Below are positions 1 to 40,282 of a stretch of DNA of 40,282 nucleotides, in pieces. Position 1 is the first letter of the stretch, and each line of letters starts with the position of its first letter. The position numbers were made by a program, and so were the translations under genes. The notes under the pieces are model-generated. The model was not told the DNA's origin and searched no databases. It saw nothing but the letters and a program-made list of their open reading frames with translations. The stretch is from Acidobacteriota bacterium (GTDB lineage Bacteria; Acidobacteriota; Terriglobia; Terriglobales; SCQP01), in assembly GCA_027315185.1 (NCBI GenBank), contig DAHUYO010000027.1, positions 1 to 40,282 of the forward strand, read 5' to 3'.

Positions 1-799
1 CGATGCCCACCACCAGCATCGCCGTGATCAGCCCGGCGCCGCCCACCAGGCTGCCGCCGCGTTCGGCCCACAGCAGGGGCACGAAGGCCGTGACGCCCAG
101 CAGCAGCATATTGCGCAGCCCGGAGTAGGCCAGCAGCCAAACCAGCGGCCGGCCCGCCGCGCGCAGGCCGCCGAGGGCGGAATGGGTATGGCTGCGGCGC
201 GGCTGCGGCGGCAGCCGCCACCACATCCAGCCCACCGTCGGAATCGCCGCCAGGGGCAGCACCCACAGCGCGTGCAGGCCCCAGGTCGCGACCACCAAGC
301 CGGCCAATAGCGGCCACAGCCCCCGGCCGATCTCTCCCCCCACCAGGAAGGCTGAGATCGCGCGCTCCCCGGAGCCGCTCGAAAGCCGGCGGACGGACGC
401 CAGGGCGGGGGGATGAAACAGCGAATTGGCCACGCCAATCAACACCAGCGCGGCCAGCAGCGAGCCCAGGCCCTGCGCCCAGCCCACCCAGGCCGCGCCC
501 AGCGCCGTTCCCGCCAAGCCCAGGACCGGCATGGCCCGCCCGCCCCAACAGTCCGACCAGGCGCCGCTCAGCGGCTGGAGCGCTTGGCCCACGATCAGCG
601 TTGCAAGAATGGCGCCGGCATAGGCGATCGGCAGCCCCAGAGCCGCCAACACCGCCGGCAGCACCCCCGGCAGGTAGTTGGCCGCGCCGTCGTTCAGAAA
701 ATGCGCCCATGCCAGCAGACCGATCAGCCGGCCCGCGTCCGGCCGATTGCCGGGCGGCTGGGGCGGCGCGGACGGGTGGGTCGAAGCCGTGACGGTCAC
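1..799 (-). CDS. MFS transporter, C-terminus beyond window
   Basis: Reading the minus strand from the GTG at 797-799 gives about 266 residues with no stop before the window edge, so the C-terminal part is missing. After a short Pro/Ala-rich N-terminus the protein has HFLNDGAANYLPGVLPAVL, followed by alternating hydrophobic spans and short Arg/Gly loops such as GAWSDCWGGRAMP, which corresponds to the conserved MFS loop between helices 2 and 3. The HFLND start and the later VGGEIGRGLWP segment resemble the fosmidomycin-resistance branch of the major facilitator superfamily. It should be an inner-membrane exporter, substrate unknown. The start is uncertain: a GGAAAG lies only two to three bases upstream of the GTG, and the frame stays open further upstream. 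It is divergent from dps. Confidence 0.8.
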   Translation of the reverse strand, partial: MTVTASTHPSAPPQPPGNRPDAGRLIGLLAWAHFLNDGAANYLPGVLPAVLAALGLPIAYAGAILATLIVGQALQPLSGAWSDCWGGRAMPVLGLAGTALGAAWVGWAQGLGSLLAALVLIGVANSLFHPPALASVRRLSSGSGERAISAFLVGGEIGRGLWPLLAGLVVATWGLHALWVLPLAAIPTVGWMWWRLPPQPRRSHTHSALGGLRAAGRPLVWLLAYSGLRNMLLLGVTAFVPLLWAERGGSLVGGAGLITAMLVVGI

Positions 800-965
800 G
801 TCTTTCCAGGCTACACGACCGCTGCCGCCGCCGGCCGCGCCGCTACTCTCCAAGCTAGGCCCGCCGCGAGGCGCGGGAGGCGCGCCGCAGCCGCGCCGAA
901 GTCCGCGGCCGGCCGTGCAGGACGCCGGGGGTGTAGGCTAAGGTAGGCACCTGAGGAGGCGCACC

Positions 966-1484
966 ATGGCTGAGAAGGCTACGTTGGCGGCGCAACGGCG
1001 TTCCCGCTTCGCGCCGCGGGTCGGCTTCACCCCGCAAGCCGTCAAGGAATTGTCCGCCGCCCTGAACGCGCTCTTGGCGGACACCTTCGCCCTGTACATC
1101 AAGACCAAGAACTTCCATTGGCACATGGGCGGACCGCATTTCCGCGACTATCATCTCCTGCTGGACGAGCAAGCGGAGCAGATTTTCGCCATCACCGATC
1201 CCATCGCCGAACGGGTGCGCAAGATCGGCGGCATTACCCTGCGTTCCGTGGGCGAAATCTCCCGCCTCAAGCGCATCGCCGACAATGACGCCGATTTCGT
1301 GGATCCCGGCGACATGCTGGCCGAGCTGCGCGAGGACAATGAAGCCCTGGCGGCCCGCATGTTGGAAGTGCATGGGCTCTGCGGCGCCCGCGATGACGTG
1401 GCCACGGCCAGCCTGCTGGAAGGCTGGATAGATGAAGCCCAGCGCCGCGCTTGGTTCCTCGCCGAAACCGGCAAAAGGCCCTAA
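966..1484 (+). CDS. dps: Dps ferritin-like DNA-protection protein
   Basis: This 172-residue protein has the length and core of the Dps family, dodecameric mini-ferritins that oxidise and store iron with peroxide and protect DNA in starvation and oxidative stress. The motif KTKNFHWHMGGPHF is the Dps signature. The ferroxidase ligands are visible at H51 and H63 (helix A) and D67, with D78 and E82 in the next helix. The basic N-terminus (about residues 1-20, rich in Lys and Arg) could bind DNA, as in E. coli Dps. The ATG is preceded by AGGAGG at 954-959, a strong ribosome-binding site that fixes the start. The MlaF-like ATPase starts 42 bases downstream on the same strand and may be co-transcribed. 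Confidence 0.95.
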   Translation: MAEKATLAAQRRSRFAPRVGFTPQAVKELSAALNALLADTFALYIKTKNFHWHMGGPHFRDYHLLLDEQAEQIFAITDPIAERVRKIGGITLRSVGEISRLKRIADNDADFVDPGDMLAELREDNEALAARMLEVHGLCGARDDVATASLLEGWIDEAQRRAWFLAETGKRP

Positions 1485-1526
1485 CCCGTCCGCGCCCGTC
1501 CTTTCCGCCGCTGATACACTGCCTGC

Positions 1527-2303
1527 ATGGCGGCAGCCGCGACAGGAGCGTTTTTCGCCTTCGAGGGGGTTTCCAAGGCGTTCGACGGGAATCCTGTGCT
1601 CGACGGCGTCAACTTCGACGTCCGCCCCGGCGAAACCGTCTGCATCATGGGCCGCAGCGGCGTCGGCAAATCGGTCAGCCTGCGCCTGCTGATGGGCTTC
1701 CTCAAGGCGGATTCGGGCCGCGTCATCGCCGCCGGCGAAGACATCACCGGCTGGACCGAACCGCAGCTTCACGAACTGCATAAAAAGGTCACGCTGGTGT
1801 TCCAGTCCGGCGCGCTATTCGACTCGCTGACCGTCGGCGACAACGTCGCGTTTCCGCTCCGCGAGCAGAATCACCACTCCGAGCAGGAGACGGCCGAGGT
1901 GGTGGACCGGTTGCTGGAAATGCTGGAAATCAGCCGCTTTCGCGATGAGTTTCCCGCCTCCCTCTCGACCGGCATGAAGCGCGCCGTGGCCATCGCCCGC
2001 GCCCTGGCGGCGCGGCCGCAGGCCATTTTGTACGATGAGCCGACCACCATGGTGGATCCGATGATGGTGCACGTCATCGCCGACCTGATGCGCAAGGTGC
2101 GTGAGCAGGTGAAGCTGACCAGCGTGGTCGTGACCCACGACACGCGCCTGGCGCGGCAAATCGGCGACCGGCTGGTGTTTCTGCACGATGGCCGGGCCCG
2201 GTTCTTCGGCACCATCGCCGAGATGGAGGCCAGCCAGGACCCGGTGCTGCGGTCCTTTTTGCAACAAGACGAAGGCAGCCTGCTGCAGCCGCTGCGGCGC
2301 TGA
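1527..2303 (+). CDS. ABC transporter ATPase, MlaF/Ttg2A-like
   Basis: This 258-residue ATPase has Walker A GRSGVGKS at 42-49, a Q-loop glutamine at 93, a signature LSTGM at 146-150 (Ser-Thr-Gly in place of Ser-Gly-Gly), Walker B ILYDE at 167-171 and an H-loop His at 204. Together, DEPTTMVDP after Walker B and the Met-rich signature suggest the MlaF/Ttg2A/Mkl branch, which powers phospholipid or sterol transport with an MlaE permease and an MlaD-type substrate-binding protein. Neither partner is in the window, so it is an orphan subunit here. It lies 42 bases after dps and converges on the rhomboid gene with only five bases between their stops. The exact transport role is inferred from family only. 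Confidence 0.88.
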   Translation: MAAAATGAFFAFEGVSKAFDGNPVLDGVNFDVRPGETVCIMGRSGVGKSVSLRLLMGFLKADSGRVIAAGEDITGWTEPQLHELHKKVTLVFQSGALFDSLTVGDNVAFPLREQNHHSEQETAEVVDRLLEMLEISRFRDEFPASLSTGMKRAVAIARALAARPQAILYDEPTTMVDPMMVHVIADLMRKVREQVKLTSVVVTHDTRLARQIGDRLVFLHDGRARFFGTIAEMEASQDPVLRSFLQQDEGSLLQPLRR

Positions 2304-2308
2304 CGCGT

Positions 2309-3232
2309 TTACGTTAGCGGCGTCCGGATCATCAGGAAGAAGCTGCCCAGCGTGATGACGATCGCCGCCAGCTGAATGCCGCGCCATAGGCTCACGCTGG
2401 CGGCGGTCAATGGCGGCCGGTCGGAGATCACGCGGCCCAGCGCCGCGCCGCTCAGCAAGCCGCCCAGGTGCGCCGCCAGGCTGATCTCCCCGAACCCCAG
2501 GGCGGGCCCGGCGACGGTGAACAGCAGGGCGAAGATCGCCCAGGACCAGCCCTGGGAACGCACCTGCCGCGACATGCCGTCGTGCCGGCCCCATCCGTAG
2601 GTGATCATCAGCCCCAGCAGCCCGAATAGCGCTCCCGACGCCCCCAGGACCGCGGTGTTCGCCGCGCTGGCGACGATGTTGCCAATGAAGCCGGCGGCCA
2701 GGTAGATGCTGAGGAACTTGGCCGGCCCATACAGCGATTCGCAGGTCGGGCCCAGATAGTACAGCGCCAGCATGTTGAAGCCGATGTGCATCCAGCCGGC
2801 GTGCAAAAACATCGCCGTCACCCAGCGCCAATACTGACCGCTCGCCAGCATGAGCGGCATCGGCAGGCTCAGTCCCAGACGCACGATGGCGGTGTTGCCC
2901 ACCGGCTGTAGCAAGGACCCCGTGTGGCTCAGCAGCATTTCCACGGCGAACATGAGCAGATTGCCGAGCAGAAGCAGGCTGGTCACCGGCGCGGTTTGGG
3001 GCAGGAAGCGCGACAGCAGACGGCCGGCGGGGCCGGTGCCCAACACCCGCAGCCGCTGGCCGCAATACGGGCATTGCCGGTCGCGGCGGTCCACCAAGGC
3101 GCGGCAGGAGGGGCACATCTTCTGCTCCACGAACACCCCCCGCGCCGATTCCCGCGCCGATTCCCGGGTGCGAAACCAGCGATTCTTCCATCGGTTCCAG
3201 CGGAACCGCATCCGGGGCGTGATCAGGTCCAT
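2309..3232 (-). CDS. Zinc-ribbon rhomboid intramembrane serine protease
   Basis: The 307-residue protein begins with a basic stretch, then a four-cysteine zinc ribbon (C40, C43, C54, C57; CPSC and CPYC) and six or seven hydrophobic spans of a rhomboid fold. Rhomboid hallmarks are present: HIGFN (H149, N153), the nucleophile S199 in GASGALFG, and the general-base H255 in AAHLGG. Rhomboids cut transmembrane helices inside the membrane. The zinc ribbon would face the cytoplasm. The ATG at 3230-3232 has a GGAG upstream. The cyclophilin gene lies 28 bases upstream on the same strand, suggesting a two-gene operon for protein quality control, but the substrate is unknown. Confidence 0.92.
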   Translation of the reverse strand: MDLITPRMRFRWNRWKNRWFRTRESARESARGVFVEQKMCPSCRALVDRRDRQCPYCGQRLRVLGTGPAGRLLSRFLPQTAPVTSLLLLGNLLMFAVEMLLSHTGSLLQPVGNTAIVRLGLSLPMPLMLASGQYWRWVTAMFLHAGWMHIGFNMLALYYLGPTCESLYGPAKFLSIYLAAGFIGNIVASAANTAVLGASGALFGLLGLMITYGWGRHDGMSRQVRSQGWSWAIFALLFTVAGPALGFGEISLAAHLGGLLSGAALGRVISDRPPLTAASVSLWRGIQLAAIVITLGSFFLMIRTPLT

Positions 3233-3260
3233 GAGAATGACTCCGCGCCAGCCGGCGGGC

Positions 3261-3788
3261 TTAGGCCACCGTTTCGATGGTCAGCTTTTCGATCGTCACC
3301 GGTTGCTTCGGCCGGTCCTGCCGGTCGCGCGGCGCCTCGGAGATCCGTTTCACCACATCCAAACCTTCCACCACCTGCCCAAACACCGTGTGCCGATTGT
3401 CCAGCCACGGGGTCGGCGCGACGGTGACGAAAAACTGCGAACCGTTGGTGTTGGGCCCCGCGTTGGCCATGGACAGCATGCCCGCCTCGCCGTGCCGCAG
3501 GTCGGGGTGAAACTCATCCTGGAACTGGTATCCCGGCCCGCCGGTGCCCGTACCCAAGGGATCGCCGCCCTGGATCATGAAGTCGGGAATCACGCGATGG
3601 AATTGCAATCCATCGTAGAAGGGCCGGCGGGCTTTCTGCCGCGTCTTGGGATCCACGAACTCTTTCTGGCCGCTGGCTAGGCCGGTGAAATTCGCGACGG
3701 TTTCCGGCGCTTGCTCCGGAAACAAGCGCGCCACGAATGCGCCATGGTTAGTTTGAAAACGGGCGTAAAGCCCCGGCTTGAGCGGCAT
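3261..3788 (-). CDS. Cyclophilin-type peptidyl-prolyl isomerase
   Basis: This 175-residue protein is a complete single-domain cyclophilin. The catalytic block [15 protein letters not shown] supplies the active-site Arg and Phe, and NTNGSQFF and LDNRHTVFG are the other family blocks. It catalyses cis-trans isomerisation of prolyl bonds during folding. There is no signal peptide, so it is probably cytoplasmic. A GGAGG sits six bases before the ATG at 3786-3788. An insert KTRQKARR between the second strand and the active-site block is typical of some bacterial cyclophilins. It is followed by the rhomboid gene after 28 bases, so the two are likely co-transcribed. Confidence 0.95.
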
Positions 3789-3933
3789 GTTCAGCCTCCA
3801 AAAATCCTCGCTTCAGTTTAGCAAGCGGGCCTGCCCCCGGCGGCCGGGGTGGCCCCGAGCGTGAGTCCGTGGGCGCCGTCCGCCCTGGTCCCTGGGGTGG
3901 TTCCTTCGCCGGCGCGCGGCGATGCGCCGCAGC

Positions 3934-5040
3934 CTACTGCGCCCATTCGATCACGGCTTTGATTTCGTCGTCGGGATGCTGGGAAAATCCGGTCGCGAAG
4001 TCCTGCGCGGCATAGCGATGAGTGATCAGCTTGGCTACGTGTCCGGGCCAGCGCAATTCCGCCGACAGCATATCGTCCACCCCAAGCTGAAAATGATCGC
4101 GCGCGGCGTTGACGCTGCCCGCGATCGCCTGGTTGCCCAGCACCAGTCCGCGCACCAGCGCCGCGCCATTCAGCTCGATGGGACGGTCCCCGTCGGGTAA
4201 TCCGGTGAGCACCATCACCCCATTCGCGCCCAGGGCATCGAGCAAATTGAACGACAGCGAGGCGATGCCCGCCGCTTCGATGATCACGTCCATGCTCCGC
4301 CGCAAGGAGGCGATCTTGTCCGGGGGAATCTCCTGCCCGTTGATATATTGCCCGCCGATGGCCAGCAGCCACTGCGGCCGCGCCGACGCCTCGGGAACGA
4401 TGTCGAGGCCGTATACCGCGGCGCCGCGCACCCGCAGCGCCAGGGCGGCCAACAGGCCGATGGGTCCCAAGCCGGCCACCAGGCAGGGCCGCCCAAACCA
4501 CCAATCCGGGGCGGCCGAGGCCTGCGGCAGGCGGCCGGCTTGAATGCGGCCCGCCTCGTCAATCGCCTTTTCCGCCACCGACATCGGCTCGGCCAGCACG
4601 CCGATGTCGGCGAGTTCCGGCGCCAGGCGGACCAAATATTGTTCCGGGTCCACCACGTATTCGGTTTGGTAGCCGTCCATGCCCCAAATGCCGCGCTCCT
4701 GATATTTGCCCGTCAGGCACATGTCGGGGCGGTTCATGGCGCAGGGCAGGCATTCGCCGCAGACGCGCCGCACGGTGAACACCGCCAGGTCGCCCGGCTT
4801 GGCGCGGGTGACCTGGTCGCCCACTTTTTCCACCCGGCCCAGCATCTCATGGCCGATCACCAGATCCTTTTGCCCGTCCGGCGCCTTCGACCGGCCGCCA
4901 AGGATCTCCTCCCGGTCAGTGCCGCAGATGCCGACGCGGAGCACCCGCAGCAACACTTGGTTGGCGGCGGTTATGGTGGGCTGCGTCCGGTCCACCCAAT
5001 GGGGCTGGCCGGCGCCGGGCTGGATTGCGATTGCTTTCAT
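3934..5040 (-). CDS. Zinc-dependent glucose 1-dehydrogenase-like protein (MDR family)
   Basis: This 368-residue medium-chain dehydrogenase/reductase has catalytic-zinc residues C39 (CGTD), H64-E65 (GHEM) and E151, four structural-zinc cysteines (C94, C97, C100, C108) and a nucleotide-binding GLGPIG at 190-195. The early CGTDREEILGG and the EPMSVAEKAI segment resemble the Sulfolobus/Thermoplasma-type glucose dehydrogenase subfamily, which oxidises glucose or other aldoses to the lactone with NAD(P)+. A sugar substrate is therefore likely but not shown. AGGA lies about eight bases before the ATG at 5038-5040. The gene stands alone, divergent from the hybrid kinase; the 145 bases between it and the cyclophilin gene hold nothing I can identify. 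Confidence 0.85.
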   Translation of the reverse strand: MKAIAIQPGAGQPHWVDRTQPTITAANQVLLRVLRVGICGTDREEILGGRSKAPDGQKDLVIGHEMLGRVEKVGDQVTRAKPGDLAVFTVRRVCGECLPCAMNRPDMCLTGKYQERGIWGMDGYQTEYVVDPEQYLVRLAPELADIGVLAEPMSVAEKAIDEAGRIQAGRLPQASAAPDWWFGRPCLVAGLGPIGLLAALALRVRGAAVYGLDIVPEASARPQWLLAIGGQYINGQEIPPDKIASLRRSMDVIIEAAGIASLSFNLLDALGANGVMVLTGLPDGDRPIELNGAALVRGLVLGNQAIAGSVNAARDHFQLGVDDMLSAELRWPGHVAKLITHRYAAQDFATGFSQHPDDEIKAVIEWAQ

Positions 5041-5156
5041 ACACTTATCCTAGTGCCCCCAGCCGCCGGGGACAAACTCCGGCGGCGGAATGAGGAAACT
5101 CTCATGGTGGGTTCCTGCCTGGATACCTGAACCAGATCGGCCAGTTGTGCGCTTCC

Positions 5157-5185
5157 TTGCAACTTTGCTACTGTCTTCCTACCGT
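5157..5185 (+). promoter_or_regulatory. Possible sigma-70 promoter of the hybrid kinase
   Basis: TTGCAA (5157-5162) and TACCGT (5180-5185) are separated by exactly 17 bases in the gap between the divergent glucose dehydrogenase and kinase genes. Matches to the -35 and -10 consensus are partial. The leader to the ATG at 5198 would be very short, so this is a weak call. Confidence 0.25.
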
Positions 5186-5197
5186 TGTGCGTCGGGT

Positions 5198-7549
5198 ATG
5201 AGTGAGAGGATCGAACGTGGCCGCCTGGCTCCAGGTGTAGGTCTGCCGGGCGCGGTGATTGACGCCGAATTGCGCCTGCAATCGGCGGACGCGGCGTTTT
5301 GCCGTTTGTTGGGCCTGAATGCCGCCGAGATCCTCGGGCGCGGCGTCGAGGAACTAGGCCGGGGCCGATGGGATGGCACGGGCCTGCGTTCCGCGCTGGC
5401 GCCGTTAGCCATGGGGCCGCCCGTCTCCGACACGCCGCCGTTGGACCTGCGCTTGGAACCGATGCTGCTCGGCGTCGGCATCCCTGCTTTGTGGCTGCAG
5501 GCGCAGCGCGAAGACGCCGCCGTGGGTATGAGCATCCGCCTGTGGATTCGGAGTCCCGTCGAGCCCGCCGGCGCGGCGCCCGACGCGGTCGGAGCCGCCG
5601 CCGCCGCATCGCCGGCGCTTCCAAGCGCCTCTGCTGGCACGGGTCCGGCCCCGGAAATGCTGGGGCGGGAAAGCTACCTATTGCAGTTGCTGATGCAGGC
5701 GGTCCCGGACTCCATCTTTATCAAGGATCGGCAACTCCGCTTCGTCCAGGCCAACCACGCCTTGGGACGCAAGCTGGGGCTCAGCGATTCCCGCCAGGCG
5801 CTGGGCAAGACTGACTCGGACTTTTTCACGCCCGAACTCGCCGAGGCGTTTCGCGCGCGTGACGAGCGCGTCCTGACTGAGGGAGAGGCGATCGTCAACT
5901 GGGAGCAGCGCGAAGTCTGGCGGGACGGGAGGGCCACCTGGGCGCTGGTCACCGAACTGCCGCTCCGCGGCGCGGACGGGGAGATTGCCGGCCTGCTCGG
6001 CATTGTGCGCGACATTAGCGACCGCCGCCAGGCGCAGGAGGCGTTGCTGGCCTCCGAGCGCATGTACCGGTCGCTGTTCGAGCGCAGTCTCTGCGGCGTC
6101 TTCCTGAGCACGCCGCAGGGGCGGCTGTTGGACGTCAACGATGCCTTTACCGCCATGCTGGGCTACGATTCCCGCGCCGAATTATTGGCCCACCCGGCGG
6201 TGGATTTATACTTCGGTCCCGCGGATCGCGCGTTGCACGTGGAGCAGCTGCGGCGCCAAGGTTCGGTGACGAATTTCGAGGTGCGCTTCCGCCGCAAGGA
6301 CGGCAGCGAAATCTGGGTCTTGGAAAACACCGGCCTCATCCGCGACGAGCGCGGCGAGGAGTTGCTGCAAGGCACGGTGATTGACATCACCGAGCGGCGG
6401 CAATTGGAGGCGCGGCTGCGGGAAAGCATGAAGATGGAAGCCGTGGGCAAGTTGGCCGGCGGCGTGGCCCACGACTTCAACAACCTCCTGACGGTCATCA
6501 GCGGCCAATGCGAAATGCTGGCCATGCAAGCCGAGCCGGCGGCGCGGCAACAGGAACGCCTGGAGGCGATCAGCGCCGCCGCCCAGCGCGCCGCGGGCCT
6601 TACGCGGCAACTGCTGGCCTTTGGACGGCAGTTGCCGGTGAGTTTGGAGCCGGTGGACCTGAACGCCTGCGTGCGCTCCTGTTGGCCGCTGCTGCGCAGC
6701 GTGATGGGGGAAGGGGTGGAGATCCAGCTGGACCTGTCGCCCGGACTCGATTGGGTGCAGGGCGACCGCCGGGAAATCGAGCAAGCCCTCGTGCACCTCG
6801 CGGGCAACGCGCGTTCCGCCATGCCGGAGGGCGGCTCCCTGCGCGTGTCCACCTTCAACCGCGAGCTGGCCTCCGCGCAGCGCGAGGGCGCGCGCGCATT
6901 GGCGCCCGGCCGCTATGCGGTCGTGGCCCTCGCCGACAGCGGCGTGGGCATGGCGCCCGAGGTGCAGGCCCGCATCTTCGAGCCGTTTTACACCACGCAA
7001 GAGGTGGGGCGGGGTTCCGGCCTGGGGCTGGCGGGCATTCTGGGCATGGCGCAGTTGAGCGGCGGCGACCTGCGGGTGCGCAGCGCGCCGGGGCAGGGGG
7101 CGACGTTTGAGATTTGGCTGCCCGCGCGTTCCGCGCCGGAGGCGGTGGCCACGGCCCGCCCGACGGTGCTGTGCCTCCAGCCCGACGCCAACCTGCGCGC
7201 CGCGCTGCGCGCGGCGTTGGAGCAGGGTGGCTACACGGTGCTGGAAGCGGCTACGCCGGAGCAGGCGCTGGAGCAGGCCCGGGTGAATCCCCTCCCGATC
7301 CATCTGCTGTTCGTCGAACCCGGCGGCGCCAATGGCGAAGGCTGGAAGCTTTGCCGGCAGATGCGCGGCTTGCGGCCGGAAATCCGCTTTCTGGCCATTA
7401 CCGCCTTTGCCGAGCGCCTGGCCGCGGCGCAGACCGCCTCCGAGCTGGGCGCCCACTTGCTGCTGAAGCCGTTTACTCCGGATGGGGTGGTGGACCGGGT
7501 GCGGGAGATCCTCGGCGCCGCGCCGGCCCTCCACTCCGCGCGGCTATAG
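5198..7549 (+). CDS. Soluble PAS-PAS-PAS hybrid histidine kinase with degenerate receiver
   Basis: Counting from the ATG at 5198, this 783-residue protein has no membrane span. A PAS-like segment covers about 14-118, an Ala/Pro linker follows, and two clear PAS domains lie at about 158-275 and 282-405. The kinase core has the phospho-His H425 in GGVAHDFNNLL, an N-box around HLAGNARSAMPEGG, G1 DSGVGMAPE and an F-box IFEPFYTT with GSGLGLAG. A receiver-like domain ends the protein (about 660-780) and keeps the Lys of LLLKPF (K757), but no Asp stands at the phosphoacceptor site; the nearest acid is E707. It would sense a cytoplasmic signal. An earlier in-frame ATG at 5090 adds 36 residues that look unlike the family. 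No partner regulator is adjacent. It converges on kch with 13 bases between stops. Confidence 0.88.
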   Translation: MSERIERGRLAPGVGLPGAVIDAELRLQSADAAFCRLLGLNAAEILGRGVEELGRGRWDGTGLRSALAPLAMGPPVSDTPPLDLRLEPMLLGVGIPALWLQAQREDAAVGMSIRLWIRSPVEPAGAAPDAVGAAAAASPALPSASAGTGPAPEMLGRESYLLQLLMQAVPDSIFIKDRQLRFVQANHALGRKLGLSDSRQALGKTDSDFFTPELAEAFRARDERVLTEGEAIVNWEQREVWRDGRATWALVTELPLRGADGEIAGLLGIVRDISDRRQAQEALLASERMYRSLFERSLCGVFLSTPQGRLLDVNDAFTAMLGYDSRAELLAHPAVDLYFGPADRALHVEQLRRQGSVTNFEVRFRRKDGSEIWVLENTGLIRDERGEELLQGTVIDITERRQLEARLRESMKMEAVGKLAGGVAHDFNNLLTVISGQCEMLAMQAEPAARQQERLEAISAAAQRAAGLTRQLLAFGRQLPVSLEPVDLNACVRSCWPLLRSVMGEGVEIQLDLSPGLDWVQGDRREIEQALVHLAGNARSAMPEGGSLRVSTFNRELASAQREGARALAPGRYAVVALADSGVGMAPEVQARIFEPFYTTQEVGRGSGLGLAGILGMAQLSGGDLRVRSAPGQGATFEIWLPARSAPEAVATARPTVLCLQPDANLRAALRAALEQGGYTVLEAATPEQALEQARVNPLPIHLLFVEPGGANGEGWKLCRQMRGLRPEIRFLAITAFAERLAAAQTASELGAHLLLKPFTPDGVVDRVREILGAAPALHSARL

Positions 7550-7562
7550 GCTGCCGTCCGCG

Positions 7563-8819
7563 CTAGCTGGCGCCCGCCTTGGCGCCGCCAAACTTCAACA
7601 GGCGGTCGAGGACGAAATCGCTGCTCACCGTTTCTCCGCTGAGCGCCATGGCCAGGATTTCGCCTCCCAGCACCTGCGGCGCCAGCATGATGTCCGGCTG
7701 CACGCGCCGCACCCGGTCCATGTTCTTGCCATCGTTGATCGCCGCCACGGTTTTCACCTGGCCGCCCAGTTCCTTGACCGCCAGCACGATGAAGGCGTTT
7801 TCGGAATCGTCGGCCCGCATCGCCAGCACGGCGCGGGCTTGCGGCGCTCCGGCGCGCTGCAAAACCTCCAGATTATTGGCGTCGCCGACGACGATGTCGG
7901 CGCCCTCGAAGTCGCCCGGGGCGGGGGGCTGGGCGAAGATCAGCGTCACCGGCTTTTGGCGCTTTTGCAGCTCCCGGTAGGTGTTGTAGGCCAGCGAGGT
8001 GTTGCCGATGATGATGAAGTGGTCTTTGCGGTTCATATGCTTCTCCTCGCTGACAATGCGTTGCAGGCTGCCGCTGATCAGCGGGGCGACGATCGCCGTC
8101 AGTGACGTGGCGAAGACGGTGATGCCCAGAATGATGATGGACACCGTGAACAGCCGGGCATGCGGTGTCACCGGCACGATATCCCCGTAGCCCACCGTGG
8201 ACATGGTGACCACGGCATAATACAGCGCGGTGGAAAGGCGGTGAATCGGCGGGTGGAACTCGCGCCCCAGGTACAGCGCGCCGAAGACCGCGTAGATGAC
8301 CAGCAGCAGGCTGCTGGCCAGCGCGAAGAGCGTGCCGGCGGCCAGGCTGCTTTTGTTGAAGGCGCGATGGAAGACCAGCAGCGCGACCAGCAGCGTCACG
8401 TCCCAGCCCAGGGCCGTGGAGTAGAGCGAGCGGCTGAAATGGAAGGCGAAGGCGGCGGTCAGCACCATCAGGCTGAGCGCCACGATCCAACTGAAGCGCG
8501 AGCGCAGCAGCAGCCCGATCGAGGTCAGCAGCATCGCCAGCCCCAGCACCACGATCGGCAGGCCGCTCTGCGCCAGTCCGGGAATGCCCATCCCGCGGAT
8601 GGTGTGCACCGCCAGTTGCGCGTGCAGCAGTTCGCGCGCCCCGGGCAGGCCCGCCAGCAGTAAGCTCAGCCCGACGAGGGCGACGCCAATGCCCAGGGGA
8701 ATGTGCGGGAACCAGTGCGAGGTGTCCACGGCCCGCCGCACCCAGTCCCAGGCCTTGCGCCACGGCGCGTCCTTGCCGGGAAGGAGATGGAATTGATGCT
8801 GTGGCGATTCCGAGGGCAT
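7563..8819 (-). CDS. kch: Kch-type potassium channel with RCK/TrkA-N domain
   Basis: The protein aligns by eye with E. coli Kch along its whole length, including SIGLLLRSRFSWIVALSL, AAGTLFA, STVGYGDIVPV (selectivity filter TVGYGD), GITVFATSLTAI and the cytosolic part beginning MNRKDHFIIIGN. It has about six membrane spans followed by a TrkA-N/RCK Rossmann domain (about residues 250-400) that would gate K+ flux. The E. coli protein has 417 residues; this one has 418 from the ATG at 8817-8819, or 426 from a GTG at 8841-8843. The ATG lacks a clear ribosome-binding site, so the start is open. As in E. coli Kch, a methionine (of HMNRKDHF) lies at the start of the RCK domain, where an internal start could make a free RCK subunit. 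It is divergent from the rhodanese gene. Confidence 0.93.
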   Translation of the reverse strand: MPSESPQHQFHLLPGKDAPWRKAWDWVRRAVDTSHWFPHIPLGIGVALVGLSLLLAGLPGARELLHAQLAVHTIRGMGIPGLAQSGLPIVVLGLAMLLTSIGLLLRSRFSWIVALSLMVLTAAFAFHFSRSLYSTALGWDVTLLVALLVFHRAFNKSSLAAGTLFALASSLLLVIYAVFGALYLGREFHPPIHRLSTALYYAVVTMSTVGYGDIVPVTPHARLFTVSIIILGITVFATSLTAIVAPLISGSLQRIVSEEKHMNRKDHFIIIGNTSLAYNTYRELQKRQKPVTLIFAQPPAPGDFEGADIVVGDANNLEVLQRAGAPQARAVLAMRADDSENAFIVLAVKELGGQVKTVAAINDGKNMDRVRRVQPDIMLAPQVLGGEILAMALSGETVSSDFVLDRLLKFGGAKAGAS

Positions 8820-8896
8820 GGTGACTGGTTCAGGATAAAGCACCGCCTGCCGGAATTTGCCTCGGCAATGCGGCCCGCCTGGTGCATGATCGGTAC

Positions 8897-9373
8897 ATGC
8901 AGAAACGGCTTCCCTTTGCCTTGAGCGTGCTGGCCGCGTTGTTGGCGGCCGCTCCGTTGTTCGCGGCGGGTCCCGTGCCCGCTCCGCGGCGCATCACCGC
9001 CCCAGCCCTGGCGGCGCAGTTGCGCCGGGGGCAGCGGCCGGTGATTTTCCAGGTGGGCTTCCGGGAACTTTACGCCGCCGCGCACATTCCTGGAGCCCGC
9101 TATGCCGGGCCCGCGTCCCGGCGCGCCGGGCGGATGCGCCTGCGCCGCGCGCTGGCGCGCCTGCCGCGCAACCGCCGGATCATCTTGTACTGCGGCTGTT
9201 GCCCGTGGCCAAAATGCCCGAACATCCGGCCCGCGGCGCGCCTGGCGCGCCGGATGGGCTTCCGCCACGTGGAGCTGCTATACCTGCCGCACAGCTTCGC
9301 GCGGGATTGGGTGCGGCGCGGCTATCCCATCGCCGGCCGGGACGCCCGGGGTCTGCGGAGGGGCGGGCGCTAG
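8897..9373 (+). CDS. Exported rhodanese-like protein with CGCC motif
   Basis: This 158-residue protein begins with a signal peptide (MQKRLPFALSVLAALLAAAP, Ala-rich cleavage region), so it acts outside the inner membrane. The rest is one rhodanese fold: PVIFQVGFRELYAAAHIPGA, then IILYCGCCPWPKCPNIRPA. The active-site loop therefore has four cysteines (YCGCC and KC) instead of the usual single Cys. Sulfur transfer, thiol redox or metal binding are all possible. The ATG at 8897 is preferred because it begins the signal peptide; a GTG five codons earlier is also in frame. Its TAG overlaps the TAG of the convergent sigma-54 regulator in a shared CTAG at 9370-9373. Confidence 0.85.
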   Translation: MQKRLPFALSVLAALLAAAPLFAAGPVPAPRRITAPALAAQLRRGQRPVIFQVGFRELYAAAHIPGARYAGPASRRAGRMRLRRALARLPRNRRIILYCGCCPWPKCPNIRPAARLARRMGFRHVELLYLPHSFARDWVRRGYPIAGRDARGLRRGGR

Positions 9374-10800
9374 AGCTTGTGGTGCTCCAGGCGGCGGTAC
9401 AGCCCGCTGCGGCTCAGGCCTAGGGCCTTGGCGGCGTGGCTGACGTTGCCGCCGCAACGCTGCATCGTCTTCTGAATCAGCACCCGTTCCACCTCTTCCA
9501 GCGTCATCTCTTCGAGCTGGCGGTCGGATCCGCCGGGCAGCGGCGGCGGCCCGGCCAGGGCCAAATCAGCGGGCGTAATCCGCTCGCCGCCGGCGAGCAG
9601 GACGGCCCGCTCGACCGCATGTTCCAACTCCCGGACGTTTCCTGGCCAAGGATATTCCAGCAGCAGGCGCATGGCGGCGGGGTCAAAGCCGGCGCCCGAC
9701 GCGGTGAATGGCTTGCCGTAATGGGCGGCGAAGTGGGCGAGAAAATGGCCCGCCAGCAGCGGAATGTCCTCGCGCCGCTCGCGCAGCGGGGGCAGGTGAA
9801 TTTCCACCGTATTCAGGCGGAACAGCAGATCGGGACGGAAATGACCGCTGGCCGCCGCCGGCGCCAGGTTCATGTTGGTGGCGCTGACAATGCGCACGTC
9901 CACGCAACGCGTGCGCGAGGATCCGACCCGCTCCAATTCCCCGGTTTGCAGCACGCGCAGCAGCTTGGCCTGCTGCGTCAGCGCCAGGTTGCCGACCTCG
10001 TCGAGAAATAGCGTGCCGCCGTCGGCCATTTCGAACCGGCCCATGCGGTCGGCTTTCGCGTCGGTAAACGCGCCGCGCACATGGCCGAAGAGCTCGCTTT
10101 CAAAGACGCCTTCCGGAAGGCCGCCGACGTTGACCGCCACCCAGGGCTTCGCGGCGCGCGGCGACAGCGCGTGCAGGGCGCGGGCGGCCAACTCCTTGCC
10201 CGTGCCGTGCTCGCCGGTAATCAGCACATTGGCGCCCGAGGGCCCCACCCGCGCCAGCAGCTCCATGACCGAGCGCATCGGCCGGGATTCGGCGATCATC
10301 GCCGGCAGCCCCTCGGCGCGGAGAAACTCGTTTTCCGCCTCCAGCTTCAGTTGCCGCCGCATGGCGCGGCCCAGCTCGATCTGGGTCCGCAATATGGACA
10401 GCAGGCGGGCATTGTCCCAAGGCTTCTGCACGAAATCGCGGGCCCCGCGGCGAATCGCCTCCACCGCCAGGTCCACGCTGCCCCAGGCGGTCATCACCAC
10501 CACGGGCAAGAACGGGTCGAGATGTTGCAGGCGGGTGAGCAGGTCCAGCCCCTCCGCCCCGGTCGTGGTGTCTCGCGCGTAGTTCAGATCCACCAGCGCG
10601 ACGTCGAAATCGCGCGCTTCCACCGCGGCCACCACGGCCGCGGGCGAGGCGGCGGTTTCCGTCGCGTAGCCCGCGGGCTTGACCAGCAGGCGCAGCGATT
10701 CCACGATCGCCGGCTGATCGTCCGCCAGCAGAATGCGCGCCGGTGTTTCCCGCTCGTTCGGCGGGTTCTCCGGGCCGGGAGAATGGTCGCTGCGGCTCGT
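9370..10800 (-). CDS. NtrC-family sigma-54-dependent response regulator, non-standard start
   Basis: A receiver, an AAA+ domain and a Fis helix-turn-helix are all intact. Counting from the GTG at 10702-10704, phosphoacceptor D39, T72 and K94 are present, with Walker A GEHGTGKE (164-171), sigma-54 contact loop GAFTDA (211-216, variant of GAFTGA), Walker B TLFLDE (231-236) and a C-terminal HTH around GGNVSHAAKALGLSRSGLY. The first receiver strand (ARILLADDQPAIV) lies upstream of that GTG, so the true start is earlier. Yet the 39 codons from 10705 to 10821 contain no ATG, GTG or TTG. A GGGAGG at 10809-10814 stands eight bases before an ACG at 10798-10800, the start given here. The upstream tolC-like gene ends in the same frame with TAG at 10822-10824. 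It probably activates the adaptor promoter, with the kinase at 16112-17422 as partner. Confidence 0.88.
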   Translation of the reverse strand, partial: TSRSDHSPGPENPPNERETPARILLADDQPAIVESLRLLVKPAGYATETAASPAAVVAAVEARDFDVALVDLNYARDTTTGAEGLDLLTRLQHLDPFLPVVVMTAWGSVDLAVEAIRRGARDFVQKPWDNARLLSILRTQIELGRAMRRQLKLEAENEFLRAEGLPAMIAESRPMRSVMELLARVGPSGANVLITGEHGTGKELAARALHALSPRAAKPWVAVNVGGLPEGVFESELFGHVRGAFTDAKADRMGRFEMADGGTLFLDEVGNLALTQQAKLLRVLQTGELERVGSSRTRCVDVRIVSATNMNLAPAAASGHFRPDLLFRLNTVEIHLPPLRERREDIPLLAGHFLAHFAAHYGKPFTASGAGFDPAAMRLLLEYPWPGNVRELEHAVERAVLLAGGERITPADLALAGPPPLPGGSDRQLEEMTLEEVERVLIQKTMQRCGGNVSHAAKALGLSRSGLYRRLEHHKL

Positions 10801-10821
10801 ATCCCTGTCCTCCCGGCGCTT

Positions 10822-12918
10822 CTAGTGATTGGCCCCGGCCAAGGGGGGGATGCTCCAGTTCACCGGCGCCAGCGGGCCGCCGCGGCGGGACGGCGCCGCC
10901 AGTTGCGCCCGGCGCGGCGCGCGCAGTTGCACATGATATTGGCTGAGAATCGTGCCCGTGGCTTCCGCCAGCTTGATCTGCGCCTTGGCGTAATCGGCCC
11001 GCGCCTGAATGGCGGCGGTTTGGAGCTGCAATAGCGCCTTTTGCGCATCAATGACCGTGAAGACCGTCGTGGCGCCCATCTGGTACTTGGCTTTGGCATT
11101 GGCCAGTGCCTGCTCGGCCAGCTGCCGGGAGGCGTTGACATCTTGAAGTTTCGCCACCGCGCCATCCAGGGCGATGAGGTCGGAATCCACCTGCTGCGCC
11201 AATTTGTTTTCCTGGTTCCGGATGACGACCCGCTCCTGCGCCAGTTGCAGCTCGGCGGTGGCGTGGTCGGCGCGGCCGACGTGGTTCACCAAGGGCACCG
11301 CCAGCGAGAAGCCGACCGCATAGTCGGGATAGGTGACGTGGAGGGATTGCGTGAATGCCTGCGTGATGCCGCCCGGAAGCGGCGCGCGCAGCTCGCTCGC
11401 GGGGCAGGGAAACTGGTTGACCGCGCAGTTGACCTGCAATCCGGACAAGCCGCTGGCCGAGATCGAGGCGCCGACTTGCAGCGTCGGCTGTAGCGCGATC
11501 CCGGTCACTTTGGCTTCCAGTTCGCGGGTCTTGAGGTTATAGCGGTCCTCCTGAATCTCCGGGCGGTTGCGCAAGGCTTCTTGGATCACGGCCTGTTCAC
11601 TGAGATTGGGAGGGCCCTGCGGCGACGGCAGTTCCTCCGTGGTGCGGAGCCGCGCGGCGATGACGGCGGGGCTCCAGTCCCGCACCAGATACAGCTTGAG
11701 CTTCGTCGCCTGCTGCTGCGCCTGCGTTTGCAGCGTCAGTTCATTCTGGCGCAGCGTCGTGCTCTGACTTTCGACTTCGATCAGCTGGCTTTCCGGCGCC
11801 TTGCCCCGCGCCACCAACTGCCGCGTGTCAGCCAGCAGTTGGCCGGCATATCGGCTGGTTTGGCGCGCAACCCGAACCTCCTGCTGCAACTCCGCCAAGT
11901 CCCAGTACTGCTCCGCCGCCTGGGCGACGGTCTGGATGACCTTTTGCCGGAAGACGGCATCGGCGACGTGGCGGTTGTTCTCCGCCACGATCAAGAATGC
12001 CCGGTTGGCGACGGAGTTAAAGCCGCCGGGGAAGATGTTTTGGCCGATGCCGAGGCTGACGCTGCTAATCAGCTCGGGATTGAAAAACAATTCGTTGCTG
12101 TTGATGTACTGCCGGACCCCGACGCCGGACACGGAAATCGAGGTTCCGGTGGCGAAGCCCTGCGTGAACGACGCCCCGCCAACCGTCTGGTTGACCTCGC
12201 TGATCGGCGTGCCGTAAATGACCGGCGAGTTGAGCGGGGATTTCGAGTGTTCGTCAGAAAAGAAAAAGTTGAGTTGCGGATCGGACAGCCCGCCGCCCAG
12301 GGCCCGCAAACCCCCGCCGCCGCCGACCACGCCGCCGGCGCCCCCGGTGCTGGCGCCGCCGCCGATACCGCCGCTGGCGCCGATGGCGCCGGAGAACAAG
12401 CTGGTGGTGCTGACCGCGCCGGAGACGCCGCGGGCCGCCGCGCCGCCCTTGGTGCGCATTTGGTCGGCTTGCGCGAACAAGCGTTCGTAGTCGGCCGTGG
12501 CGATGTCTAGATTGTCCGCCAGCGCCAGGGCGATCACCCGGTGCAGCGAAAGGTTGATGGTGCCGTTCTGAGCCGCTCGGTCCAGGGCCTGGGGGTTGGC
12601 CAGATTCAACGCCGGCACGTGCCAGGGCTGGTAGACGCGCCAGAACCTGGGAAACAGGGAGACGTTGGCGAAATCCACCTTGGCGGGCACGGCGGTGTTG
12701 GCGATGGTGACCGCGGCGACCGCCCGGTGGTGTTGCGCCGCGGGGGCCGCGCCGGAAGTCTGCGCCGCGACGGGAAGCGCCAGCAGCAGGAGAACGGCGG
12801 GCAGGACATGGCGCCGCGGCCAGCCATGGCGCGCCCGCAAGGGGATGGGGCCGGCCACGGGCTGTGCCGGCCGGACGCCCTGGCGCTCGCGGCCAACGGG
12901 GGTGAATGCCGCGCTCAT
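10822..12918 (-). CDS. TolC-family outer-membrane efflux protein
   Basis: The ATG at 12916-12918 overlaps the TGA of the preceding ATPase gene (ATGA), implying translational coupling; an in-frame GTG at 12969 is less likely. The 698-residue product has an N-terminal signal sequence (residues about 28-55, LPAVLLLLALPVAAQ) and a TolC/OEP fold with two long helical repeats: one around AFLIVAENNRHVADAVFRQKVIQTVAQAAEQYWD, described here only in part, and one near the C-terminus with NAKAKYQMGATTVFTVIDAQ. Between them is a Gly-rich insert near residues 170-220. It would form the outer-membrane channel for the adaptor and ATPases of the same locus. The stop is a TAG in frame with the downstream regulator. 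Confidence 0.9.
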   Translation of the reverse strand: MSAAFTPVGRERQGVRPAQPVAGPIPLRARHGWPRRHVLPAVLLLLALPVAAQTSGAAPAAQHHRAVAAVTIANTAVPAKVDFANVSLFPRFWRVYQPWHVPALNLANPQALDRAAQNGTINLSLHRVIALALADNLDIATADYERLFAQADQMRTKGGAAARGVSGAVSTTSLFSGAIGASGGIGGGASTGGAGGVVGGGGGLRALGGGLSDPQLNFFFSDEHSKSPLNSPVIYGTPISEVNQTVGGASFTQGFATGTSISVSGVGVRQYINSNELFFNPELISSVSLGIGQNIFPGGFNSVANRAFLIVAENNRHVADAVFRQKVIQTVAQAAEQYWDLAELQQEVRVARQTSRYAGQLLADTRQLVARGKAPESQLIEVESQSTTLRQNELTLQTQAQQQATKLKLYLVRDWSPAVIAARLRTTEELPSPQGPPNLSEQAVIQEALRNRPEIQEDRYNLKTRELEAKVTGIALQPTLQVGASISASGLSGLQVNCAVNQFPCPASELRAPLPGGITQAFTQSLHVTYPDYAVGFSLAVPLVNHVGRADHATAELQLAQERVVIRNQENKLAQQVDSDLIALDGAVAKLQDVNASRQLAEQALANAKAKYQMGATTVFTVIDAQKALLQLQTAAIQARADYAKAQIKLAEATGTILSQYHVQLRAPRRAQLAAPSRRGGPLAPVNWSIPPLAGANH

Positions 12919-13616
12919 TCCGGCGCCCCTTGCACCTGGGCTCCGGGCTGCGTGTCTGCCACCACCCAACCGTCCTTGAGTTGCACCGTGCGGCCGCCGT
13001 AGGCGGCGTTCGCCTCCGAATGCGTGACCTGCACGATGGTCGTACCGTCCGCGTTGAGGCGGCGGAATAGCTCCATGATTTCCTGGCCTTGTTGCGAGTG
13101 GAGGTTCCCGGTGGGTTCGTCGGCCAAGATCAGCTTCGGATTGGCGATTACCGCCCGGGCGATGGCGACCAACTGCTGCTGGCCGCCGGAGAGTTGATTG
13201 GGGAACAGGTCTTTCTTGCCGACGATATGAAACCGGTCGAGCGTGTCGCAGACCATGCTGGCCCGCTGCGAGCGGGGAATATTGCGATAGGACAGCGGTA
13301 CGTCCAGATTTTCATAGACCGTCAGGCTGTCCAGCAGGTGATAACTCTGGAAAACGAAGCCGATGGTGCGCTTGTTCAGCTCGTTGCGATCCTTGATCTT
13401 CATTTGGTGCACGGGATGGCCCAGCAGAAAATACTCCCCGGACCAGGCGCCATCCAAAAGCCCGAGAATGCTGAGCAAGGTGGATTTGCCCGCGCCGGAG
13501 GGGCCCATGACGGTGACGAACTCTCCCTCCTGAATGCGCAGGTTGACGCGGCGCAGCACCCAGGTGCGCTGGGCGCCGTTGGCGTAGCATTTTTCGATAT
13601 GGTTCAGCTCGATCAT
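12915..13616 (-). CDS. ABC transporter ATPase, MacB/LolD type (second of two)
   Basis: This 233-residue ATPase has Walker A GPSGAGKS, a Q-loop in [10 protein letters not shown], signature [14 protein letters not shown] and Walker [12 protein letters not shown], which place it in the MacB/LolD/FtsE class that drives mechanotransmission by FtsX-like permeases. The signature has [10 protein letters not shown] where QQQRVAIARA is usual, so the conserved Arg is Leu. It lies between another ATPase of the same class and a TolC-like gene, with which it overlaps by ATGA. No permease gene lies in the locus. The ATG at 13614-13616 has no clear ribosome-binding site. Confidence 0.92.
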
Positions 13617-13690
13617 GATGCGCGCGGACGGCTGCTGGGCCGGGCCGCGGCCGAATGGCGCGGCGGCGAGGCGGAACGATGGCCTCGGGT

Positions 13691-14461
13691 CTAAATCGTC
13701 TGCCCGGAACTGGCCTCCAGCGCCGCCAGCTCCTGTTCCTCGACCACGCGGCCGTCGAATAAATGGACGGTGCGGTCGGCATGGCGGGCAAAACGCGGAT
13801 CGTGGGTCACCATGCAGATGGTCGAGCCTTCGCCATGCAACGTCTTCAGCAGATCCATGACCGCGTCGCCGTTGCGGGAGTCCAAATTGCCCGTGGGCTC
13901 GTCGGCCAGCAAAATGGACGGCTGGCCGGCCAGGGCGCGGGCCACGGCCACGCGCTGCTGTTGGCCGCCGGAGAGCTGGCTGGGCAGGTGGCGGGCCCGG
14001 TGGCCCATGCCGACCTTCTCCAACGCTTGGTTGGCTCGCTCCTTGCGTTCGGAGGGCCGCATGCCGCGGTAGGTGAGCGGCAGTTCGACGTTTTCCAGCA
14101 CGTTCAAGTCGCCGATCAGATTGAAGCTCTGAAAAATGAATCCGATCTCGCGGTTGCGGATGCGCGCCCGCTCGCCCAGTTTGAGCGACTGCACCGGCCG
14201 GTCATTCAGCGTGTACTGGCCATCGGTGGGCGAGTCCAGCAGGCCCAGGATGGACAGCAGCGTGGATTTGCCGCAGCCGGAAGGCCCGGCGATGGAGATG
14301 TACTCGCCGCGGCGGATGACCAGATGGACGCCCGAGAGGGCGTGCGTTTCGACTTCATCGGTGTAGAACACCTTGGTGATGTTGTCGAGCGAGATGAGCG
14401 CATCACCGTGGCCCTTGCCATTGGTTGCGCCGTTGCCGTTTGCGGGACTGGTTGCCGCCAT
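13691..14461 (-). CDS. ABC transporter ATPase, MacB/LolD type (first of two)
   Basis: This 256-residue ATPase starts with an Asn/Gly-rich tail, then LISLDNITKVFYTDEVETHA typical of MacB-type ATPases. Walker A is GPSGCGKS, the Q-loop is in GFIFQSFNLI, the signature is LSGGQQQRVAVARAL and Walker B is [18 protein letters not shown] stands about ten bases before the ATG at 14459-14461. It follows the adaptor gene after 37 bases and precedes the second ATPase after 74 bases. In MacAB-TolC machines one ATPase is fused or paired with an FtsX-fold permease; here two ATPases could pair as a heterodimer with permeases coded elsewhere. Confidence 0.93.
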   Translation of the reverse strand: MAATSPANGNGATNGKGHGDALISLDNITKVFYTDEVETHALSGVHLVIRRGEYISIAGPSGCGKSTLLSILGLLDSPTDGQYTLNDRPVQSLKLGERARIRNREIGFIFQSFNLIGDLNVLENVELPLTYRGMRPSERKERANQALEKVGMGHRARHLPSQLSGGQQQRVAVARALAGQPSILLADEPTGNLDSRNGDAVMDLLKTLHGEGSTICMVTHDPRFARHADRTVHLFDGRVVEEQELAALEASSGQTI

Positions 14462-14498
14462 TGCTTGCGATCCTCCTCCACGATTGCGCGCGGCCGCC

Positions 14499-15752
14499 CT
14501 ACTTCAACGCCACGCGGTTGTAATTTTCATAGGCCGACATATCGGACAAAATCACCTGTTCGCCCGGCTGCAAGCCGCGCACAATCTGAATGTCGTTGAC
14601 CGAAGTTTGGCCGACGTCCACCTTGGTTTGCACCGCCTGCCGCCCGCCGTCCACCAGGCGGTACAGCGTGATCTGGCTGTTGGCTTGCCCAAATGCCGGG
14701 CGGCCGACATAAATGACGTTTTTCAACAATTGCAGCTGAATGGTGCCCTCGACGCTGAGGTCGGGCCGGGCGCCCGGGGGCAGCGGGCCGAGCAATGCAC
14801 AATCCACGGTGACGGTCCCGTTCTGCACGGCGGGGTCTATGCGCGTGACGCGGCCGGGGATGATCCCGTTATGGGTGTCAATCTTGGCCGGCTGGCCCAG
14901 CGCGATATCCTTGGCGTCGGTTTGGTCAATTTGCAGCTGCGCCTTCAGTTTCTGCGGCACCGCGACCTTGGCGAGCACGTCTCCGGCATGCACCTGCTGA
15001 CCGACCTGCACGGGCAGATCTTGTAAAACGCCCGCGATGCCGGCGCGCACGTTCAGGTCGTCCACCAGGCTGCGCTGGAGGTCGTATTCGGCCTTGGCTT
15101 GGGCGATCTTGGTCTGCGAGGCGGCGAGCTGCGCCTGCTCGGAGTTCCGGTCGGCCACCAGACGCTCCTGTTCCATCTCCGCGTCCGTGGCCAAACCTTG
15201 ATTTTTCGCTTCCGAAACCTGGAAATCCACCTGCGACACCAAGCCCTTTTTGGCCAGCGCGCGGTCGCTGTTGAGCTGTACCTGCGATTGCCGCAGGCTG
15301 GCGATGGCTTGCGCCAGCGTGGCCCGCTGGGCCATCACCTGGGCGTCGAGCTGGGCTTTCAGGTTGTTATAGTTCGCCTGCGCGGCTTTGTATGCGTACT
15401 TGGCGCTCAAGGCCTGCTGAATCAGGCTGGGGTTGCTCATGACCAGCAAAACGGTGTTGGCTTGCACCGCGGTGCCCGGCAGCACCAGGCGTTTTTCAAT
15501 CCGGCCGGCGCTTTGCGCCGGAATCCAGCTAATTTCCTCCGGCACCAGCGTGCCCAGCCCCCGGACCTGGCGCAGCATGTTGCCGCGATGCACGGTGCCG
15601 ATGTACACGGTGCCCTTGTCCACCGTGGGCGGGGCGGGCTGGAGGCGGCTGACGGCAAGGGAAATGGCGGCCAGCACAACCACGGCGGCAATCGAGTACA
15701 GAATCCGGTTTCGGCGGCGCTTTTTGCTTTGATCAGGGCGTTGAATGTCCAT
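14499..15752 (-). CDS. HlyD/MacA-type periplasmic adaptor subunit
   Basis: The 417-residue protein has a basic N-terminus, one membrane anchor (about residues 20-38, LYSIAAVVVLAAISLAV), a lipoyl-like half (GTLVPEEISWIPAQSAGRIE), a long helical hairpin rich in Gln and Ala (about 105-235), the second lipoyl half (VRAGIAGVLQDLPVQVGQQV) and beta-barrel and membrane-proximal domains. This is the standard membrane-fusion-protein layout that bridges an inner-membrane transporter and TolC. It is the first gene of the adaptor-ATPase-ATPase-TolC-regulator run and sits about 38 bases after the start site predicted from the sigma-54 promoter. The ATG at 15750-15752 has no strong ribosome-binding site. 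Confidence 0.92.
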   Translation of the reverse strand: MDIQRPDQSKKRRRNRILYSIAAVVVLAAISLAVSRLQPAPPTVDKGTVYIGTVHRGNMLRQVRGLGTLVPEEISWIPAQSAGRIEKRLVLPGTAVQANTVLLVMSNPSLIQQALSAKYAYKAAQANYNNLKAQLDAQVMAQRATLAQAIASLRQSQVQLNSDRALAKKGLVSQVDFQVSEAKNQGLATDAEMEQERLVADRNSEQAQLAASQTKIAQAKAEYDLQRSLVDDLNVRAGIAGVLQDLPVQVGQQVHAGDVLAKVAVPQKLKAQLQIDQTDAKDIALGQPAKIDTHNGIIPGRVTRIDPAVQNGTVTVDCALLGPLPPGARPDLSVEGTIQLQLLKNVIYVGRPAFGQANSQITLYRLVDGGRQAVQTKVDVGQTSVNDIQIVRGLQPGEQVILSDMSAYENYNRVALK

Positions 15753-15800
15753 GGAGGTAAGAAAGATAACGCCTTCAGATTAGCAGTTCAACGCCTCCGC

Positions 15801-15816
15801 GGCATTTGGGCTGCCA
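15801..15816 (-). promoter_or_regulatory. Putative sigma-54 (-24/-12) promoter of the efflux operon
   Basis: On the minus strand the bases read TGGCAGCCCAAATGCC. TGGCA matches the -24 element and TGC the -12 element, and GG and GC are spaced as sigma-54 requires (12 bases from first G to G). Transcription would begin near 15790, about 38 bases before the adaptor ATG. The last gene of the operon codes a sigma-54 activator, which supports the call. Confidence 0.55.
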
Positions 15817-15880
15817 AAGCGGCGGAGATCGAAGTGTCCCTGTGCAAACAAGTTACGCAGCAGCCGGCCCCACGGTTCCA

Positions 15881-15925
15881 TGTCCAAGTGTTCGATTGCG
15901 GGACACCGATGTCCGCATCCGGACA
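15881..15925. promoter_or_regulatory. Cluster of TGTCC/GGACA half-sites, likely activator binding region
   Basis: Four half-sites lie in 45 bases: TGTCC (15881-15885), GGACA (15901-15905), TGTCC (15910-15914) and GGACA (15921-15925). The last two form the dyad TGTCCGCATCCGGACA with six-base arms. The cluster sits about 75-120 bases upstream of the -24/-12 promoter, the usual distance for NtrC-type enhancers. Binding by the locus's own regulator is an inference. Confidence 0.45.
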
Positions 15926-15931
15926 CCCCCG

Positions 15932-15981
15932 ACGCGCCCGCTGGGCCGGGGCGAACGGGGTCCCCGGCCCAGCGGGCGCGT
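15932..15981. repeat. 20-bp perfect inverted repeat, possible terminator of the kinase gene
   Basis: Bases 15932-15951 and 15962-15981 are exact reverse complements around a ten-base loop, giving a very stable GC-rich stem. A second dyad (nine-base arms) lies at 15991-16009. Both are in the 359-base gap between the kinase stop (16112) and the adaptor start. No T-run follows, so a classic intrinsic terminator is not certain. It would insulate the kinase transcript from the sigma-54 promoter. Confidence 0.5.
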
Positions 15982-16111
15982 AAGCGGGACGCCCCGCCGC
16001 CGGCGGGGCTGGGGCCCGCGCCCATCAATGGCTGTTCGGAAACACACTGCCTTGGACGCCGTCCGCGCGGCGGCGTGAGCGTTGCACCGGCCCCGTTCGG
16101 CCCGGTGGAGT

Positions 16112-17422
16112 CTAAGCTTGGGCAGTGGTGGCCGCGGATGCGGCCGGATCGCGGTCGGCGGCCGCCGCCGGCAGATACAACGAGACCGTGGTTCCCAGCC
16201 CCGGGGTGCTGTGGAAGGAGACCGCGCCGCCGCTTTGCTGCACGAAGCCGAAGACGGTGGATAATCCCAGTCCCGAGGCGCTGTGATGTCCCTTGGTGGT
16301 AAAGAAGGGCTCGAAGATGTGCTTTTGCAGTTCCGTGTCCATGCCCGCGCCGGTGTCGTTTACCGTCAGGGTCACGTAATGGCCGGCCCGCACGCCCAGT
16401 TCCGCCGCGGCGCCGCCCGCCAGGCGCACTTCGGCGGTGCGGATCTCTATGCGCCCGTCCGCGGCGATGGCGTCCGCCGCGTTCAGAACCAAGTTAAATA
16501 ACGCTTGCTCGATTTGGTGCGGGTCGGCTTTGACCAGGGGCAGGCTGGAGGCGAGCACGGGCTGCAACACAACGTTCTCGCGCACCAGGTGGCGCAGCAT
16601 GGTGATGCAGGCCTCGACCGATGCATTCAGTTGCAGCTCCACCGGTTGCAGCACCTGTTTTCCGCTGAACGCCAGCAAGCGGCGCGTCAGTTCCGCGGCA
16701 CGACGGCTGGCATGCTCGATGCTGCCAATCTGGCGCAGCGTCGCGCCGTCCAGGTCGTTGCGTTGGCGCAGGAGCTCGGCGTGGCCGGAGATCACGCTGA
16801 GCAGGTTGTTGAACTCATGGGCGACGCCCGCCGAAAGACGGGCCACGGCCTCGATCTTCTGCGCGTGGCGGAGTTGGGTATCCCGCTGCCGGCGTTCGGT
16901 GATATCCCGCAGCACCACGACCGCTCCCAGCATCTTTCCATCCCGCGCCATGGGGTTGACGCGTAGGTCGGCCCAAAAGCTGCTGCCGTCGGCGCGCCAC
17001 AGCAGTTCTTCGCCCTGCACGATGCGCTGGCCGGCGAATAGCTTCTCCAGGCCCGTGCATTCTTCCAACGGGTAGGGCGAGCCGTCTGGCCGGGTGTGGT
17101 GGATCAGCGCATGCATCTGCTGGCCGATCATCGGCTCGGCGGAGGCAAAGCCAAAGAGCCGGGCGGCGGCGCGGTTGGCCCACAGGCAATGGCCGCCGGG
17201 ACCCAAGGCATAGATGCCGTCCTCGCTACAGTCCAGCAAGAGGCGGGTTTGAAACTCGGAATTCCGCGCTTCTTCTTCCGCTGCGATGCGGCGCCGTAGT
17301 TCTCGTTTGGCGGCCACGGCCATCCACCACGCCAGCGCGGCCAGCGACAGAAATAAACCCGCGGCGGCGGCAAGCCACAACTCGGGGTGAGCGGTCTGGA
17401 CCAGCCAGAGGGCGGTATACAT
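16112..17422 (-). CDS. Membrane-anchored PAS sensor histidine kinase
   Basis: The 436-residue protein has one clear N-terminal membrane helix (about residues 17-38), a coiled linker, a PAS domain (about 58-178, ending in VVVLRDITERRQ) and an NtrB-like kinase core. The phospho-His is H202 in AGVAHEFNNLL; the N-box is LVLNAADAIAADG, G1 is DTGAGMD, the F-box is IFEPFFTT and G2 is SGLGLSTVFG. Such kinases usually pair with NtrC-type regulators, and the regulator at 9370-10800 at the far end of the same locus is the obvious partner. It is separated from the adaptor by a 359-base gap with hairpins and a sigma-54 promoter, so it is likely transcribed on its own at a basal level. GAGG lies close before the ATG at 17420-17422. 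Confidence 0.92.
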   Translation of the reverse strand: MYTALWLVQTAHPELWLAAAAGLFLSLAALAWWMAVAAKRELRRRIAAEEEARNSEFQTRLLLDCSEDGIYALGPGGHCLWANRAAARLFGFASAEPMIGQQMHALIHHTRPDGSPYPLEECTGLEKLFAGQRIVQGEELLWRADGSSFWADLRVNPMARDGKMLGAVVVLRDITERRQRDTQLRHAQKIEAVARLSAGVAHEFNNLLSVISGHAELLRQRNDLDGATLRQIGSIEHASRRAAELTRRLLAFSGKQVLQPVELQLNASVEACITMLRHLVRENVVLQPVLASSLPLVKADPHQIEQALFNLVLNAADAIAADGRIEIRTAEVRLAGGAAAELGVRAGHYVTLTVNDTGAGMDTELQKHIFEPFFTTKGHHSASGLGLSTVFGFVQQSGGAVSFHSTPGLGTTVSLYLPAAAADRDPAASAATTAQA

Positions 17423-17462
17423 AATCCTCTTGCACGCGACGGTCCCGAACCGTCCCGAGCTT

Positions 17463-17491
17463 CACTCAGATTTCACTCAGAATTGCACTCA
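17463..17491 (-). promoter_or_regulatory. Three direct repeats TGAGTG upstream of the kinase
   Basis: CACTCA on the plus strand (TGAGTG on the minus strand) recurs at 17463-17468, 17474-17479 and 17486-17491, spaced 11 and 12 bases, about one helical turn, with an A/T-rich spacer (AAAT, CAATT). It lies 41-69 bases before the kinase ATG. Direct repeats with this spacing are typical of OmpR/PhoB-type operators. The binding protein is unknown. Confidence 0.4.
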
Positions 17492-17554
17492 CCTATCCGC
17501 TCGGTCAATGCCGTGGGCGAAATATCAAGGTTGCCGTAGGAGATTCCGCAAGAA

Positions 17555-18778
17555 CTAAGGCTTTTCGAACCAGCGCAGGGGAACGGCGACGGCCAAGCGG
17601 GCATAACCCGATGGCTGGAAGTGCAGGTGGTCGCCCAGGTCGTCCGCCGGGCGCAAGCGGTTGGGGTGCGCGGGATCGCGGGCCAGTGCGGAAAAATCCA
17701 CGACGCCGTCGAAGGCCCCGCTGTGCCGAATCCAGTGGTTGACCTGGCGCCAGTCCGCCCGGTGGGCGGGGCTGTCATAAAACGACTTGCCGAAGGGCGT
17801 GATGGTGGCCGCGTAGATGCGCAGGTGATGCGCGTGGGCCAGGGCGATCAGATGCCGGTCCGCGGCGATCAAAGCCTTGGCGACCGGAGCGTGCGAGGTG
17901 CCGATATCATTGACGCCCTCCCAGAGGATGACCCAGCGCACGCCGGCTTGGTCCAGGACGTCACGGCGGAAACGGGCCAGGCCCGCGGGACCGAGGCAAG
18001 GCCGGAGCGTGCAGTTGCCGCCGATGCCCTCGTTGAGAACCGCGACGTTGCGCGTGGCGCGGTGGGCCAGCAGGCGGCGCGCCAGATCATCGGTCCAGCG
18101 GTTGTTGCCGTCGGTGGTGGTGCCGTGGCCATCGGTGAGGGAGTCGCCAAAAACCGCGACGGCGGCGGCGGGCCGGCGAGTGCGTACGTCCAAGCCGGTG
18201 ATGACGTACCAATGCACGGTCTTTTTGGGATCCGGAAACGTCGCCGCGGCGGCGACATCGCCGGGTTGAATGAAGGAAGTCTGCCGCGAGCCGGGGTGGC
18301 CGCTCAGATGATGGGGCACGGCGCCGAAGGCCAGGGTGATCGTCACCTGCGCCAATGGCCGGAGGCGGAAATGCAATGGATCGGAGACCGCGGTGGCGCC
18401 GGGCGGCAGCGTCAATTGCCGCCGGCCGTGAAACGTCAGCACCCGGTCCGTGGCGCGGACGATGGCGCCGGGGCCGGCGGGCAGGGCGATGCGCGCCGCG
18501 CGGATCACCATGGGGCTGTGGCCGTATTGATTGGACAGATGCAGGCGCAGCACCCGCCCGCCGATGCTGACCTCGACCCTCTGCCGCAGCGTGGTATCGG
18601 TAAGGCCGGGCTGAGGGGGCATATTGCGCGGCTCGACCAACTGCGGCGAGCTGGACCAGGTGCCGACCCATCGCGAGGACCGCGCGGCGTCGCCGCGCTG
18701 GGGCCCGCGCGCGGCAATATGCGCGGCGGGACGGCGCGGCGCCGGCGCCAACGCCAAGAACAAGGCTATAGCCAACAT
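17555..18778 (-). CDS. Exported SGNH/GDSL hydrolase (carbohydrate esterase-like)
   Basis: From the ATG at 18776-18778 the 407-residue product begins with a signal peptide (MLAIALFLALAP). A beta-rich N-terminal domain (about 36-190, starting WVGTWSSSPQLVEP) precedes an SGNH domain with S213 in FGDSLTDG, G254-N255 in GIGGN, N290 in GVND and the catalytic D383 and H386 in DHLHFQPSGY. All four SGNH blocks are intact, so it should be an active esterase or acyl hydrolase; two-domain exported members of this kind often deacylate plant polysaccharides. An upstream in-frame GTG at 18814 adds 12 residues without improving the signal. The neighbours, a CE15-like esterase and a GH29-like fucosidase, point the same way. 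Confidence 0.88.
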   Translation of the reverse strand: MLAIALFLALAPAPRRPAAHIAARGPQRGDAARSSRWVGTWSSSPQLVEPRNMPPQPGLTDTTLRQRVEVSIGGRVLRLHLSNQYGHSPMVIRAARIALPAGPGAIVRATDRVLTFHGRRQLTLPPGATAVSDPLHFRLRPLAQVTITLAFGAVPHHLSGHPGSRQTSFIQPGDVAAAATFPDPKKTVHWYVITGLDVRTRRPAAAVAVFGDSLTDGHGTTTDGNNRWTDDLARRLLAHRATRNVAVLNEGIGGNCTLRPCLGPAGLARFRRDVLDQAGVRWVILWEGVNDIGTSHAPVAKALIAADRHLIALAHAHHLRIYAATITPFGKSFYDSPAHRADWRQVNHWIRHSGAFDGVVDFSALARDPAHPNRLRPADDLGDHLHFQPSGYARLAVAVPLRWFEKP

Positions 18779-18882
18779 GCCGCCATTGTGCGCCGTCCCG
18801 GCGGGAGGTGTCACTGTATTTCGGCCCTCGGCTTAGTGGGGCACAGACCCGCAGAGTTAGGGTATGCTGGGCGCGGTCCCTA

Positions 18883-18965
18883 GCCCCGCAGGGCGGGGCG
18901 TCCAAGTAGGCCCCGCAAGGCAGGCAGCCCAAGAACGGCTCCGCAAGGCGAGGCGTCCAACCAGG
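18883..18965. repeat. Three tandem ~28-bp imperfect repeats
   Basis: Units at 18883-18909, 18910-18937 and 18938-18965 share a pattern of GC(C/T)CCGCA(A/G)GGC, a G-rich stretch and a CCAA(G/C) tail. Each unit can fold as a small hairpin pairing CCGC with GCGG or similar. They sit just upstream of the CE15-like gene and could lie in its leader. No function is known to me. Confidence 0.7.
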
Positions 18966-18993
18966 GGCGGCCCAGCCGCGGTTACGAGGCTTC

Positions 18994-20421
18994 ATGATCA
19001 GACTTCGCATTGGCTCTCTTCTGGCGCTGGCGGCGGCCCTGGCGGTGGCCGCGGCGGCGCAGTTCCCGGGCATGCATCTCAGCGCGGCGCAGCGCGCGCG
19101 GCTGCGGGCGCAACAGCGCGCCACCATGGCGGGCCACCGCTACATGATGGACATCCTCCATATCCGCTCGCTGCGGCCCGGGGCGGACGGCTTCAATTCC
19201 AAGGCGCCCAATTACCAGAACACCAACGAGGCCACGGCCAATCCCTATCCCCATCTGCCCAATCCACTGATTTCCAACCGCGGCATCCGCATCACCACGC
19301 CGGCGCAATGGTGGCGGCTGCGGCGGCCGGAGATCGAGCAGGACTTCGACCGAGACGTTTATGGCTACGTGCCGCGCAACGTGCCCAAGGTGAGCTGGAT
19401 TCTGCTGCGGACCACGCGCGCCGTCCACGGCGGCATTCCCACGCTGACGCGGCACTTGATCGGACATGTGGACAATTCCAGCGATCCGGCGATCCAGGTC
19501 AACATCCCGCTGACGGTCACCGTGCCCGCCGATGCCAGCGGCCCGGTGCCGGTGCTGATGCACCTTTCCTTCGGCTTCAGCCCGGCGGCGATGAAGGCGT
19601 TCGTGGCCATGCTGAAGGCGCATCATCTCCCCGTGCCGCCGCCGCCGAAAGGCCCCAGCTGGCAGCAGCAATTGCTGAACGCGGATTGGGGCTATGCGGT
19701 CCTGACGCCGACCAAGTTCCAGGCGGACAACGGCGCCGGGCTGCGGCGGGGCATTATCGGATTGGTTAACCATGGGCATTACCGGCGCCCGGAACAATGG
19801 GGGGCGCTGCGCGCCTGGGCTTGGGGCGCGAGCCGCGCGCTGGATTACCTTGAGACCGACCCGCGGGTCAACGCGCATGAGGTGGCCATCGAAGGCTTGT
19901 CGCGGCTGGGCAAGGCGGCGTTGGTGACGATGGCCTATGACCAGCGATTCGCGATTGGGTTGATCGGCTCCAGCGGCAAGGGCGGGGCCACGCTGTTCCG
20001 GCGCCATTACGGCGAGGAGATGGGCAACTTGGCCGGGGCGGGCGAATACCATTGGTTTGCCGGCAACTTCATCCAGTTCGATGGCCCGCTGAATGCCGGC
20101 GACCTGCCGGTGGATTCCCATGAGCTGATCGCCATGTGCGCGCCGCGTCCCATCTTCATTAGCTACGGCTCGCCGAAGGTGGAGGGCACCTGGGTGGATT
20201 CGCGCGGCTCGTTCATGGCCGCCGTAGCCGCCGGTCCGGTCTATCGGCTTTTGGGCCAGCACGGGCTGGGCACCGAAACGTTGCCGCCGCTGGGCGTGGC
20301 GCTGCTGAAGGGAGATATCGGCTGGCGGCGCAGTCACGGCGGACATACCGATCTGCCGAACTGGCCGGAGTTCATGCAATTCGCCGCCAAATACATCCAC
20401 GCGCCGCCGCGCAAGTCGTAG
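18994..20421 (+). CDS. Exported CE15-like glucuronoyl esterase
   Basis: The 475-residue protein has a signal peptide (residues 1-22, RIGSLLALAAALAVAAAAQ). The alpha/beta-hydrolase nucleophile motif is GLSRLGK (S303), matching the G-x-S-R-x-G-K signature of family CE15, and a C-terminal His near residues 448-451 (RSHGGHTDLPNW) can complete the triad. LSFGFSP in the N-terminal half would form the oxyanion region. CE15 enzymes cut the ester between lignin alcohols and glucuronoyl side chains of xylan. GAGG lies four bases before the ATG. It is divergent from the SGNH esterase and converges on the GH29-like gene; together they form a small polysaccharide-processing cluster. Exact substrate is not provable from sequence. 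Confidence 0.85.
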   Translation: MIRLRIGSLLALAAALAVAAAAQFPGMHLSAAQRARLRAQQRATMAGHRYMMDILHIRSLRPGADGFNSKAPNYQNTNEATANPYPHLPNPLISNRGIRITTPAQWWRLRRPEIEQDFDRDVYGYVPRNVPKVSWILLRTTRAVHGGIPTLTRHLIGHVDNSSDPAIQVNIPLTVTVPADASGPVPVLMHLSFGFSPAAMKAFVAMLKAHHLPVPPPPKGPSWQQQLLNADWGYAVLTPTKFQADNGAGLRRGIIGLVNHGHYRRPEQWGALRAWAWGASRALDYLETDPRVNAHEVAIEGLSRLGKAALVTMAYDQRFAIGLIGSSGKGGATLFRRHYGEEMGNLAGAGEYHWFAGNFIQFDGPLNAGDLPVDSHELIAMCAPRPIFISYGSPKVEGTWVDSRGSFMAAVAAGPVYRLLGQHGLGTETLPPLGVALLKGDIGWRRSHGGHTDLPNWPEFMQFAAKYIHAPPRKS

Positions 20422-20496
20422 GCGGTCCGGATCGGCGTTTTGCACGGCGCGGCCGGCAGCGCCGTGCGCGCCGCGGGCCGCGGGCCCGGGGGAAGA

Positions 20497-21978
20497 TCAC
20501 TCACCGGGCAGGCGGTAGGCCGCGAGGCGGCGGATGACCGGGGGCGCCGCGGCGTGGCGGACGCGGAGGCGGATGGCGCTGAGCGGCAGTTCGGGAATGC
20601 GTTGCAGCCGCTTGCGGCCGATGGACTGGCCTGCTTCCAGCGGCTGCCATTCGCCGGCCACATGGCCCTCCACAACGTAGGCGCGAACGCGCTGGCCGAA
20701 GGCGAGGTCTTCTTCAATCAGGATGCAGTTGACCGGGCGTGGGGCCGGCAAGCGGAGCATGGTGACGTCTCCGCGGCCGGCGCCGCCGGCCAGCGGCGCG
20801 GCGAACCATTGGCGCAGGCGCGCACCGAACTGGGCCAAGCGGCGGGCATCCGGCGCGGGGACGCGGCCGTCCGGGCCGATGTTGGCGTTGAGAATCAGGT
20901 TGGTTCCGCGGCCGACGGTGGCGAAATACATCTCGGTCAGGGCCGGGACGCTGAGAATATCCTGCGCGTCATCGGGCCGCCACATCCAATGGTGGAACCG
21001 CAGCGGGACGTCCGCTTCCGCCGGAATCCAGTAGCGGCCGGAGGGATCGCCCGCGCCCGGTTCGGCGTTGGCGTCGTCGCTGGCGGCGGTGCACCAGCAC
21101 GGATACGGGGCAAAACCGCCTTCATCGCCGATCCACCGGGCCAGGCCGCCGGGGGCGTCCGGAGGCCCCTGAAAGCAGACCATGTTGGGCTGCCAGCGGC
21201 GCAGCAGCGGCAGCAGGTGGGGACCGCCCTGCTCCGGCGGCAGCAGGCCGCCATCGAAATACATATAGGCGAGCGGGCCGTAGCGGGTCCAAAGCTCGCG
21301 ATAAACCTGCTCGATCAGCGCCAGCCGGTGGGCGCGCTCGGAGGCGGAAGCGCCGGGAAACCGCCAGGCGGTTTCGCCTAGGTAGGCGTTGGTCCCGCCG
21401 CTGCAATACAGGCCGGGCGCGATGCCGGCGCGATGGCAGGAGGCGATGAAGCTGCCCACCACGTCGCCGCGGCCGTGGCGCCACGGGGCCTGCTTGACGC
21501 CGTAGGGATAGGCGTCGCTGGGCCACATCAAAAAGCCCGTATCGTGCTTGGCGGTGAAGACCGCGTAGCGCGCGCCCAGCGAGCGGGCGACAGCCAGCCA
21601 CTGGTCCGTATCCAGGCGGGCGGGGTCGAAGATGGATGCGGGAATGTGCTGGCCTGGCGGCACGCGGCGGCCGGCGGCGCGGGTGAAGACCTCCAAATCG
21701 AAGTGGAAAAACATGCCCAGCTCGGCTTCTTGCCAGCGCAACTGGGCGGAGGTCGGGAGTGGCAGCGGCGAAAACGCCGCAGCGCGGCTGCTCGAAACCG
21801 GAGCCGCTGCCCAGGCGCTGGCGGAGGGCAGGGAAGCGGCGGCGCCCGCGGCTAAGGCACCGCGCAAAATCGCCCGGCGCGGAATGGCGCCGCCACGGAG
21901 CGCGCCGCCACGGAGCGCGCCGTGATCCGCTACACCTTCGTGACAGGCGCCGCGATGGACGGTCGGTTCCGATCCCAT
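20497..21978 (-). CDS. Exported GH29-like alpha-L-fucosidase
   Basis: From the ATG at 21976-21978 the protein has 493 residues. A twin-arginine leader is visible at PRRAILRGALAAGAAASLPS (about 33-52), so a folded protein is probably exported by Tat. The catalytic domain shows GMFFHFDLEVFT, FTAKHDTGF (K144-H145), MWPSDAYPYG and the nucleophile region YMYFDGG (D242), all in GH29 positions. A C-terminal beta domain follows from about residue 400. GH29 enzymes release L-fucose with retention. The acid/base residue cannot be fixed without a structure. Before the Tat motif the nucleotide sequence carries a tandem 15-base repeat that gives GALRG twice, so the N-terminus may be loosely conserved. Confidence 0.85.
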   Translation of the reverse strand: MGSEPTVHRGACHEGVADHGALRGGALRGGAIPRRAILRGALAAGAAASLPSASAWAAAPVSSSRAAAFSPLPLPTSAQLRWQEAELGMFFHFDLEVFTRAAGRRVPPGQHIPASIFDPARLDTDQWLAVARSLGARYAVFTAKHDTGFLMWPSDAYPYGVKQAPWRHGRGDVVGSFIASCHRAGIAPGLYCSGGTNAYLGETAWRFPGASASERAHRLALIEQVYRELWTRYGPLAYMYFDGGLLPPEQGGPHLLPLLRRWQPNMVCFQGPPDAPGGLARWIGDEGGFAPYPCWCTAASDDANAEPGAGDPSGRYWIPAEADVPLRFHHWMWRPDDAQDILSVPALTEMYFATVGRGTNLILNANIGPDGRVPAPDARRLAQFGARLRQWFAAPLAGGAGRGDVTMLRLPAPRPVNCILIEEDLAFGQRVRAYVVEGHVAGEWQPLEAGQSIGRKRLQRIPELPLSAIRLRVRHAAAPPVIRRLAAYRLPGE

Positions 21979-22141
21979 GACCGCTGCATTGTACTCCGGC
22001 GGGCCACATGCGCGTGCCCGGATCGCCGCCGCCCGGCGCGCAAACAGCACCGTGCCCTGCGGGCGCGACGGCTGGGCTGGGGTCCGCGCCAATCGTCGTT
22101 GCTTGCGGGGCCGCACATGGCAAGGGACAATGACGAGATGC

Positions 22142-22214
22142 GGGGCCGTAGCTCAACGGTCAGAGCAGCGAACTCATAATTCGTTGGCTGTTGGTTCGAA
22201 TCCAACCGGCCCCA
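22142..22214 (+). tRNA. tRNA with CAT anticodon (Met or Ile2)
   Basis: A complete cloverleaf of 73 bases: acceptor 22142-22148 pairs with 22207-22213, D stem GCTC/GAGC, anticodon stem GCGAA/TTCGT with loop CTCATAA (anticodon CAT at 22175-22177), T stem GTTGG/CCAAC with TTCGAAT loop, discriminator A. CCA is not encoded. CAT can be elongator Met or lysidine-modified Ile; I cannot decide between them by eye. Confidence 0.95.
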
Positions 22215-22319
22215 CAGACCGGCGTGCGCACCGCAGGCCGCTCGCCCCCGGTTGCGGCCATCTGGACATGGGTTGTGCACATGCGGGCGCCCGGCGTGGG
22301 TGGCCGCTGCCGGCGGAGC

Positions 22320-22913
22320 CTATACGCCGGCTTCCGGAATGCTTGCGCCGGCGATGCGGCTGCGCCGCGCTTTGGCCCGCCCGTACCGCACCCGCAGCAT
22401 AATTGCCGCCAGAACGATCAGCAGGCAAATCTCGATGTAGACTTTTCCTCCGTCGAGGTAGTTGACCGGCGCGGCGTTCAGGTGCGGGTTCGCGAGGATG
22501 CCATGCACGAACGCGCAGCCCGCTACGACGTAGGTGGTGAAGTGCAGCGCCTTCCAGGTGCGGCGGCCGATCCGTACGCGGTAATAGGAAGTGACCAGTA
22601 CGAAGGCGAGCATATAGAGCGCGGCCGCGCCGATCAAATTGACCGTCGGTTGCTGTGGCGACCAGGCGGGAAACACCACATCCAAAACGCGAAACTTCAC
22701 CCGCGTGGCCAGCAGGAGCGCGGGGTGCAATACGGAGACGCACAGCGCCGCAAGCCCGGTCTGGTTGTGGATCCAGAAGATGTTGATCTTTCGGTGCGGC
22801 CAATAGCGCACCGGGCTGTAGCGAGCGGAGATGAGCAGGCCCAGCAAGATATTGGCGGTGAGCAGCGTAATCGCCGCCTGCGCGACGTCCGCGGACAGGC
22901 CGATGGCGTTCAT
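22320..22913 (-). CDS. Ferric-reductase-like transmembrane protein
   Basis: From the ATG at 22911-22913 (GGAG four bases upstream) the product has 197 residues and about five or six hydrophobic spans. FWIHNQTGLAALCVSVLHPA and LHFTTYVVAGCAFVHGIL carry paired histidines on two helices, as in the b-type haem-binding ferric-reductase-like domain (PF01794, related to YedZ/MsrQ and NOX cores). No FAD/NAD domain is fused, so electrons must come from another protein. The C-terminus is basic and cytosolic. It lies between the CAT tRNA gene and the first tRNA-Thr remnant, just outside the accessory region. Confidence 0.8.
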   Translation of the reverse strand: MNAIGLSADVAQAAITLLTANILLGLLISARYSPVRYWPHRKINIFWIHNQTGLAALCVSVLHPALLLATRVKFRVLDVVFPAWSPQQPTVNLIGAAALYMLAFVLVTSYYRVRIGRRTWKALHFTTYVVAGCAFVHGILANPHLNAAPVNYLDGGKVYIEICLLIVLAAIMLRVRYGRAKARRSRIAGASIPEAGV

Positions 22914-23161
22914 GGTTCTCCGCCGTCGCGCTGCGCCCAAGCCGGGGAGGTCGGGCTGGATTCCGGCGGATGGTTGCGGTTTACAAACGCTCGCCGGGTG
23001 GCGACTTCCGAATGCGCCACCCGCCATAGGCGGCAGCGACGGCTGGAACGATCGGGTCGTGGGAGGGACGGCTCCGCGGTGCGGCTGAGAGCGCCGCAGT
23101 AGCAACACGTCCGGGTTAGACAACTGCGGTGCGGGCCAGCGTTGGGCAAGGGCTTGCGGAC
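22914..23161. other. Gene-free stretch before the first tRNA-Thr remnant
   Basis: No convincing reading frame, RNA or repeat is visible in these 248 bases. The open frame extending upstream of the ferric-reductase-like gene is Pro/Arg-rich and looks non-coding. Confidence 0.5.
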
Positions 23162-23304
23162 CTGGAGCCGACGGCCAGGGTCGAACCGGCGACCTGTTGA
23201 TTACGAATTGAGCCAACGGTTACGCATCGTCGGCTGCGTAGACCCAATAATAACCCGGGCCTTGCGCCTGTTTCCGCCCGCACGGAGAGGGCCGCCACGG
23301 CCTA
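23162..23304. repeat. R1: tRNA-Thr 3' fragment plus island end sequence
   Basis: The first 46 or so bases copy the 3' part of tRNA-Thr(CGT) (full gene at 31229-31304) with two changes. The remaining about 97 bases match the flank found after the second fragment at 27918-28060. The two 143-base copies align without gaps with about 15 mismatches by eye, nearly all transitions. It marks the outer end of the accessory region. Confidence 0.85.
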
Positions 23305-23497
23305 CGCGGCCGATGCCCGCCGCCACGCCCGCCATGATGCTGATCTCGTTGGCGTTCTGGCAACGCCTCCCTGAACCACGCGATCGGCGGCGGAACAGGC
23401 ACAAGATTCTTGTTACACTTGCAACGGTTGAACCGGGCCCGGAATGCAAGCATCCATGGCCAGGGCGCATACCCGCCCAGAATAGGGAGATTGAATT

Positions 23498-23839
23498 ATG
23501 GAAAACTCACTCTACCCGGAAGCGACGCGTGAAATCGCCAAAAAGCGTGAAGAGCTTGCCCATGAAACCTTAAACGCATGGCGCGGCTTCAGCCGTCAGG
23601 TTTTTGCCGACGGCGCGCTGCCGGCGAAGACCAAGGACCTTATCGCGGTCGCGGTTGCTCATGTCACGCAGTGCCCCTATTGCATCCGTGCTCACACCAA
23701 GAGCGCGCTGGCGAAGGGCGCGACGGAAAACGAGATCATGGAAGCGATCTGGGTCGCCGCTGAAATGCGGGCCGGGGCGGCAGTGGCGCATTCAGCGCTA
23801 GCGATTGACACAATGGCAAAGCACGCCGCCTCGATTTGA
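23498..23839 (+). CDS. AhpD-like carboxymuconolactone decarboxylase family protein
   Basis: This 113-residue protein is a single AhpD-type helical domain with the redox pair C59-P-Y-C62 and H66 in QCPYCIRAHTKSA. Members are either thiol peroxidase partners (AhpD) or carboxymuconolactone decarboxylases; the CxxC with a following His favours alkylhydroperoxidase-type disulfide chemistry. The start is well set by AGGGAGA about seven bases before the ATG. The 193 bases upstream (23305-23497) hold no gene. It is followed after 89 bases by the xylose-isomerase-like gene on the same strand, probably one operon. Confidence 0.9.
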   Translation: MENSLYPEATREIAKKREELAHETLNAWRGFSRQVFADGALPAKTKDLIAVAVAHVTQCPYCIRAHTKSALAKGATENEIMEAIWVAAEMRAGAAVAHSALAIDTMAKHAASI

Positions 23840-23928
23840 GCGCAGATGCCCGTTTCTGACTCGAACGCCTTCGTGCCCGAGTCCACAAATCTGCCGAAAC
23901 AGCGCGATCACATTTGCAGGAGGGCGAG

Positions 23929-25173
23929 ATGGCGGCAACAACCCGCGGCGAACAACAGGCATTGGTGGAACGGCTGATGTCCGCCTGCGGAGGCAGTTAT
24001 TCTCCGGAGGTTCGGCGTAAATTTTTCATCACCGGACCTCAATGGGCAGCCGCTTACCAGGGACAGGCGCTCTTTCACGCGCCCACACGCCAGCCTGTCA
24101 CACCGGCCGAAGTGATCCGCCACTTTGCGCGGATCGGGATCGGGTGGTGGACCACTCACGACTTGGACATCCTTTCTCCCGAAGAAATGATGACGCCAAG
24201 GCAAGACGAAATTCTTGGCGGCATTGAAACGTCGCTGAAGCAGCATGGCGTCCAGTGTTCCATGGTCACGTGCGAGACATTCTTCAGCCCGGTATGGGCG
24301 GCAAGCCCAGCCGGAGAGCAGCCGGAAGTTCGTGCCCACGCCGCGCTGCGGTTGGAGAATCTGGTTGCGATCGGCCATCGGCTCGGAGCCCGGTTCGCCG
24401 TTTATTGGCCCGGAACGCTGGGATACCAGATTCAGGGAAGCGTGGATGAAACGGTGATGTTGAAGCGCTATGCCGACCTGATCAACGCTGCGTGCGCCAA
24501 AGACATCGCCCTCTCCCGCGCCAATCACGGCGCGACCCTGCGCCATTGCCTTGAGGCAAAACCCTTCGAGCCCCAGGCCGAGCTGGTTCTACCGACAACG
24601 GATGCGATGCTCGGCTTCATCCACTCAGGATTGTTGCAACATCCCGAAATGGTGGGCGTGAACACCGAATACCTACATGAGCTGATGTGGGGCGGAGCTC
24701 CGCGAGCTGCCCTCGCGCGGGCCCTGGTAGCAGGGAAGCTGTGGCACTTCGATATCAACGATGGTTACAGGCTCAAACACGACGTGGACATCGGCGTGGG
24801 CCTGGTCAATCCGCTGGATTGGCTTAATGTCCTGATTCTGCTGCGCGCGCACGGCTATAACGGGCCTTTCAATCTCGATTACAAGCCGCCTCGCACCACC
24901 AGCAACCACGGGGTTTTCCAGGTCAGCCTTCCGACCGCGGTCGATCGCTTCATCACGCTGTGGGAGATGGCCGGCGAGGCGATCGCCGATCCCATCATCC
25001 GCGAGGCGACGCGCGCCCTCGAGGCCGGCGCAGGCATAGCGAATGTCAACGATGGCGATGCGGTGTTCGAGGCGAACAAGGAGATTTGGACCCTTCACGA
25101 ACTCATAGGGCATCGGCTCTTTCAGATTCTTTTGGGTCAACACCGCGGCAGGCTGTTTGTGGATATGAACTGA
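23929..25173 (+). CDS. Xylose-isomerase-like TIM-barrel sugar isomerase
   Basis: From the ATG at 23929 (AGGAGGG at 23918-23924) the protein has 414 residues. It follows class I xylose isomerase along its length, and the catalytic and metal residues can be matched: H77 and D80 (THDLD; His54/Asp57 in Streptomyces XylA), E209 and K211 (EAKPFEP), E247 and H250 (VNTEYLHELM), D275 (HFDIN), D285 and D287 (KHDVDIG) and D317 (NLDYKPPRT). The WGGREG block of true XylA is instead YWPGTLGYQ, so the sugar pocket differs. It should be a divalent-metal aldose-ketose isomerase of uncertain sugar. No xylulokinase or transporter is nearby; its neighbours are AhpD-like genes inside the tRNA-Thr island. Confidence 0.82.
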   Translation: MAATTRGEQQALVERLMSACGGSYSPEVRRKFFITGPQWAAAYQGQALFHAPTRQPVTPAEVIRHFARIGIGWWTTHDLDILSPEEMMTPRQDEILGGIETSLKQHGVQCSMVTCETFFSPVWAASPAGEQPEVRAHAALRLENLVAIGHRLGARFAVYWPGTLGYQIQGSVDETVMLKRYADLINAACAKDIALSRANHGATLRHCLEAKPFEPQAELVLPTTDAMLGFIHSGLLQHPEMVGVNTEYLHELMWGGAPRAALARALVAGKLWHFDINDGYRLKHDVDIGVGLVNPLDWLNVLILLRAHGYNGPFNLDYKPPRTTSNHGVFQVSLPTAVDRFITLWEMAGEAIADPIIREATRALEAGAGIANVNDGDAVFEANKEIWTLHELIGHRLFQILLGQHRGRLFVDMN

Positions 25174-25583
25174 CGGCTTGCGGAACAGGAACACGTCGGG
25201 CGCCGCGACGGGGAACCTGAGTGCCCCCGGGCGCAAAGGACGAATCGTGGCGCGCTGATCCAAACCGCGAAGCGTGGCGCGTACGGCGAGCGGTTCCGGC
25301 TTGCCTTAACCATTGAGGGACCTGTCCCCGGTGCAATTTCGGCGGATAGCCTTCACGTCTCATCCGCAAAATACTGAATGCGGTGAGCCAGAACAGGGGC
25401 CACATGATCGCTCGAAGGCCTAAGAGCAGGTGCTGGCCTTATAGAGCTTGGCGCAGCGGCCGTTCCCGCCTCGCTTACTGACGTCGTGGCCGTCGCTTGG
25501 CGTTATCGGGTTTTCCGAGGCATCGCTGGCTACAGCGGTTCGATGGCGTCGCGGCTTGAACCGCTGGGCGGACGGCGGCGCCG
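25174..25583. other. 410-base gap without a supported gene
   Basis: Open frames here are Arg/Pro-rich shadows lacking ribosome-binding sites. I see no RNA, transposase remnant or clear repeat. The flanking genes converge into the gap, so it may hold terminators that I cannot pick out. Confidence 0.5.
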
Positions 25584-26105
25584 CTATCTCTGAACGTCGC
25601 TTCCTGGCCGGCCCCTTTTCGGAATGTTGCTGGCGCCGTCCCCGGTTCTTCTCTGAGCGGGATCGTAGGTCCCGGGTACAGTCCGGAAGCCGATTGCCAG
25701 GCGGTTCCACCCATTGATGGCAATAATGGCGAGAGTGAGGTCCACCAATTCCTTCTCGCTGAAATGCCGGCGGGCTTGCTCGTACACGGGGTCCGGGGCA
25801 TGTCCTTCGCCGATCTTGGTGATCGCCTCGGTCCAGGCGAGCGCTGCACGTTCGCGGTCGCTAAAGAACGGTGTCTCTTCCCATGCGACCAGCGCGTAAA
25901 GCCGCTGTTCCCGTTCTCCTTCCGCACGGGCGTCTTTCGTGTGCATATCGACGCAATAGGCGCACCCGTTGATTTGCGAGGCTCTGAGCTTCACCAATTC
26001 CAGGAGAGGGCCTTCCAGGCCGCAGTGCCGGACGTAGCTTTCCAATCCCAGCATCGCCTTCAGTCCCTCCGGCGCAGCTTCGGCGTATTGAATTCGCGGT
26101 TTCAT
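25584..26105 (-). CDS. AhpD-like carboxymuconolactone decarboxylase family protein
   Basis: The ATG at 26103-26105 has GGGAGG about eight bases upstream. The 173-residue product starts MKPRIQYAEAAPEGLKAMLG and carries the redox motif C48-A-Y-C51 with H55 in NGCAYCVDMHTKDAR, then ERAALAWTEAIT and LTLAIIAINGWNRLAIGF, all typical of the longer AhpD/YurZ-like proteins in this family. It probably uses the Cys pair in peroxide or disulfide chemistry. The last 25 residues (after about 148) are Gly/Arg-rich and extend past the usual end of the family. It is on the opposite strand from the first AhpD-like gene and only moderately similar to it, so not a recent duplicate. Confidence 0.9.
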   Translation of the reverse strand: MKPRIQYAEAAPEGLKAMLGLESYVRHCGLEGPLLELVKLRASQINGCAYCVDMHTKDARAEGEREQRLYALVAWEETPFFSDRERAALAWTEAITKIGEGHAPDPVYEQARRHFSEKELVDLTLAIIAINGWNRLAIGFRTVPGTYDPAQRRTGDGASNIPKRGRPGSDVQR

Positions 26106-26335
26106 TGGCAATCCTCCCTGTCGTATCCGATGGACGCGTTTTTCGTTCACAAGCAATGGCGCCACCCCCGGCCACATCTCTCTGGCCGGCTCCGGCTGGG
26201 ACAGGAGCCGTGAGTGCGCGTCGAGCGGTGATCTCGCGAGGCGCGGCGCCGACAACGATAGCCCGCCCCCGTCCAGGAAGCGCGTCCGGTCGCGGAGCGG
26301 CTCGGCGGCTCGGCGGTCGCCGGTCAACGGTCCGC

Positions 26336-26815
26336 TCAACGCAGCGATTGCGCCTTGCCCAGGCTGCGTATGTAAGCGACGAGCTGCCAAATCTGCGCGT
26401 CGGAGTTGATGTGCGCGAAGCCGGGCATTCCGGACAAACGGATTCCATTCTTGACCACCGCAAAGATTTCGCGGTCCGAGAGCTTCTGAACCGCGGCCGA
26501 ACCCAGGTCGGCGGGACGCGGGTACATCGAGCGCCCAATCGGCGACGGTTTGCGCCCAGTGTGCCCGTGGCAGCTGGCGCATTCCATGCCGAAGAGGCCG
26601 CCGCCGGCCGTGACGTCTCCGGGCGCGCGCGGCGGCGGCGGTGGAACCTTGTTGGCCTCGCGGGCAAGATACCAATTCCTGGCCGTCGTGGCGAAGGCGC
26701 TCTCGACCTTACCCGGCACAGGCAATGCACTGATCCCGTAGCCAAACATTAGGTAAGCCGTGATAGCCATGATCACGGCAACGATGAGAATGACAATCCG
26801 CCAGCCCCAGGTCAT
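26336..26815 (-). CDS. Membrane-anchored c-type cytochrome
   Basis: From the ATG at 26813-26815 the 159-residue product has an N-terminal hydrophobic helix (residues 6-28) that anchors or exports it, a Pro-rich linker (58-65) and one cytochrome c domain. The haem motif is C79-A-S-C82-H83, and M130 in SGMPGF is the likely sixth ligand. It would carry electrons in the periplasm. An in-frame ATG at 26857 would add 14 residues. The ribosome-binding site is poor for either. The gap of 230 bases to the AhpD-like gene downstream holds nothing recognisable. Confidence 0.85.
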   Translation of the reverse strand: MTWGWRIVILIVAVIMAITAYLMFGYGISALPVPGKVESAFATTARNWYLAREANKVPPPPPRAPGDVTAGGGLFGMECASCHGHTGRKPSPIGRSMYPRPADLGSAAVQKLSDREIFAVVKNGIRLSGMPGFAHINSDAQIWQLVAYIRSLGKAQSLR

Positions 26816-27072
26816 AGCGTTGACTGACGCCGGCTCCAGCGCGGCTGGGTGGTGCATGCAGCCGCGCTTGGCGCTGCGCTGCGCGTGCCTCCTGCTCGCG
26901 CCGGCTGAAGACGCGCGCCGCATTGCGTCTACAGCGCCTGCCGGTGTTTTTCACCTTGCGGACCGGATCCGCAAGGGGTCACGACGCGGGCGCCGCGGCC
27001 TTTCGCGCCGACACCGCCCGCGCTGGAACCAGCGCGGCGCAAGCAGGCGGGGCGGTCCCGCCCTCAGCAGCG

Positions 27073-27432
27073 CTAGCGAACCCGCGCGATTCGCTCCACG
27101 TGAATGGTCTTGGTGGCGGCGTCGTAGGTGCCGGTAATGCGCACATTTTCACCGGCGAAAGCGCGCGGTTTCTTTTGATTGTCAAGCTTGTAGATCGTTT
27201 TGTGCGCGGAGTTGTACAGCACGAATTTGCTGCCAGCCTTGACGCAGGCCAAGGTGCAGGCTCGCGGAGTGTGGGTGCCGGTCATTTTGTAGCCGGCGGC
27301 GTGGCTGCCGGTGGCGGCGCAGGCGCTGTCCATGATTTGGCCGGTAAAGGCGCGTGCGCGTGTGTGAGTCTGCGCCAGCGCCAGGCCCGCGGAGATTACG
27401 ATCAAAAAGATAAACGACAATGCTTTTCTCAT
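27073..27432 (-). CDS. Small secreted protein, DUF5818-like
   Basis: The 119-residue protein has a clear signal peptide (MRKALSFIFLIVISAGLALA). The mature part FTGQIMDSACA, then ACTLACVKAGSKFVLY, YKLDNQKKPRAFAGENV and GTYDAATKTIHV forms a small beta fold with three cysteines. I recall this pattern as DUF5818, common in Acidobacteriota; function is unknown. AGGAGAG lies five bases before the ATG at 27430-27432, a strong site. It stands alone at the end of the outer island. Confidence 0.82.
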   Translation of the reverse strand: MRKALSFIFLIVISAGLALAQTHTRARAFTGQIMDSACAATGSHAAGYKMTGTHTPRACTLACVKAGSKFVLYNSAHKTIYKLDNQKKPRAFAGENVRITGTYDAATKTIHVERIARVR

Positions 27433-27908
27433 CTGTTCTCTCCTTTCTATTCAGCACCGGTCGCGCCCTCCGGAATTGCCAGCTGCATGAGGACGGCGAG
27501 CGGCTAAACATCAGAATATCACGATTAGATATATTCGGCAGGGCGTGTGCGTACTTACCCGCCCCACGCCAGGCGCCGCTGACACCGCCGCTCCGCCGAA
27601 AAGCGAAAGCGGCGGCTGGGTGGCTTCAGATTTCCGGACAGGGGGCACAACCCGGCGATGGTCCCAATGTGATTGGGCACGAAAAATAGGAGGTGATCAA
27701 TCGCCCTCGCATTGACCAGCGCGGCGACGCCCGCGGATTGCTCGAACGAGTTGAGGCCGGGACGTTCCCGGATCTTTGGTGCTGTGGGGCGACCCCAATC
27801 CGACCACCTTGGTAGCCGCAAAGCGATTTGAGGAAAAGGCCCCGCCAATATGAGCGCCACAACCACGGCGCAATTGGCGCCGTTTGCGGCGGGGCGTTTG
27901 GCAAGCCG
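27433..27908. other. Gap with a possible decayed reading frame
   Basis: No intact gene is visible. On the plus strand 27690-27775 reads like protein (RPRIDQRGDARGLLERVEAG) and, after a one-base shift, 27778-27853 continues as LVLWGDPNPTTLVAAKRFEE and ends in TGA. This may be the tail of a broken gene. AGGAGGTGAT at 27689-27698 matches the anti-Shine-Dalgarno exactly but has no convincing start codon after it. Confidence 0.3.
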
Positions 27909-28128
27909 TTGAAAACGCTGGAGCCGACGGCCGGGGTCGAACCGGCGACCTGCTGATTACGAATTGAGCCAACGGCTACGCATCGCCGAATGCGTAAGCC
28001 TAATAATAACCTGGGCCTTGCGCCCATTTCCGCCCGCACGGAAGGAGCCGCCACGGCCTAAACGTGGCGTTGGTCTTGTTGGGTTTTGGGGAGGACGGGG
28101 GAACGCGAACGCCACAAACACGCCACAA
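27909..28128. repeat. R2: 56-bp tRNA-Thr att copy plus island end sequence
   Basis: Bases 27909-27964 are identical to 31219-31274, which covers the 3' part of tRNA-Thr, its CCA and ten bases beyond. This is the direct repeat expected for an att site. The end sequence from 27965 contains the dyads TTCCG/CGGAA (28028-28043) and CGCCACG/CGTGGCG (28049-28069). Bases 27918-28060 match R1 and about 28018-28128 match R3. Nothing else is seen before the HepT gene at 28174. Confidence 0.9.
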
Positions 28129-28173
28129 TCCGCTGCGACAGGCGAGGGCGCGGCGGGTCGGCGGAGCGGTCGC

Positions 28174-28518
28174 TCAGCCCAAGTCCGCAAGCCACTGCTC
28201 GATTTCGGCGCACAGCCTCGGCAGATCGCCTTGAATGACGCCCCAAACCACCTCGTGGGACACGGCGCTGTATCCGTGGATGAGCCGGTCGCGAAACCCG
28301 ATGATTTCGCGGCAATTGGTGATGCGGCTCCTGGTTTCAGGAAACCGAGCAGATGCCTGCCGCAGCGCCTCGCCAACGATCTCGAACTGCCGCTCCACTG
28401 CCGAGCGCAGCAATGGGTCGCCGCGATATTCTTCAAGCGTTGTGCCCTGCGTAAAAGCAATGAGAAGGCGGACGGCCTCGGCCGCATCCCAAACATAGGC
28501 GCGAAGGTCACGCGGCAT
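28174..28518 (-). CDS. hepT: HepT-like ribonuclease toxin (HEPN, DUF86)
   Basis: The 114-residue protein is a HEPN-domain toxin. Its active motif RDRLIHGY gives R76-x4-H81-G-Y83, the RX4HXY motif in which Arg and His cut RNA and the Tyr is the site of AMPylation by the partner antitoxin in studied MntA-HepT pairs. The ATG at 28516-28518 is two bases after the TGA of the MntA gene, so the two are co-translated. The segment AVERQFEIVGEALRQAS is also standard for DUF86. It is a stability or defence module inside the inner island. Confidence 0.93.
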   Translation of the reverse strand: MPRDLRAYVWDAAEAVRLLIAFTQGTTLEEYRGDPLLRSAVERQFEIVGEALRQASARFPETRSRITNCREIIGFRDRLIHGYSAVSHEVVWGVIQGDLPRLCAEIEQWLADLG

Positions 28519-28520
28519 GG

Positions 28521-28829
28521 TCAGGCTGCAAAGATGGGTTGCTGCGTTGCCAGGATTTCGCGGCGGATATAGGGATTGCGGATCGCCGACGCCTCAGCCA
28601 GGTCCACCCGTGCGCCGAGCAGTTCTTCCAGCGCCGCCGCCAACCCAAAATAAGCATGGGCATGTTCGGTGGCGGGCATCGGCTCGAACTCGACCAACAA
28701 GTCCACGTCGCTCCGGCCCGGCTGAGACTCCGCGCCCAGCGCCGAGCCGAATACCGCTAGCCTCCGTACGCGATAGCGGCGGCAAAGGGCGGCAAGTTCG
28801 CCTAGTTTCCCGTCAAGCGCGGCGTTCAT
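28521..28829 (-). CDS. mntA: MntA-like minimal nucleotidyltransferase antitoxin
   Basis: From the ATG at 28827-28829 (GGGGGA upstream) the 102-residue product is a minimal nucleotidyltransferase. The active-site signature is G28-S29 in FGSALG and D41-x-D43 in SDVDLLVEF, with the third acid D76 in RVDLAEA. MntA proteins neutralise HepT by adding AMP to its motif Tyr. All three acids are present, so it should be active. It is immediately upstream of hepT, the normal order for this pair. Confidence 0.93.
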   Translation of the reverse strand: MNAALDGKLGELAALCRRYRVRRLAVFGSALGAESQPGRSDVDLLVEFEPMPATEHAHAYFGLAAALEELLGARVDLAEASAIRNPYIRREILATQQPIFAA

Positions 28830-29340
28830 CGCGTTTCCCCCACTGCCTATGATAGGCGAACCGGCCGCGCCCCGCCCACCGCCGCTGCGCGGGCGACGCG
28901 AAGCACGCACCGCCCGCGGGTATTACCGGCCTACGCCCCGGTCCTTTGGGCCTGGCGGGTGCCAGCGGGCTAGGCCGCCGCGAACGGGTCGGGCGTAACC
29001 GGCGTTAATTTGAGACGCAGGGGCTGCCCATCGCCGCGAACGTTGAATTGAGCCTGTCTAACGGTTTGCTGGCGGAGTAGCCAAAACAAAAGCCGGCGCG
29101 TTGCGCCCATTTCCGCACGCACGGAAGGAACCGCCACGGCCTAAACGTGGCGTTGGTTTTGTTGGGCTTTGGGGAGCACGGGGGACGGCGAACGTCACAG
29201 ACACGTCACGGCCCTACAAGAAGCCTCCCTTGAAATGGGAAGGTTGGGCCTCTGGCGGAGCAGGCGGTCGCCCCTATTGGCGCCGCCAATCGGGCCGGGT
29301 GCGCTAAACTCTATCGTTGTCGCCAATCGAAAGCGGCCAA
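28830..29340. other. 511-base gap holding the third end-sequence copy and a gene-tail fragment
   Basis: No intact gene. R3 lies at 29101-29211. Next to it on the minus strand, 28972-29046 reads FNVRGDGQPLRLKLTPVTPD and ends in TAG, which looks like the C-terminal tail of a gene cut off by R3; the family is not recognised. ATTGGC-GCC-GCCAAT, a dyad at 29276-29290, lies just before the next gene. Confidence 0.45.
29101..29211. repeat. R3: island end sequence without the tRNA part
   Basis: This matches R2 at about 28018-28128 with roughly ten mismatches and keeps both dyads (TTCCG/CGGAA with six-base spacer, CGCCACG/CGTGGCG). Similarity fades between 29050 and 29100, then the short junction GAATTGAGCC (29045-29054) is shared with R1 and R2. 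Beyond it, where R1 and R2 have the tRNA-Thr fragment, R3 has unrelated sequence. Confidence 0.75.
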
Positions 29341-29871
29341 ATGCGCCTCCAGTTGACACTAGACCCCGGTGCGGGCAGCGACAAAGATTTGGTCAGGGCC
29401 CTCGCTGGGGCGCTCCCCGCGGAAGAGGGGCTGGATGTCTCTACCCGTTCTTTGCTCTCGGAGTCCGGCATAGGGGCACTGGCCTTCCTTGGCGTCACCG
29501 CGTGGATCGGCAAACGCGTGCTCGGGCCCACCCTAGACCAACCGGGGCAGTGGCTTCGCGACCTGCTGCTGGCCTACGTCGAGAGGCGGGGTGTCGGGCC
29601 CGTAGTGACCGTAACCTTGCAGCCGGGAAACGTAAGGATCGGCGTGCCAGTAGAGCACCTCGAAAGTTTGCATTTCCGCCTGGGCGGTGTGGCGGGTCTT
29701 CTGATGGAAATGGGGAGTCTTCCGTGTATCAGCGACGCAGACAGGGTCGTCATCTCCGCGAAGCCTGCCGGCGGTTGGACTGCGGAAATCTGGCCCGCCG
29801 ACATGGCGGCAACGGCAAGATATTGGCTTTACGACTCGGAATCCAGGTCTTGCGAGCCGAGATGGATGTGA
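29341..29871 (+). CDS. Unrecognised protein, possibly EACC1-like
   Basis: The 176-residue product starts at the ATG at 29341; an upstream TTG at 29317 is also in frame. It begins with a beta strand and DPGAG (RLQLTLDPGAG), a short helical segment and a hydrophobic stretch (about 43-62, IGALAFLGVTAWIGKRVLGP), then strand-rich sequence (VVTVTLQPGNVRIGV). The strand-DPG-helix-hydrophobic-strand order recalls the effector-associated constant component EACC1 described for bacterial conflict systems, but that match is from memory and weak. The C-terminal half (about 105-176) is not recognised. It converges on the next gene across 32 bases. Its place in an island with HepT/MntA and Res remnants fits a defence role, unproven. 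Confidence 0.6.
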   Translation: MRLQLTLDPGAGSDKDLVRALAGALPAEEGLDVSTRSLLSESGIGALAFLGVTAWIGKRVLGPTLDQPGQWLRDLLLAYVERRGVGPVVTVTLQPGNVRIGVPVEHLESLHFRLGGVAGLLMEMGSLPCISDADRVVISAKPAGGWTAEIWPADMAATARYWLYDSESRSCEPRWM

Positions 29872-29903
29872 TCTCCCCCAGCCCGGATTTTATCCCGTGG
29901 GCC

Positions 29904-30659
29904 TCAAGACTGACCGCTGGGCGCAAGGGCGTCCAATAGCTCGCCCGTGATGATCCATTTAGCGGCGGGATGAGCGGAAAACGTCACGGATAACCTGAAC
30001 GGCGTACTCCAGCCGGTACGTCCGTCCGCGCCGCGATGCTGGAGGCGCACGAACACCGGCCGCGAGCTAATCAGCACCAGCATTTGCCAGTCCATTCCCG
30101 TGGGGTCCAGCCCGAAAAGGTTTAGCAGCTCATTCTGGATGTCCACCCGCACGGACTCCTCGGCCCTAATAACCGCGTCGCGGAGGTGCGTGGGCGCGGC
30201 AAAAGGCGGTGGCATTACGGAAATCTCGAATCCGACCAAGCGAACGGCGTGCCGGCCGTAATTCCAAACTTCGAGGGTCGCCCGCTCGAACTGGATGCTT
30301 CTCACGTCCGTCAAACTGTGGCGGATTTGGGCGGTGCCGGCGATCCCGCCACGCGGCCATAGGTCGAGATGAACTCCCTGCTCCTCTGCCCACCGCGCCT
30401 GAAGTACGGCGAGCTGCTCCCGGGCGGCTTCCGCCTGCTCGGCCAGGCTCCTGCCCTGTTTTTCAAGCGACCTGCCCTGCTCCTTGCTCGCCTGAAGCGC
30501 TTTCCAGGCGGCAAACGCCAGGACCGTTGCTGCAATGAAGCTAAGCGAGGCGGCGGCAGCCTCGGTCTGCCGCGGCCAGCGGGTTGAGAGGGCCGTCGCG
30601 GCCAAAAACACCCCGACTGCGGACGCCGCAGCGACGGTGGCGCGCCCGCCCGCCGTCAT
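29904..30659 (-). CDS. Unrecognised membrane protein with coiled coil
   Basis: From the ATG at 30657-30659 the 251-residue product has two hydrophobic helices (about 6-24 and 37-55), then a charged coiled coil (about 58-95) with the repeated element EQGRSLEKQGRSLAEQ, and a beta-rich soluble domain to the end. Both termini would be on the same side, probably cytoplasmic. The start overlaps the TGA of the Res fragment (ATGA), so it was once coupled to a restriction gene. I do not recognise the soluble domain. The layout (two helices, coil, globular domain) resembles many membrane effectors of defence systems, but that is only an analogy. Confidence 0.65.
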   Translation of the reverse strand: MTAGGRATVAAASAVGVFLAATALSTRWPRQTEAAAASLSFIAATVLAFAAWKALQASKEQGRSLEKQGRSLAEQAEAAREQLAVLQARWAEEQGVHLDLWPRGGIAGTAQIRHSLTDVRSIQFERATLEVWNYGRHAVRLVGFEISVMPPPFAAPTHLRDAVIRAEESVRVDIQNELLNLFGLDPTGMDWQMLVLISSRPVFVRLQHRGADGRTGWSTPFRLSVTFSAHPAAKWIITGELLDALAPSGQS

Positions 30660-31015
30660 GGGACCAGCCCGCGAGCGCCGGGCAGGGCGGCCAGGTCGGC
30701 AAGACAGGAGGGGCGCAGGGCCTCGAAATCTTTTTGCGGGATTTTGGCGTAGCGCCAGGGCGTGCCGGTCAAAGCCGTCGCGTTCTCGCACCACTGCTCG
30801 GCGGCGGCGTCCTTGCGGGGCACGTCCGCCGTTTCCTGACCCTTGGTTTCGAGCAGCCGATGGCCGCCGCTCCCGTCCACCGCGACGAAATCCGGGTAAT
30901 AGGACCGCAGGTTCATGGCGGAGTTATTTTACCCGATGCAGAAGCCGAACGATTCCGGCAGCTCGGCGAACGCCTCTACGTCAGTGGCCGTTTCGCTGTC
31001 CAGAAATTGCGGGCC
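30656..31015 (-). pseudogene. C-terminal remnant of a type III restriction (Res) subunit
   Basis: On the minus strand FLDSETATDVEAFAELPESF then, after an in-frame TAA at 30929-30931, MNLRSYYPDFVAVDGSG, LLETKGQE, WCENATALTGTPWRYAKIPQ and KDFEALRP read as the end of a type III Res or DEAD/DEAH helicase-nuclease. YPDF with LLETKG is the nuclease-like core of that tail. Both halves are in the same frame, so the TAA is a nonsense change, probably at a Tyr codon. Everything before about 31015 (helicase domain) is missing. An 86-residue product from the ATG at 30914-30916 could still be made but would lack the helicase. Confidence 0.8.
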
Positions 31016-31228
31016 CGTTCGGGGCAGGTCGAATAGACGGCCCGGCCATGTGAGCTGGGAGGGCCGCACGGGAACAGGGGCCCCGAGGCCCCATTTTCCG
31101 GTCTCCGCGCGCGGTGACGGCCGCTGGGCAAGGCGGCTCGCCTGCCCAGGATAGCGGCGGGGAATGGGAACACGGGACGGGCGGCACACCCGGTCCCGGC
31201 GCGACCGACAGAAACTAATTGAAAACGC
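31016..31228. other. Gap between the Res remnant and tRNA-Thr
   Basis: An integrase gene would normally sit here, next to the tRNA 3' end. The 213 bases show no recognisable integrase or other gene. Bases 31219-31228 belong to the 56-bp direct repeat. Confidence 0.5.
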
Positions 31229-31304
31229 TGGAGCCGACGGCCGGGGTCGAACCGGCGACCTGCTGATTACGAATCAGCCGCTCTACCAACTGAGCTACGT
31301 CGGC
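31229..31304 (-). tRNA. tRNA-Thr (CGT)
   Basis: A full cloverleaf on the minus strand: acceptor GCCGACG/CGTCGGC, D stem GCTC/GAGC, anticodon stem GCTGA/TCAGC with loop TTCGTAA (anticodon CGT), T stem GCCGG/CCGGC with TTCGACC loop, discriminator T and encoded CCA (31229-31231). It is the integration target of the two islands to its left; its 3' part recurs at 27909-27964 and 23162. Confidence 0.96.
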
Positions 31305-31451
31305 CTTGGATTTTCACAGATTAGCACGGCGATTGCGGCGTTTCCGCCGGGGAGCGAGCCGGGGTGGGCGGAGCCGCGGGCGCCGAGAGGATAACGAGCG
31401 GCGACGCTGGCCCCGGGGCCTCCGGGCGGCGAAATGTCCAGCGGAATTTCA

Positions 31452-31479
31452 GTTGTATTCAATGTAACAGGGGTACACT
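31452..31479 (+). promoter_or_regulatory. Possible promoter and operator of the VWFA-related gene
   Basis: A dyad GTTGTATTCAATGTAAC (31452-31468; arms GTTnnATT and AATnnAAC) precedes a -10-like TACACT (31474-31479). The ATG follows nine bases later, so the mRNA would be almost leaderless. No good -35 is seen. Confidence 0.35.
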
Positions 31480-31488
31480 GGGCGCGTT

Positions 31489-33174
31489 ATGCGAGTAGCG
31501 GGCCGCATTGCGATGTTAGCGATGCTGGCTCCAGGGCTGGCGCTGGCGCAGGCGCCACCGCGCAGGATACCCTCGTTCCGGACCGCCGTGCGGCGGGTGC
31601 TGGTGCCCGTCACCGTGCTCAACGGCAAGGGTCAGGTGGTCCGCGGGCTGCGCCGGAAAGATTTCGAGTTATTGGTGGATGGGCAAAGGGTGCGGATCCG
31701 CAGCGTGGATTGGATCCATGCCGCGCGCAGCGCGGCGGGGGCGCGGGTCAACGGCCATGCTCCCGGCGTGTTCACCAACCGGCCGCATCGGACGCCGCCG
31801 AGTTGGGTGGTGCTGCTGATTGACTTCCAGAACACGCCGCTGGAGGACATGATGTGGATGCGCGCCGGCGTGCTGCGCTTCCTGCGCAGCGATCTGCGGC
31901 CGGGGCAACCGATGGCGATTTTCGGCGTGTCCGACGGCTTGCTGATGTTGCAGCCATTCACGTACAACCGGCGACGATTGCTGATGGCGGCGGGACAATG
32001 GATCCGGCCGCGGCTGGATTATAATCTCGCCTTTTCGCCGCCCCGCATTTCGGCCGTGGGCGCCAGCCCCTCCGGGGTGCCACGCCGGCAAAATACGGAG
32101 TGGGGAGACATCCATGCCATGGACCGAGGGGCTGGCATCTCAACCACCGATGGCGTGTTGCGGCAACTGGCGGCAACCTTATCGCCGCTACCCGGGCGCA
32201 AGGTGGTAATTTGGGCCGGGGATGGGGCTCCGTTGGCTTGGAACCCGGCATGGAGTTCGTCGTCGCCGAGCGAACTTCTTCAGGCGCTGCCGGAGGCCAA
32301 CGAGGATAGATGGCGCGAGAACGCCGGCACCTATCAACTGCTGAACGAGGCCGACGTTGAACTCTTCCCGCTGGACCCGCGCGGCGTCTGGCTGGCCATG
32401 CCCGCCGCCTACCGCGCGGGCCTTCCCGGGCGGCGCCAGTCCGTGATGCTCAATACCCCCGGATTGGGCTCCGCGCGCGGCGGGCAAGGAAAGAACCCGG
32501 TCCGTTCCGGCGGGCAGATGCTGAGCTGGAGCGCGATGCAGGACGCCGCGCACAAGACCGGCGGGAAGGCGCTGATCGGAGACAATTTTTTGTGGCAGTC
32601 GCTGGGACAGGCACAGCGGGAATGGTCCAACTATTACCTGCTCAGCTTCCAGCCGCCGCGCGATCCGCGCGGCGAGGTGCGCTACCACCACATCCGCGTG
32701 GCGGTGGACCGGCCCGGGTTGTCGGTGCAGGCTCGGCAGGGCTATATCACCCGGGCGCCGCAGGTGCTGCGCGTGGAGCATCCCCGGCCGGGTTTCGAAA
32801 TGGGCGCAGCCAGCATGGCGGATGTCAGCGGCATTCCGTTGCAGGTTCATTTGGGGGGATGGTGGGTGCAAGGCAAGCAGCGCTTCCGCGCCTACCGGTT
32901 CAGTGTGCCGCTGGGCGGCGCCGGCTGCCGGCACGGGTCGCCCTGCCAACTGATCGCCGGCGTGGTGGTTTCCGGCCCGCGCGGCCGGGTTGTCGGCCAG
33001 CGCGGTTATTTAGTGAAGCTACGGCGCGGCTTGCGGTCCTCCGGACGCATTGGGCTGCGCGGGCGGATCACGGTCCGGCGCCGGCCTGTCTACCTGGTGC
33101 GGTTCATGGTCCGGGCCGTACCTAGCGGCCGCTTCGGGGAAGTGGTCATTGCCGTCCATCCCCCGAAGCGCTAA
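31489..33174 (+). CDS. Secreted VWFA-related domain protein (acidobacterial type)
   Basis: The 561-residue protein has a signal peptide (about 1-21, RIAMLAMLAPGLALAQ). The segment RRVLVPVTVLNGKGQVVRGL-RKDFELLVDG is the usual start of acidobacterial VWFA-related proteins (TIGR03436 group). It is followed by a VWFA-like fold: VVLLIDFQNTP replaces the canonical DxSxS with DFQNT, GRKVVIWAGDGAP is the central strand, and YYLLSFQPP closes the domain near residue 390. A Gly/Arg-rich beta region of about 150 residues ends the protein. It probably binds proteins or the envelope outside the membrane; function unknown. No ribosome-binding site precedes the ATG at 31489. It is the first gene right of tRNA-Thr and is divergent from it. 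Confidence 0.85.
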   Translation: MRVAGRIAMLAMLAPGLALAQAPPRRIPSFRTAVRRVLVPVTVLNGKGQVVRGLRRKDFELLVDGQRVRIRSVDWIHAARSAAGARVNGHAPGVFTNRPHRTPPSWVVLLIDFQNTPLEDMMWMRAGVLRFLRSDLRPGQPMAIFGVSDGLLMLQPFTYNRRRLLMAAGQWIRPRLDYNLAFSPPRISAVGASPSGVPRRQNTEWGDIHAMDRGAGISTTDGVLRQLAATLSPLPGRKVVIWAGDGAPLAWNPAWSSSSPSELLQALPEANEDRWRENAGTYQLLNEADVELFPLDPRGVWLAMPAAYRAGLPGRRQSVMLNTPGLGSARGGQGKNPVRSGGQMLSWSAMQDAAHKTGGKALIGDNFLWQSLGQAQREWSNYYLLSFQPPRDPRGEVRYHHIRVAVDRPGLSVQARQGYITRAPQVLRVEHPRPGFEMGAASMADVSGIPLQVHLGGWWVQGKQRFRAYRFSVPLGGAGCRHGSPCQLIAGVVVSGPRGRVVGQRGYLVKLRRGLRSSGRIGLRGRITVRRRPVYLVRFMVRAVPSGRFGEVVIAVHPPKR

Positions 33175-33186
33175 TCCGCTCCGGCG

Positions 33187-33411
33187 CTAGTGAGGCTGGA
33201 GGAAGTAGAGAATCCAGCCGGCGATGACGGTGCCGATGAGGAAACAGGCGAAGCAAAAGGCGCCGTAGCGGATTTGGGCGCGAGGCTCCTCGCGCAGGGT
33301 GATGGCGAAGACCACCGAGGCGAACAACGCGAAAACGATGACGGCGGTGAACTGGGACATCACCACCACGGCGAGAGGCGCGAGCAAGGCGAGGGAGAGG
33401 CCGGCGACCAT
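33187..33411 (-). CDS. Small two-helix membrane protein
   Basis: The 74-residue product starts at an ATG (33409-33411) that overlaps the TAA of the upstream DUF6677-like gene by one base, implying coupled translation. It has two hydrophobic helices (about 1-40, VAGLSLALLAPLAVVVMSQF onward, and 50-70, YGAFCFACFLIGTVIAGWIL) with a charged turn REEPRAQIR between. I recognise no family. Its fixed pairing with the upstream gene suggests both act together in the membrane. Confidence 0.75.
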   Translation of the reverse strand: MVAGLSLALLAPLAVVVMSQFTAVIVFALFASVVFAITLREEPRAQIRYGAFCFACFLIGTVIAGWILYFLQPH

Positions 33412-33830
33412 TAGGGCTTTCTCCCCAGCGCCACGTCGCGGACATCGGCGGCGGCCAGAAGATTGAGCAGGCCGGAGGCGACCAGGAACATGGAACCGTA
33501 GTCGCCGGTCACGGTGTACAGGTTGCCGGCGCCGCCGCCCGCCATGCGGGCGATCATATAGGGCAGGCCATTGCACAGGTCGCCGATCCAGCCCAAGATG
33601 TCGAGCAGGTTCTTGCCATTGACGGCGAAAAGCTGACCCTGCATGCCCAGCCCGAGCAAGAACATGGCGAAGATGCTGACGGCGATCAACGCGCCGCGAA
33701 TCCACTTCCGCAGCAGCAGGTAGCCGAGGCCGGGCACCAGCCAACTGGCGACGCTGAGGGCGTTGGCGGCCGCGACACTGACGGGCTCAAACGCGGGCGG
33801 CGAAGCGGGAGTGGTCTCGGTGGAGGACAT
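33411..33830 (-). CDS. DUF6677-like membrane protein
   Basis: From the ATG at 33828-33830 the 139-residue product has several hydrophobic spans: ALSVASWLVPGLGYLLL, then LIAVSIFAMFLLGLGMQGQL and FLVASGLLNLLAAADVRDVA. This pattern (VPGLGYLL-RKW-RG, MQGQLF, DYGSMFLVASGLLNLLAAAD) matches my memory of DUF6677 proteins of Acidobacteriota, function unknown. A TTG at 33843-33845 is an alternative start. It sits between the 74-residue partner and the RNase E/G region. Confidence 0.78.
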   Translation of the reverse strand: MSSTETTPASPPAFEPVSVAAANALSVASWLVPGLGYLLLRKWIRGALIAVSIFAMFLLGLGMQGQLFAVNGKNLLDILGWIGDLCNGLPYMIARMAGGGAGNLYTVTGDYGSMFLVASGLLNLLAAADVRDVALGRKP

Positions 33831-33876
33831 CAGGCGGGCGAACAATTATTGTCCCATGAATGCGCCGGCGTCCGGC

Positions 33877-34122
33877 CTAGGCGCCGGTGAGGAACAAAGC
33901 GGCGACGATCTCGGTGCGCATTCCCGCCGCCGCGGCCCGGGCTGCTTCCAGCGTTTCCGCGTAGCGGTTTTCCCGCTTGGCGCGGTTGCGGCCGGGATGG
34001 TCATCATAGGCGGGCCCGACAATCGGGAGCTGATGCGGGTCCTTGGTCTTCCATTCATAAACGGCCCGGCCGGCGGCCAGGGCGGCGGGAATGTTTTCGA
34101 CTTCCACTCGCTCAATAAACAT
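33877..34122 (-). CDS. Small conserved-looking protein downstream of RNase E/G
   Basis: The 81-residue product begins MFIERVEVENIPAALAAG and contains VYEWKTKDPHQLPIVGPAYD and RYAETLEAARAAAAGMRTEI. It is soluble, without signal or membrane span, and its C-terminal half is helical. It starts 14 bases after the RNase E/G stop on the same strand, so they are likely co-transcribed. I do not know the family; coding status is supported by the tight spacing and protein-like composition. Confidence 0.65.
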   Translation of the reverse strand: MFIERVEVENIPAALAAGRAVYEWKTKDPHQLPIVGPAYDDHPGRNRAKRENRYAETLEAARAAAAGMRTEIVAALFLTGA

Positions 34123-34136
34123 AGGCTCTGGGGAGT

Positions 34137-36521
34137 TTAGAAGATTTCGAACTGCTCCTGATGGACCATGGGATCGGCCTGAATGGCGATCATCTTGCCG
34201 GTGAGCTGCTCCAGCTCATTGAGCAGCTTGGCATTTTTCGCCTTGAGGGCCTTGCCCACCTCGGGGTTCACGCGCAAGACCATGTCGTCACGGTCAATGG
34301 AGCGGGACATCTTGCGCACTTCGGTGTAAATCTCATTGCACACCGTGGTGATGGATTTGACCAGGCCGACGCCGGCGCAGTAGGGGCAGGGAGTGCCCAA
34401 GGTGCGCTCCAGGGACTGCTTGACGCGCTTGCGGGTCAAGGCGACGAGGCCGAAATCATTGAAGGCCAGCACCTTGGAGGGCGCGCGGTCGGCGCGCATG
34501 GCTTCCTCCAGCGCCTGCATCACCTTCTGGCGATTCTTGCGCTCGTCCATGTCAATGAAGTCCACGACGATGATGCCGCCGAGGTCGCGCAGGCGAATCT
34601 GGCGGACGATTTCGCGGATGGCGTCTACGTTGATTTTGACAATCGTGTCTTCCAGGCGATTGGACTTGCCGACGTACTTGCCGGTGTTGACGTCAATGGC
34701 GACCAGGGCCTCGGTCTGGTTGATGACGATATAGCCGCCGCTTTTGAGCCACACCTTGCTCTTGAGCGCCTTGTCAATCTCCTCCTGAATGCCGAAATGA
34801 TCGAAGATCGGCTCGTCGCGCGTGAAGAGGCGCACGCGGGAGGCGAGGTCGGGCATGAAATGGCCGACGAAACGGACCACGGCCTGATACTGGTCCTCGG
34901 AGTCAATCCAGATGTGGGTGAAATCGCTGGAGAGCTGATCGCGCAACGTGCGCTCGACCAGCCCGAGGTCGTGATGCAACAGGGCGGGCGCCTTGGCGTG
35001 ATCAAAGTGCTGGCGGATATCGTTCCACAGATGGCTGAGGAAACGGATGTCGGCGATCAGGTCCTCATCGCTGGCGCTTTGGCCCGCGGTGCGGACGATG
35101 AAGCCGCCGGGCAGGTCTTGGGTGTTTTCCAGTAACAGCCGTTTCAGGCGGGCGCGCTCTTCGTCGGAAGCGATCTTGCGGGAGACGCCGATGTGGCGGA
35201 CGGTGGGCATGTAGACCAAATAGCGGCCGGGCAGAGCCAGATGGCTGGTGATGCGCGCGCCCTTGGTGCCCAAGGGTTCCTTGGCGATTTGCACCAGGAT
35301 CTCTTGGCCGCTGTGGAGCATTTCGTTGATCAGTTTGGGACCGTGGGCGCGCTCGCCGTCGCCGGCGGCGCCGTTCAGGGCGGGCTCGGCGGCGTTGTCG
35401 CCGGCGCTGTCGGGAAGGCGGCGGGGCGCGCGGCCGCGGCCGCCGCGCCGGCGGCGGCCGGCACGGGCTTCGAAGCGGGCGGTTTCCGCCGGCGGGCGCA
35501 GTTCCGCGTGGCCGGACGCGGCTTCGCTTTCGGCGTCCCCGCCGGCGCCGGCGTCCGCCGCCTCGGTCTCACCGGCCGCGGGGGCGGGCTGGGCGCTGAC
35601 GCCGTCATCCTTGGTGGAAGCGGCGGAGGGTTCGGAATCCGAGCGCACGGCGGATTCGGCGGCGCGGGAGATGTCCTCTTCGGCGGAGCGTTCGAGCCGC
35701 TGGGCGGCATTGATTTCGCGGGGCGAATCGGGTTGGATGCGAGAGCGGTCGAATTCCTGCCCGGCTTCGGCTTCTTGCTCGGGCTCGCTGGGCTCGCTCT
35801 CGCCCGCTTCGGCGGCGGGCGCCGGGGCGTGGCGATACTTGGCCAAGGATTCACCGGGAAGAGTGAACGGATAGGCTTCCCGCGACGGGCGGGCATGGGA
35901 TGGCGGCGCTGACGGCTGCCGGCTGGGCGCGTGGATCGGCGCCGGGACGGCGGCGGGAATCGGCTCGGGGCTGGCGGCGCGCTCCGTCGGGGTAGCCGGC
36001 GCGGCGGCGGCTTCCGGGGATGTGTCGCCGGAGGCTTCGGCGTCCGGCGCGGCGGTGCTGGCGAACTTGGAATCGGGAATGCCGCCCTGCTCGCGATGCC
36101 GGCCGCGGCCGCGGCGGCCGCGGCGGCGGCGGCCTTCGCGGTGCGCCGGCGCGGCGGCGTCGCCCCCCGCTTCGGCCGGTGGCGCCGATCCGCCCTCCGC
36201 GGCCGGCGCCGCGGTTGCATTTTCGGCGGGCGGGGTGGGGCGGCGGCTGGGAACGGGAGCGCCGCCCTCGGCGAGCTGGTCGAATTCCTCCATGTCCTCG
36301 AAGAAATCGGAGACGTAGAGGAACGCGTCGCGTTCCAGGCCGATGTCCACGAAGGCGCTTTGCATGCCGGGCAGGACGCGCGTGACGCGCCCCTTGTAGA
36401 TGCTGCCGGCTAGCGAATATTCGCGCTCCCGCTCGTAATAGACCTCGGTGAGTTCGCCATCCTCGCTGAGCGCAATCCGCGTCTCATGCGGGTTGGCGGA
36501 AATGTACAGTTCTTTGTTCAT
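34137..36521 (-). CDS. rng: RNase E/G family endoribonuclease with long disordered insert
   Basis: From the ATG at 36519-36521 (GAGAGG upstream) the protein has 794 residues. The S1 domain begins at SIYKGRVTRVLPGMQ and is split: after about residue 82 comes an Ala/Pro/Glu/Arg-rich, low-complexity insert to about residue 392, then EILVQIAKEPLGTKGARITS resumes the S1/RNase fold. The catalytic acids are D610 (AIDVNTGKY) and D654 (IIVVDFIDM), 44 apart as in E. coli RNase E (303/346), and the zinc-link motif CPYC is at the end of the catalytic part. RNase E/G cuts mRNA and rRNA precursors. It has no C-terminal scaffold; the insert may take that role. It lies downstream of rodA after a 246-base gap. 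Confidence 0.93.
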   Translation of the reverse strand: MNKELYISANPHETRIALSEDGELTEVYYEREREYSLAGSIYKGRVTRVLPGMQSAFVDIGLERDAFLYVSDFFEDMEEFDQLAEGGAPVPSRRPTPPAENATAAPAAEGGSAPPAEAGGDAAAPAHREGRRRRGRRGRGRHREQGGIPDSKFASTAAPDAEASGDTSPEAAAAPATPTERAASPEPIPAAVPAPIHAPSRQPSAPPSHARPSREAYPFTLPGESLAKYRHAPAPAAEAGESEPSEPEQEAEAGQEFDRSRIQPDSPREINAAQRLERSAEEDISRAAESAVRSDSEPSAASTKDDGVSAQPAPAAGETEAADAGAGGDAESEAASGHAELRPPAETARFEARAGRRRRGGRGRAPRRLPDSAGDNAAEPALNGAAGDGERAHGPKLINEMLHSGQEILVQIAKEPLGTKGARITSHLALPGRYLVYMPTVRHIGVSRKIASDEERARLKRLLLENTQDLPGGFIVRTAGQSASDEDLIADIRFLSHLWNDIRQHFDHAKAPALLHHDLGLVERTLRDQLSSDFTHIWIDSEDQYQAVVRFVGHFMPDLASRVRLFTRDEPIFDHFGIQEEIDKALKSKVWLKSGGYIVINQTEALVAIDVNTGKYVGKSNRLEDTIVKINVDAIREIVRQIRLRDLGGIIVVDFIDMDERKNRQKVMQALEEAMRADRAPSKVLAFNDFGLVALTRKRVKQSLERTLGTPCPYCAGVGLVKSITTVCNEIYTEVRKMSRSIDRDDMVLRVNPEVGKALKAKNAKLLNELEQLTGKMIAIQADPMVHQEQFEIF

Positions 36522-36727
36522 TACCTCTCCCATGCCCGGGAGAGCGGAGAGGACATGAGGCGCGACGATCGCACAACCGCGATGCCCAAGGGCGGTGGTT
36601 GCGGATGCGGATTTTCAGCCGAACCCTCATGCGAGCCCACGGACCGTCCCATGGCCGGCGGCATCGCCGCCCCGCCGTATCCCGGTCTGGCTCTCCGCCC
36701 TTGCGGGCGTTCGCAAACTTGTTGTCG

Positions 36728-36751
36728 CCCGCCGCGCGCCGCGGCGGCGGG
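36728..36751. terminator. GC-rich hairpin between rodA and rng
   Basis: CCCGCCGC (36728-36735) and GCGGCGGG (36744-36751) form an eight-base-pair stem in the 246-base gap after the rodA stop. No T-run follows on the minus strand, so termination is only possible. The rest of the gap shows no gene. Confidence 0.3.
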
Positions 36752-36767
36752 TACATCCACGCCAATG

Positions 36768-37850
36768 CTACGAATTCACGAAGCGGCTCATCCGGACGTT
36801 CATGGCCACGCCCAAGGCCGCAAAGGTGAACAATAACGACGACCCTCCCGAACTCATCAGGGGCAGCGGGATGCCGGTGACCGGCATCACGCCGACGGCC
36901 ATGCCCACGTTCACCAGGACATGGAACGCCAGTACCGCGACGACTCCCATAATCAACAATCCGCCGCCACGATCCGGAGCGGACTGCGCATCCTGAATCA
37001 ACCGCATCAGAAGCAGCAGGTACAGAAACAATAAAGCGATGCCGCCGAGAAAGCCATACTGTTCGGCGTAGGCGGCGAAAATAAAATCCGTCTGCGGCAC
37101 GGGCAGAAACGCTCCGCGGGTTTGCGATCCGTGCGCGGCGCCGGTTCCCCATAGGCCGCCCGAACCCACCGCGATCTTGGATTGCAGCAGTTGGTAGCCG
37201 GTTCCCAAGGGGTCGGCCTGGGGGCGAAGAAAACTTTCCAAGCGTGCCTTTTGATAGGGGTGCATATGGCGCCAGGCCAAAGGCAGGACCATGAGCCCCA
37301 GGAGGCCGAGGATGGCGAAATGGCGCCACCGCAGGCCCCCTAACCACAAACCCATCGCGGCGACCGGCAGATAGGTGAGCGCGGTACCCAGATCCGGTTC
37401 CGCCAGGACCAAAAGCATGGGCACTCCGACCAGCAGGCCGATGCGAATGGCGTCACGGAACCCTGGCAAGGCGTTCCGCGTACCCGCGAAATACCTTGCC
37501 ACCACGACAATTATAACCAGTTTCACCAGCTCGGAGACTTGCAGGTGCAAGGGCCCGAGGGGGATCCAGCGGCGGGAATGGAAGATGGCGCGGCCGACGA
37601 CGAGCACCAAGCCGAGGGCGCCGACCGAGAGCAGGTAGAGCCATGGAGCGGCGTCCAGCAGCAACTGGTAATCAATGCGGCTGACGACGAAGAGGAGAAC
37701 GACCCCGGCAACCAGGAAGTAGATTTGCTTGACGTAAATGCCGGCGAATTTGGTGCCCACCGTGGCGCCATGAATTTCCAGAATGCCGATGCAGGCAATC
37801 AGCAGCGCCAGGCCGAGAGCGATCCAGTCGAGGTCGCGCCAGCGGCTCAT
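36768..37850 (-). CDS. rodA: RodA SEDS peptidoglycan glycosyltransferase
   Basis: From the ATG at 37848-37850 the protein has 360 residues and ten or so membrane spans. SEDS features are present: PLHLQVSELVKLVIIV, VLAEPDLGTAL (catalytic Asp region), DFIFAAYAEQYGFLGG, and GIPLPLMSSGGSSLLFTFAALG near the end. RodA polymerises glycan strands during rod elongation with its PBP2 partner. The ATG overlaps the TGA of mrdA (ATGA), so the two are translated together. A much longer upstream extension of the frame is only overlap with mrdA. Confidence 0.96.
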   Translation of the reverse strand: MSRWRDLDWIALGLALLIACIGILEIHGATVGTKFAGIYVKQIYFLVAGVVLLFVVSRIDYQLLLDAAPWLYLLSVGALGLVLVVGRAIFHSRRWIPLGPLHLQVSELVKLVIIVVVARYFAGTRNALPGFRDAIRIGLLVGVPMLLVLAEPDLGTALTYLPVAAMGLWLGGLRWRHFAILGLLGLMVLPLAWRHMHPYQKARLESFLRPQADPLGTGYQLLQSKIAVGSGGLWGTGAAHGSQTRGAFLPVPQTDFIFAAYAEQYGFLGGIALLFLYLLLLMRLIQDAQSAPDRGGGLLIMGVVAVLAFHVLVNVGMAVGVMPVTGIPLPLMSSGGSSLLFTFAALGVAMNVRMSRFVNS

Positions 37851-39760
37851 GGCTGAGAAGGGGCGGAGCGGCGCGCCGGCGGCGGGGGCGGGGCCACCAG
37901 CGCCCAGTGGCGCGGGGTGGCGCCGAGGGCGTGCCGCAGGCGCGCCGCGATGGTGTTTTGGCGCTTCCGCCGCTCCCGAGCGTAGGCCGCAACCACTTGG
38001 GAGGCGATGTTGGCGGCGTAATAACTCTCGGACCCATGCTGATACAGGACGCAGATGGCAAGGGTGGGATTCTGCAAGGGGTAGAGGGCGACGAACCAGG
38101 CGTTGTCCATGAAGCGCCGGCGCAGCTTGCGGCCCAGGTGCTTGAAGGTGGTGTCGGAAACGGTTTGCGCGGTGCCGGTTTTCCCGCCCCAATCCAGTCC
38201 CGGAATTTCCGCGGTGGCGGCGGTGCCGCCGGGCAAGACCACGCCGCGCAGGCCGGCGTCCACGGCGCTGACGACTTGGGCGGAAAGCGGGAAGGTGAAC
38301 TCCTTGGGCGCGTGATTGGGGGGGTGATCGGCGGCGGGCACTTCACCATTGAATGCCAAATGCGGGCGCATGAACGTGCCGCCGATGGCGATGCCGCCGA
38401 TGGTATGGGCGATTTGCAGCGGCGTGGTTTCGATCGGCCCTTGGCCGATGGAGACGATAATGGTTTGGCCATTCCACCAAGGTTGGTGGAAACGGCGCTG
38501 CTTCCAGGCGGGCGTGGGGATCAGACCGGGTTCCTCGCCCGGCAAGTCAACGCCGGTGCGCCGGCCCAGGCCCAGGGCCTTGGCGTAATGGGCGATGGTT
38601 TGGATGCCAAGCTTGTTGCCCAGGGTGTAAAAGAAAACGTCACAGGACTGGGTCAGGGCCTTGGCGAGGTTGGTGATGCCGTGGCCGGTCGGAACCCAGC
38701 ATTTGTAGTAGTGGCCATAAAATGTGGCGCCGCCCTTGCAGTCCACGACTTGGTGTTGGGCGATCCCTTCCTCCAGTCCCGCCACCGCCACGATGATTTT
38801 GAACATCGAGCCAGGAGCGAGTTCGGCCTGGATGGCTTTGTTCAGCAAGGGGTGGTCGGGATTGTCGAGCAGCGCTCGCCACTCCTTTTCGGTGATGCCG
38901 AAGGTGAAATCGTTGGCGTTATATGCCGGCGTGCTGACCATGGCCAGAACCTGGCCATTTTGCGGGTTCAACGCGACGACGGCGCCGGGGCGGTCGCCCA
39001 TGGCCTCTTCGGCGGCGTTTTGCAGCGTGGCGTCCAGCGTCGTGCGCAGATCATGGCCCGGCGTGGGCGGGACGCCGGGCAGATGACCCATGACCTGACC
39101 GCGGCTGTTCACCATGACGCGGCGCAGCCCATCCTTGCCCATGAGCCATTTGTTGTAATACGCCTCCAGCCCGCTCTTGCCCACCAGGGTGCCGGCGGCG
39201 ACATGGTAATGGGCCATGTCAGCGGGGGTCGCCTCGCCCACATACCCCAGCACCTGGGCCGCGTAGCCGTCGCTGGGATAGAGACGGCGGCTGATGGTCA
39301 TGGTCTCGAGTTCGGGGAACTGGTCGCGATGCGAATCAATGAAGGCGACGTCGGCGGGGGTAATGTTGTCCTTCAGCAGGATGGGCTGGTAGGTCGGGGT
39401 GCTTTCCTGGCGGCGGAGACGCTGCTGCAGTTGGGCCAAATCGAGGTGCAGACCGGCGGCGATGGCGGGCAGATCGGCGCGCCAATGCGGTTCCTCCTGG
39501 CGCACCAACAGGGCGCTGAAGGAGGCGTAATTGCCGACGAGTACGCGGCCGCGGCGGTCCAAAATGCGGCCGCGGGGCGCGGGAATCGGCTCGGTGCGAA
39601 CGCGGTTGTCCCGCGCTAGTTGCTTCCAGTGGCGCTGGTGGAGAATCTGCAACTGCCACAGCGCCAGGACCAGCACTAGAAACGCCGCGGCTAACAGAAA
39701 CTGCACCACGCGGATGCGGCTGCCGGGCAGGACGTCGTCGGAATGATAGCGAATGGCCAT
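37847..39760 (-). CDS. mrdA: Penicillin-binding protein 2, elongasome transpeptidase
   Basis: The 637-residue protein has one N-terminal membrane anchor (about 19-38), the PBP-dimer region starting PAPRGRILDRRGRVL, and a transpeptidase domain with S318-x-x-K321 (APGSMFK), S372-C-D374 in place of SxN, and K527-T-G. It cross-links peptidoglycan during side-wall growth together with RodA. It abuts mreD (three bases between) and overlaps rodA, the normal mre-mrd order. The C-terminal 20 residues are Pro/Ala-rich, as in many GC-rich genomes. Confidence 0.96.
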   Translation of the reverse strand: MAIRYHSDDVLPGSRIRVVQFLLAAAFLVLVLALWQLQILHQRHWKQLARDNRVRTEPIPAPRGRILDRRGRVLVGNYASFSALLVRQEEPHWRADLPAIAAGLHLDLAQLQQRLRRQESTPTYQPILLKDNITPADVAFIDSHRDQFPELETMTISRRLYPSDGYAAQVLGYVGEATPADMAHYHVAAGTLVGKSGLEAYYNKWLMGKDGLRRVMVNSRGQVMGHLPGVPPTPGHDLRTTLDATLQNAAEEAMGDRPGAVVALNPQNGQVLAMVSTPAYNANDFTFGITEKEWRALLDNPDHPLLNKAIQAELAPGSMFKIIVAVAGLEEGIAQHQVVDCKGGATFYGHYYKCWVPTGHGITNLAKALTQSCDVFFYTLGNKLGIQTIAHYAKALGLGRRTGVDLPGEEPGLIPTPAWKQRRFHQPWWNGQTIIVSIGQGPIETTPLQIAHTIGGIAIGGTFMRPHLAFNGEVPAADHPPNHAPKEFTFPLSAQVVSAVDAGLRGVVLPGGTAATAEIPGLDWGGKTGTAQTVSDTTFKHLGRKLRRRFMDNAWFVALYPLQNPTLAICVLYQHGSESYYAANIASQVVAAYARERRKRQNTIAARLRHALGATPRHWALVAPPPPPARRSAPSQP

Positions 39761-39763
39761 GCG

Positions 39764-40282
39764 TTAGCGTGCCTGGCGGAAGCGGTCGAGCAGGCGGAAC
39801 ACGGGCACCGCGGCGGCGCCGTTGAACGCGGCGGCTAGCGCCAGCCGGCCGCCCCACCAGGGAACCATGCGCGCCATCAGATAGCGCTCCATCAGGAAGA
39901 TCAGGGCGACGTTCATGGCGTACAGCCCGGCGACGACCAGGAAGCGGACGCCGGCGTTATCACTGTCCAGGCGGCCGCCGATGCCGGCGGCGATGAAGCC
40001 GGCCAAGGTTTCGGCGATTCCGTTCAGGCCCAGCGCCAGGTGGGAAACGCCGTCTTGCAGCAATCCCATCGTGGCGCCGGCGACGACCGCGCCGGTGGCG
40101 TTGCGGGCGCAAAGGCCGTAATAGACGACGACGAACAGGGGCAGGTCGAGGTAGACGGCGGCATGAAACAACAGCGGCAGATAGGCTTGCAGCGCGAGTG
40201 CGACGATCGCCGCGATGGGATAAAACAGGGAAGGGAAGCGATAGAGGGCGATCTCCGCGTGGGGAGGAGCGAAGTAGTCGCT
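39764..40282 (-). CDS. mreD: MreD rod-shape protein, N-terminus beyond window
   Basis: Reading the minus strand from the window edge gives 172 residues with no stop until TAG at 39764-39766. They start SDYFAPPHAEIALYRFPSLF and no ATG, GTG or TTG precedes a TTG at 40169-40171, so the gene begins outside the window. Four or five hydrophobic spans (IAAIVALALQAYLPLL, LPLFVVVYYGLCARN, GIAETLAGFIAAGIGG, FLVVAGLYAMNVALIFLM) and GATMGLLQDGVS fit MreD. It links MreC and the elongasome in the membrane. Confidence 0.9.
   Translation of the reverse strand, partial: SDYFAPPHAEIALYRFPSLFYPIAAIVALALQAYLPLLFHAAVYLDLPLFVVVYYGLCARNATGAVVAGATMGLLQDGVSHLALGLNGIAETLAGFIAAGIGGRLDSDNAGVRFLVVAGLYAMNVALIFLMERYLMARMVPWWGGRLALAAAFNGAAAVPVFRLLDRFRQAR

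Follow-up and report, generated by a model that had tools for sequence, protein, structure and literature searches.

Probable stacking of decayed islands, now without an integrase, at a tRNA-Thr gene of an acidobacterium

How did a single tRNA-Thr gene come to be accompanied by two displaced copies of its own 3' half? The question is raised by a 40,282-nucleotide stretch of an Acidobacteriota genome (contig DAHUYO010000027.1 of GCA_027315185.1; hereafter the window), the features of which are collected in Table 1. We regard it as very probable that decayed islands lacking an integrase have accumulated here in tandem at one tRNA gene, having been inserted at least twice and likely by a tyrosine integrase.

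The preliminary description of this DNA had reported an intact tRNA-Thr(CGT) gene, a perfect 56-bp direct repeat and a diverged copy of the tRNA 3' part, and all three were confirmed. ARAGORN thus called the gene on the minus strand, in agreement with Rfam, the two repeat copies were identical throughout (E 6.9e-23), and the outer copy matched 31228-31274 over 47 bp with 95.7% identity (E 2.7e-15). In both displaced fragments the tRNA part corresponds to nucleotides 31-76, and therefore both break at the anticodon loop. A search of the draft assembly (3.77 Mb, 263 contigs, 86% complete) with the tRNA region gave six matches, namely the gene, the two fragments and three intact tRNA genes on other contigs (Thr-GGT, Phe and Val), so that the fragments in this assembly occur only at tRNA-Thr and not at random sites. 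The preliminary description had missed that non-tRNA likeness extends beyond the fragments (23139-23304 versus 27894-28060, 86% over 167 bp) and that 28002-28126 is repeated at 29085-29209 (87%).

Table 1. Features of the tRNA-Thr site in window coordinates (the P arm is defined in the text)
Feature	Position	Strand	Evidence
Outer displaced tRNA-Thr 3' half	23162-23208	-	95.7% over 47 bp
Outer block	23209-27908		Common to G001 and, without about 25351-27719, G002
Truncated P arm of outer block, without paired repeats	23209-23304	+	Sequence repeat comparison; motif absent
Carboxymuconolactone decarboxylase (CMD) family protein	23498-23839	+	PF02627, E 3.7e-23
Xylose-isomerase-like TIM-barrel protein	23914-25173	+	PF01261, E 4.1e-10; 96% identical in G001 and G002
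Frame with second CMD-family domain (residues 202-284)	25584-26675	-	PF02627, E 7e-20
Cytochrome c	26336-26923	-	PF13442, E 1e-12
DUF5818 protein	27073-27432	-	PF19135, E 2.5e-7
Displaced tRNA-Thr 3' half, left end of inner island	27909-27964	-	Repeat match; directly joined to 31275 in G001 and G002
Inner island, 3310 bp counting one repeat copy	27965-31274		Absent from both congeners
P arm of inner island, paired repeats at its end (28111-28127)	27965-28127	+	Model match 28022-28130; repeat motif count
HepT-like protein, predicted toxin half of HepT/MNT pair	28174-28518	-	PF01934, E 1.9e-19
MNT-type nucleotidyltransferase, predicted antitoxin half	28521-28910	-	PF01909, E 2.4e-10; PADLOC PDC-S09, E 3.6e-30
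Third P arm, paired repeats 29194-29210	29045-29210	+	Model match 29105-29212
Open frame, 184 aa, no family	29317-29871	+	
Open frame, 296 aa, no family match passing its cut-off	29904-30794	-	
Interrupted remnant, C-terminal part of type III restriction enzyme	30662-31060	-	53.5% identity to residues 99-238 of a G008 protein, with stop
Inner attachment repeat, spanning the tRNA 3' half and 10 bases of flank	31219-31274	-	56/56 identical to 27909-27964
Intact tRNA-Thr(CGT), integration target	31229-31304	-	ARAGORN; Rfam places tRNA at 31232-31304

Two genomes of the same genus, G001 and G002, show the site of the inner island in its natural empty state: the sequence matching 27909-27964 runs directly into 31275 in both, giving the clean junction that the preliminary description had suggested looking for, and the inner island is therefore an insertion in the lineage of the window. 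An intact tRNA gene and a 3' fragment in the same orientation flank the island, which is one of the criteria used by Islander. The window comes from a fragmented draft, so that chance similarity or an assembly artefact might be suspected; the repeat statistics, together with two other assemblies that show the same outer fragment and the clean inner empty site, rule this out for practical purposes.

Both fragments also adjoin a conserved arm of about 100 bp, in its full form ending in paired repeats, which we call the P arm and which had likewise been overlooked. A model search found it at 22 places in 20 of the 397 genomes of the order. We examined 21 places, comprising 20 of these matches (those in G366, at a contig end, and G161, in simple sequence, were excluded) and the truncated outer arm of the window. 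At 17 of the 21 the arm adjoined a tRNA 3' fragment (Thr-CGT, Met, Lys-CTT or Glu-CTC), as identified from a small library of 24 tRNA genes of the fetched loci, the three Lys matches being partial, while four had no tRNA fragment; the controls gave 0 of 420 shuffles and 0 of 21 on the other side of the arm. We thus define a P-arm island family by an arm with paired GYCACA-N4-CGYCACR repeats adjoining a tRNA 3' fragment. Both features are present in the inner island, whereas the repeats are missing from the outer arm and no fragment accompanies the third arm. The paired motif itself occurs twice in the window against 0.02 expected. In a class-wide sample of 399 genomes, arm matches appeared in four, all from the order of the window, and a looser DNA pattern found nine places in seven of the 397 genomes. 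The exact pattern occurred among public genome contigs only in the G008 and G009 genomes (Acidobacteria MAGs YP1.bin64 and YP3.bin101), with no match among public viral contigs. In G037 and G048, arm-like matches lying 63 bp away from tRNA-Ser were left uncounted; the model had no match there.

All three of the genus's genomes that we examined contain the outer fragment, arm and block, and the outer event is therefore older than the inner one, as had been guessed from divergence alone; both relatives with this gene order do carry the outer fragment. No empty outer site was found among the relatives, as judged from 11 stretches fetched around ferric-reductase and TIM-barrel genes in the family, which had no other window gene in common and no tRNA gene. 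Nor were any of the window's flanking genes found near tRNA-Thr(CGT) in the loci fetched from other genera. The inner island may thus be the only true insertion, with the outer fragment and arm arising from local duplication or rearrangement that enclosed ordinary chromosomal genes. The outer genes are indeed metabolic, the outer arm is truncated, and the TIM-barrel gene has counterparts of 66-77% identity at unlinked places in four other family genomes (G004, G005, G007 and G009). However, in both the anticodon-loop base at which it breaks and its arm order, the outer fragment agrees with the other places that combine a fragment with an arm, and we consider a single insertion improbable.

In the accretion that we favour, a tyrosine integrase would likely have inserted islands at the anticodon loop of tRNA-Thr(CGT) at least twice. 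At each insertion the island's own copy would replace the tRNA 3' half, pushing the old half outward to lie beside the P arm of the island, and the islands likely decayed afterwards. We infer the reaction itself; the arrangement and the inner empty site are directly seen.

The third P arm, which lies within the inner island, was likely left by a third element. It has no tRNA fragment, as would be expected if the inner island arrived as one composite already bearing two P arms, so that two integrations rather than three took place; both congeners also lack the entire 3310 bp at once. Yet this arm retains 10 core-edge bases (29045-29054), and the edge GAATTGAGCC lies at the distance expected of a former attachment site. 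Composite entry is thus a serious possibility, to which we give somewhat less than an even chance. The proposal of two successive integrations at the tRNA 3' end is supported by the empty site in the congeners and by the shared arm at the outer fragment; it is qualified by the missing outer empty site, the unlinked counterparts of the TIM-barrel gene, the outer arm without end repeats and the third arm, which suggests three events.

We then considered the enzyme. Among the P-arm relatives, an integrase gene abuts the intact tRNA, and the matching paired repeats lie within or next to the 3' end of that gene; such tyrosine integrases adjoin tRNA-Glu-CTC in G041 and tRNA-Met in G009, G191 and G016. 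In G232, a deleted integrase lies against tRNA-Thr(CGT), with the fragment and P arm 9.4 kb away. The involvement of an integrase in the window's islands is accordingly presumed by analogy with relatives bearing the same P arm. Searches of 22001-31500 with nine integrase sequences, one of which comprised a C-terminus alone, gave no credible match: the best (E 9e-5) fell in the low-complexity tail of one query, outside the integrase domain, and the next had E 0.002. No integrase was found among the scanned window frames, and no paired repeats lay to the left of or beside the intact tRNA, although the inner island has tRNA halves on both sides and a P arm. Furthermore, the alignment of 31081-31219 with the 3' ends of three integrases did not surpass that of shuffled sequences, and on these results we reject an integrase remnant in the searched part of the window. 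Since no integrase was found in the window and no paired repeats beside the tRNA, we predict that the islands can move only if an integrase is supplied from elsewhere.

Such islands might still be alive, depending for movement in trans on an integrase whose gene lies elsewhere or arrives with another element. G008 indeed contains a 2.5-kb island without integrase that keeps paired repeats on both sides, and several P arms recur within single genomes (G000, to which the window belongs, and G008). However, the P' side of the G008 island resembles the surviving end of an integrase gene that was otherwise deleted, and the window lacks paired repeats beside its tRNA. No integrase of the G041 clade was found at E<=1e-20 in G000, the window's draft assembly, where at 86% completeness absence is not proof, or in G008, likewise a draft, and none of the seven PF00589 matches in G000 lay on the same contig as any arm repeat other than those of the window. 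We therefore think movement in trans unlikely for these islands. A broader scheme is speculative and, in our view, doubtful: one integrase lineage with a conserved P arm of about 100 bp would have swapped tRNA targets (Thr-CGT, Met, Lys-CTT, Glu-CTC) while ferrying defence genes (Cas9-Cas1-CRISPR, restriction, HepT/MNT) through the acidobacterial order, and its integrase-less, arm-bounded derivatives would travel in trans as hitchers, forming stacked defence archives at tRNA genes.

The type of arrangement is already known, and our literature search found no paper on this acidobacterial island family. Tandems of cis-mobilizable elements (CIMEs) formed by accretion are a close known system, but those cases are relatives of ICEs and IMEs (PMC5704250), whereas no transfer or conjugation gene was recognised among the scanned window frames and the inner island has no repeats on one side. 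In the tRNA-gene islands of Islander, an intact tRNA and a displaced 3' fragment likewise mark the ends, and anticodon-centred sites (2083 of 3919) and tandems (125 of two or more islands, four of three or more) also occur; that approach requires an integrase per island, however, and would reject those of the window (PMC4383910). Hitcher genetic elements, too, lack a mobility enzyme of their own, as movement of the G008 island in trans would require, but no helper was found here (PMC11389934). Finally, an integrative and conjugative element of Campylobacter carries CRISPR-Cas9 (PMC8743540), as does the G191 element at tRNA-Met, which spans about 10 kb with an integrase, Cas9, Cas1 and a CRISPR array as its identified content; the Campylobacter element is conjugative and from another phylum.

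The site offers island scars that lack an integrase, can be placed in relative order of age and come with a natural empty site. It also offers a diagnostic arm sequence for detecting related islands that would escape integrase-based finders, including one with Cas9, Cas1 and a CRISPR array. Two questions become testable: whether an island that retains both arms in the absence of an integrase is still mobile, and how a single integrase lineage switches its tRNA target.

As for cargo, the restriction remnant was also matched by PADLOC REase_III (30656-30916, E 1.4e-6), and the same gene piece adjoins the tRNA in the same orientation in the window and in G008. The true start of the MNT-type protein may lie within its frame. 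The predicted defence cargo, comprising the HepT/MNT pair and the restriction remnant, is similar in kind to the CRISPR-Cas9 and restriction genes of some relatives.

The 3′ half of the tRNA-Thr(CGT) gene, with 10 flanking bases, is present a second time in the window, as 31219-31274 recurs exactly at 27909-27964, and an outer fragment of 47 bp shares 96% identity with the tRNA-Thr 3′ half. Both the perfect 56-bp direct repeat and the diverged copy at 23162 claimed in the preliminary description were thus found. Since the tRNA part of both fragments comprises nucleotides 31-76, the break falls at the anticodon loop. The remaining matches to the tRNA region in the draft assembly were three intact tRNA genes, all on other contigs.

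Features of the tRNA-Thr(CGT) region in the window
Feature	Position	Strand	Content
tRNA-Thr(CGT) gene	31229-31304	minus	
Outer tRNA-Thr fragment	23162-23208		
Outer block	23209-27908		two carboxymuconolactone decarboxylase (CMD)-family domains, TIM-barrel protein, cytochrome c, DUF5818 protein
Inner island	27965-31274		HepT-like protein, MNT nucleotidyltransferase, restriction remnant, two frames without family
Third P arm	29045-29210		

Two congeneric genomes (G001 and G002) share with the window both this tRNA-Thr and the gene next to it on the right, and their right flank DNA is ~94% identical to that of the window. In both, the sequence matching the left of 27964 passes straight into 31275, and for the inner island these relatives thus provide the natural empty site that the preliminary description had proposed for comparison. 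Because 27964 and 31275 are directly joined there, the 3,310 bp between them represent an insertion in the window's lineage. The outer fragment, its arm and the outer block were found in both relatives, so the outer arrangement is older than the inner insertion, as had been supposed. The outer fragments of G001 and G002 retain 91% and 89% identity over 46 bp, respectively, to their own intact tRNA. G002 lacks ~25351-27719 of the outer block (2.4 kb, including the second CMD domain, cytochrome c and most of the DUF5818 side; L048:3980).

The outer block genes are metabolic, not defence genes, and the block may be either a true island or chromosomal genes enclosed between the fragments; we retain both readings. 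Counterparts of the TIM-barrel gene, 66-77% identical to it, occur in G004, G005, G007 and G009, in neighbourhoods containing neither other window genes nor a tRNA gene. The GC content differs weakly, at ~60-67% across 23-31 kb versus 66-72% in the left flank.

The non-tRNA sequence to the right of both fragments is also shared (23139-23304 and 27894-28060), and part of it has a further copy at 29085-29209. Alignment with similar stretches of three genomes of the order (G008, G009 and G041) revealed a conserved block, here called the P arm, ending in the paired repeats GYCACA-N4-CGYCACR, a motif that occurs twice in the window versus 0.02 expected and is not present in the truncated outer arm. 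Trained on six copies, a sequence-only model detected 22 places in 20 of the 397 genomes of the order, the training copies included, and matched 4 of 399 genomes in a class-wide sample, all from the same order. We examined 21 places, namely 20 of these 22 and the window's outer arm, and a tRNA 3′ fragment lay 52-65 bases before the arm at 17 of them: Thr-CGT at eight (two in the window), Met at five, Lys-CTT at three (partial matches, one degenerate) and Glu-CTC at one. The controls yielded no fragment, either in shuffled sequence (0/420) or on the other side of the arm (0/21). The four places with no tRNA fragment were the window's third arm, the second arm of G008, and the arms of G080 and G227. 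At the third arm, ten bases shared between 29045-29054 and 27960-27969 mark the core edge, and the sequence to the left is unlike a tRNA. The inner island may be one element or two. A sequence resembling the P-arm middle lies 63 bp from the tRNA-Ser(GGA) 3′ end in G037 (L073:10676) and G048 (L074:10101), with neither a model match nor an adjoining paired repeat.

In several relatives an integrase gene, whole or partial, lies against the intact tRNA. In G041, a tyrosine integrase (L077:15464-16612) with paired repeats within its 3′ end abuts tRNA-Glu(CTC); at a distance of 16.5 kb, a fragment of tRNA-Glu is accompanied by the P arm. A further tRNA-Glu fragment of 24 bp, outside the island (L076:18927-18950), is another sign of stacking. 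In G009, the final part of a related integrase gene, bearing paired repeats, lies against tRNA-Met on one contig; the P arm, a fragment of tRNA-Met and the Cas9 N-terminus are on another, and we infer that these are two ends of one island. A single contig of G191 carries at tRNA-Met (L199:9584-19713) a candidate mobile CRISPR-Cas9 element. Its integrase shares 56% identity with the G041 enzyme and has paired repeats at its 3′ end; Cas9 (1085 aa) and Cas1 are accompanied by a CRISPR array of 20 aligned repeat copies with a few masked bases, and the P arm is present along with two fragments of tRNA-Met, one with the arm and a shorter one further out. G016 has a 57% identical integrase with paired repeats at tRNA-Met; two in-frame stops fall within the integrase match, and the P arm of this genome sits on a different contig. 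The closest parallel to the window is G232, where a deleted integrase lies against tRNA-Thr(CGT), with the fragment and P arm 9.4 kb away. At most other arm places the contig stops short of the far side, where an integrase may or may not lie. Of the proteins encoded beside the P arm of G187 (L190:4056-7218), one matches PADLOC PDC-M21B (E 5.1e-72) and another, of 812 aa, matches PrimPol (E 4.4e-94).

No integrase was recognised in the 22.0-31.5 kb part of the window, and no paired repeats adjoin its intact tRNA-Thr. What island decay can leave is exemplified by the 2.5-kb island of G008 at tRNA-Met. There, 75 bp on the tRNA side align with the end of the integrase gene of G009 and are immediately followed by the C-terminal portion of a type III restriction gene; a relative of this restriction gene lies within an 860-aa open frame in G047. 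In the window, 30662-31060 holds an interrupted fragment of this restriction gene (53.5% identical), oriented with respect to its tRNA as in G008. This links the inner island to one located at a different tRNA gene.

Judged from sequence, the arrangement fits a series of integration, integrase loss and re-integration. A tyrosine integrase would have inserted an island at the tRNA-Thr anticodon loop, the tRNA being made whole again by the island's own 3′ half; the integrase would later have been lost, in an order of losses that we infer, and further integration may then have used the restored tRNA. This series corresponds to the CIME (cis-mobilizable element) accretion model already published (PMC5704250), and both anticodon-centred integration sites and tandems have been described before (PMC4383910). 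Our literature survey of integrase-less or trans-mobilised islands, acidobacterial islands carrying defence genes, integration at the anticodon loop, accretion, and integrative elements with Cas9, judged by titles and abstract starts and with most subscription journals outside its coverage, found no description of the P-arm family.

Other integrases also lie at tRNA genes. A tyrosine integrase is located 5′ of the tRNA-Met gene in G001 and G002 (L047:9844-11215; L048:1-757, partial in G002), and at the tRNA-Met locus of the window (22142-22215) an alpha-L-fucosidase frame occupies the 5′ side instead. In G007, another integrase (L052:4452-5821), 53% identical to the tRNA-Asn-side integrase of the window's genome, abuts tRNA-Thr(CGT); a tRNA-Thr fragment lies on another contig (L053:9575-9624), and no P arm was found. 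The tRNA-Thr(CGT) gene thus appears to be a target for a second group of integrases as well. On other contigs of the window's genome (L129, L130, L131 and L132), integrase genes adjoin tRNA-Glu(TTC), tRNA-Leu(TAG), tRNA-Val(GAC) and tRNA-Asn(GTT), and these likely represent further islands.
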